Source of the DNA: an uncultured Roseivirga sp.
Lineage (GTDB): Bacteria > Bacteroidota > Bacteroidia > Cytophagales > Cyclobacteriaceae
Direction: 5' to 3'
Assembly: GCA_947493005.1 (NCBI GenBank)
Contig: CANLOY010000007.1
Coordinates: 124,001 to 188,000, forward strand
DNA: 64,000 nt
Below, piece by piece: positions 1 through 64,000 of this stretch (positions within the stretch are counted from its first letter, which is position 1; each line of letters begins with the position of its first letter). Both the position numbers and the translations under genes were made by a program. Under the pieces are notes generated by a model. It saw only the letters and a program-made list of their open reading frames with translations. It was not told the origin of the DNA and searched no databases.

Positions 1-67
1 TTATTACACATGCATCTGAAAAATGAGCTCAGCTCGGAAAGTGAGAGGCTTGGAGTAAAGAACAAAA

Positions 68-93
68 CGGCCTGAATTACATGATTCAGGCCG
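68..93. terminator. Bidirectional terminator downstream of the first permease
   Basis: A perfect 10-bp stem (CGGCCTGAAT with ATTCAGGCCG) closes a 6-base loop. On the minus strand it is followed by TTTTGTTCTTT and sits 27 bases past the permease stop codon. On the plus strand a looser T-rich tract follows. It could therefore also end an unseen plus-strand gene entering from the left edge; bases 1-67 alone do not show which frame, if any, codes. Confidence 0.75.
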
Positions 94-119
94 CTTTGCT
101 AGTTTTTGTTTTAGAACTA

Positions 120-2795
120 TTATTCATATCTGAGGTTGTCAACGGGGTTGCTCCTTGAAGCTTTTATAGTTTGATATGATATGGTTGTACCAGCTATAAA
201 TAAGAGAAGCAAAATTGGAAGCAAGAATAATTCCGGGCCAATGTTAATAGTAAAAGCATAATTATCCAGCCATAGGCTGACTCCAAAATAGGTTAATGGA
301 ACGGCTATAATATTAGATACTAATATCAATAATATGTAGTTTCTGGAGAACAACATAGTGATGCTTTTACTACTTGCTCCGAGCACTTTTCTTATTCCAA
401 CCTCTTTTGCTCTTTGGGAAATAGTAAATGAAGCCAGTCCGAAAAGGCCTAAGCATGCAGCAACTATAGCAAAAGCGGCAAAAGCATTAAAGATTTGACC
501 AAACTGTCTGTCTTCTTCATATTGTTCATTGAAAATATCATCAAGAAATCGATAGCTGAATAAGTTACCAGGGAAGCTGGTAGTGTATATGTCCTGAATC
601 TTTGATATGGTTGTAGGGATATCGGCCATGTCAAACCTTACAGAAAAGTTTTCTGACCTCGCATAAGCGTATAACAGAATAGTAGAGTTATATGAGCTAT
701 GAAGTGTTTGCCAGTTATGGTTTTTCATAACTCCCCGTATGCTCAATGTATCTTCGTTACTAATTATTCTTTTGCCTATGGCCTCTTGAATACTACCTAG
801 ATTAAATGTTTCTATTAAAGATTCATTCACCAGAATTCCGTTTTCAGTTCCACGTATTGCTTCAGAAAAATCTCTTCCCGCCAGAATTTCTATATCATAG
901 GTTTCCGTAAAACCGGAGTCGACCCAGCTTATATCTACTCTCTTGCCAGTATTTTCTAGGCTGCCCAAAGGTCTGGCACTTGTTCCGAAACTAAAACCTT
1001 TTCCAGGGAGGGTAGAAGATGAGGCAAAATGAGTTACTCCACTTATATTGTTTACTTCATTTTTAAAGGCTTCAAAAGCCTTTAGCGATATAGAAACTCG
1101 TGGGCCTGCTATAGTCAATACTTGCTCACTTGCCATTCCAAGGTCGGAGTTTCTCATATAATTCAGTTGCTTGTAAACAGCATAGGTGCCTGCTATAAGA
1201 AAAGTAGATATTGCAAATTGAAAAACAACTAAGCCCTTTCTGAGGAATAAAGCTCCCTTGGTTTTACCAGAATATTTACTCCCTTTAAGTACTTTGGATG
1301 GCGAAAATGATGACATAATCAAGGCTGGATATGCTCCTGCCAGTATTGGCCCGACAGACCAAAGTGTTCCTAGTATAATAAGTGTATCATAAGCGAATAA
1401 GTCGGCAGAAAGGTTTATTCCCACCAAACGCCCCATAACAGGAACCAATAAGTTTGTTAAGGCAATGGCCAGAAGAAGAGCCAGGGTGTTTACCCAGAAC
1501 GATTCTGTCAGAAATTGAAAAATCAGTTGAACCCTTTGTGCTCCTATGGCTTTTTTAATGCCTACTTCAATACCTCTTTCATTTGCCTTAGCAGTGGATA
1601 AATTAATAAAGTTTATCCATGCAATGACCAAAATAAGCACTGCAATAAGTGACAGAAAGTAAATTGAATTTACGTTTCCTGTTTTTCCAAACTCTCCATC
1701 GCCATCAGAGATATTGGAGTGTAAGTGGATATCAGCAATAGGTTGCAATTGGAGTTTTGCCTGTTGATGATCACCATAGTCATTGGCCCTATATTCATGC
1801 ATCATATTTTCAATCTTTGCTTGAAACTCTGATACACTTGAATTCTCATTTAAGAGTACATACACAAAAAAGTTAGTCCAGCCCCAACCTGCACTTTCTC
1901 TGGTATATTTCTCCTTGATTAATGGTTCTATTGGTAGTAAGAAGTCAAAATCAAGGTGAGAGTTCTCAGGTGTATCTTCCAGAATACCACTTACTTTGAA
2001 ATCTCTATTTGCCCATCCGCCATTTAGATTGATTACCTTTCCTAAAATTGAGGCATCTGCTGTGCCAAAGTATTTTATTGCTGATGAGGTGGTCAATAGG
2101 ATGTTATCAGGTCCTTTTAAGGCTTGAGATCTATCTCCGATTATCAATTTAAAAGAGAAAACGTCTAGAAAGTTATTCTCTACTACAAGCACATTATCTT
2201 CAAATGATTGGAAGGGCTGTTCGGATTCGTTTTTTATAGTCATTAGCGCACCTTTATAAAAAGGATGAACTCTTGTAAAGCTTTTGATTTCGGGAAAATC
2301 TCTTCCTAACGATGAGCCCAAGGCATGTCCACAATACATTCCAATTTCAGAGAGTTCTCCATTCTCATAATATGCAGTGTTTACTCTATAAATAGATTCA
2401 GCATTGGTATGGAATTTATCAAAGCTCTTTTGAAACCTAACATAATGAAATATGATCAGGCAAGCAGCTATTCCAATAGCAAGACCTGTAATATTGATAA
2501 ATGAATAGAGTTTATCCTTTCCAATATTTCGGAAAGCGATTTTGGTATTGACGCGAAACATAGTGTTGTTGGTTTGAGTTTTAAAAAAGTTGCGAACCGC
2601 AAATGGGCGAAAGAATCTGATTACATCTAGCCAATAATAAAACTTTGCGGATCTGATACCTTTATTCTGAATACGTTTATTATAGTCTTCTTCTATATCT
2701 CCTTCTATATCCTCAAGCAAATCAGGCTTACAGTACCACCTTAGAAAGCTCTGTGGAATTTTTGGGGGGTGAGAAAATTCGTTTGCTTTTATCAC
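120..2795 (-). CDS. PadR-linked orphan FtsX/MacB-type ABC permease (copy 1)
   Basis: Inner-membrane permease of the FtsX/MacB family. A short cytoplasmic prefix (about residues 8-60, with a WYCKPDLLEDIEGD motif) precedes the first membrane helix. Then come a large periplasmic MacB-like core domain, a three-helix FtsX block with the EVGIKKAIGA coupling motif, a second core domain, and a second FtsX block with EVGIRKVLGA. I chose the GTG start at 2795 (891 aa): it overlaps the TGA of the upstream padR gene as GTGA, exactly mirroring the ATGA overlap in copy 2, and it gives the same short N-terminus as copy 2. An ATG at 2840 would add 15 residues inside padR. No ATPase domain or ATPase gene is adjacent, so the energy source and substrate are unknown. 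Export or cell-envelope stress adaptation is inferred from family only. Confidence 0.9.
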   Translation of the reverse strand: MIKANEFSHPPKIPQSFLRWYCKPDLLEDIEGDIEEDYNKRIQNKGIRSAKFYYWLDVIRFFRPFAVRNFFKTQTNNTMFRVNTKIAFRNIGKDKLYSFINITGLAIGIAACLIIFHYVRFQKSFDKFHTNAESIYRVNTAYYENGELSEIGMYCGHALGSSLGRDFPEIKSFTRVHPFYKGALMTIKNESEQPFQSFEDNVLVVENNFLDVFSFKLIIGDRSQALKGPDNILLTTSSAIKYFGTADASILGKVINLNGGWANRDFKVSGILEDTPENSHLDFDFLLPIEPLIKEKYTRESAGWGWTNFFVYVLLNENSSVSEFQAKIENMMHEYRANDYGDHQQAKLQLQPIADIHLHSNISDGDGEFGKTGNVNSIYFLSLIAVLILVIAWINFINLSTAKANERGIEVGIKKAIGAQRVQLIFQFLTESFWVNTLALLLAIALTNLLVPVMGRLVGINLSADLFAYDTLIILGTLWSVGPILAGAYPALIMSSFSPSKVLKGSKYSGKTKGALFLRKGLVVFQFAISTFLIAGTYAVYKQLNYMRNSDLGMASEQVLTIAGPRVSISLKAFEAFKNEVNNISGVTHFASSSTLPGKGFSFGTSARPLGSLENTGKRVDISWVDSGFTETYDIEILAGRDFSEAIRGTENGILVNESLIETFNLGSIQEAIGKRIISNEDTLSIRGVMKNHNWQTLHSSYNSTILLYAYARSENFSVRFDMADIPTTISKIQDIYTTSFPGNLFSYRFLDDIFNEQYEEDRQFGQIFNAFAAFAIVAACLGLFGLASFTISQRAKEVGIRKVLGASSKSITMLFSRNYILLILVSNIIAVPLTYFGVSLWLDNYAFTINIGPELFLLPILLLLFIAGTTISYQTIKASRSNPVDNLRYE

Positions 2796-3133
2796 AGCTG
2801 CCAGTTTACCTGAAACACTTGTTCTGGAATAGCATTCCATAGCAAATCTCGTTGAGCTCTGGTTTCGTTTAATGTTTTGATACCAAAGGCAGTTATGGTG
2901 AAGTAGCGTTTGCGTTTTCCACCGCGCATCTTTGTGGCTTCACCAAAATCACTGGTAATTAGGTTTTTCTTTTCTAGACGGTTCAATGCTGCATGAACAG
3001 TGCTCAATGTAACCTTTCGACCTGTTTTTGATAGAATTTCTTCTTTAATACCTACACCATAGGCCTCTGGATAGAGTACTCCGATTGTAAGTAAGACCAG
3101 TTCTTGAAACTCTCCGAGATTTGTTCCTTTCAT
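2792..3133 (-). CDS. PadR-family transcriptional regulator (copy 1)
   Basis: A 113-aa winged-helix regulator. The PadR fold is visible as an N-terminal helix (GEFQELVLLTIGVL), the recognition helix region (TLSTVHAALNRLEKKNLI) and a basic wing (RGGKRKRYFTIT). Typical PadR proteins are 100-180 aa; this one has only a short C-terminal dimerisation helix. Its stop codon overlaps the permease start by 4 bases, so the two are translationally coupled and PadR probably controls its own operon. Two copies of a 13-bp inverted repeat lie directly upstream of its start and are the likely binding sites. The effector is unknown. Confidence 0.93.
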   Translation of the reverse strand: MKGTNLGEFQELVLLTIGVLYPEAYGVGIKEEILSKTGRKVTLSTVHAALNRLEKKNLITSDFGEATKMRGGKRKRYFTITAFGIKTLNETRAQRDLLWNAIPEQVFQVNWQL

Positions 3134-3143
3134 ATTATATAAT

Positions 3144-3187
3144 TCGTATATGACGATAATATTAGTAATTAAATTCGTATTTGACGA
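3144..3187 (-). promoter_or_regulatory. Tandem candidate PadR operators
   Basis: Two near-identical 18-base repeats (minus strand TATCGTCAWATACGAATT) lie 31 bp apart centre to centre, about three helical turns. Each holds a 13-bp inverted repeat with perfect TCGT/ACGA arms, at 3144-3156 and 3175-3187. The proximal copy ends 11 bases before the padR start codon. Position, symmetry and phasing suggest autoregulation; binding is inferred. Confidence 0.6.
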
Positions 3188-3216
3188 TATAATGGGTGCT
3201 AATTTTTCTCAACAAT

Positions 3217-3254
3217 AAAAAAGGTCTCCATTAATATTAACAGAGACCTTTTTT
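3217..3254. terminator. Bidirectional terminator after the second permease
   Basis: A perfect 12-bp stem (AAAAAAGGTCTC with GAGACCTTTTTT) encloses a 14-base AT-rich loop. It starts 14 bases past the stop codon of the second permease. The A and T runs in the stem give a U tract on either strand. Confidence 0.85.
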
Positions 3255-3267
3255 GAGCTTTAGTGTT

Positions 3268-5892
3268 TTACTCACTTCTTAATGTCTGAGCTGGATTGGC
3301 TTTGGCGGCTTTCCAGGTTTGACTTCCTATGGTAATAAAGCCAATAATGAATATTAGTATTACACCTGAAAGAAGCTCAACAATTCCGATGGATATTCTG
3401 TTGGCCATATCTGTAAGGATAATGGAATCGAAAACAAAATAGGAGAGAGGTATGGCAATGAAAGCAGCAATACACAGTAACCACATAAAGCTTCTGGCAA
3501 GTAATTTAACAAGGCTGCCTTCCGTTGCTCCCAATACTTTTCTGATACTTATTTCTTTAAGTCGTGTTTCGGCAGTATAAACACTCATCCCGAGTAGTCC
3601 CATAGTAGCTATAGAAATCGTAATGAATGCGAGGAAGCCTACTATGTAAAACAGAACAGAAAAGTTTGAGTAAGCTTTTTCTATACGTTCATCGTAAAAC
3701 TCGGCATCAAACGGATGGACATCATCTACTTGATTCCATGCATTTTCAATTTTATTCATGGTAGATGGCAAGTCTGTTGAACGGACTTTTAAGTTCATAA
3801 TATAGTATTGAGCGCTATAATGTCTGAAACCAAATGCCTCTACTTTATCTTCAATTTTACCATAATGGAAGTCTCTTACTACTCCTATGATTCTCATTTT
3901 ATCGTCATTCACTTCTACATACTTGTCTAGTGCTTCCTGAGGAGTACCAATATTAAACCTTCTCAATGCCTCTTCATTCAGAATGATCTCATTTTCTTCT
4001 TTAGGAGCTTCTCCTTCAAAGTTTATTCCAGCTAAAAGCTCATGTTTCATCAAAGGAATGTAGTTCTCATCAACTCCATTGTAATACAAGGTGGTTGAGT
4101 CCATAGGGTCTTCATACTTAAAGTTCGAACCATAAGTACTTCCAGTGCTAACAACTAAGGTCGATTTTGCGATTTCTGTTACTTCAGGTATTTGACTAAA
4201 GGCGTTTTCAAGCATTTCCACGTCATTGCCCTGGACTCTTACATTCAGAACATTTTCAGTTTTGAAACCTAGGTCAAATGCCAGAGCGTACTTGTACTGC
4301 TTGTATCCGATACTTGCCGAAATAATAAAGGCTAAGGAAAGTGTAAACTGTATGACCAAGAGTACTTTTCTAAAATTGACTTTAGAGAATAGTCTGGTTG
4401 ACCCTGCATTTTTTAACGCATTGGCAGCGTTCAGTTTTGATAAGAAAATAGCTGGGAAAGCTCCAGCCATAACTCCTATGACTATAGCAAACACAATAAA
4501 GTACAAAACTAAACTTGTTTCTGTTTTCAGTAAAAATGAATCCGCAAATTCAGGAAGTAGACTCAAGAACTGTGGTTTGATTAACTGCAATAAAAAGAAT
4601 GCAAGGATTAAAGCTGATATGGATATAATAATAGCTTCCACTATAAACTGTGAGAATATATGACTCCTTGTAGCACCAACTACTTTACGAACGCCCACTT
4701 CTTTGGCTCTTCTCAAGGAACGAGCTATAGATAAGTTCGTGTAATTGAAACCTGCCGAAAGAATAACTATAAATGTAAGTCCAGCCATGACCCATAGTAC
4801 CTCCGAACCAATCGATTTACCAATATTGTTGGAGAGGTCGGATCTCATCATGATGTTTGATAAGGGTTGAAGGCTGGTTGTAATCTTAACTCGGTCTGAT
4901 GCTTCGTTTTCTTCATCACTAATTGCCTGGAGTCTGCTGTCGATCTGCTCAGGTAATGTGGATTCCTGTAATTTCACATAGACATAATTGCTCCAGATAT
5001 TCGACCACAATATCCAATAGTTTTCTTCTGGAGTCTCGTTCTGCTTTGCTTTATAAGTCGCGTAAGATATGAGAGACTGAAAGGTGAAATGTGATTGATG
5101 TGGAGGCTTTTCCACAATTCCTGTCACTATGTATTGATCTCCACTTTTGGTTAAAAGCGTTTTTCCCATCGGGTTACTCTCTGCAAACAAGCGTTTTGCT
5201 GTTTCGTCAGTAATAACAATAGAATTTGGCTCTTTGAGAGCTGTTTCCGGATTACCTTGTAACAAGTTAAAAGAAAATACATCGAAGAAGCCTTCGGAAG
5301 CATATCTGCCTGAAACGGGGTAGACCTTGTCTCCAATTTGAATGTCTTTACCATAGTTTGAGGCAAAAATAACAGAGGCTTCTATTCCTGGTACTTCCTC
5401 CTGAATTCTTTGCCCCGCTAATAGAGAGGTAGATGCAAAGTGACTTGGGTCCTCACGCAAAAACTGGTATTCAGTAATTACTCTGTGGATTCTATCGTAT
5501 CCACTATGAAACTTGTCATAGCTAAGTGTTTCAGAAATAATGGAAATGACCAGAAGGCAAACCGACATGCTTATAGAAAGCCCTATGACGTTTATAGCAG
5601 AAAATAATTTATTCCTTGCTATGCTCCTAACCGATGTTTTGAAGTAATTTTTAAACATGATGAATTGAGTTAATTGATCTAATATTTCGAGTTTTTTGAC
5701 CGTGTATGGCTTAAAGAACTTTATGACATCTATGGCATAGTTGAGTCTAGCCCTTTTTTCGCCTTTATTTTCAATATTTCTATCAAAGTACTCATACAAA
5801 TCGCCCTGGAGGTCTTCCAGTAGTTCTGGTCGGCAGTACCATTCCAGAAGTCTTTCTGCCCAGCGTGGCGGATGAATACTTTTTTTGCTCAT
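3268..5892 (-). CDS. PadR-linked orphan FtsX/MacB-type ABC permease (copy 2)
   Basis: An 874-aa paralogue of the permease at 120-2795 with the same architecture. A cytoplasmic prefix carries WYCRPELLEDLQGDLYEYF (about residues 18-36). The first helix at about 93-115 is followed by a periplasmic core, an FtsX block with EVGVRKVVGA, a second core, and a final FtsX block with EISIRKVLGA. The ATG overlaps the stop of the upstream padR gene as ATGA. Like copy 1 it has no ATPase of its own and none nearby. Family knowledge supports an ABC-type membrane component; the substrate is not predictable from sequence. Confidence 0.93.
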   Translation of the reverse strand: MSKKSIHPPRWAERLLEWYCRPELLEDLQGDLYEYFDRNIENKGEKRARLNYAIDVIKFFKPYTVKKLEILDQLTQFIMFKNYFKTSVRSIARNKLFSAINVIGLSISMSVCLLVISIISETLSYDKFHSGYDRIHRVITEYQFLREDPSHFASTSLLAGQRIQEEVPGIEASVIFASNYGKDIQIGDKVYPVSGRYASEGFFDVFSFNLLQGNPETALKEPNSIVITDETAKRLFAESNPMGKTLLTKSGDQYIVTGIVEKPPHQSHFTFQSLISYATYKAKQNETPEENYWILWSNIWSNYVYVKLQESTLPEQIDSRLQAISDEENEASDRVKITTSLQPLSNIMMRSDLSNNIGKSIGSEVLWVMAGLTFIVILSAGFNYTNLSIARSLRRAKEVGVRKVVGATRSHIFSQFIVEAIIISISALILAFFLLQLIKPQFLSLLPEFADSFLLKTETSLVLYFIVFAIVIGVMAGAFPAIFLSKLNAANALKNAGSTRLFSKVNFRKVLLVIQFTLSLAFIISASIGYKQYKYALAFDLGFKTENVLNVRVQGNDVEMLENAFSQIPEVTEIAKSTLVVSTGSTYGSNFKYEDPMDSTTLYYNGVDENYIPLMKHELLAGINFEGEAPKEENEIILNEEALRRFNIGTPQEALDKYVEVNDDKMRIIGVVRDFHYGKIEDKVEAFGFRHYSAQYYIMNLKVRSTDLPSTMNKIENAWNQVDDVHPFDAEFYDERIEKAYSNFSVLFYIVGFLAFITISIATMGLLGMSVYTAETRLKEISIRKVLGATEGSLVKLLARSFMWLLCIAAFIAIPLSYFVFDSIILTDMANRISIGIVELLSGVILIFIIGFITIGSQTWKAAKANPAQTLRSE

Positions 5893-6221
5893 ATAAATTT
5901 CAAATTGAATTCAGGAATGACGCTCCAAAGCTGATCTCGTTGCTCTTTTACTTTTGTTAGTACCACTTTGCCTGCGTGAGTAACAGTGAAGAAGCGTTTT
6001 CTTCGCCCACCTCTTGCTTGAGTAGGTTCTCCTAAATGAGATTTTACAAATCCTTTTTTGTCAAGCCTGTTTAGCACAGCATGGACAACACTTAATTTTA
6101 CTTGTCTTTCAGTAACCCTTTCAATTTCATCACATATAGCCACGCTGTATGCTTCATTTAAAAGGGCAGCAATAGTCAGTAAGACTATTTCTTCAAATTC
6201 ACCGAGGTTAGTTCCTTTCAT
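5889..6221 (-). CDS. PadR-family transcriptional regulator (copy 2)
   Basis: A 110-aa winged-helix PadR protein clearly paralogous to the one at 2792-3133: it shares the MKGTNLGEFEEIVLLTI start, the VVHAVLNRLDKKGFV recognition region and the RGGRRKRFFTVT wing. Its stop codon overlaps the permease start by 4 bases. It probably represses its own padR-permease operon. The upstream DNA differs from that of copy 1, so the two regulators may have separate operators: here a TGTATAAAAAA / TTTTTTATACA inverted repeat lies at 6245-6283. Confidence 0.93.
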   Translation of the reverse strand: MKGTNLGEFEEIVLLTIAALLNEAYSVAICDEIERVTERQVKLSVVHAVLNRLDKKGFVKSHLGEPTQARGGRRKRFFTVTHAGKVVLTKVKEQRDQLWSVIPEFNLKFI

Positions 6222-6244
6222 TTAAAATTGATTTATTCACTAAA

Positions 6245-6283
6245 TGTATAAAAAATAGATACGGTAGAAATGTTTTTTATACA
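6245..6283 (-). promoter_or_regulatory. Inverted repeat upstream of the second padR
   Basis: A perfect 11-bp inverted repeat (TGTATAAAAAA at 6245-6255, TTTTTTATACA at 6273-6283) with a 17-base spacer, 23 bases upstream of the padR start. It is a candidate operator or part of the promoter. The sequence is AT-rich, so chance occurrence is more likely than for the TCGT/ACGA repeats of copy 1. Confidence 0.45.
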
Positions 6284-6403
6284 AATACTGAATATATAGT
6301 TAGATAACATCTTTGAAACAAAGGTTACACTCTGAATAATAGCAACAAAGAAGAGAGACCTGAAATGGGAGTATCGTGTACTGAACCGTAGTTTGGGTTA
6401 AAT

Positions 6404-6438
6404 AAAAAAGGCAACCACCTGATTGGTAGTTGCCTTTA
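6404..6438. terminator. Terminator after frr
   Basis: AAAGGCAAC pairs with GTTGCCTTT, extended inward by ACC/GGT across one mismatch, around a 5-base loop. It lies 20 bases beyond the frr stop. On the minus strand the stem is followed by a T-rich run (TTTTTTATT). Confidence 0.85.
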
Positions 6439-6457
6439 AGTATTGAAGCATGACTAG

Positions 6458-7018
6458 TTAAACAGTCATGATGTCTTGCTCTTTTAGTTCTAGGAGTTCA
6501 TCCATTTTTTTGGTGTACTGGTTAGTCATGTCCTGAACTCTGTCTTCAGCTTTTTTTATTTCGTCTTCGGAAGCCCCCTCTTTCTGAAGGTCTTTGAGTT
6601 CATCATTTGCATCTCTTCGTGCACTTCTTACACTGACCTTTCCATCTTCAGTTACGGCTTTAGCTTGTTTGGTAAGTTGTATACGCCTTTCTTCAGTCAG
6701 CTGAGGTACGCTGATGATTACATTTTCACCATCATTTTGGGGATTGAAACCTAATCCACTATTGATGATTGATTTTTCGATATCATTAATAGTAGACTTT
6801 TCCCAAGGTTTAACAAAAATGGTCCTTGCATCAGGGGTCGAAATAGAAGCGACTTGATTGATAGGTGTAGGGCTTCCATAATATTCAACCATCAGACCAT
6901 CAAGCATGCTTGGCATTGCTTTTCCGGCTCTGATTTTGGCAAGCTCAGATTTACAATGAGCAACAGCCTTGTCCATCATTTCTTTAGCTGTGTCGAGGTA
7001 AATTTCAATTTCTTCCAT
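6458..7018 (-). CDS. frr: Ribosome recycling factor
   Basis: A 186-aa protein, the normal length for RRF, which acts with EF-G to split the post-termination ribosome in the cytoplasm. The N-terminal long helix (MDKAVAHCKSELAKIRAGKA), the beta-domain signature (VEYYGSPTPINQVASISTPDARTI, split here by position rather than quoted further) and the C-terminal RRDANDELKDLQKEG coiled-coil are all visible. It is last of three tightly packed genes (biotin carrier, pyrH, frr) with only 5 bases between pyrH and frr. The pyrH-frr pairing is conserved widely in bacteria. Confidence 0.98.
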   Translation of the reverse strand: MEEIEIYLDTAKEMMDKAVAHCKSELAKIRAGKAMPSMLDGLMVEYYGSPTPINQVASISTPDARTIFVKPWEKSTINDIEKSIINSGLGFNPQNDGENVIISVPQLTEERRIQLTKQAKAVTEDGKVSVRSARRDANDELKDLQKEGASEDEIKKAEDRVQDMTNQYTKKMDELLELKEQDIMTV

Positions 7019-7023
7019 ATCTG

Positions 7024-7731
7024 TTAACTTATCAGTGTACCGACAGTTTTATCACCGTTGACTAGTTTTTCAAGATTGCCCGGCTTGTTCATGTCGAAAA
7101 CTATAATAGGCACATTATTTTCTTTACACAAAGTAAAGGCTGTCATATCCATTATATTATACCCTTTACTTATGACTTCTTCGAAACTTAGACTTTCAAA
7201 CCTAACTGCTTCAGGGTCTTTTTCTGGGTCGGCCGAATATACCCCATCTACCCTTGTTCCTTTTAATACCACATCAGATTCTACTTCTATGGCTCTTAAA
7301 CTGGCAGTAGAATCGGTAGTGAAATATGGGTTACCAATTCCAGCACCAAAAATTACGATTCGTCCCTTTTCCAAATGCCTTACAGCTCTTCGTCTAATAA
7401 AAGGCTCACAAACAGCCTCCATCTTTATACCTGACATTAATCGGGTATACATTCCGTGCTTTTCCAGTGTACTTTGTATCGCCATGGCGTTGATCACCGT
7501 GGCAAGCATTCCCATGTAGTCTCCCTGTACCCTGTCTATACCGGATGCTTCGGCCTGTACTCCTCTATATATATTACCACCTCCGATAACAATAGCAACT
7601 TCGACACCAGCATCGTGTACTTTTTTAATGTCTAGTGCATATTGCTCAAGTCTTGAGGAATCAATACCGTAATTCTGTTCGCCCATCAGCGCTTCCCCGC
7701 TAAGCTTCAATAGAATTCTTTTGTAACCCAT
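7024..7731 (-). CDS. pyrH: Uridylate kinase (UMP kinase)
   Basis: A 235-aa amino-acid-kinase-fold enzyme that phosphorylates UMP to UDP in pyrimidine nucleotide synthesis. The N-terminal [10 protein letters not shown] nucleotide-binding segment, the glycine-rich [10 protein letters not shown] loop (about residues 48-57) and the [16 protein letters not shown] segment near residue 160 are diagnostic. It is in an operon with frr downstream (5-base gap) and a biotin carrier gene upstream (8-base gap). In many bacteria rpsB-tsf precedes pyrH; here they are absent from that position. Confidence 0.98.
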
Positions 7732-7739
7732 TATGTCTT

Positions 7740-8237
7740 TTAAAATTTTATTAAGATTTCTCCTTTTTCTACACTGTTACCTTTTGATACCTCAACGGAA
7801 CTAATAGTACCATCACCTGAGGCTTTTAACGCATTTTCCATTTTCATGGCCTCCAGTACAAGGAGTTGATCTCCTTTCTTTACTTCTTGGCCAGGGGTTA
7901 CCAAAATATCTAAAATCAATCCTGGCATTGGGGCTTTCAAGTCGTTCATAGCAGAAGACTCTGAATTGTCTATTCCCATTTGCTCCAAAAGCAAATCCAT
8001 CTTGTCTTTTAGATTTATTTCATAGATCGATTTATCTATTTTAATCGATGCTGTTTTAGTCTGATAATCAATTTCCAGAACCTCAGCTTTGTAGCTTCGA
8101 TTGTTCTTTAAAATAAGGAAAGTGTTTTTCTCTTTTTGATTAAGCGACCAGTTGAATGGTTGTCCATTAAAAATGAGTTGATCGCCTTTAAATTCTAATG
8201 AGATTTTATCTCCTGAAACCGATTGTGCCTGATACAT
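7740..8237 (-). CDS. Biotin carboxyl carrier protein of an acyl-CoA carboxylase
   Basis: A 165-aa protein whose C-terminal half (about 98-165) is a biotinyl/lipoyl domain. It carries the EAMKMEN biotinylation motif with the acceptor lysine at position 132, and KAPMPGLI at the domain start. The N-terminal 90 residues resemble the linker domain found before the biotin domain in propionyl/methylmalonyl-CoA carboxylase alpha chains. It is probably the carrier subunit working with a biotin carboxylase encoded elsewhere and a carboxyltransferase such as the one at 52063-53649. It is the first gene of the pyrH-frr operon. Confidence 0.88.
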
Positions 8238-8304
8238 TTAATCTTTTTTATTCGCACTGAAGTGATAAAGGTGAAATCACATAATTATGTATTGCGAAAT
8301 CACG

Positions 8305-8312
8305 CAAATATA
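8305..8312 (-). promoter_or_regulatory. Candidate -7 element for the biotin carrier-pyrH-frr operon
   Basis: The minus strand reads TATATTTG, a perfect TAnnTTTG Bacteroidota -7 element, 67 bases upstream of the biotin carrier start. The expected TTTG -33 element is weak (TTAA at 19 bases). The rest of the 8238-8461 gap holds no gene that I can see. Confidence 0.5.
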
Positions 8313-8461
8313 TAGAACTATTTTGAATAGGTTAATGAAATAGACTACCTATGTTTTTGCAAGTAATGAGTATTTTTTTTGAGTTGGAAAAACAGCTTGC
8401 AAACTATCGTAGGCCTATTTTTTAAGACTTTTAAAAAAGCTTCATCTTTTTATTGCAATTA

Positions 8462-8492
8462 TTTGAATAAAATAAAAAAGGGTATAATTTTG
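8462..8492 (+). promoter_or_regulatory. Promoter of the tRNA-Tyr/Gly/Thr-tuf operon
   Basis: TTTG at 8462-8465, a 19-base spacer, then TAATTTTG at 8485-8492, followed by CAGTCCC. This matches the Bacteroidota -33/-7 consensus. The start region CAGTCC is shared with the rpsL and rplC promoters in this window. Confidence 0.8.
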
Positions 8493-8546
8493 CAGTCCCT
8501 TTCCCAGAGAGGTTTTTTTATGCGTTCATTTACGTACTGGAATAAA

Positions 8547-8629
8547 GGGGGGATACCAAAGCGGCCAACTGGGACGGACTGTAAATCCGTTGTCTTATGA
8601 CTTCGCAGGTTCGAATCCTGCTCCCCCCA
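8547..8629 (+). tRNA. tRNA-Tyr (GTA)
   Basis: An 83-nt class II tRNA with a long variable arm. The acceptor pairs GGGGGGA with TCCCCCC, discriminator A at 8629. The T arm is GCAGG-TTCGAAT-CCTGC. The anticodon GTA at 8581-8583 sits in the loop ACTGTAAAT context. CCA is not encoded. First gene of the transcript. Confidence 0.97.
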
Positions 8630-8658
8630 CAAAAACAACTGTTATAAGCAGTTGATAA

Positions 8659-8731
8659 GCGGGTGTAGCTCAGTTGGTAGAGCGACAGCCTTCCAAGCTG
8701 TAGGTCGCCGGTTCGAACCTGGTCACCCGCT
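8659..8731 (+). tRNA. tRNA-Gly (TCC)
   Basis: A 73-nt tRNA. The acceptor pairs GCGGGTG with CACCCGC, discriminator T. The anticodon stem ACAGC/GCTGT closes the loop CTTCCAA with anticodon TCC at 8692-8694. CCA is not encoded. Co-transcribed with the flanking tRNAs. Confidence 0.97.
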
Positions 8732-8803
8732 CAATTTTTGAGCTCCGCATTCGATTTTTAGGGTTCGAAACTCTTGTAGCAGGGGGTGGAGTTCTAAGTG
8801 AAA

Positions 8804-8875
8804 GCCGATGTAGCTCAGGGGTAGAGTGCTTCCTTGGTAAGGAAGAGGTCACGAGTTCAAATCTCGTCATTGGCT
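8804..8875 (+). tRNA. tRNA-Thr (GGT)
   Basis: A 72-nt tRNA. The acceptor pairs GCCGATG with CATTGGC (one G-T pair), discriminator T. The anticodon stem CTTCC/GGAAG closes TTGGTAA with anticodon GGT. CCA is not encoded. It precedes tuf by 84 bases, the arrangement known from many bacteria. Confidence 0.97.
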
Positions 8876-8959
8876 CTTATATACAAACTATTATGTTGAA
8901 CCGAGGTACGGTTCACGGATTAGAATAAATTATTACATTAATATTAACTAAAATTAATC

Positions 8960-10147
8960 ATGGCTAAAGAAACTTTTGACCGTTCCAAGCCGCACGTTAA
9001 TATTGGTACTATCGGTCACGTTGACCACGGTAAGACCACATTAACTGCTGCAATTACTACAGTACTGGCAAATGATGGGCTTGCTGAAGTAAAAGATTTC
9101 TCAGCGATCGACAACGCTCCTGAGGAAAAAGAAAGAGGTATTACTATTAATACTTCTCACGTAGAATATCAAACTGAGAACAGACACTATGCTCACGTTG
9201 ACTGTCCAGGTCACGCTGATTATGTGAAGAACATGGTAACTGGTGCGGCTCAGATGGATGGTGCTATCCTTGTAGTTGCTGCTACTGATGGTCCTATGCC
9301 TCAAACTAGAGAGCATATCCTTTTAGCTCGTCAGGTAGGTGTTCCTGCTTTGGTTGTTTTTATGAACAAAGTAGACCTAGTAGACGATGAAGAGCTTTTA
9401 GAGCTTGTTGAGATGGAAGTAAGAGAGTTGCTTTCTTTCTACGAATTCCCTGGTGATGACATTCCAGTTATTCAAGGTTCTGCTCTTGGAGGATTGAACA
9501 ACGAAGGTAAGTGGGTTGATAAAATCAAGGAGCTTATGGCTGCTGTTGATGAGTATATCCCTCTTCCAGAGCGTTTGACAGACAAAGATTTCTTGATGCC
9601 TGTTGAAGACGTATTTTCGATCACTGGTCGTGGTACTGTTGCTACTGGTAGAATCGAGAGAGGTGTTATTAACTCTGGAGACCCTGTAGATATCATCGGT
9701 ATGGGTGCAGAAGACATGAAGTCTACTATTACTGGTGTAGAAATGTTCCGTAAGATCTTGGATAGAGGTGAAGCTGGTGACAACGTTGGTTTGTTGCTTA
9801 GAGGTATCGAGAAGTCTGAGATTAAAAGAGGTATGATCATTTGTAAGCCTGGTTCTGTGAACCCTCATGCTCACTTTAAAGCGGAAGTGTATGTGCTTTC
9901 AAAAGAAGAAGGTGGACGTCACACTCCATTCTTTAACAAGTACCGTCCTCAGTTCTACTTAAGAACAACTGACGTTACTGGTGAGATCAAGCTTCCAGCT
10001 GATATTGAAATGGTAATGCCTGGTGATAACGTAACTATCGAAGTTGATCTAATCAACAAAGTTGCTCTAGAGCCTGGTCTTCGTTTCGCTATCAGAGAAG
10101 GTGGTAGAACAGTAGGTGCTGGTCAGGTAACTGAGATCCTTGACTAA
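8960..10147 (+). CDS. tuf: Elongation factor Tu
   Basis: A 395-aa GTPase that delivers aminoacyl-tRNA to the ribosome. The P-loop GHVDHGKT is at residues 19-26, DCPGH near 81-85 and NKVD near 136-139. Domains II and III follow to the C-terminal [10 protein letters not shown]. Length and sequence are typical of bacterial EF-Tu. It is the last gene of the tRNA-Tyr-Gly-Thr-tuf unit; a terminator follows 32 bases after its stop. No second tuf copy is visible in the window (fusA is followed directly by rpsJ). Confidence 0.99.
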
Positions 10148-10179
10148 TTACTTAGAATCTATATAGATTTTTTATTCAG

Positions 10180-10216
10180 ACGCGTTTTCGATTTTTCGGA
10201 AACGCGTTTGTTTCGT
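10180..10216 (+). terminator. Terminator after tuf
   Basis: ACGCGTTT (10180-10187) pairs with AAACGCGT (10200-10207) around a 12-base loop and is followed by TTGTTTCGTT. Its 3' arm overlaps the -33 element of the next promoter, so termination and re-initiation are packed together. Confidence 0.8.
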
Positions 10217-10238
10217 TATAAATAATTTTCTACATTTG
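10207..10238 (+). promoter_or_regulatory. Promoter of tRNA-Trp-secE-nusG operon
   Basis: TTTG at 10207-10210, a 20-base spacer and TACATTTG at 10231-10238, followed by CAGCCCG. The downstream GCCC-GTTTT-GGGC sequence (10241-10253) can form a hairpin at the very 5' end of the transcript. Confidence 0.78.
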
Positions 10239-10362
10239 CAGCCCGTTTTGGGCTTCTATTCCATCCGAGATGTGTTTTTGAAGATTGAAATTTTCAAAAC
10301 CTAGGCTCTTTAATTGGTTGAAAATCAGTGGATTGGGGTGGGTATTTAAAATGAATGAAAAT

Positions 10363-10435
10363 ACGGGTGTAGCTCAGTTGGTAGAGCAGTGGTCTCCAAA
10401 ACCAAAGGTCGTGAGTTCGAATCTTACCACCCGTG
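10363..10435 (+). tRNA. tRNA-Trp (CCA)
   Basis: A 73-nt tRNA. The acceptor pairs ACGGGTG with CACCCGT, discriminator G. The loop CTCCAAA carries anticodon CCA. The anticodon stem GTGGT/ACCAA has a G-A mismatch at the 27-43 pair; the other four pairs are intact. It lies 20 bases upstream of secE, the usual tRNA-Trp-secE linkage. Confidence 0.96.
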
Positions 10436-10455
10436 CAAATAAAGAAGTATAACCG

Positions 10456-10644
10456 ATGAGTAAATTAAAGTCCTTTATTACTGCCTCATATGATGAGATG
10501 AGACATAAGGTAAGTTGGCCGAAATATTCGGAGCTTCAGAATAGTTCAGTGTTGGTATTGGTAGCCTCTTTGATCTTCGCCATTTTAATTGGTTTGATTG
10601 ATTTAGGCTTCGATAAGGTAATGGACATATTTTATAGTTTATAA
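10456..10644 (+). CDS. secE: Preprotein translocase subunit SecE
   Basis: A 62-aa single-span form of SecE, the small subunit of the SecYEG channel. An amphipathic N-terminal helix with the conserved DEMRHKVSWPKYSELQNSS region precedes one membrane helix (about residues 30-58). The short length is normal outside the Enterobacteria. It is followed by nusG after 15 bases. Confidence 0.97.
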   Translation: MSKLKSFITASYDEMRHKVSWPKYSELQNSSVLVLVASLIFAILIGLIDLGFDKVMDIFYSL

Positions 10645-10659
10645 GAAACAGTCATTAGA

Positions 10660-11217
10660 ATGTCAGATCTGAAGTGGTACATGGTTAGGGCCGTATCGGG
10701 CCAGGAAAGAAAAGCCAAAGATTATCTTGATAATGAGATAGAGAGAGAACAGTTCGCAGAACAGATTCCTCAGGTTATGATTCCTTCCGAAAAGGTATAC
10801 GAGATAAGAAATGGTAAGAAGAAATCTCGTGATAGAAACATGTTCCCTGGATATATTATGGTGCAAGCCGATCTGTCCAATGGTGAAGTCGTTCATATGA
10901 TTAAAAATATTCCTGGAATCATAGGGTTCTTAGGTCAAAAGGCTGGTCAAGCTTCCACACCGCCAGTCCCATTACGTCAAGGCGAAGTAGACCGTATCTT
11001 AGGTAAGGTTGAAGAGATTGATGATTTTGACGAACAACTAGATTCTCCATATATAGTCGGAGAGACCATAAAGGTAATGGATGGTCCTTTCAGTGGATTT
11101 ACAGGAACTATAGAGGAGGTATTTGAGGAAAGAAGAAAACTTAATGTTATGGTTAAGATTTTCGGCCGAAATACTCCTGTTGAATTAAGTTACATGCAAG
11201 TAGAAAAACAAGATTAA
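10660..11217 (+). CDS. nusG: Transcription termination/antitermination factor NusG
   Basis: A 185-aa NusG. The N-terminal NGN domain (about 5-115) begins [19 protein letters not shown] and contains the MFPGYIMVQ segment. The C-terminal KOW domain (about 130-183) has [20 protein letters not shown]. It binds RNA polymerase and couples transcription to ribosomal protein S10 or Rho. It is 1 base from rplK, in the usual secE-nusG-rplK-rplA order. Confidence 0.98.
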
Positions 11218-11218
11218 G

Positions 11219-11662
11219 ATGGCTAAGGAAATAGCTGGTTATCTGAAGTTGCAAGTCAGGGGAGGCCAAGCCAACCCTTCTCCACCGGTAGGTCCTGCAC
11301 TTGGTGCAAAGGGACTTAACATTATGGAGTTTTGTAAGCAATTCAACGGACGTACTCAAGATAAAATGGGTCAGGTTTTACCTGTGCTTATTACAATCTT
11401 CAGTGATAAGTCTTTTGAATTTGTAATCAAAACACCTCCAGCACCGGTAATGCTACTGGAAGCTTCTAAACAGAAGAAGGGTTCAAGCGAACCTAACCGA
11501 GTTAAAGTGGGTAGTGTTACATGGGATCAGGTAAAAGAGATCGCTGAGGTTAAGATGCCGGATTTAAATGCTTTTACTATCGAGTCTGCTATGAAAATGG
11601 TGGCTGGTACAGCTAGAAGTATGGGGTTAAGGGTGAGTGGTAAAGCTCCTTGGAATAACTAA
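11219..11662 (+). CDS. rplK: 50S ribosomal protein L11
   Basis: A 147-aa L11 of the GTPase-associated centre. The N-terminal domain contains [15 protein letters not shown] and the C-terminal rRNA-binding domain ends in [15 protein letters not shown]. It is immediately downstream of nusG and 12 bases from rplA. Confidence 0.98.
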
Positions 11663-11674
11663 AGATTTGTACAA

Positions 11675-12373
11675 ATGGCAAAATTGACAAAAAAGCAAAA
11701 AGAAGCTTTTAGCAAATATGATCCTGCCAAGCAGTACGCTCTAAATGAAGCTGCAGGTATTGTTAAGGAAATTAACTGTGCCTCATTTGATGCTTCTGTA
11801 GATATTGATGTACGCTTAGGTGTGGACCCTCGTAAAGCCGACCAGATGGTAAGGGGTGTGGTAGCACTTCCTCATGGAACTGGTAAAGAAGTAACGGTAC
11901 TTGTGCTTTGTACTCCTGATAAGGAGCAAGAAGCAAAAGATGCTGGTGCAGATCATGTTGGTTTAGACGATTACATTTCGAAAATCGAAGGTGGTTGGAC
12001 TGATATCGATGTGATTATCACTATGCCTACTGTTATGGCTAAGGTTGGTCGCTTAGGAAGAGTGCTTGGGCCTAGAGGTCTGATGCCAAATCCAAAAGCG
12101 GGTACGGTTACTCTTGATGTGGCAAAGGCCGTTCAAGATGTAAAAGGTGGTAAGATTGATTTTAAAGTAGACAAGACTGGTATTATTCATACTAGCATTG
12201 GTAAGGTGTCTTTCTCTCAGGAGAAGATTGCTGAGAATGCAAATGAAGTGATTCAGACACTTTCTAAGTTAAAACCAGCTTCTGCGAAAGGTACTTATTT
12301 TAAAAGTATCAATATTTCGACCACTCAGAGCCCTGGAGTTAAAATAGATAAGAACTCAATTTCCGGACTATAG
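11675..12373 (+). CDS. rplA: 50S ribosomal protein L1
   Basis: A 232-aa L1 of the ribosomal stalk that binds 23S rRNA near the E site. The conserved [20 protein letters not shown] motif is present around residues 127-146. In other bacteria L1 represses rplKA translation; I see no obvious mimic of its binding site in the 1-base nusG-rplK gap. Confidence 0.98.
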
Positions 12374-12375
12374 TT

Positions 12376-12909
12376 ATGAATAGAACAGAAAAAGCAGCTT
12401 TAATTAGCGAGTTGGTAGAAAAGTTTTCAGCAAACGATAACTTTTACATTACTGATGCTTCTGGTATGACAGTGGCACAGACTAACTCTTTGAGAAGATT
12501 GTGCTTCGAGAATGGAATCGAGTACAGGGTAGTGAAGAATACAATGGTTCAGAAGGCACTGGCTCAGTTAGATACTGATTATGTTCCTTTTGACGACACT
12601 GTTTTGAAAGGTTTTACAGGCGTAATGTTCTCTGGTGAGAATGCTAACGCTCCTGCTAAACTGATCAAAGAATTCAGAAAAAAATCAGGTTCAGGTTCTC
12701 CGTTATTGAAAGGCGCTTCCATCGATACAGATCTTTTTATCGGAGAAGAGAATTTAGATGTACTGAGTAAGCTTAAGTCTAAGGCTGAGCTTATTGGCGA
12801 AGTAATTACTATACTTCAATCTCCAGCGAAAAATGTTATTTCTGGGCTTCAAGGTTCAGGTGGCAAGATTGCTGGTATTCTCAAAACATTATCAGAACGT
12901 GATAACTAA
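12376..12909 (+). CDS. rplJ: 50S ribosomal protein L10
   Basis: A 177-aa L10, which anchors the L7/L12 dimers. The N-terminal RNA-binding domain (YRVVKNTMVQKAL) and the C-terminal L12-binding helix (AGILKTLSERD) are visible. It starts only 2 bases after rplA, so the long rplJ leader through which L10-L12 represses translation in E. coli has no room here. Confidence 0.97.
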   Translation: MNRTEKAALISELVEKFSANDNFYITDASGMTVAQTNSLRRLCFENGIEYRVVKNTMVQKALAQLDTDYVPFDDTVLKGFTGVMFSGENANAPAKLIKEFRKKSGSGSPLLKGASIDTDLFIGEENLDVLSKLKSKAELIGEVITILQSPAKNVISGLQGSGGKIAGILKTLSERDN

Positions 12910-12951
12910 TTAATTAACAAGATTTAAAAACTTTTATAACAAATAATTAAA

Positions 12952-13329
12952 ATGGCAGACTTAAAAGAATTTGCAGAACAGTTGGTGAACTTAACTGTAA
13001 AAGAAGTTAATGAACTTGCTGATATCCTTAAAGACGAGTACGGAATCGAACCTGCTGCTGCAGCTGTAGCTGTAGCTGGTCCTGCTGCTGGCGGTGACGA
13101 AGGTGGTGCTGAAGAGAAGTCAGAATTTGACGTAGTACTTACTGCAGCTGGTAGTGCAAAATTAGCAGTTGTTAAATTGGTTAAAGAATTGACTGGTTTA
13201 GGATTGAAAGAAGCAAAAGAAATCGTAGACAGCGCTCCTAAAGCAGTGAAAGAAGGAGTTGCTAAAGACGAAGCAGAAGCACTTAAGAAGCAGCTTGAAG
13301 AAGCTGGAGCTGAAGTAGAGCTTAAGTAA
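12952..13329 (+). CDS. rplL: 50S ribosomal protein L7/L12
   Basis: A 125-aa L12. The N-terminal dimerisation domain ([24 protein letters not shown]), an Ala/Gly-rich hinge at about residues 36-56 and the factor-binding C-terminal domain ([21 protein letters not shown]) are all present. It recruits translation GTPases. A 151-base gap with several hairpins separates it from rpoB. Confidence 0.98.
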
Positions 13330-13336
13330 TTTGATT

Positions 13337-13394
13337 AGCCATTTCTAAAATGGCTTTGGAATAGGCCCTGGTCTCTAGAGATCACGGGTCTTTT
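13337..13394 (+). terminator. Hairpin pair (probable attenuator) between rplL and rpoB
   Basis: Two consecutive stems. AGCCATTT/AAATGGCT (13337-13355) has a 3-base loop. A larger one at about 13363-13390 pairs CCC...GGTCTC with GAGATC...GGG and is followed by TCTTTTCCTGTTTG. The second looks like a partial terminator. Partial termination at this place is known in E. coli (rplL-rpoB); by analogy it may lower RNA polymerase subunit synthesis relative to L12. Confidence 0.6.
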
Positions 13395-13433
13395 CCTGTT
13401 TGTATACTTTTTAGGGATTTCCCTTATTCTGCA

Positions 13434-13450
13434 TCAAACTGATGCAACCA
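13434..13450 (+). promoter_or_regulatory. Small hairpin in the rpoB leader
   Basis: TGCATC pairs with GATGCA around a 5-base loop, about 35 bases upstream of the TTG start codon of rpoB. The stem is perfect but short. Function unknown; it may affect mRNA stability or rpoB translation. Confidence 0.35.
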
Positions 13451-13480
13451 TAATTATTTGAAACAAAAAAAATTAAGGCC

Positions 13481-16400
13481 TTGGCTATTCTAGCAAATCA
13501 ATCCGGAAGAATAAACTTCTCTTCGATTAAATCAATATTAGATTATCCTGATTTCCTTGATGTGCAGGTAAAGTCTTTTGAAGACTTTTTCCAATTGGAA
13601 ACCCCTGCTGACAAAAGAACACAAGATGGTTTGTTCAAGGTTTTCTCTGAGAACTTTCCTATTTCTGACTCGAGAGAGAATTTTGTCCTTGAATTCGTAG
13701 ATTATCTGGTTGACCCACCAAAGTACGATGTAGCAGAATGCATCGATCGTGGTTTAACTTATTCTGTGCCTTTAAAAGCCAAGCTACGCTTGACTTGTAA
13801 TGATGAGGACAACGAAGATTTTGAAACTATTGAGCAAGAGGTATTCTTAGGTAATATTCCTTACATGACTGAAAAAGGCTCTTTCGTGATCAATGGTGCG
13901 GAGAGAGTTATTGTTTCTCAGCTTCACAGATCACCGGGAGTATTCTTTGCTCAAAGTAAGCATACCAATGGAACCCCTTTATATTCTGCTCGAATTATAC
14001 CTTTCAAGGGATCATGGATTGAATTTGCTACCGATGTAAACAGTGTAATGTATGCGTACATCGATAGAAAGAAAAAATTCCCTGTAACCACGCTTCTGAG
14101 AGCTATAGGTTATGGTACCGATAAAGATATCTTAGACCTGTTCGGCCTATCTGAAGAAATCTCAGCAAAGAAAGCTACTCTAAAAAAGGCAATAGGACGT
14201 AAACTGGCTGCAAGAGTTTTAAGAACATGGGTTGAAGATTTCGTGGACGAAGATACTGGAGAAGTAGTATCAATCCACAGAAACGAAGTGTTATTGGAGA
14301 GAGACTCAGTGCTTTCTGAAGAACACGTTGAAATGATTCTCGAAGCTGATGTTGAGTCTGTTATTCTTCATAGAGAGGATATCAACATTGCTGATTATAC
14401 AATCATTTATAATACACTTTCAAAAGATAATTCAAACTCTGAAAAAGAAGCAGTTGAGCAAATCTATCGTCAGTTGAGAAATACAGACGCACCAGATGAG
14501 CAGACTGCACGTGATATTATTCAGTCGCTATTCTTCTCAGATAAGAGATATAACCTTGGTGAAGTAGGTAGATACAGAATTAACAAGAAGCTTGACTTAG
14601 ATATTGACTCTGAGAAGCTAGTTCTTACTACTGAAGATATCATTTCAATTGTTAAGTACTTGATCGGTTTGATTAACTCTAAGGCAATTGTGGATGATAT
14701 TGATCACCTTTCTAACAGAAGAGTTAGAACAGTGGGTGAGCAGTTATACGCTCAGTTCGGTGTTGGTTTGGCACGTATGGCCAGAACCATAAAGGAAAGA
14801 ATGAATGTTCGTGACAACGAAGATTTTAAACCAGTTGATCTGATTAACGCAAGAACACTTTCTTCTGTTATCAACTCTTTCTTTGGAACCAACCAGCTTT
14901 CTCAGTTCATGGATCAAACAAATCCACTAGCTGAGATTACTCACAAAAGAAGAATGTCTGCTTTAGGACCAGGCGGTCTTTCTAGAGAAAGAGCTGGTTT
15001 TGAGGTTCGTGACGTTCACTATACGCACTATGGTCGCTTGTGTACTATTGAGACACCAGAAGGGCCAAATATTGGATTGATTTCTTCTCTATGTGTTCAT
15101 GCTAAAGTTAACAGCATGGGATTCATCGAGACACCTTATAGGAAGGTGGAAGAAGGAAAAGTAAACATGTCTGACGATGTGGTATACTTGACTGCTGAAG
15201 AAGAAGATACTCATAATATTGCCCAGGCTAATGCACCATTAAATGATGGTGGAAACTTTGAAAATGACAAGGTTAAAGCTAGATATGAAGGTGATTTCCC
15301 TGTAGTAGAGCCAAAAGAACTTAGCTACATGGATGTTGCTCCAAACCAGATTGTTTCGGTTGCGGCATCTCTTATCCCATTCTTAGAGCATGATGATGCG
15401 AACCGTGCTTTGATGGGATCAAACATGCAGCGTCAAGCAGTTCCATTGTTGAAGCCAGAGGCTCCTATTGTTGGAACAGGTCTTGAAGCCAGAGCAGCTC
15501 GTGATTCAAGAATGCTTATCATTGCTGAAGGCTCTGGTGAAGTTGATTTCGTGGATGCTACCAAGATTGTAATCAAATACGATCAATCGAAGGATGATAA
15601 GCTTGTAAGCTTTGATTCTGAATATATAACCTACGATCTGGTAAAATTCAGAAGAACTAACCAGGATACTACTGTTAACCTTAAGCCAATTGTATTAAAA
15701 GGCGAAAGAGTTGAGAAGGATCAGGTACTATGTGAAGGATACTCTACTCAGAACGGAGAATTAGCACTTGGTAAAAACCTGAGAGTAGCTTACATGCCTT
15801 GGCAAGGGTACAACTTTGAGGATGCGATTGTTATATCTGAAAGGGTTGTACGTGATGATATTTATACTTCAATTCACATTGATGAGTATGAACTTGAGGT
15901 TAGAGATACTAAGAGGGGACAGGAAGAACTGACTTCTGAAATTCCTAACGTAAGTGAAGAAGCAGTTAAAAACCTTGATGAGCATGGAATCATCAGAGTT
16001 GGTGCTGAGATCAAAGAAGGAGACATCCTGATTGGTAAGATTACTCCAAAAGGTGAAACAGACCCTACACCTGAAGAAAAACTTTTAAGAGCGATTTTCG
16101 GTGACAAAGCTGGTGATGTTAAAGATGCTTCTCTAAAAGCGTCTCCATCACTTCAAGGAGTTGTAATTGATACAAAACTTTTCTCTCGTCCTAAGAAGGA
16201 TAAAGACCTGAGAGCTAAGGCTAAGAAAGAAGTTGAAGTACTGAAAGCTCAGTACAGCAAAGACTTATTAGCTGTTAGGTCTCAGATCATCGAGAAACTG
16301 ATTGAATTATTAGATGGTAAGACATGTAATGGTGTTCAACATAAATTTGGAGATGAGATCATTTCGAAGGGAGTGAAATTCAATAAAAACAACATTTCTC

Positions 16401-17356
16401 AGAATCTTTTCCCTGAAAAGAATATCTATAGAGATGAGAGTAACTACAGTGTACAAGAAGAAGTTAACCTGATTTCAGATCTTAACCTTGATGGTTGGAC
16501 TGATGATGCCAAGGTTAATGAAATGATTGTAAAACTGGTTAAAAACTACAACCTGAAGCGTAATGAAATCACAGGTGAATTTAAGCGTAAGCGTTTCACC
16601 ATTGAAGTAGGTGATGAATTACCAACTGGTATAGTTCAACTAGCTAAGGTTTATGTTGCTAAGAAACGTAAACTGAAAGTTGGTGATAAGATGGCGGGTC
16701 GTCACGGTAACAAAGGGGTTGTAGCCAGAATTGTAAGAGAGGAAGATATGCCTTTCCTAGAAGATGGTACTCCTATGGATATTGTACTTAACCCACTTGG
16801 TGTACCATCAAGGATGAATATTGGGCAGATTTATGAAACTGTTTTGGCTTGGGCTGGCCTTAAGCTTGGCAGAACATATGCCACTCCGATTTTCGATGGT
16901 GCCAGTATGGAAGAGGTTGAGAAGGAGCTTGCAGAAGCTGGACTTCCAAGTGCAGGGCGTGAGTACCTGAATGACGGTCTGACAGGTCAGCGATTTGACC
17001 AGCCAGTAACTGTGGGTATTGCCTACATGTTGAAACTAGGTCACTTGGTTGATGATAAGATGCACGCAAGGTCAATAGGACCTTACTCATTGATTACTCA
17101 ACAACCTTTAGGTGGTAAAGCACAATTTGGTGGTCAGAGATTTGGTGAGATGGAGGTATGGGCACTTGAGGCATTTGGAGCTTCGCATGTACTCCAGGAA
17201 ATCCTGACTGTAAAATCAGATGACGTAATTGGTAGAGCAAAAGCTTATGAAGCGATTGTTAAGGGAGATTCTATTCCTAAGCCTAATATTCCTGAATCAT
17301 TCAATGTATTGGTTCACGAGCTTAGAGGTCTCGCACTTGAAATCACTTTAGACTAA
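13481..17356 (+). CDS. rpoB: DNA-directed RNA polymerase subunit beta
   Basis: A 1291-aa beta subunit of RNA polymerase. Conserved landmarks include the fork/rifampicin region ([18 protein letters not shown] near residues 480-497, [18 protein letters not shown] after it), the [13 protein letters not shown] active-site segment near 1070 and the C-terminal [20 protein letters not shown]. The start is TTG at 13481: in-frame upstream there is a stop at 13451 and no ATG or GTG, and the resulting [15 protein letters not shown]-terminus aligns with what I know of other Cytophagales. Co-transcribed with rpoC, 48 bases on. Confidence 0.97.
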
Positions 17357-17404
17357 TTACAATTAACGTTTGGTTTAGACCACAATTAAGAATTTAAAAA
17401 AGCT

Positions 17405-20400
17405 ATGGCATTTAAAAAGAATAGAAAACTTAACAACGACTTTAACAAAGTCACTATTAGTTTGGCTTCTCCGGAATCTATCCTTGAGTCCTCGCATGGC
17501 GAAGTAACTCAGCCGGAAACCATCAACTATAGAACCTACAAGCCTGAAATGGGTGGTTTATTCTGTGAAAGAATATTCGGACCTGTTAAGGACTGGGAAT
17601 GTCATTGTGGGAAGTACAAGAGAATCAGATATAAAGGAATCATCTGTGATAGATGTGGTGTAGAAGTAACCGAGAAAAAGGTTAGAAGAGAGAGAATGGG
17701 ACACATTGAGCTGGTTGTTCCTGTTGCTCATATCTGGTATTTTAAATCACTTCCCAATAAAATAGGATACCTACTTGGTTTGCCAACCAAGAAACTGGAT
17801 CAGATTATCTATTACGAGAGATATGTTGTTATTCAGTCAGGTATCAAAGAAGAAGAAGGAATCAGTTACATGGACTTCTTAACTGAAGACGAGTATCTTG
17901 ATATCTTAGATAAACTACCTCGCGAGAATCAAATGCTGGATGATGACGATCCAGAAAAATTCATCGCAAAAATGGGAGCTGAGGCATTGGAAATGTTGTT
18001 GGCAAGACTTGATTTGGATAGCATGTCTTACGCTTTACGCCACCAGGCGGCAACTGATACTTCTCAACAAAGAAAAGCAGAGGCTTTAAAGAGATTGAGA
18101 GTAGTTGAAGCTTTCCGTGATGCAAAAACCAGAATTGAGAACCGCCCTGAGTGGATGGTGATCAAAATGGTGCCAGTTATTCCACCGGAATTAAGACCAT
18201 TGGTGCCATTAGATGGAGGTAGATTTGCAACTTCAGATTTGAATGATCTTTACAGACGTGTGATTATTAGAAACAACCGTTTGAAGAGATTGATTGATAT
18301 TAAAGCACCTGAGGTGATTCTTAGAAATGAGAAACGTATGCTTCAGGAAGCTGTTGATTCACTATTTGATAACTCAAGAAAAGTAAATGCTGTTCGTTCA
18401 GATGGTAACAGAGCGCTTAAATCTTTAAGTGATATGCTTAAAGGTAAGCAAGGTCGTTTCCGTCAGAACTTATTAGGTAAAAGGGTTGACTATTCTGGCC
18501 GTTCGGTAATTGTAGTTGGACCTGAGTTGAAACTACATGAGTGTGGTTTACCTAAGAATATGGCTGCTGAACTTTTCAAACCTTTTATTATCAGAAAGCT
18601 GATTGAAAGAGGGATTGTAAAGACAGTGAAATCAGCTAAGAAAATTGTTGATAGAAAAGATCCGGTAGTTTGGGATATCCTTGAAAACGTATTGAAAGGA
18701 CATCCGGTACTATTGAACAGAGCTCCTACACTTCACAGATTAGGTATTCAGGCATTCCAGCCTAAACTAATTGAAGGTAAGGCGATTCAGCTTCACCCAT
18801 TAGTATGTACGGCATTTAACGCTGACTTTGATGGTGACCAAATGGCTGTTCACGTACCACTAGGACAGGATGCTGTTTTAGAGGCAAGTATGTTAATGCT
18901 TTCTTCTCATAACATTCTGAACCCAGCAAACGGTGCTCCAGTAACTGTGCCTTCTCAGGACATGGTATTGGGACTTTACTATGTAACTAAAGGAAGAAGA
19001 TCTACAGAGGATCATAAAGTAGCTGGAGAAGGAATGCGCTTCTACTCAGCTGAAGAGGTTTTGATTGCTATGAACGAAGGTGTACTTTCTAAGCACGCCT
19101 ACATTCATGTAAAAACTATGGTTCGTGAAGACGATCAGTTGGTTGAGAAAGTAATTGAAACTGTTGCTGGTAGAGTGCTGTTTAACGAAAGTGTACCTGA
19201 AGAAGTAGGTTTCGTAAATGAACTACTTACTAAGAAGAAGCTTCAGAAAATTATCCAGAGTGTAGTTAATATCTGTGGAATAGCTAAAACGGCTAAGTTC
19301 CTTGATGATATTAAAGAGCTCGGTTTCCAAATGGCTTATAAGGGTGGTCTTTCTATGGGATTGAATGATATTCATATTCCTGATACTAAAGATAGCTTGG
19401 TACAAAGTGCTAAAGAGGAAGTGGATGCTGTATGGCAAAACTACCTGATGGGACTTATTACTGATAATGAGCGTTACAATCAGGTGATTGATATCTGGAC
19501 TCGTGTAAACACCAAACTGACCAATGGTTTGATGCAGGAGATGGAAGAAGATCAGCAAGGATTCAACTCTATCTTTATGATGATGCACTCAGGAGCCCGT
19601 GGTTCAAGAGAGCAGATTCGTCAGTTAGGAGGTATGAGGGGACTAATGGCTAAGCCACAAAAGAACCTTGCAGGTTCTGTGGGAGCTATTATTGAAAACC
19701 CTATTCTTTCAAACTTTAAGGAAGGTCTTGACGTACTAGAGTACTTTATTTCTACTCACGGTGCACGTAAAGGTTTGGCCGATACTGCATTGAAAACTGC
19801 AGATGCAGGATATCTAACAAGACGTTTGGTTGATGTAGCGCAAGATTGTGTCGTTAACGAAGAAGATTGTGGAACACTTAGAGGATTAACTGTTTCTGCA
19901 CTTAAAGACAACGAGGATGTAGTTGAGCCATTATCAGAGCGTATTCTAGGTAGAGTTTCTGTACATGATGTGTATGATCCAATTTCTGAAGAGTTGATCG
20001 TGGCATCAGGTGAGGAAATCACTGAGAAGATTGCTGAAAGAATCGATGAGACTGCTATTGACGAAGTAGAAATCAGATCGGTACTTACTTGTGAAACTAA
20101 GAGAGGTGTATGTGCCAAGTGTTACGGTAGAAACTTATCTACCAATAACATGGTACAAAAAGGTGAAGCTGTTGGTGTTATTGCAGCACAATCAATTGGA
20201 GAGCCTGGTACACAGCTTACACTTAGAACGTTCCACGTAGGGGGTACTGCTTCTAACATTGCAGTTGATGCATCAGTAAAAGCAAAATTTGCTGGTGTAA
20301 TCGAATTTGAAGAACTAAGATCATTGCCTACAACTGATGATGAAGGCAATAAGATTAATATAGTTATGGGTAGAACTGGAGAAATCCAGATCGTTGACCC

Positions 20401-21712
20401 TAAAACGAAAAAAGTACTTATCTCTAACCACGTACCTTATGGTGCTATCCTTCAGGTTAAAGAAGGACAGACTGTTGAGAAGGATGAGCAGCTTTGTAAG
20501 TGGGATCCGTATAATGCGGTGATCCTTTCTGAATTTGATGGAACAATTGAGTTCGATGCAATAGAAGAAGGAATTACTTACAAAGAGGAGTATGATGAGC
20601 AGACTGGTCACAGAGAAAAAGTAATAACAGATACTAAGGATAAAGCTAAGAACCCAGCTGTTGTTGTTAATTCAAAATCCGATTCCAAGGCTTATAACAT
20701 TCCGGTAGGGGCTCACTTGGCAGTGGAAGCAGGAGATAAAGTGAAGATTGGACAGCCACTGGCTAAGATTCCTAGAACAATGGGTAAATCAAGAGATATT
20801 ACCGGGGGGCTTCCAAGAGTAACTGAGCTATTTGAAGCGCGTAACCCATCTAACCCAGCAGTAGTGTCTGAGATTGATGGTGTTGTAACTTACGGAGGTA
20901 TTAAGAGAGGTAACCGTGAAATCTTTATCGAATCTAAGGATGGTGTGAAGAAGAAATACATGGTACCTTTATCTAAGCATATCCTTGTTCAGGACAATGA
21001 CTTTGTTAGAGCTGGTTACCAGTTATCAGATGGAGCTACAACTCCTAACGATATTTTGAATATTCAAGGACCAACTGCGGTTCAGGAATATTTGGTGAAC
21101 GAGATTCAGGAGGTTTATCGTCTACAAGGTGTGAAAATCAACGATAAGCACATTGAAGCTATTGTTAAGCAAATGATGCAGAAAGTTGAGATCATTGACG
21201 CTGGAGATACTCAATTCCTTCCAGGTCAGGTAGTAGATAAATTTGTTTTCAGAGAAGAAAACGATGCTATTCTTGACATGAAAGTAGTTTCTGAGGCTGG
21301 TGATTCTGAGAGTTTAAAGCCAGGTCAGATTCTTTCGCCAAGAGAGTTGAGAGATGAAAACTCAAGCTTGAGAAGAAAAGACATGAAGGTAGTAGAGGTT
21401 AGAGATGCACAGCCTGCTGTTTCTAAACCTAAGCTTCAAGGTATTACTCAGGCATCGTTGGGTACTGATAGTTTTATTTCTGCTGCGTCTTTCCAGGAAA
21501 CTACTAAAGTGTTAAGTGAAGCTTCGATAAGAGGTAAAGCAGATACGCTTAATGGGTTGAAGGAAAATGTGATCGTAGGTCACTTAATTCCTGCTGGTAC
21601 TGGAATGAGAGAATATAATAACTTGATAGTTGGTAACAGGGAAGAATACGAAAAACTTGTTGCGGCTAAAGAAGCTTATCGTACTGCATCTGAAGAGAGC
21701 GTTGAATTTTAA
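17405..21712 (+). CDS. rpoC: DNA-directed RNA polymerase subunit beta'
   Basis: A 1435-aa beta' subunit. The N-terminal zinc site uses Cys66, 68, 81 and 84. The catalytic NADFDGDQ metal-binding motif lies near residue 475. A second zinc site ([11 protein letters not shown] with an upstream Cys) is near 815-906, and the trigger loop region [16 protein letters not shown] is near 935. The long insertion between about 985 and 1110 is typical of the Bacteroidota/Proteobacteria lineage. Operon with rpoB; a DUF3467 gene follows after 5 bases. Confidence 0.98.
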
Positions 21713-21717
21713 GTAGA

Positions 21718-22041
21718 ATGGCTGATCAAAAAGAACAGAACAATCAGAATCAGTTGAATATTGAGCTTTCCGAAGAAGTAGCGGAAGGTCAATATGTTAA
21801 TCTGGCCATGATTGCTCATTCTAACAGTGAGTTCGTGATTGATTTTATTAATATGATGCCTGGTGTACCAAAGGCAAAAGTAAAATCAAGAATCGTAATT
21901 ACTCCGGAACACGCCAAACGACTGCTTTATGCACTAAAGGATAATATCGACAAGTTCGAGAACAGCTTTGGGCCAATAAAGCAAAGTGAAGAGCCACCGA
22001 AATTCCCAATGAATTTTGGAGGTACTGTAGGAGAAGCTTAG
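21718..22041 (+). CDS. DUF3467 domain protein downstream of rpoC
   Basis: A 107-aa cytoplasmic protein that I recognise as the DUF3467 family (ELSEEVAEGQYVNLAMIAHSNSEFVIDF, then RIVITPEHAKRLLYAL; split by position). It has no signal peptide or membrane segment. The first 15 residues are Q/N-rich and probably disordered. It follows rpoC after 5 bases and precedes the operon terminator, so it is co-transcribed with RNA polymerase. Its function is not known to me. The linkage suggests a link to transcription, which is inference only. Confidence 0.85.
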   Translation: MADQKEQNNQNQLNIELSEEVAEGQYVNLAMIAHSNSEFVIDFINMMPGVPKAKVKSRIVITPEHAKRLLYALKDNIDKFENSFGPIKQSEEPPKFPMNFGGTVGEA

Positions 22042-22061
22042 AATTGATTATAGAATAAAAA

Positions 22062-22090
22062 GAAGGGTTGCCATTGGTGACCCTTTTTTG
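22062..22090 (+). terminator. Terminator of the rpoBC operon
   Basis: AAGGGT pairs with ACCCTT, with further internal pairing (CCA/TGG), followed by TTTTTTG. It lies 20 bases after the DUF3467 stop. Confidence 0.8.
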
Positions 22091-22107
22091 TTTTGTGCTG
22101 GTTTAGG

Positions 22108-22758
22108 TTATAATTCAGCTATTCCATTTTTAATAGCATATTTGATCAGTGCAGCCGTGTTATCAATGCCTAATTTGTTCATTATGTTACTCTTGTGAGA
22201 TTCAACAGTCTTAATACTTATTTCCATCTGGTGAGCGATCTGTTTCTGAAGATATCCTTCAGAGATGAGTCTGATGATTTGTCTTTCCCTGACAGATAAT
22301 GTAGGTTCTTGAACAGACGGAGTATTATTTAACCTATTGGCATAACCCTCATATACAGTATCAATTAGGTCTTCCCCAAAAAAGCGTTTTCCAGCAGCTA
22401 CAGCTTTTATAGCTCTTAATAATTCGTCCTTATTGGTTTCCTTAGAAATGAAACCTGAAGCACCACCCATCATCGCAGATTCAATACTTTGAGGCTCCGA
22501 TTTTGCCGATAGCATGATAACCTTGGTGTGATCGGAATATCTGGTGATTTCACTGAGAAGTTCAATACCCGATTTACCGGGCATGGCGATGTCAAGAAAG
22601 ATAACATCAACCAGTCCACCTTCAATAGCGCTGATTAATTCTTCTCCATTGTCAGTATCAAGCACTATTTCAATATCACTATTACCAATGAACATAGCTT
22701 TAATACCTTCTCTTACCAATTTATGATCGTCAATGATGGCAATTTTAGTTTTTTTCAT
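22108..22758 (-). CDS. NarL/FixJ-family response regulator
   Basis: A 216-aa two-component regulator. The receiver domain (1-120) has the acidic pair D10-D11 and phospho-acceptor D56 in VIFLDIAMPGKSG. The C-terminal LuxR-type helix-turn-helix (about 150-212) has LSVRERQIIRLISEGYLQKQ and KTVESHKSNIMNKLG. It probably activates or represses transcription when phosphorylated by the histidine kinase encoded 11 bases upstream in the same operon. Targets cannot be read from the sequence. Confidence 0.95.
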   Translation of the reverse strand: MKKTKIAIIDDHKLVREGIKAMFIGNSDIEIVLDTDNGEELISAIEGGLVDVIFLDIAMPGKSGIELLSEITRYSDHTKVIMLSAKSEPQSIESAMMGGASGFISKETNKDELLRAIKAVAAGKRFFGEDLIDTVYEGYANRLNNTPSVQEPTLSVRERQIIRLISEGYLQKQIAHQMEISIKTVESHKSNIMNKLGIDNTAALIKYAIKNGIAEL

Positions 22759-22769
22759 GGGTATTAATG

Positions 22770-24923
22770 TTAAGCGGCTGGTAGCAAGATAATTGTAAAT
22801 TTTGCGCCTTTTCCTGGTTCGCTTTCTACACTTATTGTTCCTTTATTTTTCCTTACAAATTCGCTAGAAAGCATCAACCCCAGCCCTGTTCCTTTTTCTC
22901 GCGAGTTTCCAATTTGAGAAGGGTCTTCTTCAATCTTAAACAGTTTTTGTATTTCGGCTTCACTCATGCCGATTCCACTATCTTCAATACTAATGTTTAC
23001 ATGGCTATCTTTTCTGATTGCTGAAATACAAACACTTCCATTTGTTGAGGTGAATTTTATGGCATTAGACAACAGGTTACGAATAATCAAATCTATTGAA
23101 CCTTTGTCGCAATAGGTTTTCAGACCTTCTTCAATATCCACAACAACCTGTAGGTCTTTAATCTTTATCATTTGCTCAAATAGTCTGACATTGTGTTCTA
23201 TCAGATATTCAACGCTGTGGTTTTTGGGTTTATAATTGACCCTTTCTGTTTGTACTAAAGCCCATTGCAAAAGGTTTTTCAGTAACAAATGAAGTTGGTT
23301 GGAAGACTTCATGAGCTCTTTCATGTGGGATTGAATTTCATCTTTGGAGAGAGTTTCAATATTTTCATGAATTGCTTCAGTAATCATTCGAAAAGCCGAA
23401 AGTGGGTTTTTGAGATCATGTGAAATGATAGCGAAAAACTGATCTTTAGCACTGTTCAGTTTTTTCAATTCCTCATTTTTTTCACCTAGTACTTTTTCGG
23501 ATTTCCTTTTCAATCGATAATTACTCCAGAGAATGATAGAGATCAACAATAGTAAGGATACAAGGATGATTAGGAAGGTACGAGTTGCTTGTGTTTTCTC
23601 AAGTTTTAGAGAGGTGATTTCTCCAGCTTGAGCTAAAGTCTTGATTTCATTATCCCGTTCATTGATTTCATGGTTGATTTCAAGTTTGCCTATTTCTTCT
23701 ACTTTTTTGGCTGTTATAATACTGTCGGTATATTCCTTATAAAGTTCATGATACTTCAGAGCATCCCTATATGCACCATTATTTTTGCTGAGTAAGTAAA
23801 GCACTTCGGCAAGGTTTCGGATTCTGGCTTTGCTGTTTAACTGTTGCGCCAATGATAATGCTTGCGTAGCAATATTATAGGCTTTACTGTTTTGGCCTGC
23901 TTCCTTAAACATAGATGCTTGGTCACTCAATGATGCAAGTTCGTAGGCCTTAATACCGGTTTTCTCGAATAATGAAAAGGCCTCGCTGTAGAAGTTTTCG
24001 GCCTTTTTGTAATCTTTAAGAGAGAAGAAAACATTGGCTTTGTTATGGATTGCAATGGCAATACCGATTGTGTCTTTTAATTCTGTGCTTAGTTCTAGCG
24101 CCTTATCCTGAAAATACAGCGAACTATCGTACTGCTCTAAATTTCGGAATGTAGTACCCATGTTAGAGTAGGCAATACTTAACCCAAACAGGTCGTTGAT
24201 CTCTTTTTGTAAAGGGATGGCTTTGTGGTGATACTCGATGGATTTTTTATAGTTTTCCAGCTTTTTATATACTACGGCAAGGTTTGAGTACCCTGAGCCT
24301 ATTCCAAAGGGATCATTTAAGGCATTTTTGATTACTTGAGCTTTATAATAATAGTCAAGAGCCGTTTCGTAATCATCATTACTATAGTAAATACCGGCTA
24401 TGTTGTTCAAAGAATAAGACATGTTAGTCGAATCCTGAAGGTCTGTAAAAGCTAACAAACTACTTTTGTGGTTTGCTAATGCTTCAGGATAGTTGCCGAT
24501 TCTTTCATATATAATACCTAGTGATTGATGAGTTTCAGCAATTAGCAATTGATCATTCTCCTGTTTGCCGATTTTCACAGATTCATTTAAAAGTTCAATA
24601 GCCTTGGTATGATCTCCCAACATTGAAAGAGCATTTGCTTTAGCGTCTAAAGCATTTCCTCTACTTATTTCGCTTTTTAATACAATAGCTAGTTTTTCGG
24701 CCTGCTTTGCTGTTTCAAGTGCATCAGTGGGATTAGATTGATTTTGCAGGTTTGAAAGTACAATCAGAGCTTCTAATTGCTCGATACCTTCCGAAGAGTT
24801 GACAATCGTTTTCAAACTATCAAGTTCCTGTTGTGACTGACCCAAAAGTTTATGTTGTTCAAAAAATATAATTGTGATACAGGCGATTACCAGACGCGAT
24901 AGGGTTGACGTTTTAATTCTCAT
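22770..24923 (-). CDS. TPR-domain sensor histidine kinase
   Basis: A membrane histidine kinase of 717 aa from the chosen ATG at 24923. A 729-aa reading from 24959 is possible, but its first 12 residues overlap a promoter-like TGGATTTG and precede the signal peptide. Order: signal peptide, about 8-10 tetratricopeptide repeats (periplasmic, to about residue 430), one membrane helix (about 450-470), a HisKA domain with phospho-His in ISHDLKNPL, and a HATPase domain with N box (RNLLSNAIKFT), G1 (DSGIGMS) and G2 (GTGLGLML). It pairs with the NarL-type regulator downstream. The signal is unknown; TPR sensors often bind proteins or peptides. Confidence 0.93.
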   Translation of the reverse strand: MRIKTSTLSRLVIACITIIFFEQHKLLGQSQQELDSLKTIVNSSEGIEQLEALIVLSNLQNQSNPTDALETAKQAEKLAIVLKSEISRGNALDAKANALSMLGDHTKAIELLNESVKIGKQENDQLLIAETHQSLGIIYERIGNYPEALANHKSSLLAFTDLQDSTNMSYSLNNIAGIYYSNDDYETALDYYYKAQVIKNALNDPFGIGSGYSNLAVVYKKLENYKKSIEYHHKAIPLQKEINDLFGLSIAYSNMGTTFRNLEQYDSSLYFQDKALELSTELKDTIGIAIAIHNKANVFFSLKDYKKAENFYSEAFSLFEKTGIKAYELASLSDQASMFKEAGQNSKAYNIATQALSLAQQLNSKARIRNLAEVLYLLSKNNGAYRDALKYHELYKEYTDSIITAKKVEEIGKLEINHEINERDNEIKTLAQAGEITSLKLEKTQATRTFLIILVSLLLLISIILWSNYRLKRKSEKVLGEKNEELKKLNSAKDQFFAIISHDLKNPLSAFRMITEAIHENIETLSKDEIQSHMKELMKSSNQLHLLLKNLLQWALVQTERVNYKPKNHSVEYLIEHNVRLFEQMIKIKDLQVVVDIEEGLKTYCDKGSIDLIIRNLLSNAIKFTSTNGSVCISAIRKDSHVNISIEDSGIGMSEAEIQKLFKIEEDPSQIGNSREKGTGLGLMLSSEFVRKNKGTISVESEPGKGAKFTIILLPAA

Positions 24924-25020
24924 TTCTAATCTAAAAAGTACTTGTGTCAAATCCATCAATTAGGGAATTCCCACAATTGCGGTAGGGATAACCCTGATGG
25001 TTAGCCATGGTCTTACTACA

Positions 25021-25028
25021 TAAGTTTG
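25021..25028 (+). promoter_or_regulatory. Candidate -7 element upstream of the 476-aa secreted protein
   Basis: TAAGTTTG matches TAnnTTTG and lies 49 bases before the start codon at 25078. No convincing TTTG -33 element is found at 19-20 bases (TGGT is there). The divergent histidine kinase start is about 100 bases away, so both promoters share this gap. Confidence 0.45.
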
Positions 25029-25077
25029 AAATTGAACTGAATAGGTTGAATACAAAAATCTTCAAACCATTAATACC

Positions 25078-26508
25078 ATGATTAAATCTTCGTTTAAGGT
25101 ACTTAAATTATTTATTGTGAGCATAGTTCTGTTTGCAGGCCTAAGTATAACTTTTTCGGCAGAAGCACAGCTTTTGAAAAAGTTGAAGAAGAAGGTAGAA
25201 AACAAGGCAGAGCAGTTAAAACAGAAGTCTTTGGATAAGCTCAACAGAAAGTTAGATCAATCAATTGACTCTGCTTTTGTAAGGGCTGAAGGTATTTTTG
25301 GTAAAAAGGGGACTAAAAGGGAGGAAGGAGAGCTTGTTGACAAGGGTGAAGCGGGAGGTTATGGAGCTTTTAGCTTTGGTGATGAAGAATATAATCTGGA
25401 TAAGTTCTTGGATGTCATTTGCATATATCATCCAAACGGAGTGTCTGTTGAAGCAATTGCCAACGAACGTTTTGGAGTACTTTTTTACCTGATAGGGGAT
25501 GATTTTGATAAGAAAAAACATAGAGATAAGTACGAAGTTGGAAATACTTCTGAGAATAAGGTTTACGTATCTTATTTCACCAGACCCCACTTACCTTGGG
25601 GAGTGGGAAGTGCTCTAAAAGAAGGACAATTGAGAGTAGTTTCTTTGGATGAGTCATCGCTTTTTTTATCTGCTTCAGGGAAGGGAGGAGATGAAGAAAA
25701 TGATGAATTAATCGATATGATGGTTGACCTGAAACTTGATTTCTCCATCACTTTAGAAAGTGATAGACCTCTTAAGATGCCTAAAATGGGTAAATCAAGT
25801 GTTAGTACTATAGATACAAGCTCAGTTCCTCAGGTAAATACAAGCGATGACTCAATGTCAGATGATGAATCAAGGGCAATGGAATTTATGCAGCAAATGA
25901 TGGGAGGCGGAGATGCTAAAGTGCCAGATCAGTATCGGTTCGATTATATGGTGAGCTATGAATTTGATGGAGTAACCGAGTCGAAAACAAAATATACGAC
26001 ATGGGTTGGACACAATGGAAATACCACAATGCTGAGTTTTAACGATGATAATGGGAATAATAGCAAGTTGATTATTGATGGTGATAACCAACTTACACTG
26101 AGTGTGGACGAAGCGAATAAACAAGTGATGGTAGTGTCTTCCGATATTATGGGGGATGCTTACAAGGACCTTGCTTTTCAGATGGAGGAAGAGAGTCTCA
26201 AAGGTGGTGGTTTTAAAAAAACCGGCCGTTCCAGACGTATTGCAGGATACTTGAGCTATGAATACGAGATTGAAGGACAAGGAGGGCAAGGTAATATCTG
26301 GTTTTCGTCAGAACTTGACATTACGAGTTTCTGGCCGGGAATGAATAACGCTAACAAGTCGGAATTACCAGGCTTTATGATGGAATTCAATTTCAAGGGA
26401 GATGATGGAGAAGAAAGACACATAAGACTGAAAAAAGTGAGTAAGGAAATAATGTTGTTCAACCTGGGGGACTATCAGGTAATGAATATGGCCGGTTTCG
26501 GCAAGTAG
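25078..26508 (+). CDS. Secreted protein of unknown function with DUF4412-like region
   Basis: A 476-aa protein with a clear signal peptide (hydrophobic 11-26, cleavage expected after A30, SAEA/Q). A lysine-rich amphipathic helix (about 32-65) comes next. Then a mixed region follows, and a C-terminal part (about 275-470) resembles DUF4412 proteins of Bacteroidota: beta-rich with aromatic-glycine patterns and two asparagine-rich loops. No lipobox and no membrane helix after the signal, so it is probably periplasmic or surface-associated. It is transcribed alone, divergently from the two-component pair, and ends in its own terminator. The divergent kinase may control it; that is inference. Confidence 0.8.
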   Translation: MIKSSFKVLKLFIVSIVLFAGLSITFSAEAQLLKKLKKKVENKAEQLKQKSLDKLNRKLDQSIDSAFVRAEGIFGKKGTKREEGELVDKGEAGGYGAFSFGDEEYNLDKFLDVICIYHPNGVSVEAIANERFGVLFYLIGDDFDKKKHRDKYEVGNTSENKVYVSYFTRPHLPWGVGSALKEGQLRVVSLDESSLFLSASGKGGDEENDELIDMMVDLKLDFSITLESDRPLKMPKMGKSSVSTIDTSSVPQVNTSDDSMSDDESRAMEFMQQMMGGGDAKVPDQYRFDYMVSYEFDGVTESKTKYTTWVGHNGNTTMLSFNDDNGNNSKLIIDGDNQLTLSVDEANKQVMVVSSDIMGDAYKDLAFQMEEESLKGGGFKKTGRSRRIAGYLSYEYEIEGQGGQGNIWFSSELDITSFWPGMNNANKSELPGFMMEFNFKGDDGEERHIRLKKVSKEIMLFNLGDYQVMNMAGFGK

Positions 26509-26531
26509 TAGTCGTAGTCAATAAACAAACT

Positions 26532-26571
26532 AAGGGCTCAGATCCATACGGGAGTGAGCCCTTGTTGTTTA
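26532..26571 (+). terminator. Terminator after the 476-aa secreted protein
   Basis: AAGGGCTCA (26532-26540) pairs perfectly with TGAGCCCTT (26555-26563) around 14 bases, followed by GTTGTTTAT. It is 23 bases past the stop codon. Confidence 0.85.
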
Positions 26572-26850
26572 TAATAAAAGAAAGTTACTTGCGTAAAAGA
26601 ATCTCATAGCTTCGACTTTGTCAGATTAACTATTCTGATAGACTTGTCTTTTGTCTCCTGACAAGCTGAGAAGAACACTAGGTTAACCCATTGAACAGCA
26701 AGGAGATTCCATTTGGAGAGGATTGAAAACGGGAAGCTAAGGTGTTCGGATGGGTTGAATTGTATAGAGTGAAGTGAAGTTGTTCAGATGTTCCTATTAA
26801 ACAGGGAATTAGAAGAGATAATAGGCGGGTTTTTTATTTAAGAAATCATG
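26567..26850 (+). other. Gene-free gap with a long imperfect hairpin upstream of the str promoter
   Basis: No reading frame here looks coding. The main structure is an inverted repeat: AACCCAT-T-GAACA at 26685-26697 and TGTTC-GG-ATGGGTT at 26743-26756. This gives 7 plus 5 base pairs with a small internal loop and a 45-base apical region. Two outer pairs (one wobble) extend it. A second 6-bp stem, CTTGTC/GACAAG, lies at about 26643-26665. I cannot assign a function. A small RNA, a relic, or an upstream element of the rpsL promoter are all possible. Confidence 0.4.
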
Positions 26851-26881
26851 TTTGTTTCAATAACTTCTTTTACTACCTTTG
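26851..26881 (+). promoter_or_regulatory. Promoter of the str operon (rpsL)
   Basis: TTTG at 26851-26854, exactly 19 bases, then TACCTTTG at 26874-26881 followed by CAGTCCG. It is a textbook Bacteroidota promoter, giving a leader of about 40 bases before rpsL. Confidence 0.88.
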
Positions 26882-26926
26882 CAGTCCGAAATTTTTAATA
26901 GGAAAATTAAATCTAAAGAATTGTAA

Positions 26927-27307
26927 ATGCCTACTATAAATCAACTAGTACGTAAGGGCAGAAAGAAATTGACTTCAAAGTCAAAGTCTCCAGCATTAGA
27001 TAGCTGCCCACAGAGAAGAGGGGTTTGTACAAGGGTATATACGACAACACCTAAAAAACCTAACTCTGCTATGAGAAAAGTGGCAAGAGTAAGGTTGACC
27101 AATGGTAAAGAGGTGAACGCATATATCCCAGGGGAGGGTCACAACCTCCAAGAGCACTCCATTGTATTGATCAGAGGTGGAAGAGTGAAAGACCTTCCAG
27201 GTGTAAGATACCATATCATCCGTGGTGCATTAGATACTGCAGGAGTTAGTGGTCGTCTTCAGAGAAGATCAAAGTATGGAGCTAAGCGACCAAAAGATAA
27301 GAAATAG
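26927..27307 (+). CDS. rpsL: 30S ribosomal protein S12
   Basis: A 126-aa S12 of the decoding centre. [21 protein letters not shown], with the streptomycin-related lysine in PKKPNSA, and the [21 protein letters not shown] loop are fully conserved. First gene of the str operon; rpsG follows after 15 bases. Confidence 0.98.
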
Positions 27308-27322
27308 ACAATTTTATAAGCA

Positions 27323-27790
27323 ATGAGAAAAGCTAAACCAAAGAAGAGATATATTCTTCCTGATCCTAAGTTCCAAGATACTTTGGTGACAAAGTTTGTG
27401 AACTACCTAATGATCGATGGAAAGAAGAGTATTGCCTACAATACGTTTTACAAAGCTATAGAGCTTGTTGAGGAACGTACTGGTGAGAATGGTCTTGAAA
27501 CTTGGAAGAAAGCATTGAGTAATATCATGCCGTCAGTCGAAGTGAAGAGTAGAAGGGTGGGAGGAGCCACTTTTCAAGTGCCTATCGAGGTAAGACCTAA
27601 CCGTAAAACTTCACTTGGCATCAAGTGGTTGATTATGTTCTCTAGAAAAAGAGGAGAGAAGACCATGACTGAAAAACTAGCTGGAGAGGTGATCGCTGCC
27701 TCAAAAGGTGAGGGTGCTGCAGTTAAGAAGAAAGATGATACACATAGAATGGCAGAAGCCAACAAAGCATTTTCACACTTTAGATTTTAA
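27323..27790 (+). CDS. rpsG: 30S ribosomal protein S7
   Basis: A 155-aa S7, primary binder of the 16S rRNA 3' domain. [17 protein letters not shown], the [14 protein letters not shown] helix and the [18 protein letters not shown] hairpin are characteristic. Second gene of the str operon, 13 bases before fusA. Confidence 0.98.
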
Positions 27791-27803
27791 TTCCTAGAAT
27801 AAA

Positions 27804-29903
27804 ATGGCAAGAGATTTAAGTTTGACTCGGAATATTGGTATTGCAGCACATATTGATGCTGGAAAAACAACTACCACCGAGCGTATATTATACTACACTG
27901 GTGTGTCTCACAAAATTGGTGAAGTACACGATGGTGATGCTACTATGGACTGGATGGAGCAGGAGCAGGAAAGGGGTATTACAATTACTTCTGCTGCAAC
28001 TACTGTGTTTTGGCCTTATAAAAACAAAGAATATCACATCAACATTATTGATACTCCTGGTCACGTTGACTTTACAGTTGAGGTTAACAGGTCTTTGAGG
28101 GTATTAGATGGGTTGGTGTTTTTGTTTTCAGCTGTTGATGGTGTTGAGCCTCAATCTGAAACAAACTGGAGACTTGCTGACAACTATAAAGTAGCTCGTA
28201 TCGGTTTCGTTAACAAAATGGACCGTGCCGGAGCTGACTTCCTTAATGTTTGTAAGCAGGTTAAAGAAATGCTTGGTACCAAGGCTGTTCCTTTACAATT
28301 GCCAATTGGTGCTGAAGATACTTTCAAAGGAGTGGTAGACTTGGTTGAAAACAAGGCTATTGTTTGGAATGAAGAGGATCAGGGAATGACTTTCGAAGAG
28401 ATTGAAATCCCTGCTGATATGGTTGATGAAGTTGCTGAGTACAGAGAAGGGCTTTTAGAAGCTATCGCTGAGTACGATGATTCATTACTGGAAAAGTTCT
28501 TCGAGGATCCAGATTCTATCACTAAAGATGAAATCTTGGCTGCCTTAAGACAAGCTACTATCAATTTGGACTTTGTGCCAATGATGTGTGGTTCTGCATT
28601 TAAAAATAAAGGTGTTCAGACACTTCTTGACTACGTGATGGAATTGCTTCCTTCACCGTTAGATAGAGACAATATTGTAGGAACCAATCCTGATTCAGAA
28701 GAAGAGACTTCAAGAAAGCCTTCTCCTGACGAACCATTCGCTGCATTAGCATTTAAAATTGCTACTGACCCATTTGTAGGTCGTCTGTGCTTTGTAAGGT
28801 CGTATTCGGGAATGCTTGAATCTGGTTCTTACGTATTCAATACAAGGACTAACAAGAAAGAGCGTATCTCAAGAATTTTCCAAATGCATGCTAATAAGCA
28901 AAATGCAATTCCTCAGTTACACGCTGGAGATATTGCAGCGGTAGTTGGATTTAAGGATATCAAAACAGGAGACACTCTATGTGATGAGAAACACAAAGTG
29001 GTATTTGAATCAATGGACTTCCCTGATCCGGTAATTGGATATGCTATCGAGCCTAAAACGCAGGCTGATGTTGATAAGCTAGGTATGGCAATTGCTAAAT
29101 TAGTGGAGGAAGATCCAACATTGAGAGTGCATACAGATGAAGAAACTGGTCAAACGATCTTAAGAGGTATGGGTGAGCTTCACCTAGATATCATCATGGA
29201 TCGAATGAGAAGAGAATTCAAGGTTGAAGTAAACCAAGGAGCACCACAGGTGGCTTATAAAGAATCTATCAACTCTATGGTTGAACACAAAGAGGTTTAT
29301 AAAAAGCAATCTGGTGGTAAAGGTAAATTCGCAGATATCGTTTTCGAAATCGGCCCTGCTGATGAAGATTATGAAAAGGATGGATTACAGTTTGTAAATA
29401 ATATCACTGGTGGTGTTATTCCAAGAGAATTTATCCCTGCAATTGAAAAAGGTTTTGCTTCTGCGATGGTAAATGGTCCTTTGGCTGGTTACCCTCTTGA
29501 GAGAATGAAAGTAAGATTGTATCATGGTTCTTTCCATGATGTGGATTCAGATTCATTATCATTTGAAATGGCTGCAAGGCTTGGCTTCAAAGAGGCTGCT
29601 AGAAAAGCTGCACCGAAATTGATGGAACCGATAATGGCTGTTGATGTTGTAACTCCAGATGAATATACTGGTAGTATTACGGGTGACCTTAACAGAAGAA
29701 GAGGTATCATGAAAGGTATGGATACCAAAGGTACTTCAACTGTTGTAAAGGCAGATGTACCTTTATCAGAGCTATTTGGTTACGTTACTGACTTGAGGAC
29801 AATGTCTTCAGGTAGGGCAACAGCTTCATTGACATTCTCTCATTATGAAGGTGTACCGAATAATATTGCTGAAGAAGTGATTAAAAAATCTAAAGGAGAA
29901 TAA
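27804..29903 (+). CDS. fusA: Elongation factor G
   Basis: A 699-aa translocation GTPase. P-loop AHIDAGKT at residues 15-22, DTPGHVDFT near 83-91, NKMD near 137-140. Domains II-V follow, with the domain IV loop region ([20 protein letters not shown], about 483-502) present. It drives tRNA-mRNA translocation and, with RRF (frr at 6458), ribosome recycling. It is in the str operon between rpsG and rpsJ, with 18 bases to the latter. No tuf gene follows, unlike the E. coli str operon. Confidence 0.98.
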
Positions 29904-29921
29904 GCTGTAAATTTTACTATA

Positions 29922-30227
29922 ATGACACAGAAAATCAGAATCAAATTAAAGTCATATGATCACAACCTGGTGGATAAGTCATCAGAGAAGATTGTGAGAG
30001 CAGTAAAAACTACTGGAGCTGTTGTTAGTGGCCCTATTCCACTTCCTACAGTTAAGGAGAAGTTTACAGTCTTGAAATCACCACACGTGAATAAGAAAGC
30101 TCGTGAGCAATTCCAGCTTTGTACTTACAAAAGATTAGTAGATATCTACTCTTCAAGTGCAAAAACTGTTGATGCCCTTATGAAGCTTGAATTACCTTCA
30201 GGTGTTGATGTTGAAATCAAGGTTTAA
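29922..30227 (+). CDS. rpsJ: 30S ribosomal protein S10
   Basis: A 101-aa S10 ([20 protein letters not shown], and [26 protein letters not shown]; split by position). S10 also contacts NusG in transcription-translation coupling. Here it is the last gene of the str operon: a strong terminator follows 21 bases after its stop and rplC has its own promoter, so S10 is transcribed with EF-G rather than with the S10-spc genes. Confidence 0.98.
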
Positions 30228-30248
30228 TAAACCTAATTGACATAAATC

Positions 30249-30279
30249 AAAAGGCTCGCTGAGAAGCGAGCCTTTTTTA
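30249..30279 (+). terminator. Terminator of the str operon
   Basis: AAAGGCTCGCT pairs perfectly with AGCGAGCCTTT around a 4-base loop and is followed by TTTTATTTT. It is one of the strongest terminators in the window. Confidence 0.92.
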
Positions 30280-30353
30280 TTTTAAGAGAGGCTGTTTTGA
30301 GTTATTTGTGAGTCAAAACTCCGTTTAAGGGCTTGTAAAAGCATGTTCTTGAA

Positions 30354-30379
30354 AAGGTTTCAAAAAACCTTCTTTTTTT
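30354..30379 (+). terminator. Second terminator-like hairpin before rplC
   Basis: AAGGTTT (30354-30360) pairs with AAACCTT (30365-30371) around a 4-base loop and is followed by CTTTTTTTA. It lies downstream of the main str terminator and 11 bases before the rplC -33 region. Confidence 0.65.
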
Positions 30380-30389
30380 AAACTCCTGC

Positions 30390-30420
30390 CTTGTAACAAA
30401 ATATTAAATTCATATCTTTG
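30390..30420 (+). promoter_or_regulatory. Promoter of the S10-spc-alpha cluster (rplC)
   Basis: CTTG at 30390-30393, 19 bases, then TATCTTTG at 30413-30420 followed by CAGTCCG. The leader is about 50 bases and begins with TCCG-TTTTG-CGGG, a possible 5' hairpin. Confidence 0.78.
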
Positions 30421-30472
30421 CAGTCCGTTTTGCGGGAGCCCTATGTTTATGGGTTTGTAAATGAGTTAAAAG

Positions 30473-31105
30473 ATGTCTGGAATTATCGGAAAAAAAATCG
30501 GAATGACTAGCGTATACAGTGCCGATGGACGTAATGTCGCATGCACGGTGATAGAGGCTGGTCCTTGCGTTATCACGCAAGTAAAAAATGAGGAAACAGA
30601 CGGATACCAAGCTGTTCAATTAGCTTATGGAGAGCGTAAGGAGAAAAACACTCCTAACGCATTGAGAGGTCACTTTAAAAAGGCCAATACTACTCCTAAG
30701 AAGAATGTGGTTGAGTTTCGAGATTTCCGTGAGGAATTTGAAGGGATGGTGGAACTAGGCAACGAGATCAATGTCGGAGATGTATTCAAAGAAGGTGATT
30801 TTGTTGATGCTATCGGTACCTCAAAAGGTAAAGGATTTCAGGGTGTAGTTAAAAGACATGGCTTCGGTGGTGTTGGACAAGCAACACACGGTCAACACAA
30901 CAGGTTGAGAGCTCCTGGTTCTATTGGTGGTGCTTCATATCCTGCAAGAGTATTTAAAGGTACTCGTATGGCAGGTAGAATGGGTAACGACCGAGTGACG
31001 GTATTGAACCTTGAGGTTATGAAGGTTGTGCCTGAAAAGAACTTAATCGTAATAAGCGGTTCTGTTCCTGGATCTAAGAATTCAATAGTAGTACTAGAGA
31101 AATAA
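30473..31105 (+). CDS. rplC: 50S ribosomal protein L3
   Basis: A 210-aa L3, an early 23S-binding protein. [13 protein letters not shown] at the N-terminus and the [20 protein letters not shown] loop that reaches towards the peptidyl transferase centre are present. First gene of the 14-kb ribosomal cluster. Confidence 0.98.
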
Positions 31106-31109
31106 GAAG

Positions 31110-31736
31110 ATGGAGATTGCAGTATTAAAAAATAGTGGAGAAGACACTGGAAGAAAGGTTAATCTTTCAGATGATATCTTCGGTATTGAGCCAAACGATC
31201 ATGCCATCTATCTAGATGTGAAGCAGTTTTTGGCTAACCAGCGTCAAGGTACGCACAAGTCAAAAGAAAGAGCTGAGATTGCTGGGTCTACTAAAAAGAT
31301 AAAAAAGCAAAAAGGAACTGGTACTGCCAGAGCTGGTAGTATTAAGTCTCCTGTGTTTAGAGGTGGTGGACGTGTATTCGGCCCTAAACCTAGAAACTAT
31401 GGTTTTAAGTTGAATAAGAAACTTAAAGCTTTGGCTAGAAAGTCTGCTTTGGCTTATAAAGCAAAAGATAACAACGTGATTGTTCTGGAGGATTTCTCTT
31501 TTGAAGCTCCTAAGACAAAAGAGTTTGTGAATTTGCTCACTAATCTTTCTGTAGCCGATAAGAAAACACTTTTGGTGATTTCTAACGAAGATAAAAATGT
31601 GGCTATCTCAGGTCGCAATTTGCAGAATGCTAAAGTAACTACCGCAGATACTTTGAATACATATGATGTGTTGAATGCGGATAATTTACTTATCAGCGAG
31701 AGTTCTGTAGAGAAACTTGAAAACATACTAAAGTAA
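31110..31736 (+). CDS. rplD: 50S ribosomal protein L4
   Basis: A 208-aa L4 lining the exit tunnel. The extended loop [19 protein letters not shown] with [13 protein letters not shown] is diagnostic. In E. coli L4 also represses its own operon; the short leader here shows no recognisable counterpart of that site. Four bases from rplC. Confidence 0.98.
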
Positions 31737-31742
31737 AGAGGC

Positions 31743-32030
31743 ATGAGCATTTTAAAGAAACCTTTAGTAACAGAGAAAGTATCAGCCCTTAACGAGAGCG
31801 GTAAGTACGGCTTCATCGTTGATGAGAATGCTAACAAGGTACAGATCAAGAAGGCTGTAGAAGATACATACGGTGTTACAGTAGAAGACGTAAACACCAT
31901 GAGATATCAAGGTAAAATGAAGTCTAGATATACTAAGTCTAGAATCATTTCTGGTAGAAAGAACTCTTTCAAGAAAGCAATAGTAACTGTTGCTGAAGGA
32001 GAAGTAATCGATTTTTATAGCGGCATTTAA
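31743..32030 (+). CDS. rplW: 50S ribosomal protein L23
   Basis: A 95-aa L23 at the tunnel exit, docking site for trigger factor and SRP. KKPLVTEKVSALNESGKYGF and KVQIKKAVEDTYGV are typical. Between rplD (6-base gap) and rplB (10-base gap). Confidence 0.98.
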   Translation: MSILKKPLVTEKVSALNESGKYGFIVDENANKVQIKKAVEDTYGVTVEDVNTMRYQGKMKSRYTKSRIISGRKNSFKKAIVTVAEGEVIDFYSGI

Positions 32031-32040
32031 TTAGATAACA

Positions 32041-32865
<825 letters not shown>

Positions 32866-32871
32866 TCAACA

Positions 32872-33147
32872 ATGGCACGTTCATTAAAAAAAGGACCTTA
32901 TATCGATTTCAGGCTTGAAAATAAAGTCGATGCTATGAATGAATCTGGCAAGAAATCAGTAATCAAGACCTGGTCCAGAAGATCAATGATATCTCCTGAC
33001 TTTGTTGGTCATACCTTCGCAGTACATAATGGAAATAAGTTTATTCCTGTCTTTGTAACTGAAAACATGGTGGGACATAAATTCGGTGAGTTTTCTCCAA
33101 CCAGAAATTTCAGAGGTCACATCGCTAAAAAAGATAAGAGAAGATAA
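32872..33147 (+). CDS. rpsS: 30S ribosomal protein S19
   Basis: A 91-aa S19 of the 30S head ([40 protein letters not shown]). Its stop codon shares one base with the rplV start (TAATG), so the two are translationally coupled. Confidence 0.98.
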
Positions 33148-33548
33148 TGGATGCAATAGCTAAACTTAATAATGTTCCTACATCTGCTCGAAAAATGAGA
33201 ATGGTTGCGGACCTGATTAGAGGCGAGCAAGTGAATCGAGCTTTGAACATTTTGAAATTTGAATCTAAAGAGGGCGCGGCAAGATTAGAGAAGTTATTGT
33301 TGTCTGCAATATCTAACTGGCAGATTAAGAATGAGGATGCTAGACTTGAAGACGCTGATCTTTTTATCAAGTCAATAACTGTAGATGGAGGTAGAATGCT
33401 CAAGAGATTGAGACCAGCTCCACAAGGCAGAGCTCATAGAATCAGAAAAAGATCTAATCACGTGACACTTGTTATCGCTTCTAAGAACGATACGAATGTT
33501 ACCGCTGAAGTAGTAGAAGAAGTAAGTAACGAAACTGATAATAATTAA
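33147..33548 (+). CDS. rplV: 50S ribosomal protein L22
   Basis: A 133-aa L22 of the exit tunnel. [19 protein letters not shown] at the start and the tunnel hairpin [20 protein letters not shown] are conserved. The last 18 residues form an acidic, probably disordered tail, as in other Bacteroidota. The start overlaps the rpsS stop by one base. Confidence 0.98.
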
Positions 33549-33551
33549 AAG

Positions 33552-34280
33552 ATGGGACAGAAAGTAAATCCTATTGGTTTCCGCTTAGGCATCGTTAGAG
33601 GTTGGGACTCCAACTGGTACGGTGGAAAAGACTTCCCAAGTAAATTGGTAGAAGACCAGGAAATCAGAAAATACATCAATGCTCGTATCCCAAAGGGAGG
33701 AATCTCTAAGATAATCATTGAACGTACCATCAAAAGAATCACAATTACTGTACATACTGCAAGACCTGGAGTTGTTATCGGTAAAGGTGGTCAGGAAGTA
33801 GATCGAATTAAAGAAGAGCTCAAAAAGCTAACTGGTAAAGATGTTCAAATCAATATCTTTGAGATCAAGAGGCCTGAATTGGATGCCAAGTTAGTAGGTG
33901 AGTCAATTGCCCAACAATTAAAGGCTAGAATTTCATACAGAAGAGCTATGAAGCAGGCTATTGCTTCTGCTGTTAGAGTAGGTGCTCAAGGAATCAAAAT
34001 CAAGTGTTCTGGTAGATTAGGTGGTGCTGAAATGGCACGTACCGAAATGTACAAGGAAGGTAGAATTCCTTTGCATACACTTAGAGCTGATATTGATTAT
34101 GCAATTTCTGAGGCAGATACAGTTTATGGTAAGATTGGTATCAAAGTATGGATCTTCAAAGGTGAAGTATTAGGTAAGAGAGATCTTTCTCCAAATGTAG
34201 GAGCCGGAAACAGCCAGATGGGTGGAGATAGAAGAGGTTCTGGAGGAAGAAGACCTAACAGAAACAACAGAAAGAAGTAA
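33552..34280 (+). CDS. rpsC: 30S ribosomal protein S3
   Basis: A 242-aa S3 of the mRNA entry channel. The KH-domain GXXG-type loop ([19 protein letters not shown]) near residue 75 and the C-terminal [13 protein letters not shown] segment are present. The C-terminal 30 residues are Gly/Arg/Asn-rich and basic. Confidence 0.98.
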
Positions 34281-34304
34281 TCACCTTTTTAAATAACAGA
34301 GAAG

Positions 34305-34724
34305 ATGTTACAGCCAAAAAGAACTAAGTACAGAAAGATGCAAAAAGGCCGCGTTCGCGGAGTAGCACAAAGAGGCCATACTTTGTCTTTCGGTACGTTT
34401 GGTATTAAGTCCCTAGAGCCAGGTTGGATTACAAGTCGCCAGATAGAGGCTGCTCGTATTGCAATGACCAGAGCTATGAAAAGGGAAGGTCAAGTTTGGA
34501 TTAGAATTTTTCCGGACAAACCTATTACGAGTAAACCAGCTGAAGTAAGGATGGGTAAAGGTAAAGGAGCGCCAGATTACTGGGTAGCCATAGTTAAGCC
34601 TGGAACAATCTTATTCGAATCTTCAGGTGTTAATATAGAATTGGCCAAAGAGTCATTAAGGCTTGCGGCTCAGAAACTTCCTGTTTCTACAAAATTTGTT
34701 GTACGTAGAGATTACGTTGGATAG
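34305..34724 (+). CDS. rplP: 50S ribosomal protein L16
   Basis: A 139-aa L16 ([38 protein letters not shown]), which contacts A-site tRNA and organises 23S rRNA. Two bases from rpmC. Confidence 0.98.
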
Positions 34725-34726
34725 TT

Positions 34727-34921
34727 ATGAAAAATTCAGAAATCAAAGCTCTTTCAAGTGAAGAGCTACTTGAAAAAATTGCTGCAGAGACCGATAGTCT
34801 TCAGAAGTTGAATTTTGCACATGCGATTTCTCCTATTGAAAATCCAATGAAGATCAGACAGGCAAAAAAGCTGATCGCAAGATTGAAAACAGAATTAAGG
34901 GCTAAGGAACTTGCTAAATAG
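34727..34921 (+). CDS. rpmC: 50S ribosomal protein L29
   Basis: A 64-aa two-helix protein near the tunnel exit (MKNSEIKALSSEELLEKI, KIRQAKKLIARLKTELRAKE). Its TAG stop abuts the rpsQ ATG with no gap. Confidence 0.97.
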   Translation: MKNSEIKALSSEELLEKIAAETDSLQKLNFAHAISPIENPMKIRQAKKLIARLKTELRAKELAK

Positions 34922-35185
34922 ATGAGCATGGAGACTAGAAATCTTAGAAAAGAAAGAATTGGGATTGTTACCAGCAACAAAATGGATAAAACCATAACTG
35001 TAGCTGTGGAAAGAAGAGAAAAGCACCCGATTTATGGAAAGTTTGTTAAGAAAACTTCCAAATTTGCCGCTCATGACGAGAAAAATGATTGTGGTATCGG
35101 TGATACTGTAAAAATCATGGAGACTCGTCCGCTGAGTAAGAACAAGCGTTGGAGACTTATTGAGGTTATTGAAAGAGCTAAATAA
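34922..35185 (+). CDS. rpsQ: 30S ribosomal protein S17
   Basis: An 87-aa OB-fold protein binding 16S rRNA helix 11 ([35 protein letters not shown]). It begins at the first base after the rpmC stop; a second ATG two codons on is the only alternative start. Confidence 0.98.
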
Positions 35186-35187
35186 TT

Positions 35188-35556
35188 ATGATCAGGCAAG
35201 AATCAAGACTTAATGTAGCGGATAATAGTGGTGCTAAAGAGGTGCTTTGTATCCGTGTGCTAGGAGGTACTAAAAGAAAGTACGCTAGCGTGGGTGATAT
35301 GATTGTAGTTTCTGTGAAATCAGCTCACTCTTCAAGTAGCCTTAAAAAGGGTACAGTATCCAAGGCGGTGGTAGTTAGAACAAAAAAAGAAGTAAGACGT
35401 AAAGACGGTTCTTACATCAGATTTGAGGATAACGCTGCTGTATTATTGAACCAGAATGACGAACCAAGAGGTACTCGTATGTTTGGTCCAGTTGCAAGAG
35501 AATTGCGTGAAAAGCAATTCATGAAGATTGTTTCACTAGCTCCAGAAGTACTATAA
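35188..35556 (+). CDS. rplN: 50S ribosomal protein L14
   Basis: A 122-aa L14 at the subunit interface ([39 protein letters not shown]). Standard length. Two bases separate it from the genes on each side. Confidence 0.98.
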
Positions 35557-35558
35557 TT

Positions 35559-35876
35559 ATGAGTAAGGCTAAAAAACTTCACGTCAGAAAGGGTGACAAA
35601 GTCAGAATCCTTTCTGGTAATTATAAAGGAAAAGAAGGCGAGGTATTAGAAGTTAACACGTCTAAATACACTGCACTTGTTGCAGGTTGGAATGTTGTTT
35701 CTAAACATGTGAAACCTTCTGCTACAAATCCTAACGGAGGTATTGAAAAGGCTGAAGCGCCAATTCATTTGTCAAACCTTATGGTGGTTGACCCAGCAAC
35801 TGGGAAAGCTGCCAGAACAGGAAGACGCTTGAATGACGATGGTAAGTTGGAGAGGTATTTTAAAACCAAGAATTAA
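35559..35876 (+). CDS. rplX: 50S ribosomal protein L24
   Basis: A 105-aa L24 with an N-terminal KOW motif (KGDKVRILSGNYKGKEGEVL). It is an assembly initiator of the 50S subunit. Eleven bases from rplE. Confidence 0.98.
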   Translation: MSKAKKLHVRKGDKVRILSGNYKGKEGEVLEVNTSKYTALVAGWNVVSKHVKPSATNPNGGIEKAEAPIHLSNLMVVDPATGKAARTGRRLNDDGKLERYFKTKN

Positions 35877-35887
35877 GGTAGAGAAGA

Positions 35888-36451
35888 ATGTCTAGTCCTA
35901 GATTAAAAGATAAATACAGAGAGGAAATAATTCCTGCTCTTAAAGATAAGTTCCAGTACACTACTGTAATGCAAGTGCCTAAAATCACTAAAGTGGTTGT
36001 TAATAAAGGTATTGGTGCTGCAGTGGCCGATAAAAAGTTGGTTGATATTGGAGTTGAAGAGTTAACGACAATTACTGGTCAGAAAGCAGTTCCTACCGTT
36101 GCTAAGAATTCAATCTCTAACTTTAAACTTAGAGAAGGAATGCCTATTGGAGCAAGAGTGACATTGAGAGGCGATAGAATGTATGAATTCATTGATCGTT
36201 TATTGAATATTGCGCTTCCAAGAGTTAGAGATTTTAGAGGAGTAAAGGATAAAGGGTTTGACGGTCGAGGTAATTATACCTTGGGTGTTAAAGAGCAAAT
36301 CATTTTCCCAGAGATTTCTATCGATAAGATAAACAAGATCTCTGGTATGGATATCACCTTTGTGACTACCGCAAATTCTGATGAAGAAAGTTATGAATTG
36401 TTGAAGGCGTTAGGTATGCCTTTCGCTGGAGGTAAAAAAAATAACGACTAG
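35888..36451 (+). CDS. rplE: 50S ribosomal protein L5
   Basis: A 187-aa L5 ([28 protein letters not shown]-type VVVNKGIG strand, [10 protein letters not shown]) binding 5S rRNA. A 2-base gap to rpsN. In E. coli the S8 regulatory site sits at the start of this gene; here the likelier site for spc control is before rpsH. Confidence 0.98.
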
Positions 36452-36453
36452 AA

Positions 36454-36723
36454 ATGGCTAGAGAATCAATAAAAGCTAGAGAAAGAAAAAGAGAAAGGCT
36501 TGTGGCAAAGTATGCTGCTAAAAGAGCTAAACTTAAGGCTGAAGGTGATTACATAGGTTTAGATAAATTACCTAGAAATGCTTCTCCTGTTAGATTACAT
36601 AACAGATGTAAGCTAACAGGTCGTCCTAAAGGATACATGAGGAAATTCGGTATCTCAAGGGTGACTTTCAGAGAGATGGCTTCGGCTGGAAAAATACCTG
36701 GCGTTACTAAGGCAAGTTGGTAA
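36454..36723 (+). CDS. rpsN: 30S ribosomal protein S14 (zinc-free type)
   Basis: An 89-aa S14 ([40 protein letters not shown]). It is the longer form lacking the CXXC pairs of zinc-binding S14; only one Cys is present. A 143-base gap with a promoter follows it. Confidence 0.98.
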
Positions 36724-36733
36724 TCTATTTTTC

Positions 36734-36764
36734 TTTTAATAACTGAATTTATTTAATACCTTTG
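36734..36764 (+). promoter_or_regulatory. Internal promoter between rpsN and rpsH
   Basis: TACCTTTG at 36757-36764 is a perfect -7 element, followed by CAGGCCGG as at the other ribosomal promoters here. The -33 position, 19 bases upstream, has only TTTT. The leader of about 100 bases can form GGCC-GGTTTG-GGCC at its 5' end. Confidence 0.68.
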
Positions 36765-36812
36765 CAGGCCGGTTTGGGCCGGAAGGTATTTAACTTTTAT
36801 ATAATATTCATT

Positions 36813-36866
36813 TCTGGGAGATATCGCCAGAGTGAGGCGCTCGAAGGAGGGCCAAAAACTAAAAAA
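36813..36866 (+). promoter_or_regulatory. Structured rpsH leader with a distant Shine-Dalgarno-like sequence
   Basis: TCTGG (36813-36817) pairs with CCAGA (36827-36831), and GAG-GCG-CTC follows. AAGGAGG, a full Shine-Dalgarno core, lies at 36844-36850, but 16 bases before the ATG, too far for normal use. This may be a control element, for instance for S8 autoregulation; that is inference. Confidence 0.4.
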
Positions 36867-37262
36867 ATGACTGATCCAATAGCAGATTATTTAACTCGAC
36901 TACGAAACGCCATCAGTGCGAATCATAGAATAGTCGAGGTTCCGGCTTCCAAGGTGAAGAAGGAAATCACAAAAGTATTGCACGATAAAGGGTTCATCAG
37001 AAACTTCAAATTCGAAGAAACTGGTCACCAAGGTAACATTAAGATTGCCTTGAAGTACAACCCTTCTACTAAGCAACCAGCCATAGTTAAACTAGAAAGA
37101 ATCAGTAAGCCTGGTTTGAGAAAGTATGCTGGTGCTAACGAATTACCAAGAGTATTGAATGGCTTGGGTATAGCAATTGTATCTACTTCAAAAGGTATTA
37201 TGACCGATAAAGAAGCTAGAGCTCAGCATATAGGTGGAGAAATTTTGTGTCACGTTTATTAA
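36867..37262 (+). CDS. rpsH: 30S ribosomal protein S8
   Basis: A 131-aa S8 from the ATG at 36867 (MTDPIADYLTRLRNAISAN). The frame is open for 35 more codons upstream to 36762, but that extension covers the promoter and leader and matches nothing in S8. The C-terminal STSKGIMTDKEARAQHIGGE binds 16S helix 21. In E. coli S8 is the repressor of the spc operon. Twelve bases to rplF. Confidence 0.97.
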   Translation: MTDPIADYLTRLRNAISANHRIVEVPASKVKKEITKVLHDKGFIRNFKFEETGHQGNIKIALKYNPSTKQPAIVKLERISKPGLRKYAGANELPRVLNGLGIAIVSTSKGIMTDKEARAQHIGGEILCHVY

Positions 37263-37274
37263 TATAAGAAAGCT

Positions 37275-37829
37275 ATGTCACGAATTGGTAATCAACCTAT
37301 AAATTTGCCTGCGGGAGTAACCGTTGAAATTACTGCTGAAAATGTGGTAGTTGTAAAAGGTCCTAAAGGAGAGTTGAGTCAGGAAGTAAATCCTGATATC
37401 AAAGTATCGCAAGAAGAAGGTGTGCTTAAAGTAGAAAGACCTACTGAGCAAAAAAGACATAAGGCACTTCATGGTTTATATCGTTCACTAATCAATAATA
37501 TGGTTGTGGGGGTAAATGAAGGCTTCAAAAAAGAATTAGAACTTGTGGGTGTTGGTTATAAAGCATCTGTTTCTAACAATGTTTTAGAACTAAACCTTGG
37601 TTACTCTCACAATATCTATTTAGCTGTTCCCCAAGAGGTGAAGACAGAAGCTAAAATGGAGAAGGGAAAGAATCCTATTGTTACACTTACCAGTCATGAT
37701 AAGGAATTGATTGGTCAGGTAGCTGCCAAAATTAGGTCGCTTAGAAAAGTGGAGCCTTATAAAGGTAAAGGAGTTAGATTCGTTGGGGAGCAAATTAGAA
37801 GAAAAGCTGGTAAAACTGCTGCTAAATAA
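37275..37829 (+). CDS. rplF: 50S ribosomal protein L6
   Basis: A 184-aa two-domain L6 (MSRIGNQPINLPAGV, KGPKGELSQEV, and the C-terminal PYKGKGVRFVGEQIRRKAGK). Near the sarcin-ricin loop. Six bases to rplR. Confidence 0.98.
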   Translation: MSRIGNQPINLPAGVTVEITAENVVVVKGPKGELSQEVNPDIKVSQEEGVLKVERPTEQKRHKALHGLYRSLINNMVVGVNEGFKKELELVGVGYKASVSNNVLELNLGYSHNIYLAVPQEVKTEAKMEKGKNPIVTLTSHDKELIGQVAAKIRSLRKVEPYKGKGVRFVGEQIRRKAGKTAAK

Positions 37830-37835
37830 GGTATC

Positions 37836-38180
37836 ATGGCTGTTAGTAATAGTAGACTTAGAATAAAGAGAGGTATCAGAAGAAAGATATCTGGTACATC
37901 TGAAAGACCTAGAATTTCAGTTTTCAAGAGTAATGCAAAGATTTATGCTCAGATCATCGATGATGAGAAGGGACATACTTTGTTTTCAGCTTCTTCTGCC
38001 GAGTTAGGCGCTAAGGAGAATACAAACATTGAAAAATCTAAGGAAGTAGGTAAGAAGTTGGCAGAGAAGGCTGTGGCTGGTGGTGTTACCGAAGTAGTAT
38101 TTGATAGAAACGGCTACGTGTACCATGGCAAAGTGAAAGCTTTGGCAGAGGGAGCTAGAGAAGGTGGCCTTAAATTTTAA
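37836..38180 (+). CDS. rplR: 50S ribosomal protein L18
   Basis: A 114-aa L18 binding 5S rRNA ([40 protein letters not shown]). Its stop codon shares one base with the rpsE ATG. Confidence 0.98.
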
Positions 38181-38701
38181 TGACGATGACACAGAAAATA
38201 AATTTGATTAAGGCTAGTGACATCGACTTGAAGGAAAAAGTTGTTGCCATTAAAAGGGTTGCCAAAGTAGTAAAAGGTGGTAGAAGATTTAGCTTTTCTG
38301 CTATTGTAGTAGTAGGAAATGGTGACGGAGTTGTGGGTTACGGATTGGGAAAAGCCAATGAAGTAACAGACGCGATTACTAAAGGAATTGATGATGCTAA
38401 GAAGAACTTAGTGAAGGTGCCAGTATTTAAAGGTACTGTTCCTCACGAAGTGCTTGGTAAGTATGGTGGAGGTTTGGTTTTAGTTAAGCCAGCTTCAGAA
38501 GGTACCGGAGTAATTGCTGGTGGTGCTATGCGTGCTGTGTTTGAAAGCGCAGGTATTCATAATGTACTGGCTAAGTCTAAAGGTTCTTCAAATCCACACA
38601 ACGTGGTAAAAGCAACTTTTGATGCATTACTACAAATGAGAGATCCTTACGCTGTAGCCCAGCAAAGAGGTGTTGAATTAAGCAAAGTTTTTAACGGTTA
38701 A
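38180..38701 (+). CDS. rpsE: 30S ribosomal protein S5
   Basis: A 173-aa S5. The N-terminal dsRNA-binding-like domain has the [20 protein letters not shown] loop linked to decoding fidelity. The C-terminal domain contains [19 protein letters not shown]. The first codons MTMTQ leave an alternative start two codons on. Confidence 0.98.
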
Positions 38702-38707
38702 TAGATC

Positions 38708-38887
38708 ATGGGAAAAGTTATCATTACTCAAGTAAAAAGTACCATCGATAGACCTCAAAGACAAAAGAGAACTATCCAGGCTTTAGGTCTTGGTAAAATC
38801 AATAGATCTGTAGAAGTTGAATTAACTCCTCAGATTGCTGGAATGGTTAATAAAGTAAATCACCTTGTATCTGTAAAGGAAGCATAA
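38708..38887 (+). CDS. rpmD: 50S ribosomal protein L30
   Basis: A 59-aa protein encoded in the gap between rpsE and rplO. It reads MGKVIITQVKSTIDRPQRQK and continues TIQALGLGKINRSVE, the L30 signature. Start 6 bases after rpsE, stop TAA at 38885-38887, one base before rplO. Confidence 0.97.
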   Translation: MGKVIITQVKSTIDRPQRQKRTIQALGLGKINRSVEVELTPQIAGMVNKVNHLVSVKEA

Positions 38888-38888
38888 G

Positions 38889-39335
38889 ATGAGACTGAAC
38901 ACATTAAAACCTGCAGAAGGTTCTACTAAAAATAGTAAGAGAATAGGAAGAGGCCAGGGATCTGGTAGAGGTGGTACTTCTACAAGAGGTCATAAAGGTG
39001 CCAAATCAAGATCTGGTTACTCTAGAAAAGCTGGATTTGAAGGTGGACAAATGCCACTTCAGAGACGTGTTCCTAAGTTTGGTTTCACAAGTCCTAATAG
39101 AGTTGAGTACAAAGCGATCAATTTAGATACTTTGCAACAACTTGCTGAGAAGACAGGCGAGACTACGATTACATCAGAAACTTTAATTGCTAATGGTTTA
39201 GCAGGAAAGAATGATCTAATCAAAATCCTAGGAAGAGGAGAGTTAACATCTAAAGTTGATGTATCGGCTCACAAATTTTCTGCAAGCGCAACAGCTGCAA
39301 TTGAGAAAGTAGGAGGAACCGTTACAAACCTTTAA
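38889..39335 (+). CDS. rplO: 50S ribosomal protein L15
   Basis: A 148-aa L15 (MRLNTLKPAEGSTKNSKRIG, then GRGQGSGRGGTSTRGHKGAK). A late 50S assembly protein. It precedes secY by 4 bases. Confidence 0.98.
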   Translation: MRLNTLKPAEGSTKNSKRIGRGQGSGRGGTSTRGHKGAKSRSGYSRKAGFEGGQMPLQRRVPKFGFTSPNRVEYKAINLDTLQQLAEKTGETTITSETLIANGLAGKNDLIKILGRGELTSKVDVSAHKFSASATAAIEKVGGTVTNL

Positions 39336-39339
39336 TTCA

Positions 39340-40674
39340 ATGAAGAAATTCTTTACCACCATATCGAACATTTTTAAAATTGAGGAGCTTAGGAATAGAA
39401 TTGTTGCGACCCTTGGATTCCTTATAATTTTTAGACTAGGTTCTTTTGTTGTACTACCAGGTGTTGATCCTGCTCAGTTGACAGATACTGATGGTGGTAT
39501 TCTAGGAATTCTTAATACACTATTAGGAGGCTCTTTTAGCAGGGCTTCCCTTTTTGGTTTAGGTATTATGCCATATATCTCTGCATCAATTGTAATTCAG
39601 TTGATGACAGTAGCTGTACCTAGTTTCCAGAAAATGCAGAAAGAGGGTGAGTCTGGACGTAAGAAGATTACACAGATAACAAGAGTATTAACTATTCTTG
39701 TGACACTCGCTCAGAGTTTCGGCTATATTAAAGTTACAATCATACAAGCAGGGGCCGTATCTCCTAACGTGGATCCAACTTTATTCTTAATTTCTTCTAT
39801 GGTACTTATCACTTCCGGAACCATGTTCTGCATGTGGTTAGGAGAGAAGATTACTGATAAAGGAATTGGAAATGGTATTTCGATGCTGATTATGATTGGT
39901 ATCATTTCAAGCTTACCAGGAGCTGCTTGGTTCGAGTTTGTTGAGACAAACGGAATCGGTAGGGCACTATTCTCTGTAGTTGAGATTGTAGTATTGTTCT
40001 TTGTAGTAGTTGTAACAGTTGCACTTGTACAAGCGACAAGAAGAATACCAGTACAATATGCAAAGCAGGTAGTAGGTGGAAAAGTATATGGCGGACAACG
40101 CCAGTTTATTCCTCTGAAGGTAAATGCTTCTGGTGTAATGCCAATTATTTTCGCTCAGGCCTTAATGATATTGCCTACACTTATAGGTCAGATATGGGCC
40201 GATGAGAGTGATGTAGCGCAGAGTATTATGGTTGCTTTTAGTAATCCGTACTCATGGCAATACAATGTTGTGTTTGGTGTGCTAATCATTGCATTTACAT
40301 TCTTTTATACCGCTATTACAGTTAACCCATCAAGTATGGCTGATGACTTGAAGCGGAATGGAGGATTTATTCCGGGAATTAAACCTGGAAAGCCAACGTC
40401 TGATTTTATTGGAGACGTAATGGATAAAATTACTTTACCAGGATCTGTATTCTTGGCGATTATTGCAGTACTACCAACCTTTGCTTATAATGCAGGTGTA
40501 GGGCAGCAGTTCTCATATTTCTATGGAGGAACATCGCTATTGATTATGGTGGGTGTAATATTAGATACTTTGCAACAGATTGAAAGTTATCTACTCATGA
40601 GACATTATGAGGGGATGATGAAATCAGGCAAGATGAGAGGAAGATCTCAAGGTGGTGGTGTAGCCGTTGCGTAA
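39340..40674 (+). CDS. secY: Preprotein translocase subunit SecY
   Basis: A 444-aa channel protein with ten hydrophobic segments. The cytoplasmic loops contain the conserved RRIPVQYAKQVVG and NPSSMADDLKRNGGFIPGIKPGKPT, which bind SecA and ribosomes; the latter lies near residues 328-350. The partner SecE is encoded at 10456. Two bases separate it from the preferred map start. Confidence 0.98.
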   Translation: MKKFFTTISNIFKIEELRNRIVATLGFLIIFRLGSFVVLPGVDPAQLTDTDGGILGILNTLLGGSFSRASLFGLGIMPYISASIVIQLMTVAVPSFQKMQKEGESGRKKITQITRVLTILVTLAQSFGYIKVTIIQAGAVSPNVDPTLFLISSMVLITSGTMFCMWLGEKITDKGIGNGISMLIMIGIISSLPGAAWFEFVETNGIGRALFSVVEIVVLFFVVVVTVALVQATRRIPVQYAKQVVGGKVYGGQRQFIPLKVNASGVMPIIFAQALMILPTLIGQIWADESDVAQSIMVAFSNPYSWQYNVVFGVLIIAFTFFYTAITVNPSSMADDLKRNGGFIPGIKPGKPTSDFIGDVMDKITLPGSVFLAIIAVLPTFAYNAGVGQQFSYFYGGTSLLIMVGVILDTLQQIESYLLMRHYEGMMKSGKMRGRSQGGGVAVA

Positions 40675-40675
40675 G

Positions 40676-41449
40676 ATGATCTTTTATAAGACTGAAGAAG
40701 AAATTGAACTTATTCGTGAGAGTGCCCAAATTTTAGGGAAAGCCCATGGAGAAGTAGCCAAGCACGTAAAGCCTGGCATAAAAACAAAAGATCTCGATAA
40801 GATCGCTGAAGAATTTATCGCAGATCATGGAGCCAAAGCATCCTTTAAAGGATACAATGGATTTCCAGCAACGCTTTGTATTTCTGTGAACGAAGTAGTA
40901 GTTCATGGTTTTCCAGGCGAATATGAATTGAAAGACGGTGATATAATCTCTATAGATTGTGGAGTCTTCTACAAAGGTTTTCATAGCGACTCCGCTTATA
41001 CATACCCAGTAGGAGAAATTCCCCCAGAGAAATTATCACTTCTTAAAGCAACGAAAGAGTCGTTGTATAAAGGTATTGAAGAGGCCCGGTTTGGCAATCG
41101 AATTGGAGATGTAGCTTTCGCCATCCAGAAGTATGTGGAAGATAGAGGCTATACTGTAGTTAGAGAGTTGGTTGGTCATGGATTAGGTAGAAACCTACAT
41201 GAAGGACCAGAAGTGCCGAATTACGGAAAACGTGGCCGAGGTCCTAAATTGAACGAAGGTTTGGTAATTGCTATTGAGCCTATGGTTAATCTGGGAGTTC
41301 GCAATATTGTTCAGGAAAGTGATGGATGGACTATTAGAACGAGAGATCGTGAACCATCAGCACATTATGAGCATACTGTGGCCATTTTTAAGGATAGAAC
41401 TGAAGTGTTAACAACACATAAATACATAGAAGAAGTAGTAAACTTTTAA
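40676..41449 (+). CDS. map: Type I methionine aminopeptidase
   Basis: A 257-aa enzyme removing the N-terminal Met from nascent proteins. The pita-bread metal ligands are visible: D in [15 protein letters not shown] (two Asp), H in [19 protein letters not shown] in AIEPMV and E in VQESDGWT-type context plus the final HTVAI segment. I start at the ATG at 40676, two bases after the secY stop. A TTG at 40667 would add 3 residues inside secY and is less likely. Confidence 0.96.
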
Positions 41450-41450
41450 T

Positions 41451-41669
41451 ATGGCTAAACAAGGATCGATAGAACAAGACGGAACAATTGTAGAGGCTTT
41501 GCCTAATGCAACCTTCCGTGTTGAATTAGAAAACGGACACGTTGTGTTGGCGCATATCTCTGGGAAAATGAGAATGCACTACATTAAAATATTACCGGGT
41601 GACAAGGTAAAACTTGAAATGTCGCCTTACGATTTGACAAAAGGAAGAATTACTTACAGGTATAAATAA
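41451..41669 (+). CDS. infA: Translation initiation factor IF-1
   Basis: A 72-aa OB-fold protein ([46 protein letters not shown]) that occupies the A site during initiation. Exactly the family length. It lies between map and rpmJ. Confidence 0.98.
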
Positions 41670-41675
41670 ATAACG

Positions 41676-41792
41676 ATGAAAGTAAAGGCATCTATCAAAA
41701 AGCGTAGTGCTGATTGTAAGATAATCCGTAGAAACGGAAAATTGTACGTGATTAACAAGAAGAATCCTAGATTCAAACAAAGACAAGGATAA
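41676..41792 (+). CDS. rpmJ: 50S ribosomal protein L36
   Basis: A 38-aa protein between infA and rpsM. It starts [20 protein letters not shown] and ends [12 protein letters not shown]. It has one Cys and lacks the full C-C-C-H zinc ligands of the ancestral form, as is usual in Bacteroidota. Six bases after infA, two before rpsM. Confidence 0.96.
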
Positions 41793-41794
41793 TT

Positions 41795-42172
41795 ATGGCA
41801 AGGATTTCAGGAGTAGATATTCCAGATCACAAGAGAGCCGAAATTGGTTTAACATACATTTTCGGTATTGGTCGTAGCTCTGCTAACTATATTTTAGGCA
41901 AAGCTGGTATTGATATCAATACTAAAATCGGTGACTTGGACGATGATCAGCAGAAAGCGATCAGAACCATCATTAGTGAAGAGTTTAAGATCGAGGGTGT
42001 TCTTAAATCTGAAGTTCAATTGAATATCAAGCGATTGATGGACATTGGATGTTACAGAGGGTTGAGACATAGAAGAGGGTTACCTGTTCGTGGTCAACAT
42101 ACCAAGAATAACTCTAGAACCAGAAAAGGTAAGAGAAAGACAGTAGCTAACAAGAAAAAGGCAACTAAGTAA
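41795..42172 (+). CDS. rpsM: 30S ribosomal protein S13
   Basis: A 125-aa S13 of the 30S head ([39 protein letters not shown], then the basic tail that touches P-site tRNA). It begins the alpha segment of the cluster. A 33-base gap to rpsK holds a six-codon ATG...TAA string that I do not annotate. Confidence 0.98.
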
Positions 42173-42205
42173 TTGATAGGTTAATGCCTAAAAAAATATT
42201 CTAAG

Positions 42206-42598
42206 ATGGCTGAGAAAAGAAAAGATAAAGCTAGAAAGAGAGTAGTAAAGGTTGATGCACTTGGACAGGCGCATATTAAAGCGTCTTTTAACAATATCAT
42301 CATCTCTTTGACCAACCAACAAGGTCAGGTGATCTCTTGGGCTTCGGCAGGAAAAATGGGCTTTAAAGGCTCAAAGAAAAATACACCATATGCTGCTCAA
42401 CAAGCAGCTCAGGATTGTGCTCAAAAGGCTTACGATCTGGGTTTAAGAAAAGTAGAAGTCTTTGTAAAGGGACCTGGAGCAGGTAGAGAATCTGCTATCA
42501 GAACTATCCAGAATACTGGTATTGAAGTGACTGTTATTCGTGACGTAACTCCACTACCACACAACGGGTGTCGTCCTCCAAAAAGAAGAAGAGTTTAA
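42206..42598 (+). CDS. rpsK: 30S ribosomal protein S11
   Basis: A 130-aa S11 of the platform ([20 protein letters not shown], and the C-terminal [15 protein letters not shown]). The N-terminal 15 residues are strongly basic. Confidence 0.98.
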
Positions 42599-42616
42599 TT
42601 AAGAAATTAAGTAGTA

Positions 42617-43222
42617 ATGGCAAGATATAGAGGTCCAAAGGCTAAAATTGCAAGGAGATTTAATGATCCTATTTTTGGTCACAGCAAAGCATTACAAAAG
42701 AAAGCTTACCCTCCCGGCCAACATGGCAGAGGTAGAAGAAGAAAGCAATCTGAATATGCTATCCAGTTAATGGAGAAGCAGAAAGCGAAATACACTTATG
42801 GTGTATTAGAAAAGCAGTTTGCAAACTTGTTTGACAAAGCTTCAAGAAGATCAGGTATTACAGGTGAGATCTTACTTCAGTTATTGGAGACAAGATTAGA
42901 CAACGTGGTATACAGATTAGGAATTGCTCCAACGAGAAGAGGAGCAAGACAACTGGTTTCGCACAAGCACATAACAGTGAATGGCGAAGTGTTGAACATT
43001 CCTTCTTACCATGTATTGCCAACAGACGTAATTGGTGTTAGAGAGAAGTCTAAATCTCTTGAGATTATTACAGATAGCCTAGGAGGTAATTCCGCACAGA
43101 AGTACCCATGGTTAGAATGGAATAATGCAGATATGACTGGTAGAGTTGTTAATGTTCCTTCAAGGGAAGATATTCCTGAGAACATTAAAGAGCAGCTAAT
43201 AGTCGAGCTTTATTCTAAATAA
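42617..43222 (+). CDS. rpsD: 30S ribosomal protein S4
   Basis: A 201-aa S4, primary 16S binder. It is the zinc-free type ([20 protein letters not shown], no CXXC) with the S4 RNA-binding domain [24 protein letters not shown] (split by position) near residues 91-150. In E. coli S4 represses the alpha operon. Thirty bases to rpoA. Confidence 0.98.
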
Positions 43223-43252
43223 TACATTTAAGAACCTTTAAATTTTAGATAT

Positions 43253-44242
43253 ATGTCAATACTAGCATTTCAAATCCCGGAGAAGGTGGTGATGGAGAAG
43301 GCAGACGATTTTCACGGTCTGTTCACATTTAAACCATTGGAAAAAGGTTACGGGGTAACTATTGGTAATGCACTTAGAAGGATATTGCTTTCTTCTTTGG
43401 AAGGTTACGCGATCACGGGAATTAAAATTCCTAGTGTTCTGCATGAGTTCTCAACTATTGAGGGCGTTGTAGAAGACGTATCTGAAATCATCTTGAACCT
43501 TAAAAAAGTAAGATTCAAAAAGATTTCTGACACTGTTGACAACAAAATAAATGTGACAATCGAAGGACAGGATAAGTTCACTGCGGGTGATATTGGAAAA
43601 TTCACTAGTGCATTTGAAATCCTTAACCCTGAAGACGTTGTTTGTCATTTAGATAATGGCATCAAGTTCGAAATTGAGCTAACCATAGAAAAAGGAAGAG
43701 GATATCTTCCTGCTGAAGAAAACAAGCCTTCAGAGCAAGTGTTTGGTTTTATTCCGATTGATGCAATCTTCACTCCAATCAAAAATGTGAAGTACAGTGT
43801 GGAGAATACAAGGGTAGAGCAGAAAACTGACTACGAAATGCTTGTGTTGGATATTAAAACCGATGGTTCTATCCACCCTGAAAATGCATTAAAAGGTGCA
43901 GCGCATATTTTGATTCAACACTTCATGTTGTTCTCTGATCAAAACATGATTCTGGAAACAGGAGCATTAGATGAGCCAGAGCAGGTAGATGAAGAAATGC
44001 TTCACATGCGTAAGTTATTGAAAACTAACCTTAATGACCTTGACCTTTCAGTAAGAGCATACAACTGTCTTAAAGCAGCTGATGTGCGCTCTCTAGGTGA
44101 TTTAGTGAGGTTGGAGATTTCTGACATGATGAAATTTAGAAACTTTGGTAAGAAATCTTTGGCAGAGCTAGAGCAGCTTGTGGCAGAGAAGAATCTTACT
44201 TTTGGTATGGACTTGTCCAAATATAAACTCGAGGAAGATTAA
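43253..44242 (+). CDS. rpoA: DNA-directed RNA polymerase subunit alpha
   Basis: A 329-aa alpha subunit. The N-terminal domain (about 1-230) for dimerisation and beta/beta' contact contains [19 protein letters not shown] near residue 37. The C-terminal domain (about 255-320) has [20 protein letters not shown] and the [10 protein letters not shown] helix for upstream DNA and activator contact. It lies between rpsD and rplQ as in nearly all bacteria. Confidence 0.98.
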
Positions 44243-44247
44243 GAGAA

Positions 44248-44868
44248 ATGAGACACGGGAAGAAATTTAATCACTTAAGTAGAACAGCTCCGCATAGAAA
44301 AGCGATGCTGTCTAATATGGCTTCTTCTTTGATTCAGCATAAGCGAATCACAACTACTGTAGCAAAGGCGAAAGCCTTGAGAAAGTACGTTGAGCCGTTG
44401 ATTACAAAGGCGAAAGACGATACTACTCATTCTAGAAGAGTTGTTTTCTCTTATTTGCAAGACAAGGAAACAGTTACTACGCTTTTCAATGAAGTAGCTG
44501 AAAAAGTAGCAACTCGTCCAGGTGGGTACACCAGAATTATCAAAACCAATAACAGGTTAGGTGATAATGCTGACATGTGTATCATTGAACTTGTTGATTA
44601 CAATGAGTTACTATTGGCTGAAGCCGCTCCGGCTCCTAAAGCTAAGAGAAGTAGAAGAGGTGGTAAGAAGAAAGACGCTGCTGTCGAGGCTCCTGTAGCT
44701 GAAGTAGTGGAAGAAGCACCAGTAGAAGAGGTGGAAGCAGTTGAGGCGGAAGTGGAAGAAACTACTGAGGTTGCAACTGAAGAAGCACCTGCTGCTGAAG
44801 CTGAAGAAGCACCAGAGGCACCTGCCGATGATGCAGAAGAAGAAGAAGAAAAGAAAGACGGAGAATAA
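44248..44868 (+). CDS. rplQ: 50S ribosomal protein L17 with a long acidic tail
   Basis: A 206-aa L17. Residues 1-122 are the normal L17 fold ([20 protein letters not shown] to [11 protein letters not shown]). A basic patch ([12 protein letters not shown], 131-142) and then a low-complexity Ala/Glu/Val tail of about 64 residues follow. Most L17 proteins are 115-130 aa. An extended tail is known in Bacteroidota; this one is long, ends in a run of Glu, and is likely disordered and exposed. The gene ends the cluster and has a strong terminator after it. Confidence 0.97.
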
Positions 44869-44889
44869 CTCCTGATTTTGATAAACTTT

Positions 44890-44923
44890 AAAGGGATTGA
44901 GCGATAGCTCAATCCCTTTTTTG
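44890..44923 (+). terminator. Terminator of the S10-spc-alpha cluster
   Basis: AAAGGGATTGAGC pairs perfectly over 13 bp with GCTCAATCCCTTT around a GATA loop, followed by TTTTGTTGCTTT. It begins 21 bases past the rplQ stop. Confidence 0.95.
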
Positions 44924-45032
44924 TTGCTTTACTTTGTGCTCATTGTTTGTATACTTCTTAACTAAACAGCATGAAGAATCACTAGGTAACTCTTCAAACT
45001 TTTCACTTCCAACTCCCTTCTTTGTAAATCAT

Positions 45033-45063
45033 TTTGGCGACTAAATATTTGAGCTTATTTTTG
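45033..45063 (+). promoter_or_regulatory. Promoter of carA-eno
   Basis: TTTG at 45033-45036, exactly 19 bases, then TATTTTTG at 45056-45063, 32 bases before the carA ATG. The start region is CACGATG, unlike the CAGnCC of the ribosomal promoters. Confidence 0.82.
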
Positions 45064-45095
45064 CACGATGCGAAAAGTCGCACGCCAATCAAAAT

Positions 45096-46205
45096 ATGTC
45101 TCAGAATACATTGAATCTATCTCGGAAAAAAGCAGTCCTCTTACTAGAAGATGGCTCTCGCTTTGAAGGAATTGCAATCGGAAAAATTGGAACTGTAGGA
45201 GCTGAAATTTGCTTCAATACAGGAATGACAGGGTATCAGGAAATATATACTGATCCTTCTTATTATGGCCAAATTGTGGTGAACACCACATCGCATATCG
45301 GAAACTATGGTGTTGAGGATTCTGAACAAGAATCGGCCACTCCAAAGATTGCCGGTTTGGTAGTAAACACTTTCTCTGAAGATTTTAGCAGAAATACTGC
45401 GGATGGCTCCTTGCAGGATTACCTCGAGGAAAACAATATTGTTGGTGTTTCTGAATTGGATACTCGTCTTCTTGTGCGCCATATTAGAGATAAAGGGGCA
45501 ATGAATGCCATTATCTCTTCAGAGGACTTTTCAGACGAAGAGCTTCAGTTAAAACTTGCCGAAGTACCTTCAATGGACGGGCTTGAACTTTCTTCGTTCG
45601 TCAGTACTAAAGAATCTTACTTTGTTGGAGATGAAAATGCCTCACATAAGGTAGCTGTATTAGACCTGGGAGTGAAAACAAGCATACTTAAACACTTAGC
45701 TAGCAGAGGCGCATACTTGAAAGTTTTCAACGCTAAAACTACTTTCGAAGAAATGGCTGAGTGGAACCCTGACGGGTATTTTCTTTCAAATGGACCTGGT
45801 GATCCTTCATCGATGGACTATGCGATAGAAACAGCTAAAAAAATTATGGCATCAGATAAACCATTGTTTGGCATTTGCCTGGGCCATCAAATTATTTCAC
45901 TTGCCTGTGGGATATCTACTTTTAAAATGCATAATGGCCACAGAGGTTTAAATCACCCGGTAAAGAACCTTGTTTCCGGGAAAAGTGAAGTTACCTCTCA
46001 AAATCATGGATTTGCAGTAAGCCGAGAAGATGTTGAGAACTCAGAAGTGGTTGAATTAACCCATGTGAACCTGAATGATGATACCTGTGCAGGTATTCAA
46101 GTGAAAGGTAAGAAAACGTTTTCCGTACAATATCACCCTGAGTCTTCTCCGGGCCCTCACGATTCACGTTATTTGTTCGATCAATTTATCAACCTTTTCA
46201 AATAG
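45096..46205 (+). CDS. carA: Carbamoyl-phosphate synthase small subunit
   Basis: A 369-aa glutaminase subunit that supplies ammonia for carbamoyl phosphate in pyrimidine and arginine synthesis. The N-terminal domain contains GMTGYQEIYTDPSYYGQIV. The C-terminal class I amidotransferase domain has the nucleophile elbow LFGICLGHQI (catalytic Cys near residue 264) and the His/Glu pair in QYHPESSPGPHD. The large subunit carB is not in the window. Eno follows after 14 bases, probably in the same transcript. Confidence 0.97.
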   Translation: MSQNTLNLSRKKAVLLLEDGSRFEGIAIGKIGTVGAEICFNTGMTGYQEIYTDPSYYGQIVVNTTSHIGNYGVEDSEQESATPKIAGLVVNTFSEDFSRNTADGSLQDYLEENNIVGVSELDTRLLVRHIRDKGAMNAIISSEDFSDEELQLKLAEVPSMDGLELSSFVSTKESYFVGDENASHKVAVLDLGVKTSILKHLASRGAYLKVFNAKTTFEEMAEWNPDGYFLSNGPGDPSSMDYAIETAKKIMASDKPLFGICLGHQIISLACGISTFKMHNGHRGLNHPVKNLVSGKSEVTSQNHGFAVSREDVENSEVVELTHVNLNDDTCAGIQVKGKKTFSVQYHPESSPGPHDSRYLFDQFINLFK

Positions 46206-46216
46206 AACGAAAATAG

Positions 46217-47506
<1,290 letters not shown>

Positions 47507-47512
47507 ATAATC

Positions 47513-47550
47513 GTGATCGGAAGGCGAAGGCATTTTTGCCTTTCGATCAC
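47513..47550 (+). terminator. Long hairpin after eno
   Basis: GTGATCG (47513-47519) pairs with CGATCAC (47544-47550) and AGGC with GCCT inside, around a 12-base apical loop containing TTTTT. It begins 6 bases past the eno stop. No T run follows the stem, so it may protect the 3' end rather than terminate transcription efficiently. Confidence 0.55.
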
Positions 47551-47632
47551 CTAAATGTTTCTGGTTTGGTAAACGCTGTTTGTGTACATGTTACAATTGT
47601 GATATATTGACAATAAATTAAATATATGATTT

Positions 47633-48193
47633 ATGAATAGATTTTTACTGTTTGTTGTAATGAGTGTTTGTTTTTATACTGTAAGTGCACAGGAATTAAC
47701 GCTTAGAAAACCAAGCCCTGGAAAGGCTATGGTATATATAATGAGAACTTCTACTGCTGCCCCAATCGTGAAGTTCAGTTTCTTTCATGGAGAAAAATAT
47801 CTAGGGAAGTTTAACGGTGGAAAATATATGGTTTATGAAGTTGACCCCGGAGAGCACTTGTTTTGGGTTAAATCTGAAAATACTGATTTCATAGAAGCTG
47901 ATATGACTGAAGGCAAAGTTTATATTTTAGATACCAGTGTTAAGCTTGGAGCTTTAAAGGCAGCTGCATCCTTTAAACCATTAGATAAGAATGATAAAAA
48001 ATATTCAAAACACCTTAAAAGAGTTTTGAAACTGCTGGCTAAGAATAAAGAGAGGAGTTTTACTGAGGATGAATTGTCAAAGGAGCAAAAGAAGTTGGAA
48101 AGTATGATTAAGCGAATTCAGGAGAAGTATGCAAAACTAAAAGAGACTGGAAAAACCATCAAGAAGTTGACCTCAGATATGTACCATAATTAA
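47633..48193 (+). CDS. Secreted protein, DUF2846-like, with C-terminal coiled coil
   Basis: A 186-aa protein with a signal peptide (cleavage after A19, VSA/Q). Residues about 26-115 form a beta-rich domain with YIMRTSTAAPIVKFSFFHGE and VDPGEHLFWV, which resembles the DUF2846 type (a family around cell-envelope proteins). A charged helix at about 142-180 is probably a coiled coil. Its role is unknown. It lies between eno and a division gene; the next gene follows after 25 bases, so the two secreted proteins may be co-expressed. Confidence 0.75.
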   Translation: MNRFLLFVVMSVCFYTVSAQELTLRKPSPGKAMVYIMRTSTAAPIVKFSFFHGEKYLGKFNGGKYMVYEVDPGEHLFWVKSENTDFIEADMTEGKVYILDTSVKLGALKAAASFKPLDKNDKKYSKHLKRVLKLLAKNKERSFTEDELSKEQKKLESMIKRIQEKYAKLKETGKTIKKLTSDMYHN

Positions 48194-48218
48194 GAGTCAG
48201 GAATTTAAAAATCAAAAT

Positions 48219-48881
48219 ATGAATAGATTAAATTTGAAGCCCCTTTTCTGTTTAAGCATATTGCTTTCAATTTTGTCTCAAAGTTACGCTCAAGTCAACT
48301 CTGATTCTAACCTTGAAGTTGACATCGATAAGTTCATTTTTAGCGTGAGTGTAAATAGCTCGTGGAGAACGGCAAAATTTGAATCAAGCAATGCGGCTGA
48401 AGAAGCTTATGGTAAGGATTTGAAGAAGGGAGGTACTATGAAATTCAAAGCATTGATTCCATTTGATGATCAAAGCTCTGCTTTAGGGCTTCTTTTTACC
48501 TCTTTCAAAAGTAGAGAAGCAAGGTTGTTAGGTAATACAGAAAGACATAGTGTATCATATATTGGAGCTGTTTATCAACAATATGGAAGCTTTGGAGCTA
48601 AGGATAATAACTTGTACTTCATTGATTACTCCTTAGGGTATATGTCATATAAATCAGAAGTGAATCGCTTTGATGCCTTTAAAGGAGGGAATTTAGGGCT
48701 TTCTACGAGTATAGGGTATAGGTTGATGGTCTCACCTAATTTTGGAATTGGTTTTGACTTTGGGGTTGAAGGAACAACAGTGGGTAAGTGGAAGGCTCCT
48801 AATGGTCAAGTTTTAGAACTTGAGGAAAGAGATAATTTATTTAGAATTGATTTTGGTATAGCAGTGGATATACGTTTATAG
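48219..48881 (+). CDS. Secreted beta-barrel-like protein of unknown function
   Basis: A 220-aa protein with a signal peptide (cleavage after A24, SYA/Q). The mature part alternates hydrophobic and polar residues with repeated aromatic and glycine positions (YIGAVYQQYGSFG, NLGLSTSIGYRLM, NFGIGFDFGVEG). It ends in IDFGIAVDIRL, like small outer-membrane beta-barrels. Not assigned to a named family. It follows the DUF2846-like gene after 25 bases. Confidence 0.75.
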   Translation: MNRLNLKPLFCLSILLSILSQSYAQVNSDSNLEVDIDKFIFSVSVNSSWRTAKFESSNAAEEAYGKDLKKGGTMKFKALIPFDDQSSALGLLFTSFKSREARLLGNTERHSVSYIGAVYQQYGSFGAKDNNLYFIDYSLGYMSYKSEVNRFDAFKGGNLGLSTSIGYRLMVSPNFGIGFDFGVEGTTVGKWKAPNGQVLELEERDNLFRIDFGIAVDIRL

Positions 48882-48994
48882 TACTCCATATTGTTTTTAT
48901 GTTTATGAGAAATTATGGCTTAATTGGATGTCGATTCTTCGATGCCCTTTTTCGTTTTTTGACATTGATATAAAATGTTCTGTATATTTACTAT

Positions 48995-49294
48995 ATGAAT
49001 CCTTTCGCCAAGATTCCCAAAATCTTTAAAAACTTCTACTTCCTATTGGGTACATTCTTTCTTGTATGGATGTTTTTGGTCGACTCAAATGATATTGTTT
49101 CGCAAATCAAAATGACCAAGAAGCTGAATGCTTTAAAAGCTCAGAAGGAATATTATAAGGATAAGAAAATACAGGTGCTAAAGGATAAAGAAGAACTAAG
49201 TACCAATAAGGCCTTATTGGAAAAGTTTGCAAGAGAAAAGTACCTGATGAAAAAACCTTCCGAAGACCTCTACGTTGTGGTCTCTGAAGACTAG
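48995..49294 (+). CDS. FtsB/DivIC-type septum formation initiator
   Basis: A 99-aa bitopic membrane protein. A short cytoplasmic N-terminus, one membrane helix (about 13-29, FYFLLGTFFLVWMFLVD) and a periplasmic coiled coil (about 35-75) are followed by FAREKYLMKKPSEDLYVV, the DivIC/FtsB signature. It is a divisome component that bridges FtsQ/FtsL-type partners. In many Bacteroidota the gene is close to eno; here two secreted-protein genes stand between. Confidence 0.92.
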   Translation: MNPFAKIPKIFKNFYFLLGTFFLVWMFLVDSNDIVSQIKMTKKLNALKAQKEYYKDKKIQVLKDKEELSTNKALLEKFAREKYLMKKPSEDLYVVVSED

Positions 49295-49311
49295 AAAAAA
49301 ATATCATGTTT

Positions 49312-49338
49312 AAAGTCCTCTTTCGAGGACTTTTTCGT
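49312..49338 (+). terminator. Terminator after the DivIC-like gene
   Basis: AAAGTCCTC pairs perfectly with GAGGACTTT around TTTC, followed by TTCGTTT. It lies 17 bases past the stop and 12 bases before the next start codon, so the downstream gene needs readthrough or a promoter overlapping this element. Confidence 0.85.
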
Positions 49339-49349
49339 TTACCAAGTGT

Positions 49350-49913
49350 ATGAAAAAGTTATTGTTTACAGCATTGTTTATTATTGGTGCGGCTTCTGCT
49401 AGCCAGGCACAGATATATTTCGAAGAAGAACAAGACTCTTTAAGCTTTAAGGATAGAGTGTATTTTGGTGGAAATTTCTCCTTTAACCTTGGTACAAGAT
49501 TTACCTATATTGATGTATCCCCATTAGCTGGGTACATGGTCAATGAAGACTTTTCTGTTGGAATGGGGCTAACTTATTTGTATTTGTCCAGAGAGTTTCA
49601 AGTTTTTGGAGGTGGAGATTTTAAAGTGCAAAGTAGTGTGTATGGTGGACGAGCATTTTTAAGACACACAGTTATAGATAACTACTTTGTTCATGGAGAG
49701 TTCGAAACTTTGAATACACAATTTCCAGCTTTAGATGGCTCTCAAGGAACCACTCGTGAATGGGTACCAGGACTTTTTATAGGAGGTGGAACCTTTCAAC
49801 CGGTATTTGGTCGAGGAGGAATCAACATCACAGTGTTATATAACTTATTGCACGATGATTTTAAATCACCCTACAATAGTGCTTTGGTAATTAGGGGAGG
49901 GGTTACTTTTTAA
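49350..49913 (+). CDS. Outer-membrane beta-barrel-like protein
   Basis: A 187-aa protein with a signal peptide (cleavage after A20, SQA/Q). Repeated amphipathic strands (RVYFGGNFSFNLGTRFTYI, FSVGMGLTYLYLSREF, GGINITVLYNLLHD) end in ALVIRGGVTF, whose C-terminal Phe suits outer-membrane insertion by the BAM complex. Function unknown. Its 3' end overlaps the convergent Ldh-family gene by 11 bases. Confidence 0.8.
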   Translation: MKKLLFTALFIIGAASASQAQIYFEEEQDSLSFKDRVYFGGNFSFNLGTRFTYIDVSPLAGYMVNEDFSVGMGLTYLYLSREFQVFGGGDFKVQSSVYGGRAFLRHTVIDNYFVHGEFETLNTQFPALDGSQGTTREWVPGLFIGGGTFQPVFGRGGINITVLYNLLHDDFKSPYNSALVIRGGVTF

Positions 49914-50982
49914 GCTGTACTCCAAAACGCTCTGATAGAGATTCCAGGTCTTTTTCAACAGCCGATAATATTGGAATTCCATTTTCGGTACGCTCTTTTT
50001 CCATTAAGCGCTCAGGGTCTCCCGGTATAAGTACTGGTTCATTTGAGTCAACAGGTTCAGAATTTCTAAACCTTCGAATCCAATTGTCCATGTGATTCTT
50101 GAAGTCCTTGGCAGGTCTGAAGGCGTCTACTCTCATGGCACCGAGAAAATGACCTAGACCTTCACCAACAGGGTCACTTACAGGTTCCATAAAGCTAACA
50201 AACGGAGGTGCCCATGGGCCGTAGTTTGCTCCTGACAGTACTGCAGAGAAGATGTCTACCATTGAGCCAAGGATATATCCTTTATGACTTCCATTGGATC
50301 TGTCACCACCCAGAGGACGCAATGCCCCGCCTTCTTTTACACCAAAGGCATTTGTGGTTACATTTCCTTCTTTGTCCTGAATCCACCCCTCTGGCGCACT
50401 TTCTCCTTTTCTTTGAAGGATTTCCAACTTGCCATTAGCTGCTGTTGTGGTAGCAAAATCTCCAACATAAGGAGGTTCTTCATTGGCTGGAATAGCCACT
50501 GCTATAGGGTTGGTTCCTAAAAGTCTCTCTTTCGAAAATGTGGGGGCAACCAAAGGGCTTGCATTGGTCATTGACATACCAATCATATCATGACTTAGAG
50601 CCTGCATGGCATGATAGCCAGCAATACCATAGTGATTAGAGTTTTTTACAGCTACCCAACCCGTTCCGGCAATTTTAGCTTTTTCGATAGCTACCTGCAT
50701 TGCATAGGGTGCTACTACTAAGCCAAGGCCAGCATCGCCATCAACTACAGCCGTACTTGGCGTTTCATGAACAATTTTGATGTCTGGAGTAGCATTGATC
50801 CTTCCTTTTTCCCAAAGTCTTACATATCCACTGAGTCTGGCAACCCCATGGGAGTCAACCCCTCTTAAATCTGCCGACAATAAAGTATCAGCTGCTGTCA
50901 AGGCATCTTTGTCGGAACAGCCTATTTCCTTAAAAACACTTAGTGAGAATTGATGCAATGCTTGGTAAGAGTATAATGCCAT
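49903..50982 (-). CDS. Ldh-family NAD(P)-dependent oxidoreductase (malate/L-lactate dehydrogenase type)
   Basis: A 359-aa cytoplasmic enzyme of the Ldh_2 family, distinct from classical malate dehydrogenase. ADTLLSADLRGVDSHGVARL with the conserved DSHG, VAVKNSNHYGIAGYHAM with the catalytic-region His, and GLVVAPYAM are recognisable. Family members act on malate, lactate, ureidoglycolate or related 2-hydroxyacids; the substrate is not certain here. Eighteen bases downstream of the ppx-type gene on the same strand. Confidence 0.9.
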   Translation of the reverse strand: MALYSYQALHQFSLSVFKEIGCSDKDALTAADTLLSADLRGVDSHGVARLSGYVRLWEKGRINATPDIKIVHETPSTAVVDGDAGLGLVVAPYAMQVAIEKAKIAGTGWVAVKNSNHYGIAGYHAMQALSHDMIGMSMTNASPLVAPTFSKERLLGTNPIAVAIPANEEPPYVGDFATTTAANGKLEILQRKGESAPEGWIQDKEGNVTTNAFGVKEGGALRPLGGDRSNGSHKGYILGSMVDIFSAVLSGANYGPWAPPFVSFMEPVSDPVGEGLGHFLGAMRVDAFRPAKDFKNHMDNWIRRFRNSEPVDSNEPVLIPGDPERLMEKERTENGIPILSAVEKDLESLSERFGVQLKK

Positions 50983-51000
50983 TATTTTATCGCTAGCTTG

Positions 51001-51924
51001 TTATTCAGGTATTATTGTTTCGGAGAAAAGTACTCCTTCCTTTAATGCGTAGGTACAAGCGGTCAGGTGATTTATTGGTAGATTCTCTAACACAAAAGAG
51101 ATTAAACAGCTCGCTACCACAATCATATCAACCCGCATAGAAACCATACCAGGAATGCTCAACCTTTCCTCTCTGTCTTTGATGAGAAGACTTCTATGAA
51201 TGTCATGATAAGCCTTTATTGGAAGGTCAAAAGTTTTACTGTCAGCAGGACGCCTACCGGCAGTTCCGATAAGATATATCTCAGCCAGGGTATCAAAAGT
51301 TCCGGAGCAGCCAATCAAACCTGTTGGTTTATATAAGTCAATAGCGTCATTCAGTGCTTTGAGTTCTGTCGATAACCATTTAAACATTGACTCAATATCA
51401 TTTGGAGGCATCGGGTCATGTTGGTGAAATTTATCTAAAAGCCTTTGTGCACCAATTTCGAAACTCCTTTTCCAGAGCACTTCTTTTTGATTTCCGATGA
51501 TAAACTCCACACTTCCGCCACCAATGTCCATCACCAATTGGTTACTGGTCAATGTCATGGCAGCTTTTACCCCTTCAAAGATTAACTGAGCTTCCTGGTC
51601 TCCAGAAATGATTTCAATTTCGATATCAGTTCGCTCTTTTACTTCTGCAAGCAAATCTTTTCCGTTGCTGGCATTTCGGATAGCACTGGTTGCAACTCCT
51701 TTTACATATTTAACCCCAAATTGATCAATTACTGTTTTGAAAATTTCAAGTGCGTGAAGGGCACGTTTCATAGCTTCTGGAGCTATTTTGCCTTTACTGA
51801 TTCCGTTCTGACCAATTTTTACCGCTATTTTTTCTTTGTAAAGCGTATTGAGCTGATCCCCATCCTGTTCTACTATGAATAGGTGGAAGGTATTAGTTCC
51901 CAGATCAATAACTGCTTTTCGCAT
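51001..51924 (-). CDS. Ppx/GppA-family phosphatase
   Basis: A 307-aa protein of the ASKHA fold. The phosphate-binding loops IDLGTNTFHLFIV (1-18) and VMDIGGGSVEFIIG (near 135) are present, as is GCSGTFDTLAEI. It has only the two-lobed Ppx/GppA core and no C-terminal HD domain, as in short exopolyphosphatases. It hydrolyses polyphosphate and/or the pentaphosphate form of (p)ppGpp; which one cannot be told from sequence. It shares an 18-base gap with the Ldh gene. Confidence 0.92.
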   Translation of the reverse strand: MRKAVIDLGTNTFHLFIVEQDGDQLNTLYKEKIAVKIGQNGISKGKIAPEAMKRALHALEIFKTVIDQFGVKYVKGVATSAIRNASNGKDLLAEVKERTDIEIEIISGDQEAQLIFEGVKAAMTLTSNQLVMDIGGGSVEFIIGNQKEVLWKRSFEIGAQRLLDKFHQHDPMPPNDIESMFKWLSTELKALNDAIDLYKPTGLIGCSGTFDTLAEIYLIGTAGRRPADSKTFDLPIKAYHDIHRSLLIKDREERLSIPGMVSMRVDMIVVASCLISFVLENLPINHLTACTYALKEGVLFSETIIPE

Positions 51925-52035
51925 ACTTAGATAGCTACTTTAAAGGATGGCCGAAGATAAGAGATATTACCAAAAAATGAATCTTCCGTCAGTGGAATTA
52001 GCATACACTAAAATTCTTTTTTGATTCGATCTATA

Positions 52036-52043
52036 TATCTTTG
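52036..52043 (+). promoter_or_regulatory. -7 element of the carboxyltransferase gene
   Basis: TATCTTTG matches TAnnTTTG and lies 19 bases before the ATG at 52063. The -33 element at 19 bases is poor. It places the transcription start well after the alternative TTG start at 52021, excluding that start. Confidence 0.55.
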
Positions 52044-52062
52044 GCTTCATAATTATCTATCC

Positions 52063-53649
52063 ATGGAGGAACAGAAGAACGGTAAATCAGAAGTACATCT
52101 TTTAACAAAAGAGGAAAAGTATCAATTACTTGAATCTAAGAATCAGGAAGCACTATTAGGTGGTGGCGAAAGAAGAATAGAAGCACAACATAAACGAGGC
52201 AAACTAACTGCCAGAGAACGGATTATGTTGTTGATTGATGAAGGTACTTTTGAAGAGATCGGAAAGTTTGTTGAACACAGAGCCACTGACTTTGGCCTGG
52301 ATAAAGAGATTTATTTGGGCGATGGTGTCGTGACTGGATATGGAACTGTGAATGGCCGTCTCGTTTATGTTTATTCTCAGGACTTTACTGTATTCGGTGG
52401 TTCACTTTCAGAAACACATGCTGAGAAAATTTGTAAGATCATGGATCTTGCATTGAAAAACGGAGCACCCCTTATTGGTCTTAATGATTCTGGTGGAGCT
52501 CGAATTCAAGAAGGGGTGGTTTCTCTTGGAGGGTACGCAGATATTTTCTATCGAAATACTCGCGCATCTGGTGTAGTTCCTCAGATATCAGCTATCATGG
52601 GGCCGTGTGCTGGTGGTGCGGTATACTCGCCTGCTATTACCGACTTTATCTTTATGGTAGAGAATACATCTTACATGTTTGTGACTGGACCTAATGTGGT
52701 GAAGACCGTAACGCAGGAAGAGGTGACTTCTGAGGAGCTAGGAGGAGCAAGCACACATAGTACTAAAAGTGGAGTAACACATTTTTCTTCTGCTAATGAA
52801 GTGAAGTGTCTGAATGATATTAAACGCTTATTGTCTTACATACCTCAGAATTGTGAAGAGGATGCTCCGGTTTATCACTATCACGAAGAGGATGAGTTAA
52901 GAACAAAGTTGAACGAAATTTTACCTGATAATCCGAATCAACCTTACGATATGCATGAGGTAATTGAAAACCTTGTGGATGAGGATTCTTTCTTTGAAGT
53001 TCATAAAAACTATGCCGAGAACATTATTGTTGGATTCGCTAAGATTGGAGGTAGAAGCATTGGTATTGTAGGTAATCAACCAGCCTCACTTGCTGGAGTA
53101 CTGGATATTGATGCCAGTGTTAAAGGAGCAAGATTCGTCAGGTTCTGCGATAGCTTTAATATTCCTTTGCTTGTATTAGAAGATGTACCAGGGTTTTTAC
53201 CAGGGACTGATCAGGAGTGGAGAGGAATTATAACCAATGGAGCTAAATTACTTTATGCATTTGCAGAGGCGACAGTACCAAGAATAACTGTGATTACCAG
53301 GAAAGCTTATGGTGGGGCCTATGATGTAATGAACTCTAAGCATATCGGTGCAGATATGAATTACGCCTGGCCAATGGCTGAAATTGCTGTAATGGGAGCT
53401 AAAGGTGCCGCTGAAATCATCTTTAAGAGAGAGATTGCCGCGGCTGAAGATCCTGAAGCTAAATTACAAGAGAAGGTAGATGAATACACTGCAAAGTTTG
53501 CCAACCCTTACAGAGCAGCAAGAAGAGGTTATGTAGATGAAGTAATAACACCAGAAACAACCAGGTTGAAGCTTATAAGGGCATTCAAGATGCTGGAGAA
53601 CAAAGTAGATACCTTACCTAAAAAGAAGCACGGAAATATTCCACTTTAA
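52063..53649 (+). CDS. Acyl-CoA carboxylase carboxyltransferase (beta) subunit
   Basis: A 528-aa carboxyltransferase of the propionyl/methylmalonyl-CoA type, length typical of Pcc[12 protein letters not shown] at the N-terminus, the first crotonase-like half with [13 protein letters not shown] and [18 protein letters not shown], and the second half with [15 protein letters not shown] and [12 protein letters not shown] are diagnostic. It transfers carboxylate from biotin to propionyl-CoA or a similar acyl-CoA. It probably works with the biotin carrier at 7740-8237. Start chosen at ATG 52063 because a -7 promoter element lies between it and the alternative TTG at 52021. Confidence 0.95.
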
Positions 53650-53687
53650 GCAGGTCATAACCATAATTACCTAATACGGGAAATCTT

Positions 53688-54758
53688 ATGAATAAGAATA
53701 GCGAAGAATTTTTAATAAAGTATTTGAATAATGCTTCTCCAACAGGTTTCGAAAGTTCAGGGCAGCAAATATGGCTTGACTATATCAAACCATATACTGA
53801 CACTTACTTTACAGACAAATATGGTACAGCGGTGGGAGTAATTAATCCTGACGCCCCTTACAAGGTAGTAATTGAGGCACATGCTGACGAGATTGCCTGG
53901 TTTGTGAACTACATAGGCGATGACGGCTATATTTATGTAATTCGAAATGGTGGATCTGATCACCAGATTGCTCCATCAAAGCGTGTTAACCTTCATACAG
54001 ACAAAGGGGTTGTGAAAGGCGTTTTTGGATGGCCTGCAATTCACGTAAGAGACAGACAAAATGAAAAAGGTCCTAGTCTGAAAAACATCTTTATTGATGT
54101 TGGTGCCTCTTCAAAGCAAGAAGTGTTAGATATGGGAATCCATGTGGGCACCGTTATTACTTTTGAAGATGAGGTTTTCAAACTCAACAATACCTACTGG
54201 TGTGGGAGAGCACTGGATAATAGAATTGGTGGCTTCATGATTGCTGAGGTAGCCAGAATGTTGAAAGAGAGCGAAACCGAACTGCCTTTCGGGCTTTATG
54301 TTGTAAATGCTGTTCAGGAAGAAATTGGTCTTCGTGGTGCTGAAATGATTGCAGCGAGAATTAAACCTGATGTAGCTATTGTTACGGATGTTTGTCATGA
54401 TACACACTCTCCGATGTACGACAAGAAGAGAGATGGAGATCAGAAAGCTGGTTCAGGGCCTGTCTTAACCTATGGTCCGGCCGTTCACAACAATGTGCTG
54501 AACATGTTAATTAATGTAGCTGATGAGCAGAAAATCGATATCCAAAGATCAGCAGCTTCGCGATCTACGGGTACAGATACCGATGCTTTTGCATACTCCA
54601 ATGAAGGTGTTCCATCTGCATTAATTTCTCTTCCACTGAAATATATGCATACAACGGTGGAAACAGCGCACGAAAAGGATGTTGACGATGTGATTAAGTT
54701 GATGTACGAGTTTCTGGTACAACTTCCTGACAATCACGATTTCAGTTACCTTAAATAA
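53688..54758 (+). CDS. M42-family metallopeptidase (glutamyl/leucyl aminopeptidase type)
   Basis: A 356-aa zinc aminopeptidase of the TET/M42 type. Metal ligands and catalytic residues are visible: His-Asp in IEAHADEIAWF (about 63-73), Asp in CGRALDNRIGG, Glu-Glu in VQEEIGLRGAEM, Asp in TDVCHDTHSP and His in YMHTTVETAHEKD. Such enzymes degrade oligopeptides in the cytoplasm. Thirty-eight bases after the carboxyltransferase and 2 bases before the BtuF-like gene. Confidence 0.94.
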   Translation: MNKNSEEFLIKYLNNASPTGFESSGQQIWLDYIKPYTDTYFTDKYGTAVGVINPDAPYKVVIEAHADEIAWFVNYIGDDGYIYVIRNGGSDHQIAPSKRVNLHTDKGVVKGVFGWPAIHVRDRQNEKGPSLKNIFIDVGASSKQEVLDMGIHVGTVITFEDEVFKLNNTYWCGRALDNRIGGFMIAEVARMLKESETELPFGLYVVNAVQEEIGLRGAEMIAARIKPDVAIVTDVCHDTHSPMYDKKRDGDQKAGSGPVLTYGPAVHNNVLNMLINVADEQKIDIQRSAASRSTGTDTDAFAYSNEGVPSALISLPLKYMHTTVETAHEKDVDDVIKLMYEFLVQLPDNHDFSYLK

Positions 54759-54760
54759 AT

Positions 54761-55531
54761 ATGCCGGAGGTTATTGATCAAATGGGACGTAGGGTGCAAG
54801 TGCCCGCAAGGCCCCAGCGAATAATCTCCTTAGTTCCTTCTCAAACCGAATTATTGTTCGATTTAGGTTTAGGAGATCGAGTAGTTGGTATTACTAAATT
54901 CTGCATTCACCCAAGAGTTTGGAGAAAATCTAAAACTATAGTTGGTGGTACCAAACAGTATAGATTTGATGTGATCAAATCATTGAATCCGGATTTGATT
55001 ATTGGAAACAAGGAAGAAAATGAAAGAAAAGGCATTGAAGAGTTAGCCGATGAATACCCTGTATGGATGAGTGATATCAGTACTTTACAAGATGCCATTG
55101 AAATGATCAGTTGCGTTGGGAGCTTAACAAACGAAAGTGAAAAAGCGCTGAGTATTTCAGAGGAAATTCAAAATTCATTGGAATCTTTCAAGGCTAAAGC
55201 GATACCAGAAAAAGCACTATATCTTATTTGGAAAAAGCCATATATGGCAGCTGGTCAGGGGACTTTCATTCATGAAATGCTGAAAGCTGTTGGCTACGAA
55301 AATGTAGTTATCAATGAGCGTTATCCTGATTTAAACCTTTCAGATATCAAAGAGCTGGCACCAGATACTATCTTGCTTTCCTCAGAACCTTATCCCTTTA
55401 AAGAGAAGGATTTTGGAGAGTTGAAGGAACTATTACCCGATGTTTCTATTAAACTGGTGGATGGCGAAATATTTAGCTGGTATGGCAGTAGGTTGCTTAA
55501 GGCAGCTACTTATTTTAAAACCTTAGTGTAA
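54761..55531 (+). CDS. BtuF-like helical-backbone metal/cofactor binding protein without signal peptide
   Basis: A 256-aa protein of the type III solute-binding fold (RPQRIISLVPSQTELLFDLG, VVGITKFCIHP, DVIKSLNPDLIIGNKEEN), related to the cobalamin-binding BtuF. Periplasmic members start with a signal or lipobox; this one begins directly at the mature sequence, MPEVIDQMGRRVQVPARP, 2 bases after the M42 gene. No upstream extension is available in frame without entering that gene. It is therefore probably cytoplasmic, or exported by unusual means. No BtuCD-type transporter genes are near. Confidence 0.87.
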   Translation: MPEVIDQMGRRVQVPARPQRIISLVPSQTELLFDLGLGDRVVGITKFCIHPRVWRKSKTIVGGTKQYRFDVIKSLNPDLIIGNKEENERKGIEELADEYPVWMSDISTLQDAIEMISCVGSLTNESEKALSISEEIQNSLESFKAKAIPEKALYLIWKKPYMAAGQGTFIHEMLKAVGYENVVINERYPDLNLSDIKELAPDTILLSSEPYPFKEKDFGELKELLPDVSIKLVDGEIFSWYGSRLLKAATYFKTLV

Positions 55532-55537
55532 AAGAAA

Positions 55538-55568
55538 GGGAGGCCTCCAGCAGACCTCCCGTATTTAC
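55538..55568 (+). terminator. Terminator after the BtuF-like gene
   Basis: GGGAGG pairs with CCTCCC around 11 bases, with a short inner pairing, followed by GTATTTACGTT. The T tract is weak. Located 6 bases past the stop. Confidence 0.55.
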
Positions 55569-55626
55569 GTTACCTAAACACGATAAATGCATTCCGCATT
55601 TACAGAGTCGTAACACTCCCAAATTC

Positions 55627-55998
55627 TTAACTATTGAGCTGGTATGGGTTAAAACAGTTCATACGCTCAATACCCTGACCCTTCCTTTGATCAAAAGAAT
55701 AAGAGTCAGTAATGCCTTGATTTAAACTATGTACAGAAAATTCAGAGACTGAATAACGAGCGATGTTTTCAGGTTTTGAATGTGTGTGTCTGTTATAGTT
55801 ATTAAAAAATATCTTCTCTTTGAAAGTGAAACCAGCCAGCTCACCAAAAAATGAGTAGTCTTTGGTGAGCTTTTCTGGCGTGCCGGAACCAGCCGACTTA
55901 ATTTGAACATAACACTTCAGCTCATTCTCCGCGAAGTAAGAGTTTTGAGTTGTTAGTAATATGCCCAAAAACAGTACGTATACTGCTAGTGGTTTCAT
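55627..55998 (-). CDS. Small secreted protein of unknown function
   Basis: A 123-aa protein with a signal peptide (hydrophobic 4-16, likely cleavage near A23). The mature part of about 100 residues has two cysteines (C29 and C115) that could form one disulfide bridge, and no recognisable domain. Coding is supported by the signal peptide, a promoter-like TTGA-19-CATATTTG and a perfect inverted repeat upstream. It stands alone between two convergent or unrelated units. No function can be assigned. Confidence 0.6.
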   Translation of the reverse strand: MKPLAVYVLFLGILLTTQNSYFAENELKCYVQIKSAGSGTPEKLTKDYSFFGELAGFTFKEKIFFNNYNRHTHSKPENIARYSVSEFSVHSLNQGITDSYSFDQRKGQGIERMNCFNPYQLNS

Positions 55999-56016
55999 AT
56001 GTTTAGGTTAATGATT

Positions 56017-56054
56017 CAAATATGGAAAAGATATATGTAATTTTCAACATATAT
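56017..56054 (-). promoter_or_regulatory. Promoter and palindrome of the small secreted protein gene
   Basis: On the minus strand TTGA (56044-56047) and CATATTTG (56017-56024) are 19 bases apart. An inverted repeat ATATATGT (56031-56038) / ACATATAT (56047-56054) with an 8-base spacer straddles the -33 region, a position suited to a repressor or activator. Confidence 0.45.
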
Positions 56055-56197
56055 TCATAAAAAATTATTTTACTCTTGATTCTGTTAATGAGTGAGAACC
56101 AAGAAAAGTGTCTTCTAGAGCTGCTAATTGATGTTTTGGTAAGGAGAGAAGGATCGAAAAAAGTTTTGGATTGTATAACTAGACGTAAAAACTCATG

Positions 56198-56225
56198 TGT
56201 ATTATAAAAAAGAGTTTATAATACA
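56198..56225. repeat. AT-rich inverted repeat downstream of the ABC exporter
   Basis: TGTATTATAAA and TTTATAATACA form a perfect 11-bp stem with a 6-base loop. It lies about 54 bases past the exporter stop. It lacks G-C pairs and a T run, so a standard terminator is unlikely; mRNA 3' end protection is possible. Confidence 0.4.
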
Positions 56226-56278
56226 AGACTGAGTATAACCAGAAGAAAGCCCTGAACTTACTTTTATTCGATGCTTCC

Positions 56279-58030
56279 TTATATTCTTGCCTGATAAGTA
56301 TATAGCTGGTAGTACCTTCCTTCTTTCGCAATAAGTTCGTCATGATTTCCTCTTTCAGCAATTTGACCTTCCTCAATAACCAGGATCTGATCTGCCTGCC
56401 TGATAGTGCTCAGCCTATGCGCAATTACGAAGGTGGTTCTTCCTTTCATTAAGCCAGCCAAACTCTTTTGAATAAAGGTTTCACTTTCCGTGTCAAGATT
56501 TGAAGTGGCTTCATCAAGAATCAGGATTTTTGGATTCGCAAGCACCGCTCTGGCGATAGCAATTCTCTGGCGTTGACCACCTGAGAGTTTTACTCCTCGT
56601 TCACCAATCAACGTGTCCAGCCCCTCATCGAACCTATCCGTGAACTCATGGACATAAGCTGCTTCAACAGCCCTTTGAAGCTCTTCTTCAGATGCATCTG
56701 GTCTTGGGAAGAGAATGTTTTCTCTTATTGTGCCCTCGAAAAGGAAATCGTCTTGAAGGACTACACCCAGGTACTGTCTGTAACTACCTAATTTGACAGT
56801 TGAAAGATCGGTATCGTCTAGTGTGACCTTACCACTTCTAGGGTTTAAGAATGTGGCGACAAGACCAGCGATAGTGGATTTGCCAGAACCTGAAGTACCA
56901 ACCAAGGCCGTGACACTACCTTTAGGTGCTTGAAAGCTGATGTTTTTTAGTACCTCTGTATCTTCTTCATAAGCAAAGCTTACATTATCAAATACAATAT
57001 CCCCTTTGATACTCTGAAGTTCAGTATTCCTCTTGGGATCTTCATCTTCGGTTGCCATCATCATAATTTCTTCAGTACGATCCAAACCGGCAAAAGCTTC
57101 TGTGATTTGTGAACCGATATTCGACATTTGAATTACAGGAGCTACTAATATCCCAAGGAAAAGTAGAAATGAGAATAAGTCACCGGTTGTCATCTCGCCA
57201 TTAAGAACTGCAGTTCCCCCAATTCCCATTATGCCAACAGTGGCGACACCTGCCAACAAAAAGATTGCTGAACTGTTGACCAGTGCCGTTGCAGTCAATG
57301 TCTTCTTAACATTTTCATAGAGGTCATTCACTCCCTTTTCGAAAGTTTTTATTTCTTGTCCTTCAGCCCCAAAGCCTTTAATTACCCGAATACCACCGAG
57401 GGTTTCAGTAAGTCTGCCGGTAACATTTGCATTAATCTCTCCTCTTTTACGAAATGTAGGTCTGAGGTAGCCAAAAGCCTTCATAGTAATAATCCCAAAA
57501 ATTAAAATAGGGATCAACATATATACTGTTAGTTGCCAGTTGAGTGTTATCAGAAAGTACAGAACACCCAAAGCGGTAAGCGTGCCACCCACTAGCTGAA
57601 CTAGACCAGTTCCTACAAGGTTTCTTACGCCCTCAACATCAGTCATTATTCGGGAAACTAATGCACCTGACTTATTACTATCGAAGTAGTTAATTGGTAG
57701 AGACAGTATCTTTTGCTGTACTTTCACTCTGAGTGTGGCAATTAGCTTTTGAGCCTGAACACTTAGCAATCTTGTCAAGGCGAAAGAAGAGCTGGATTGT
57801 ACTACTATGGCTATCATAGTATAAATGAGAATAGTCCTCAACATAGCACTGTCTCCTTTTACAAGTACATCATCAATAAGGAATTTGGTAGCACGTGGAA
57901 TTACTAGTGTAGCGGCACTTCTAAACATGATGAGAACTAGTCCAACCAGTAATAAACCTTTTCTGGGTAAAATTATTGTCTTAAATACCTGTCCTACAGT
58001 AATGTTGTTGAGCTTCTTCTTTTTGGCCAT
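56279..58030 (-). CDS. ABC exporter half-transporter (MsbA/lipid A exporter-like)
   Basis: A 583-aa fused protein. An N-terminal ABC transmembrane domain (about 20-320, six helices) is followed by an ATPase domain with Walker A GTSGSGKST, Q loop VVLQDDFLF, signature LSGGQRQ, Walker B ILILDEATSNLD and switch IAHRLST. It should work as a homodimer or heterodimer exporting lipids, peptides or drugs; family resemblance is to MsbA-type exporters, but the substrate is unproved. It stands alone, downstream of the aro cluster but with its own 94-base upstream gap. Confidence 0.95.
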   Translation of the reverse strand: MAKKKKLNNITVGQVFKTIILPRKGLLLVGLVLIMFRSAATLVIPRATKFLIDDVLVKGDSAMLRTILIYTMIAIVVQSSSSFALTRLLSVQAQKLIATLRVKVQQKILSLPINYFDSNKSGALVSRIMTDVEGVRNLVGTGLVQLVGGTLTALGVLYFLITLNWQLTVYMLIPILIFGIITMKAFGYLRPTFRKRGEINANVTGRLTETLGGIRVIKGFGAEGQEIKTFEKGVNDLYENVKKTLTATALVNSSAIFLLAGVATVGIMGIGGTAVLNGEMTTGDLFSFLLFLGILVAPVIQMSNIGSQITEAFAGLDRTEEIMMMATEDEDPKRNTELQSIKGDIVFDNVSFAYEEDTEVLKNISFQAPKGSVTALVGTSGSGKSTIAGLVATFLNPRSGKVTLDDTDLSTVKLGSYRQYLGVVLQDDFLFEGTIRENILFPRPDASEEELQRAVEAAYVHEFTDRFDEGLDTLIGERGVKLSGGQRQRIAIARAVLANPKILILDEATSNLDTESETFIQKSLAGLMKGRTTFVIAHRLSTIRQADQILVIEEGQIAERGNHDELIAKEGRYYQLYTYQARI

Positions 58031-58124
58031 AAAGTGTTGATTGAATTAAAGCTAAACGCTATGCATGCGAAATTGATTCCAAGATATGGAAAGTAATTTA
58101 GCTGACACTTGATTTAAGTCAACT

Positions 58125-59336
58125 TCAGGAAGTGGCTTTGGCTACATCATCCCAAAAACTAGGATAAGATTTATTGACTACAGAAGGGTCTTCAATGATC
58201 ACTGGCTGATGAGTGCAAAGTGGAGCAAAGGCCATGGCCATCCGGTGGTCTTCATAGGTCTTAATACTTACCTCTGGTTGCCCAGGTTCGTATTTTGATT
58301 TGATTTCCCAAACACCCTCTTCGGTTTCCTTCAGTTTAACATTAATCTTTTTAAGCTCCTTTTTAAGTGCCTTGATACGGTCTGTTTCTTTAATACGAAG
58401 ACTTTCTAAACCTGTCATTTTACAGTCTATGTGTTTGACTCCACATATTACAGCAACAGTTTGAGCAAGGTCAGGACAATCTGAGAAATCAAACTCGACT
58501 TCTTTCTGATGTGGGATTTTCTGAAGCACTACACCATCTTCTTCGAAAGTACTCATGACACCCAATTGATTCATGATCCGCACAATAGCAATATCACCTT
58601 GTAGAGATTTTTGTCTTAGTCCAAGCAGTTTGATTTTGGCTTCTTTGGCTAAGGCTACAAAACTAAACCAATAGCTCGCTCCCGACCAGTCCGATTCTAC
58701 TACATAAGGATATTCTTGATAAGGCTGAGGTTTAATCTCAATAGTATTGTTTGTCCAGGTACTTTTGATACCAAACAACTTCATCATGTCAAGCGTCATT
58801 TGGATATAAGGTCTGCTACCTATTTTCCCTTTTAGTTTAAGAACGAGCCCATTGGGTAGGCTAGGGGCAATCATCAGGAGTGCAGAAATATACTGACTAC
58901 TAACGTCTCCCTTGATGCTTACTTCTTCAGTTTTTTGATTTTTTATTGGAATGACCTGATGAGGAGGGAAACCATCTTCTTTTAGGTGTTTTACTTTTGC
59001 TCCAAGTTGCTTTAGTGCTTTGGTAAGAATTTTAATTGGTCTTTCCTGCATTCGATGAGTTCCTGTGAGTATTCTGTTCTTTGTACCCAAAGCGGCATAG
59101 GCTGTCAAAAAACGCATGGTGGTACCAGCGTCAAGTACATCTAGCGTTTCTTCTTCGCTGGAAAGTAAACGCAGCATAGTTTGCGTATCGCGTGCTTGTG
59201 ATAGGTTGGTGAGTACGGACTTGTTTCCTGAAAGTGCGTTAATAATCAGCGCTCTGTTGCTTTCGCTTTTAGAGGCAACAAGTTTGATTTCAACTTCGTG
59301 CAGAACAGGTGTATGTTTGATTGCTATGGTTTCCAA
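58125..59336 (-). CDS. aroA: 3-phosphoshikimate 1-carboxyvinyltransferase (EPSP synthase)
   Basis: A 403-aa enzyme of the shikimate pathway joining PEP to shikimate-3-phosphate. Substrate-binding motifs KSESNRA (about 20-26), AGTTMRFLTA (about 67-76), SSQYISALLMIAP (about 143-155), ETDRI and the C-terminal YEDHRMAMAFAPL are present. The first lobe deviates from the usual GSKS and NAGTAMR, giving VASKS and DAGTTMR, so it belongs to a divergent branch. Last gene of the aroF-aroB-aroA unit, one base after aroB. Confidence 0.95.
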   Translation of the reverse strand: METIAIKHTPVLHEVEIKLVASKSESNRALIINALSGNKSVLTNLSQARDTQTMLRLLSSEEETLDVLDAGTTMRFLTAYAALGTKNRILTGTHRMQERPIKILTKALKQLGAKVKHLKEDGFPPHQVIPIKNQKTEEVSIKGDVSSQYISALLMIAPSLPNGLVLKLKGKIGSRPYIQMTLDMMKLFGIKSTWTNNTIEIKPQPYQEYPYVVESDWSGASYWFSFVALAKEAKIKLLGLRQKSLQGDIAIVRIMNQLGVMSTFEEDGVVLQKIPHQKEVEFDFSDCPDLAQTVAVICGVKHIDCKMTGLESLRIKETDRIKALKKELKKINVKLKETEEGVWEIKSKYEPGQPEVSIKTYEDHRMAMAFAPLCTHQPVIIEDPSVVNKSYPSFWDDVAKATS

Positions 59337-59337
59337 G

Positions 59338-60372
59338 TCAGCTTTTCAGTTTTAGGTAAAAGAATAAAGAATCCATTACATCTTTTTCATCTACTGCAAT
59401 GTCATAGGTAGCTCTTCCAATTTCATATAGAAGTGAATGGTTAAGGAAGTTATTGACGTTCTTTTTGTCCTGATACATCAGTTTTATTATAGATGTGAAG
59501 TCAGTTTTCTTAATAGTAAGGTCAGGATAAATCCTCAGAATTGTATTACAAATTTCCGTTAGCTGGTCTTCTTCAAGACTTAATAACTTTTTGGACACAT
59601 AGGCTTCACAAATCATTCCTATCGCAATGGCCTCACCGTGTAGAAGATGGTTGTCTGAGGCCAGATAGAAGCTTTCAATAGCATGACCAATAGTGTGTCC
59701 AAAGTTCAGAATCTTTCTGAGTCCTGCTTCTTTTGGGTCCTCTTTGACTACAGCGTTTTTGATCTCTACCGAATGTGCGATAACGGCACTCCAGTTTTTC
59801 TGATTGAGTCCATCAGTGCTGACTTGCGCATAGTAATCTTTGTCTACAATCAGACCATGCTTAACCACTTCAGCAAATCCAGACCTTAACTGATTTTCGG
59901 GAAGTGTTTTCAGAAACACAGGATCTATGAAAACGGCTTCTGGGTCTTTAAAGAAACCCAAGTGATTCTTGAAGCCTTGAAAGTCTATACCAAGCTTACC
60001 GCCTACATTAGCATCTACAGCTGCCAGTAAGGTGGTGGGAATGTTGATGAAATCAATTCCTCGTTTATAGGTTACAGCGCAGAAACCACCCATATCTCCA
60101 ATAACGCCACCTCCCAGGTTTATGAGCAGTGATCTGCGATCAAATCCATTATCGGTTAGTTCTTTCCAAATCAACTGACAAGTTTCTAAAGTCTTATGGA
60201 CTTCTCCTGATCGTATTTTAATAAGGGAGTGTTCTGGAAGGCAATCTTTAACAATGGGGTAGCAATGGGTATAGGTGTTTTCATCCACTAATACAGCTAC
60301 TTTAGTATGACTACTTTCCTTGAAGAAGCCTTTCAGGCTCTTGTCAATATGATCTATGAGAATCTGGCTCAT
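59338..60372 (-). CDS. aroB: 3-dehydroquinate synthase
   Basis: A 344-aa NAD-dependent enzyme turning DAHP into 3-dehydroquinate. The NAD-binding GGGVIGDMGGFCAVTYKRGI and the metal/substrate region PTTLLAAVDANVGGKLGID are present, as are the zinc ligands in FAEVVKHGL, NFGHTIGHAIES and LLHGEAIAIGM. It acts directly on the product of the gene upstream (8-base gap), and aroA follows after one base. Confidence 0.97.
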   Translation of the reverse strand: MSQILIDHIDKSLKGFFKESSHTKVAVLVDENTYTHCYPIVKDCLPEHSLIKIRSGEVHKTLETCQLIWKELTDNGFDRRSLLINLGGGVIGDMGGFCAVTYKRGIDFINIPTTLLAAVDANVGGKLGIDFQGFKNHLGFFKDPEAVFIDPVFLKTLPENQLRSGFAEVVKHGLIVDKDYYAQVSTDGLNQKNWSAVIAHSVEIKNAVVKEDPKEAGLRKILNFGHTIGHAIESFYLASDNHLLHGEAIAIGMICEAYVSKKLLSLEEDQLTEICNTILRIYPDLTIKKTDFTSIIKLMYQDKKNVNNFLNHSLLYEIGRATYDIAVDEKDVMDSLFFYLKLKS

Positions 60373-60380
60373 AATTGAAT

Positions 60381-61463
60381 TTAGTGTTTTCCTTCTTTAA
60401 GCTGAGCTTCCTGAGTTTTAACCGACTCTTCGTGTACAGCAAATAAAAAGCTTTTCATAAACTTTTCAGTCATGTTTTTCTGGACTCCAGACTTAATTCT
60501 AGACTCCATTACATCTTGCCACCTGCTAGGCTGGAATACGGCCAGGTTATGTTTCTGTTTGTATTCACCAATTTGTTTGATAATCTGAAAGCGATCGGCC
60601 AATAGTTCAATAAGTTGTGTGTCTACGAGATCAATCTTCTGCCTGTATTCATCTAGTTCATTGATAGCTTCAGGGTGCTTGTCCAGTGTTTCTCTGAAAC
60701 TCAGGTTTTCATATATGATTTTAAGCATGTCGGGAGTGATCTGCTGCTTGGCATCGCTCCATGCATTATCAGGATCGTGATGAGTTTCAATCATCAAGCC
60801 ATCCAACCCAAAGTTAATCGCCCTTTGACTCACAGAAGCAATGATTTCTCGTGTACCACAAATATGACTTGGGTCGCAGACTACAGAAATACCTGGAAGC
60901 ATCCTTTTTAAGTGAATTGGCATACTCCATTCTGGCTTGTTACGGTATCTTTTTTCGTACGGATCGGAAAAACCTCTATGAATACCTGCTACTTTTTTAA
61001 TGCCCACTTTGTTAAGCCTTTCAATGGCTCCAATCCACAACTGTAGGTCTGGATTAATAGGATTCTTGACCATTACAGGTATGTCAGTGCCTTTTAATGC
61101 TTCGCATATTTCCTGCACTGAAAAAGGGTTTACTGTGGTTCTGGCACCAATCCATAGTACATCAATGTTTGCTTTGAGGGCAGCTTCTACATGAGCAGTA
61201 TTGGCTACCTCAACTGTGACAGGTACATTCAATATGTCTTTGGCATTGTTTATCCATTCCAGTGCTTCAGTACCTATACCTTCGAAAGAGCCTGGTCGGG
61301 TTCTGGGTTTCCAAACACCGGCCCTGAACATTTCTATATTACTTCCTCTAAGCCCTTTGGCTATACTTTCAACTTGTTGAGCGCTTTCTGCGCTGCAAGG
61401 GCCAGCAATTAAAACATGCTCTGATAACCCAAGCCCCCAATCCTGAATGTCTATAATTTCCAT
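60381..61463 (-). CDS. Bifunctional DAHP synthase / chorismate mutase (copy 2, behind the attenuator)
   Basis: A 360-aa fusion. Residues 1-260 are a type I-beta (KDO8P-like) DAHP synthase with AGPCSAES (metal Cys), GVWKPRTRPGSFEG, WIGARTTVNPF, HRGF, CDPSHICG and MIETHHDPDNAWSDAKQQ. Residues about 268-355 are an AroQ chorismate mutase with RQKIDLVDTQLIELLADRF and a C-terminal HEESVKTQ. It makes DAHP from PEP and erythrose-4-phosphate, and prephenate from chorismate; in such fusions the mutase domain also senses prephenate or chorismate. Its transcription is predicted to depend on the Phe/Tyr attenuator at 61473-61602. First gene of the aroB-aroA unit. Confidence 0.95.
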   Translation of the reverse strand: MEIIDIQDWGLGLSEHVLIAGPCSAESAQQVESIAKGLRGSNIEMFRAGVWKPRTRPGSFEGIGTEALEWINNAKDILNVPVTVEVANTAHVEAALKANIDVLWIGARTTVNPFSVQEICEALKGTDIPVMVKNPINPDLQLWIGAIERLNKVGIKKVAGIHRGFSDPYEKRYRNKPEWSMPIHLKRMLPGISVVCDPSHICGTREIIASVSQRAINFGLDGLMIETHHDPDNAWSDAKQQITPDMLKIIYENLSFRETLDKHPEAINELDEYRQKIDLVDTQLIELLADRFQIIKQIGEYKQKHNLAVFQPSRWQDVMESRIKSGVQKNMTEKFMKSFLFAVHEESVKTQEAQLKEGKH

Positions 61464-61472
61464 TTTTTTAAA

Positions 61473-61504
61473 TAAAAAAAGCCCGGTTCAAGTGAACCGG
61501 GCTT
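61473..61504 (-). terminator. Attenuator terminator (3:4 hairpin) before the DAHP synthase gene
   Basis: On the minus strand AAGCCCGGTTC pairs perfectly with GAACCGGGCTT over 11 bp around a 4-base loop, followed by seven Ts. It ends about 10 bases before the ATG at 61463, so it cannot be the simple end of the upstream gene without also silencing the downstream operon. The 5' arm can instead pair with GTGAGCCG in the leader coding region (see the attenuator entry). Confidence 0.93.
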
Positions 61505-61527
61505 ATATAATTGTTAGTTAAATTTCT

Positions 61528-61602
61528 TTACAAGCAGCGGCTCACCCTTATCAGGCCGATAAAGTAAAAAAAGTAAAAAAACACTGCCGCTATTCTTTTC
61601 AT
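61528..61602 (-). CDS. Leader peptide of the aro attenuator
   Basis: A 24-codon frame, ATG at 61602 and TAA at 61528, reading MKRIAAVFFYFFYFIGLIRV followed by SRCL. Codons 8-14 are TTT TTT TAC TTT TTT TAC TTT, five Phe and two Tyr, comparable in style to the E. coli pheL peptide. The peptide has no role by itself; its translation reports Phe-tRNA and Tyr-tRNA charging. Segment 1 of the attenuator immediately precedes the Phe/Tyr codons and segment 2 overlaps the end of the frame. Confidence 0.88.
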   Translation of the reverse strand: MKRIAAVFFYFFYFIGLIRVSRCL

Positions 61603-61606
61603 GCCT

Positions 61607-61636
61607 TAAACTTAGATATCTTCTTGAGTACTCAAA
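61607..61636 (-). promoter_or_regulatory. Candidate promoter with palindrome upstream of the leader peptide
   Basis: On the minus strand TTTG (61633-61636), 18 bases, then TAAGTTTA (61607-61614, one mismatch to TAnnTTTG) end 4 bases before the leader ATG. Between them lies TTGAGTACTCAA (61624-61635), a perfect 12-bp palindrome. If the promoter is real, the leader mRNA is almost leaderless and the operon can be expressed independently of the upstream gene. Confidence 0.4.
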
Positions 61637-61671
61637 ACTTTTATCTCAAATAATTTAGTAAATCGATTGAA

Positions 61672-62211
61672 TTATTTTTCGATCAGCGTAAACGTAGTTG
61701 AGTTGTTGGGTTCATCTTCTATGTTTTCTGAAATCATTAACAGTGCATTTCCTTCCAAGGCTTCTTTACTGGAAATGACAGCACCATGTGGATCACGATT
61801 GTTTTTCAACTCATCAATGGCACCAGCTGTGCTGGTACTCGAAATGAAGGTTATGTGACTGTACTTGCGAAAGAAACGCTGGGTTTCTTTAATAGCCATT
61901 GGGTGAGAGTATATTTTCTTAATTGTATCTAATGAGTTTGGGTGCATGCTCCCCAGGCAAAGGTGAACCGGAAGTTCGAATTCCTGAACAATTTTGAAAC
62001 CGCCTGACTTGATACGTTCAAAATTGTTACTTACAAATCCAGAAGTACTGTTCTTTATCGCAATAAGTGCACGATTAACCCTGCCTTCTTTTAGTGCAGT
62101 AAATACTTCGTCAAAGTTTTTGAAAAAAGTAGGGCTTACATTAGGCAGATACCTTTTCCTGGCAATGTCATGGTAAGTGTTTGCTGGTCCTAAAAGTCCA
62201 AGTTCAGTCAT
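61672..62211 (-). CDS. Prephenate dehydratase-like protein lacking an ACT domain, with degenerate motifs
   Basis: A 179-aa protein covering only a prephenate dehydratase (PDT) domain: GLLGPANTYHDIA, LIAIKNSTSGFV, YSHPMAIKE, ISSTSTAGAIDEL and NNSTTFTLIEK line up with the family order. The usual C-terminal ACT domain that binds Phe is absent. Several positions differ from the consensus: GTYS-type becomes NTYH, IEN becomes IKN, SHPQ becomes SHPM and TRF becomes TTF. It may be a weak enzyme or a non-catalytic partner of the upstream DAHP synthase, whose gene overlaps its start by 8 bases. Confidence 0.8.
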   Translation of the reverse strand: MTELGLLGPANTYHDIARKRYLPNVSPTFFKNFDEVFTALKEGRVNRALIAIKNSTSGFVSNNFERIKSGGFKIVQEFELPVHLCLGSMHPNSLDTIKKIYSHPMAIKETQRFFRKYSHITFISSTSTAGAIDELKNNRDPHGAVISSKEALEGNALLMISENIEDEPNNSTTFTLIEK

Positions 62212-63307
62212 TCGAATTTGTTTGTTTTTCTTCTACTGTATTAAACACCTCAGTTTGCCTTTTCACTGACTGCTGATGTAAAAGTCTTAATAGGTCTACG
62301 ATAAATTCCGGATCCAGATTCATTTGTTTTGCCCAGTCTGGCCTTGACTTGAAAATCTCTTTCCATCTGCTGATCTGAAAAATAGCTACATTATTATCTT
62401 TTTTGAACTCTCCGATTTTTTCAACCAGGTTCATTCTTACCGCAATGGCTTCCAGTAGTTCTCTGTCTGCCTGATCGATTTGTTCACGAATAATCTCAAG
62501 TTGATCCAAATAGCTCTTCTTAGTAAAGCTCGAATCCCGAGGGGTAAGTTTGGATATAACTTCCAAAAGTAGTTGTGGTGTCACCTGTTGGTCTGCATCA
62601 CTCAATGCAATTGAAGGTTGATAGTGAGTTTCAATCATAACCCCATCATAATTCAAGTCCAGAGACCTTTGCGATAGTGCTTCTATTGAGCTGCGAGAAC
62701 CACCAATATGACTGGGGTCGCATAGCAGGGGTAATTCAGGAAATTCACTTTTCAACTCCAAAGGGATTTGCCAGAAAGGTGGGTTTCTATACTTCTTTTG
62801 TTGGTAAGCATGGAACCCTCTGTGAACCGCCCCCAGTTTTGTAATACCAACTTTGGAAAACCGTTCTAAAGCGCCTTTCCAAAGAGATAAATCAGGGTGA
62901 ACAGGGTTTTTGACCAAAACAGGAATATCAACCCCCTGTAGGGCAGAAGCCAATTCACTTACATTAAAAGGGTTTACTGTTGTGCGTGCTCCTATCCAAA
63001 GAATGTCGACTCCGTATTTCAAAGCCAGCTCTACATGCTCTGGAGTAGCCGCCTCCGTTGCGAATCTGAAAGGCTTTTCAGCTTTTAGTTCTTTAACCCA
63101 CTGAAGCGCCTTTTCACCCATGCCTTCAAATGAGCCGGGTCGGGTTCTCGGTTTCCAGATGCCTCCTCTTATAACCTGTACTTTTTCGAGCAAAGGACTA
63201 ATCGTTTGATTGAGTTGTTCCTTCGATTCTACACTACAGGGGCCGGCTATTATCAATGGTTTTTGATATTCACCAATCCAATCTTTCAAACCAGTAATCT
63301 GCATCAA
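62204..63307 (-). CDS. Bifunctional DAHP synthase / chorismate mutase (copy 1)
   Basis: A 367-aa fusion with the same architecture as the 360-aa paralogue at 60381. DAHP synthase domain (1-255): IIAGPCSVES, GGIWKPRTRPGSFEG, WIGARTTVNPF, VKNPVHPDLSLW, HRGF, CDPSHIGGSR and MIETHYQPSIALSDADQQ with all expected metal ligands. AroQ chorismate mutase domain (about 268-350): REQIDQADRELLEAIAVRM and LHQQSVKRQ. It overlaps the dehydratase-like gene by 8 bases. A perfect -7 element lies 26 bases upstream, and no leader peptide is found, so its control differs from that of copy 2. Confidence 0.95.
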   Translation of the reverse strand: MMQITGLKDWIGEYQKPLIIAGPCSVESKEQLNQTISPLLEKVQVIRGGIWKPRTRPGSFEGMGEKALQWVKELKAEKPFRFATEAATPEHVELALKYGVDILWIGARTTVNPFNVSELASALQGVDIPVLVKNPVHPDLSLWKGALERFSKVGITKLGAVHRGFHAYQQKKYRNPPFWQIPLELKSEFPELPLLCDPSHIGGSRSSIEALSQRSLDLNYDGVMIETHYQPSIALSDADQQVTPQLLLEVISKLTPRDSSFTKKSYLDQLEIIREQIDQADRELLEAIAVRMNLVEKIGEFKKDNNVAIFQISRWKEIFKSRPDWAKQMNLDPEFIVDLLRLLHQQSVKRQTEVFNTVEEKQTNSND

Positions 63308-63332
63308 TCCAATCGTTTTTTCTTTGCTATAA

Positions 63333-63340
63333 CAAATGTA
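63333..63340 (-). promoter_or_regulatory. -7 element of the first DAHP synthase gene
   Basis: The minus strand reads TACATTTG, a perfect TAnnTTTG, 26 bases before the ATG. No clear TTTG is present 19 bases upstream. It is divergent from the proline dehydrogenase -7 element at 63362. Confidence 0.5.
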
Positions 63341-63361
63341 AAAGACTTAAGGTTTGTTACT

Positions 63362-63369
63362 TATATTTG
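63362..63369 (+). promoter_or_regulatory. -7 element of the proline dehydrogenase gene
   Basis: TATATTTG matches TAnnTTTG and lies 17 bases before the ATG at 63387. The -33 element is not evident. Two divergent -7 elements 21 bases apart imply possible interference between the two promoters. Confidence 0.5.
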
Positions 63370-63386
63370 CTGCTCTAATTCAACCC

Positions 63387-64000
63387 ATGGAGCTAAAAAA
63401 GTTTGTTGATTTCGATCAGATTGAGATAGCCTTCAAGGCCAAGTCTGATAAAGCCCTTAAGAAAAGACATTTCATATTTTCTACTATGAAATGGCCCTGG
63501 CTGGTGAGTACCGGAACTTTTATGACCAAGTTTTCACTTGCAGCTGGTTTGCCGGTAAAGGGACTGATTAAGTCTACCATTTTCGATATTTTTTGTGGAG
63601 GAGAATCTCTCGATACTTGTACTGATGCATGTGATGAACTAGAACAATATGGTATTGGTGCTATTTTCGATTATTCAGTAGAAGGAGAGAAATCTGAAGA
63701 AGGGTTTGATGCCACGGCCAATGAAGTACTGAAAACGATAAAGATGGCCTCAAAGTCTGAGGTGATGAAGTTTGCTGCTTTTAAAATTACAGGTATTGGT
63801 GCTTTTGATTTATTAGCCAAGATCCACGATGGCCAAACTCTAAACGGTGAAGAGCAAGCAGCATATAGCAGGATAGAAAAGCGGGTTGAAAGTATTTGTG
63901 CATTGGCATATGAATTGGGCGTTACGGTACTCATAGATGCAGAAGAAACCTGGATTCAAAAACCAGTGGATGACCTGACCATCGATATGATGAAGAAGTA
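63387..64000 (+). CDS. Proline dehydrogenase, N-terminal part (runs off the window)
   Basis: The frame opens with ATG at 63387 and is still open at 64000, giving the first 204 residues. MELKKFVDFDQIEIAFKAKS, then VKGLIKSTIFDIFCGGESL, EQYGIGAIFDYSVEGEKSEE, and YELGVTVLIDAEETWIQKPV match the FAD-dependent (beta-alpha)8 proline dehydrogenase of Bacteroidota, which oxidises proline to pyrroline-5-carboxylate. The GAIFDYSVEG and LIDAEE strands belong to the flavin barrel. The C-terminus, with the RRY-type motif, is outside the window. Confidence 0.92.
   Translation, partial: MELKKFVDFDQIEIAFKAKSDKALKKRHFIFSTMKWPWLVSTGTFMTKFSLAAGLPVKGLIKSTIFDIFCGGESLDTCTDACDELEQYGIGAIFDYSVEGEKSEEGFDATANEVLKTIKMASKSEVMKFAAFKITGIGAFDLLAKIHDGQTLNGEEQAAYSRIEKRVESICALAYELGVTVLIDAEETWIQKPVDDLTIDMMKK

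Follow-up and report, generated by a model that had tools for sequence, protein, structure and literature searches.

A probable leader-peptide attenuator with mixed Phe and Tyr codons, predicted to act on a leaderless mRNA, upstream of a DAHP synthase gene in Cyclobacteriaceae

We have analysed a stretch of 64,000 nucleotides from the genome of an uncultured Roseivirga sp., to which, at its full length, we refer as the window. On the minus strand of the window, the genes of a DAHP synthase-chorismate mutase fusion, of aroB and of aroA follow one another closely, the coordinates leaving a gap of 8 nt between the fusion gene and aroB and of 1 nt between aroB and aroA; among 39 loci compared, 36 have an aroB match after the gene of the enzyme. 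The fusion gene is preceded by a short frame with a run of Phe and Tyr codons, by segments that can pair in alternative ways, and by a hairpin with a T run, located 10 nt before the ATG of the fusion gene (61463). The positions of these elements are listed in Table 1.

Next to these elements lies a gene for prephenate dehydratase (61672-62211, 179 aa), the stop codon of which is situated 69 nt before the start of the leader frame on the minus strand; the catalytic PDT domain is the only domain that we have found in its product, i.e. there is no ACT (feedback) domain. The prephenate dehydratase gene overlaps with the gene of a second DAHP synthase-chorismate mutase (62204-63307), with 45% identity to the copy that follows the leader, and we have seen no aromatic leader upstream of this second copy. 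A third, more distant DAHP synthase-like gene of the same genome (L003, G000:C3:716017-716679), with 33% identity to the copy that follows the leader, shares its contig region with trpE; the gene that precedes it is, judged by eye, a trpA-like candidate.

Table 1. Positions of the leader elements, the putative promoter elements and the downstream genes in the window.
Feature	Positions	Strand	Basis
Leader peptide ORF, 24 codons, MKRIAAVFFYFFYFIGLIRVSRCL	61528..61602	minus	direct reading and ORF listing
Control codons FFYFFYF, codons 8-14	61561..61581	minus	direct reading and ORF listing
Segment 1, AGCGGC	61586..61591	minus	1:2 duplex test, significant for the set of 16 species but not for the window sequence by itself
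Segment 2, GGGTGAGCCGCTG, partner of segment 1 (through GCCGCT) or of segment 3 (through GGGTGAGCCG)	61535..61547	minus	duplex tests
Segment 3, AAGCCCGGTTCACTT, comprising the 5' arm of the terminator with its loop; pairs with segment 2 in the antiterminator	61490..61504	minus	folding and duplex tests
3:4 intrinsic terminator hairpin, AAGCCCGGTTC/GAACCGGGCTT, 11 pairs, GC-rich	61479..61504	minus	folding and terminator scan
T7 run, where terminated transcripts are expected to end	61474..61480	minus	direct reading
Putative Bacteroidota sigma-A -7 box, TAAGTTTA (5 of 6 specified bases of TAnnTTTG), ending 4 nt before the leader ATG	61607..61614	minus	sequence match
TTG within TTTTG, a putative -33 element, at 18 nt from the -7 box	61633..61635	minus	sequence
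DAHP synthase-chorismate mutase fusion, 360 aa, first gene under the predicted control	60381..61463	minus	Pfam PF00793 and PF01817
aroB, 3-dehydroquinate synthase	59338..60372	minus	TIGR01357 above cut-off
aroA, EPSP synthase	58125..59336	minus	TIGR01356 above cut-off

The leader frame begins with an ATG at 61602-61600 and ends with a TAA stop codon at 61530-61528. Within segment 2, the hexamer GCCGCT that can pair with segment 1 is located at 61541-61536, and the antiterminator is formed by the pairing of GTGAGCCG (61545-61538) with CGGTTCAC (61499-61492). Compared with dinucleotide shuffles, the folding energy is lower by 4.1 SD for the region 61602-61464 and by 6.8 SD for the terminator stretch (61510-61473), with 0/200 shuffles as low in both cases; taken singly, the 1:2 helix in the window does not reach significance, as 14% of 300 shuffles are as strong. 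The original prediction had described a 24-codon frame with FFYFFYF at codons 8-14, a 1:2 stem AGCGGC/GCCGCT, a 2:3 stem, and an 11-bp terminator with seven Ts that is located 10 bases before the ATG of the fusion gene: the frame can be read directly and is found in the ORF listing, both stems are present as described, and all the details of the terminator hold. Seven consecutive Phe/Tyr codons (TWY x 7) occur at three sites in the 4.88-Mb genome, and the reversed control pattern at two. We have rejected the two other matches as leaders: one is a 9-codon frame that is antisense to a coding frame by reading of the sequence (L034), and the other is a 13-codon stop-to-stop frame without an ATG (L035).

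Using the enzyme as the query, we have searched 148 sampled genomes of the family Cyclobacteriaceae, where 147 contain a match and 51, the genome of the window included, contain a copy with at least 58% identity. All 51 of these copies have been examined, and 50 have a Phe/Tyr-run leader, i.e. a frame of at least 19 codons with five to seven aromatic codons in some stretch of seven, starting approximately 139-235 nt upstream; the run, for which the original prediction had proposed an alignment across Cytophagales, is thus conserved at this level of identity. In the one exception (L134, from the draft genome G038, which is 88% complete and 5% contaminated), the F/Y run is present and the frame continues for about 52 codons. 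Nineteen further copies from the family, with at most 53% identity (L138-L156, a part of those listed at this level), have served as an internal control: none has a leader with at least six F/Y codons in seven, the highest count being five in seven, in a TTG frame. The leader also occurs in two further genomes of the family (L194 and L195).

The wider comparison covers 80 named loci, fetched from among the matches listed. In this set, the leader occurs in all eight loci with 59-62% identity (L037-L044), three of which belong to genomes that are already in the family set, and in a Cytophagales MAG with 48% identity (L079), while the other 71, from Bacteroidales, Flavobacteriales, Saprospiraceae and others, have at most three F/Y codons in seven. 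A search across the order (157 genomes from 22 families) has provided 40 upstream regions, two inside the family and 38 outside it; the latter include one clear leader (L178), one doubtful case with six in seven (L167, an AT-rich TTG frame without a terminator) and one region that is too short to read. In the family of L178, referred to as f4, the leader is found in two of 11 genomes (L178 and L197), with one gene copy examined per genome, and it reads YFSFYYFWY, i.e. Phe, Tyr and Trp codons are combined. In L178, L197 and L079, all of them Cytophagales outside the family of the window, this independent-looking leader, YFSFYYFWY, and a terminator are located before a DAHP synthase of the other lineage.

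The terminator and the competing helices have been delimited in 59 leaders (56 distinct), and a hairpin with a T run is present in each of the 59. Over the 56 distinct leaders, 97.8% of the pair cells of the terminator stem are kept, and two-sided changes occur in six of its 12 pairs, a value that 0/500 shuffles reach. When the leaders are aligned with MAFFT, 90.2% pairing is found in the 2:3 helix, but its covariation is not above that of shuffles, perhaps with divergent rows out of register; in place of column covariation, we have used duplex energies calculated for each sequence, in 16 non-redundant leaders with mutual identities below 80%. For the 2:3 duplex, the mean is -17.0 kcal/mol, whereas shuffles give -9.1 and partners combined across species -13.0, and the duplex is significant (p<=0.05) in 16/16 leaders; the 1:2 duplex has a mean of -12.5 kcal/mol, against -8.6 and -8.7, respectively, and is significant (p<=0.05) in nine, with the window's own leader among the seven where it is not significant singly. 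Native pairing is stronger than cross-species pairing for both helices (Wilcoxon, p=3e-5 for 2:3 and p=3e-4 for 1:2). The 1:2 pairing occurs with differing letters, e.g. AGCGGC/GCCGCT in the window, AAGCACC/GGTGCTT in L009, ACAAACC/GGTTTGT in L039 and CAAGGAC/GTCCTTG in L136. As to the compensatory changes that had been proposed for the three stems, they are thus seen as two-sided changes in 3:4, and 1:2 and 2:3 pair better within species than between species, but in 2:3 the column covariation does not exceed that of shuffles.

The spacing of the elements is also conserved. In 59/59 leaders, segment 2 lies 10-17 nt past the final F/Y codon (11 nt in 31 of them, 13 nt in the window), a distance of the size of a ribosome footprint, with which a ribosome stalled on the run would cover segment 1 and leave segment 2 free. 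The distance from the stop codon to the terminator is 13-36 nt. A proposed relation, where leaders that lack the 1:2 helix would have their stop codon nearer to segment 2, is not borne out (Spearman p=0.81).

To our knowledge, the Bacteroidota are a phylum without Shine-Dalgarno initiation, and the start of the leader frame has a feature that is new here and was not part of the original prediction: a promoter box set on the leader ATG. In 48 of the 56 distinct leaders, a match to at least five of the six specified bases of TAnnTTTG ends at a spacing of exactly 4 nt from the leader ATG, and the count rises to 55 if spacings of 4-8 nt are taken together; no such box precedes the leader ATG of L079. 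By comparison, the first ATGs of long ORFs in the window have the box in 0/52 cases at a spacing of 4 nt and in 3/52 at 4-8 nt, and the frequency of matches over the window is 0.9% per position. Further upstream of the leaders, a match occurs in 57 of 112 AT-rich 24-nt windows, i.e. in about 3% per position, a background that is far below 48/56 at one position, though the species are related. Of the 58 leaders with a box (three duplicates included), 53 also have a TTG 18-21 nt upstream of it, most commonly at 19 nt. In Flavobacterium psychrophilum, the box spans positions -12 to -5 of the transcription start (PMC9723704, in part), and therefore a box that ends 4 nt before the ATG would put the first transcribed base at the A of that codon (61602 in the window), which makes the leader mRNA probably leaderless; in the parts of the same article drawn on here, leaderless mRNAs account for 5.5% of the mapped mRNAs of F. 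psychrophilum, no more.

The same box bears on the frame in which the run is read. We have considered a reading in another frame, where leucine codons follow TTG starts, as a by-product of TTTTAC repeats, and we have set it aside because, in all 56 distinct leaders, the run is preceded by an in-frame ATG of the F/Y reading (partly by construction, as our finder preferred ATG) and because the promoter box is placed on that ATG.

The comparison of sequences thus brings out the leader frame, the F/Y run, the pairings, their spacing, the terminator and the promoter box as parts of one arrangement, which very likely constitutes a classical ribosome-mediated transcription attenuator of DAHP synthase-chorismate mutase, aroB and aroA. 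The attenuation of these genes had been proposed in the original prediction, and it is strongly supported by the conserved leader, the F/Y codons and the alternative pairings. For the stalling, the termination in vivo, the transcription start and the tRNA that is sensed, we infer the following course. Transcription would start on the leader ATG or only a few bases from it, and the leader would be translated from a leaderless mRNA directly behind RNA polymerase. If charged tRNA-Phe, and perhaps charged tRNA-Tyr too, is scarce, the ribosome would stall in FFYFFYF and cover segment 1, leaving segment 2, which lies 13 nt past the run, free to pair with segment 3; with 2:3 formed, there would be no terminator, and the three genes would be transcribed. 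If charged tRNAs are plentiful, the ribosome would reach the stop codon and mask segment 2, or the 1:2 helix would re-form; 3:4 would then form, and transcription would end near 61474.

Other explanations account for parts of this arrangement. The hairpin might simply terminate transcription of the upstream gene pair, DAHP synthase and prephenate dehydratase, and have a Phe/Tyr-rich frame next to it by chance: the prephenate dehydratase gene does end only 69 nt before the leader, and our scan shows no other terminator-like site between the two. A match to the window's prephenate dehydratase, however, precedes the enzyme gene in only six of 39 loci (within fetched flanks of 0.9-3 kb), with the leader present regardless; a promoter box is situated between the two, and the antiterminator and the F/Y run are conserved, all of which makes a mere terminator highly improbable. 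That an aromatic-rich, hydrophobic peptide is kept across the family would suit a small functional protein, next to which the hairpin would be incidental, but the length of the frame varies from 19 to about 31 codons, the residues outside the run differ, and the RIGAAY tail, common to many members, coincides with the antiterminator segment; we regard this explanation as very unlikely. Alternative structures alone would also fit a leader RNA that binds a ligand or a protein in the manner of a riboswitch, with no need for translation. We consider such an RNA extremely improbable, as it would leave the F/Y codons and the footprint-sized spacing unexplained, and as a search at the Rfam gathering cut-offs has returned only tRNAs in the window and nothing in 13 related loci. 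Below the cut-offs, the Phe_leader model (RF01859) aligns end to end to the window with 30.4 bits (E 0.0022), against a gathering cut-off of 55 bits, and stands second behind tsr26, an unrelated Staphylococcus aureus sRNA model, with 32.1 bits on the same stretch; we have given this match no weight because it is far below its cut-off and because the unrelated model scores higher.

A closer rival shares the attenuator as described, but takes Phe as the only amino acid that is sensed, with the Tyr codons as tolerated neighbours; this is quite possible, and we would put it somewhat below even chances. In its favour, the Phe codons exceed the Tyr codons, with means of 4.75 and 2.9 per run, and a leader with Phe-Tyr-Phe codons, the aroR of Corynebacterium glutamicum located before the DAHP synthase gene aroF, answers Phe and not Tyr: in the parts of the source drawn on here, transcription rises on Phe limitation and Tyr availability is without effect (PMC11802643; see also PMC4046766). 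Against it, both residues occur in 56/56 runs, with two to four Tyr codons in each, and the operon feeds both branches of the pathway. The claim of the original prediction that the leader senses both end products thus finds support in the constant presence of both codons, while the example of aroR speaks against the part that concerns Tyr (PMC11802643, in part).

Returning to the attenuator itself, we have explored its origin with a quick tree of 76 rows, supported by SH-aLRT only, which took in 22 of the more than 50 attenuated copies. These 22 form one group (support 99), apart from the other copies, and a recent tandem duplication of the enzyme is unsupported. The three f4-type leaders fall on the other DAHP synthase lineage, and therefore the Phe/Tyr leader probably arose twice.

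Leader frames are also found before other amino-acid genes. Upstream of trpE in the genome of the window (L207, G000:C3, -230 to -100), there is a trp leader, MTVTNRYNAWWWHVTELR, with WWW and its own GC-rich terminator; a possible antiterminator is equalled by 10/500 mononucleotide shuffles, and a -7 box is located 7 nt before the ATG. Upstream of hisG (L211, G000:C2, -166 to -100), there is a His-rich leader, MSMNLHIAIRAAHAHHFHHLV, the ATG of which lies 6 nt past a -7 box, and in this region we have found no terminator with a T run. Among 60 genomes searched, a Trp-rich frame lies upstream of 29 of 30 family trpE loci; among 41 genomes searched, a His-rich frame lies upstream of 26 of 31 family hisG loci. 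Attenuation therefore looks like a general mode of control in the family. A promoter box 2-10 nt before the ATG is present in 21/29 trp leaders and 14/26 his leaders, under a lenient choice among in-frame ATGs, and because of these lower and leniently scored counts, the case for a leaderless mRNA is best for the aromatic leader and less strong for the trp and his leaders. In the 1.5 kb upstream of the acetolactate synthase gene, which mostly consist of another gene, we have found nothing convincing as an attenuator.

The attenuators of pheL and trpL are classical, and the aroR transcript of C. glutamicum is known to be leaderless. The novelty that was implied in the original prediction has to be reduced on two counts: a Phe-Tyr-Phe leader before a DAHP synthase gene has already been published for C. 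glutamicum (PMC11802643, PMC4046766, both in part), and leader-peptide attenuation has already been suggested before amino-acid operons of F. psychrophilum (PMC9723704, in part). According to the parts of these articles drawn on here, aroR shares with our leader the consecutive Phe/Tyr codons before DAHP synthase and the attenuation, but it belongs to another phylum and has F-Y-F only, whereas the leader of the window has seven F/Y codons, a chorismate mutase fusion, and aroB and aroA downstream. The structured 5' elements of F. psychrophilum are from the same phylum, and the genes named in those parts of the article include pheA and hisG, not a DAHP synthase unit. With pheL-pheA and pheST of enteric bacteria, the attenuation of which is named in PMC11802643 (in part), our leader has in common the Phe-rich peptide, the alternative hairpins and the terminator with a T run, but those leaders act on other genes, while ours is mixed in Phe and Tyr and probably leaderless. 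Leaderless attenuators have been described for trpL of Sinorhizobium meliloti and for trpL, leuL and ilvL of Streptomyces lividans (PMC7298713, PMC8079986, in part), where the mRNA likewise begins at the leader ATG; these are from other phyla and concern other amino acids, and their start is derived from RNA data, whereas here it is predicted from the promoter box. A survey of Shewanella lists aroF with an 'attenuator sensing tyr-tRNA' (PMC2659441, in part), and, for Bacteroides thetaiotaomicron, short frames that resemble leaders have been noted within long 5' UTRs (PMC7366714, in part). Our literature search, which covered open-licence papers, has found no description of this Cyclobacteriaceae Phe/Tyr attenuator.

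The leader is thus real and conserved and very probably a functional leader-peptide attenuator, as judged from comparison among species; it is ordinary in kind and new in place, with its probable leaderless start as its most interesting trait. If that start is true, the ribosome would bind the nascent RNA at its very first nucleotides and would couple to RNA polymerase at once, which bears on two points of the biology of Bacteroidota, i.e. how tightly transcription and translation are coupled, and how leaderless mRNAs are started. The conservation and the alternative pairing in dozens of species indicate that classical attenuation is probably used in Bacteroidota, where it has been only hinted at in the literature that we have searched. 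A broader proposal, to which we give even chances, joins these points: Cyclobacteriaceae would run their aromatic synthesis, and in many members their trp and his synthesis, through attenuators with mRNAs that start on the leader ATG or right beside it; in addition, two DAHP synthase lineages would each have recruited a Phe/Tyr(/Trp) leader of their own. In the window, the Phe/Tyr leader precedes the entry step that all aromatic branches share, and it belongs to one of the genome's two DAHP synthase-chorismate mutase copies, which suggests a reason why both copies are kept.
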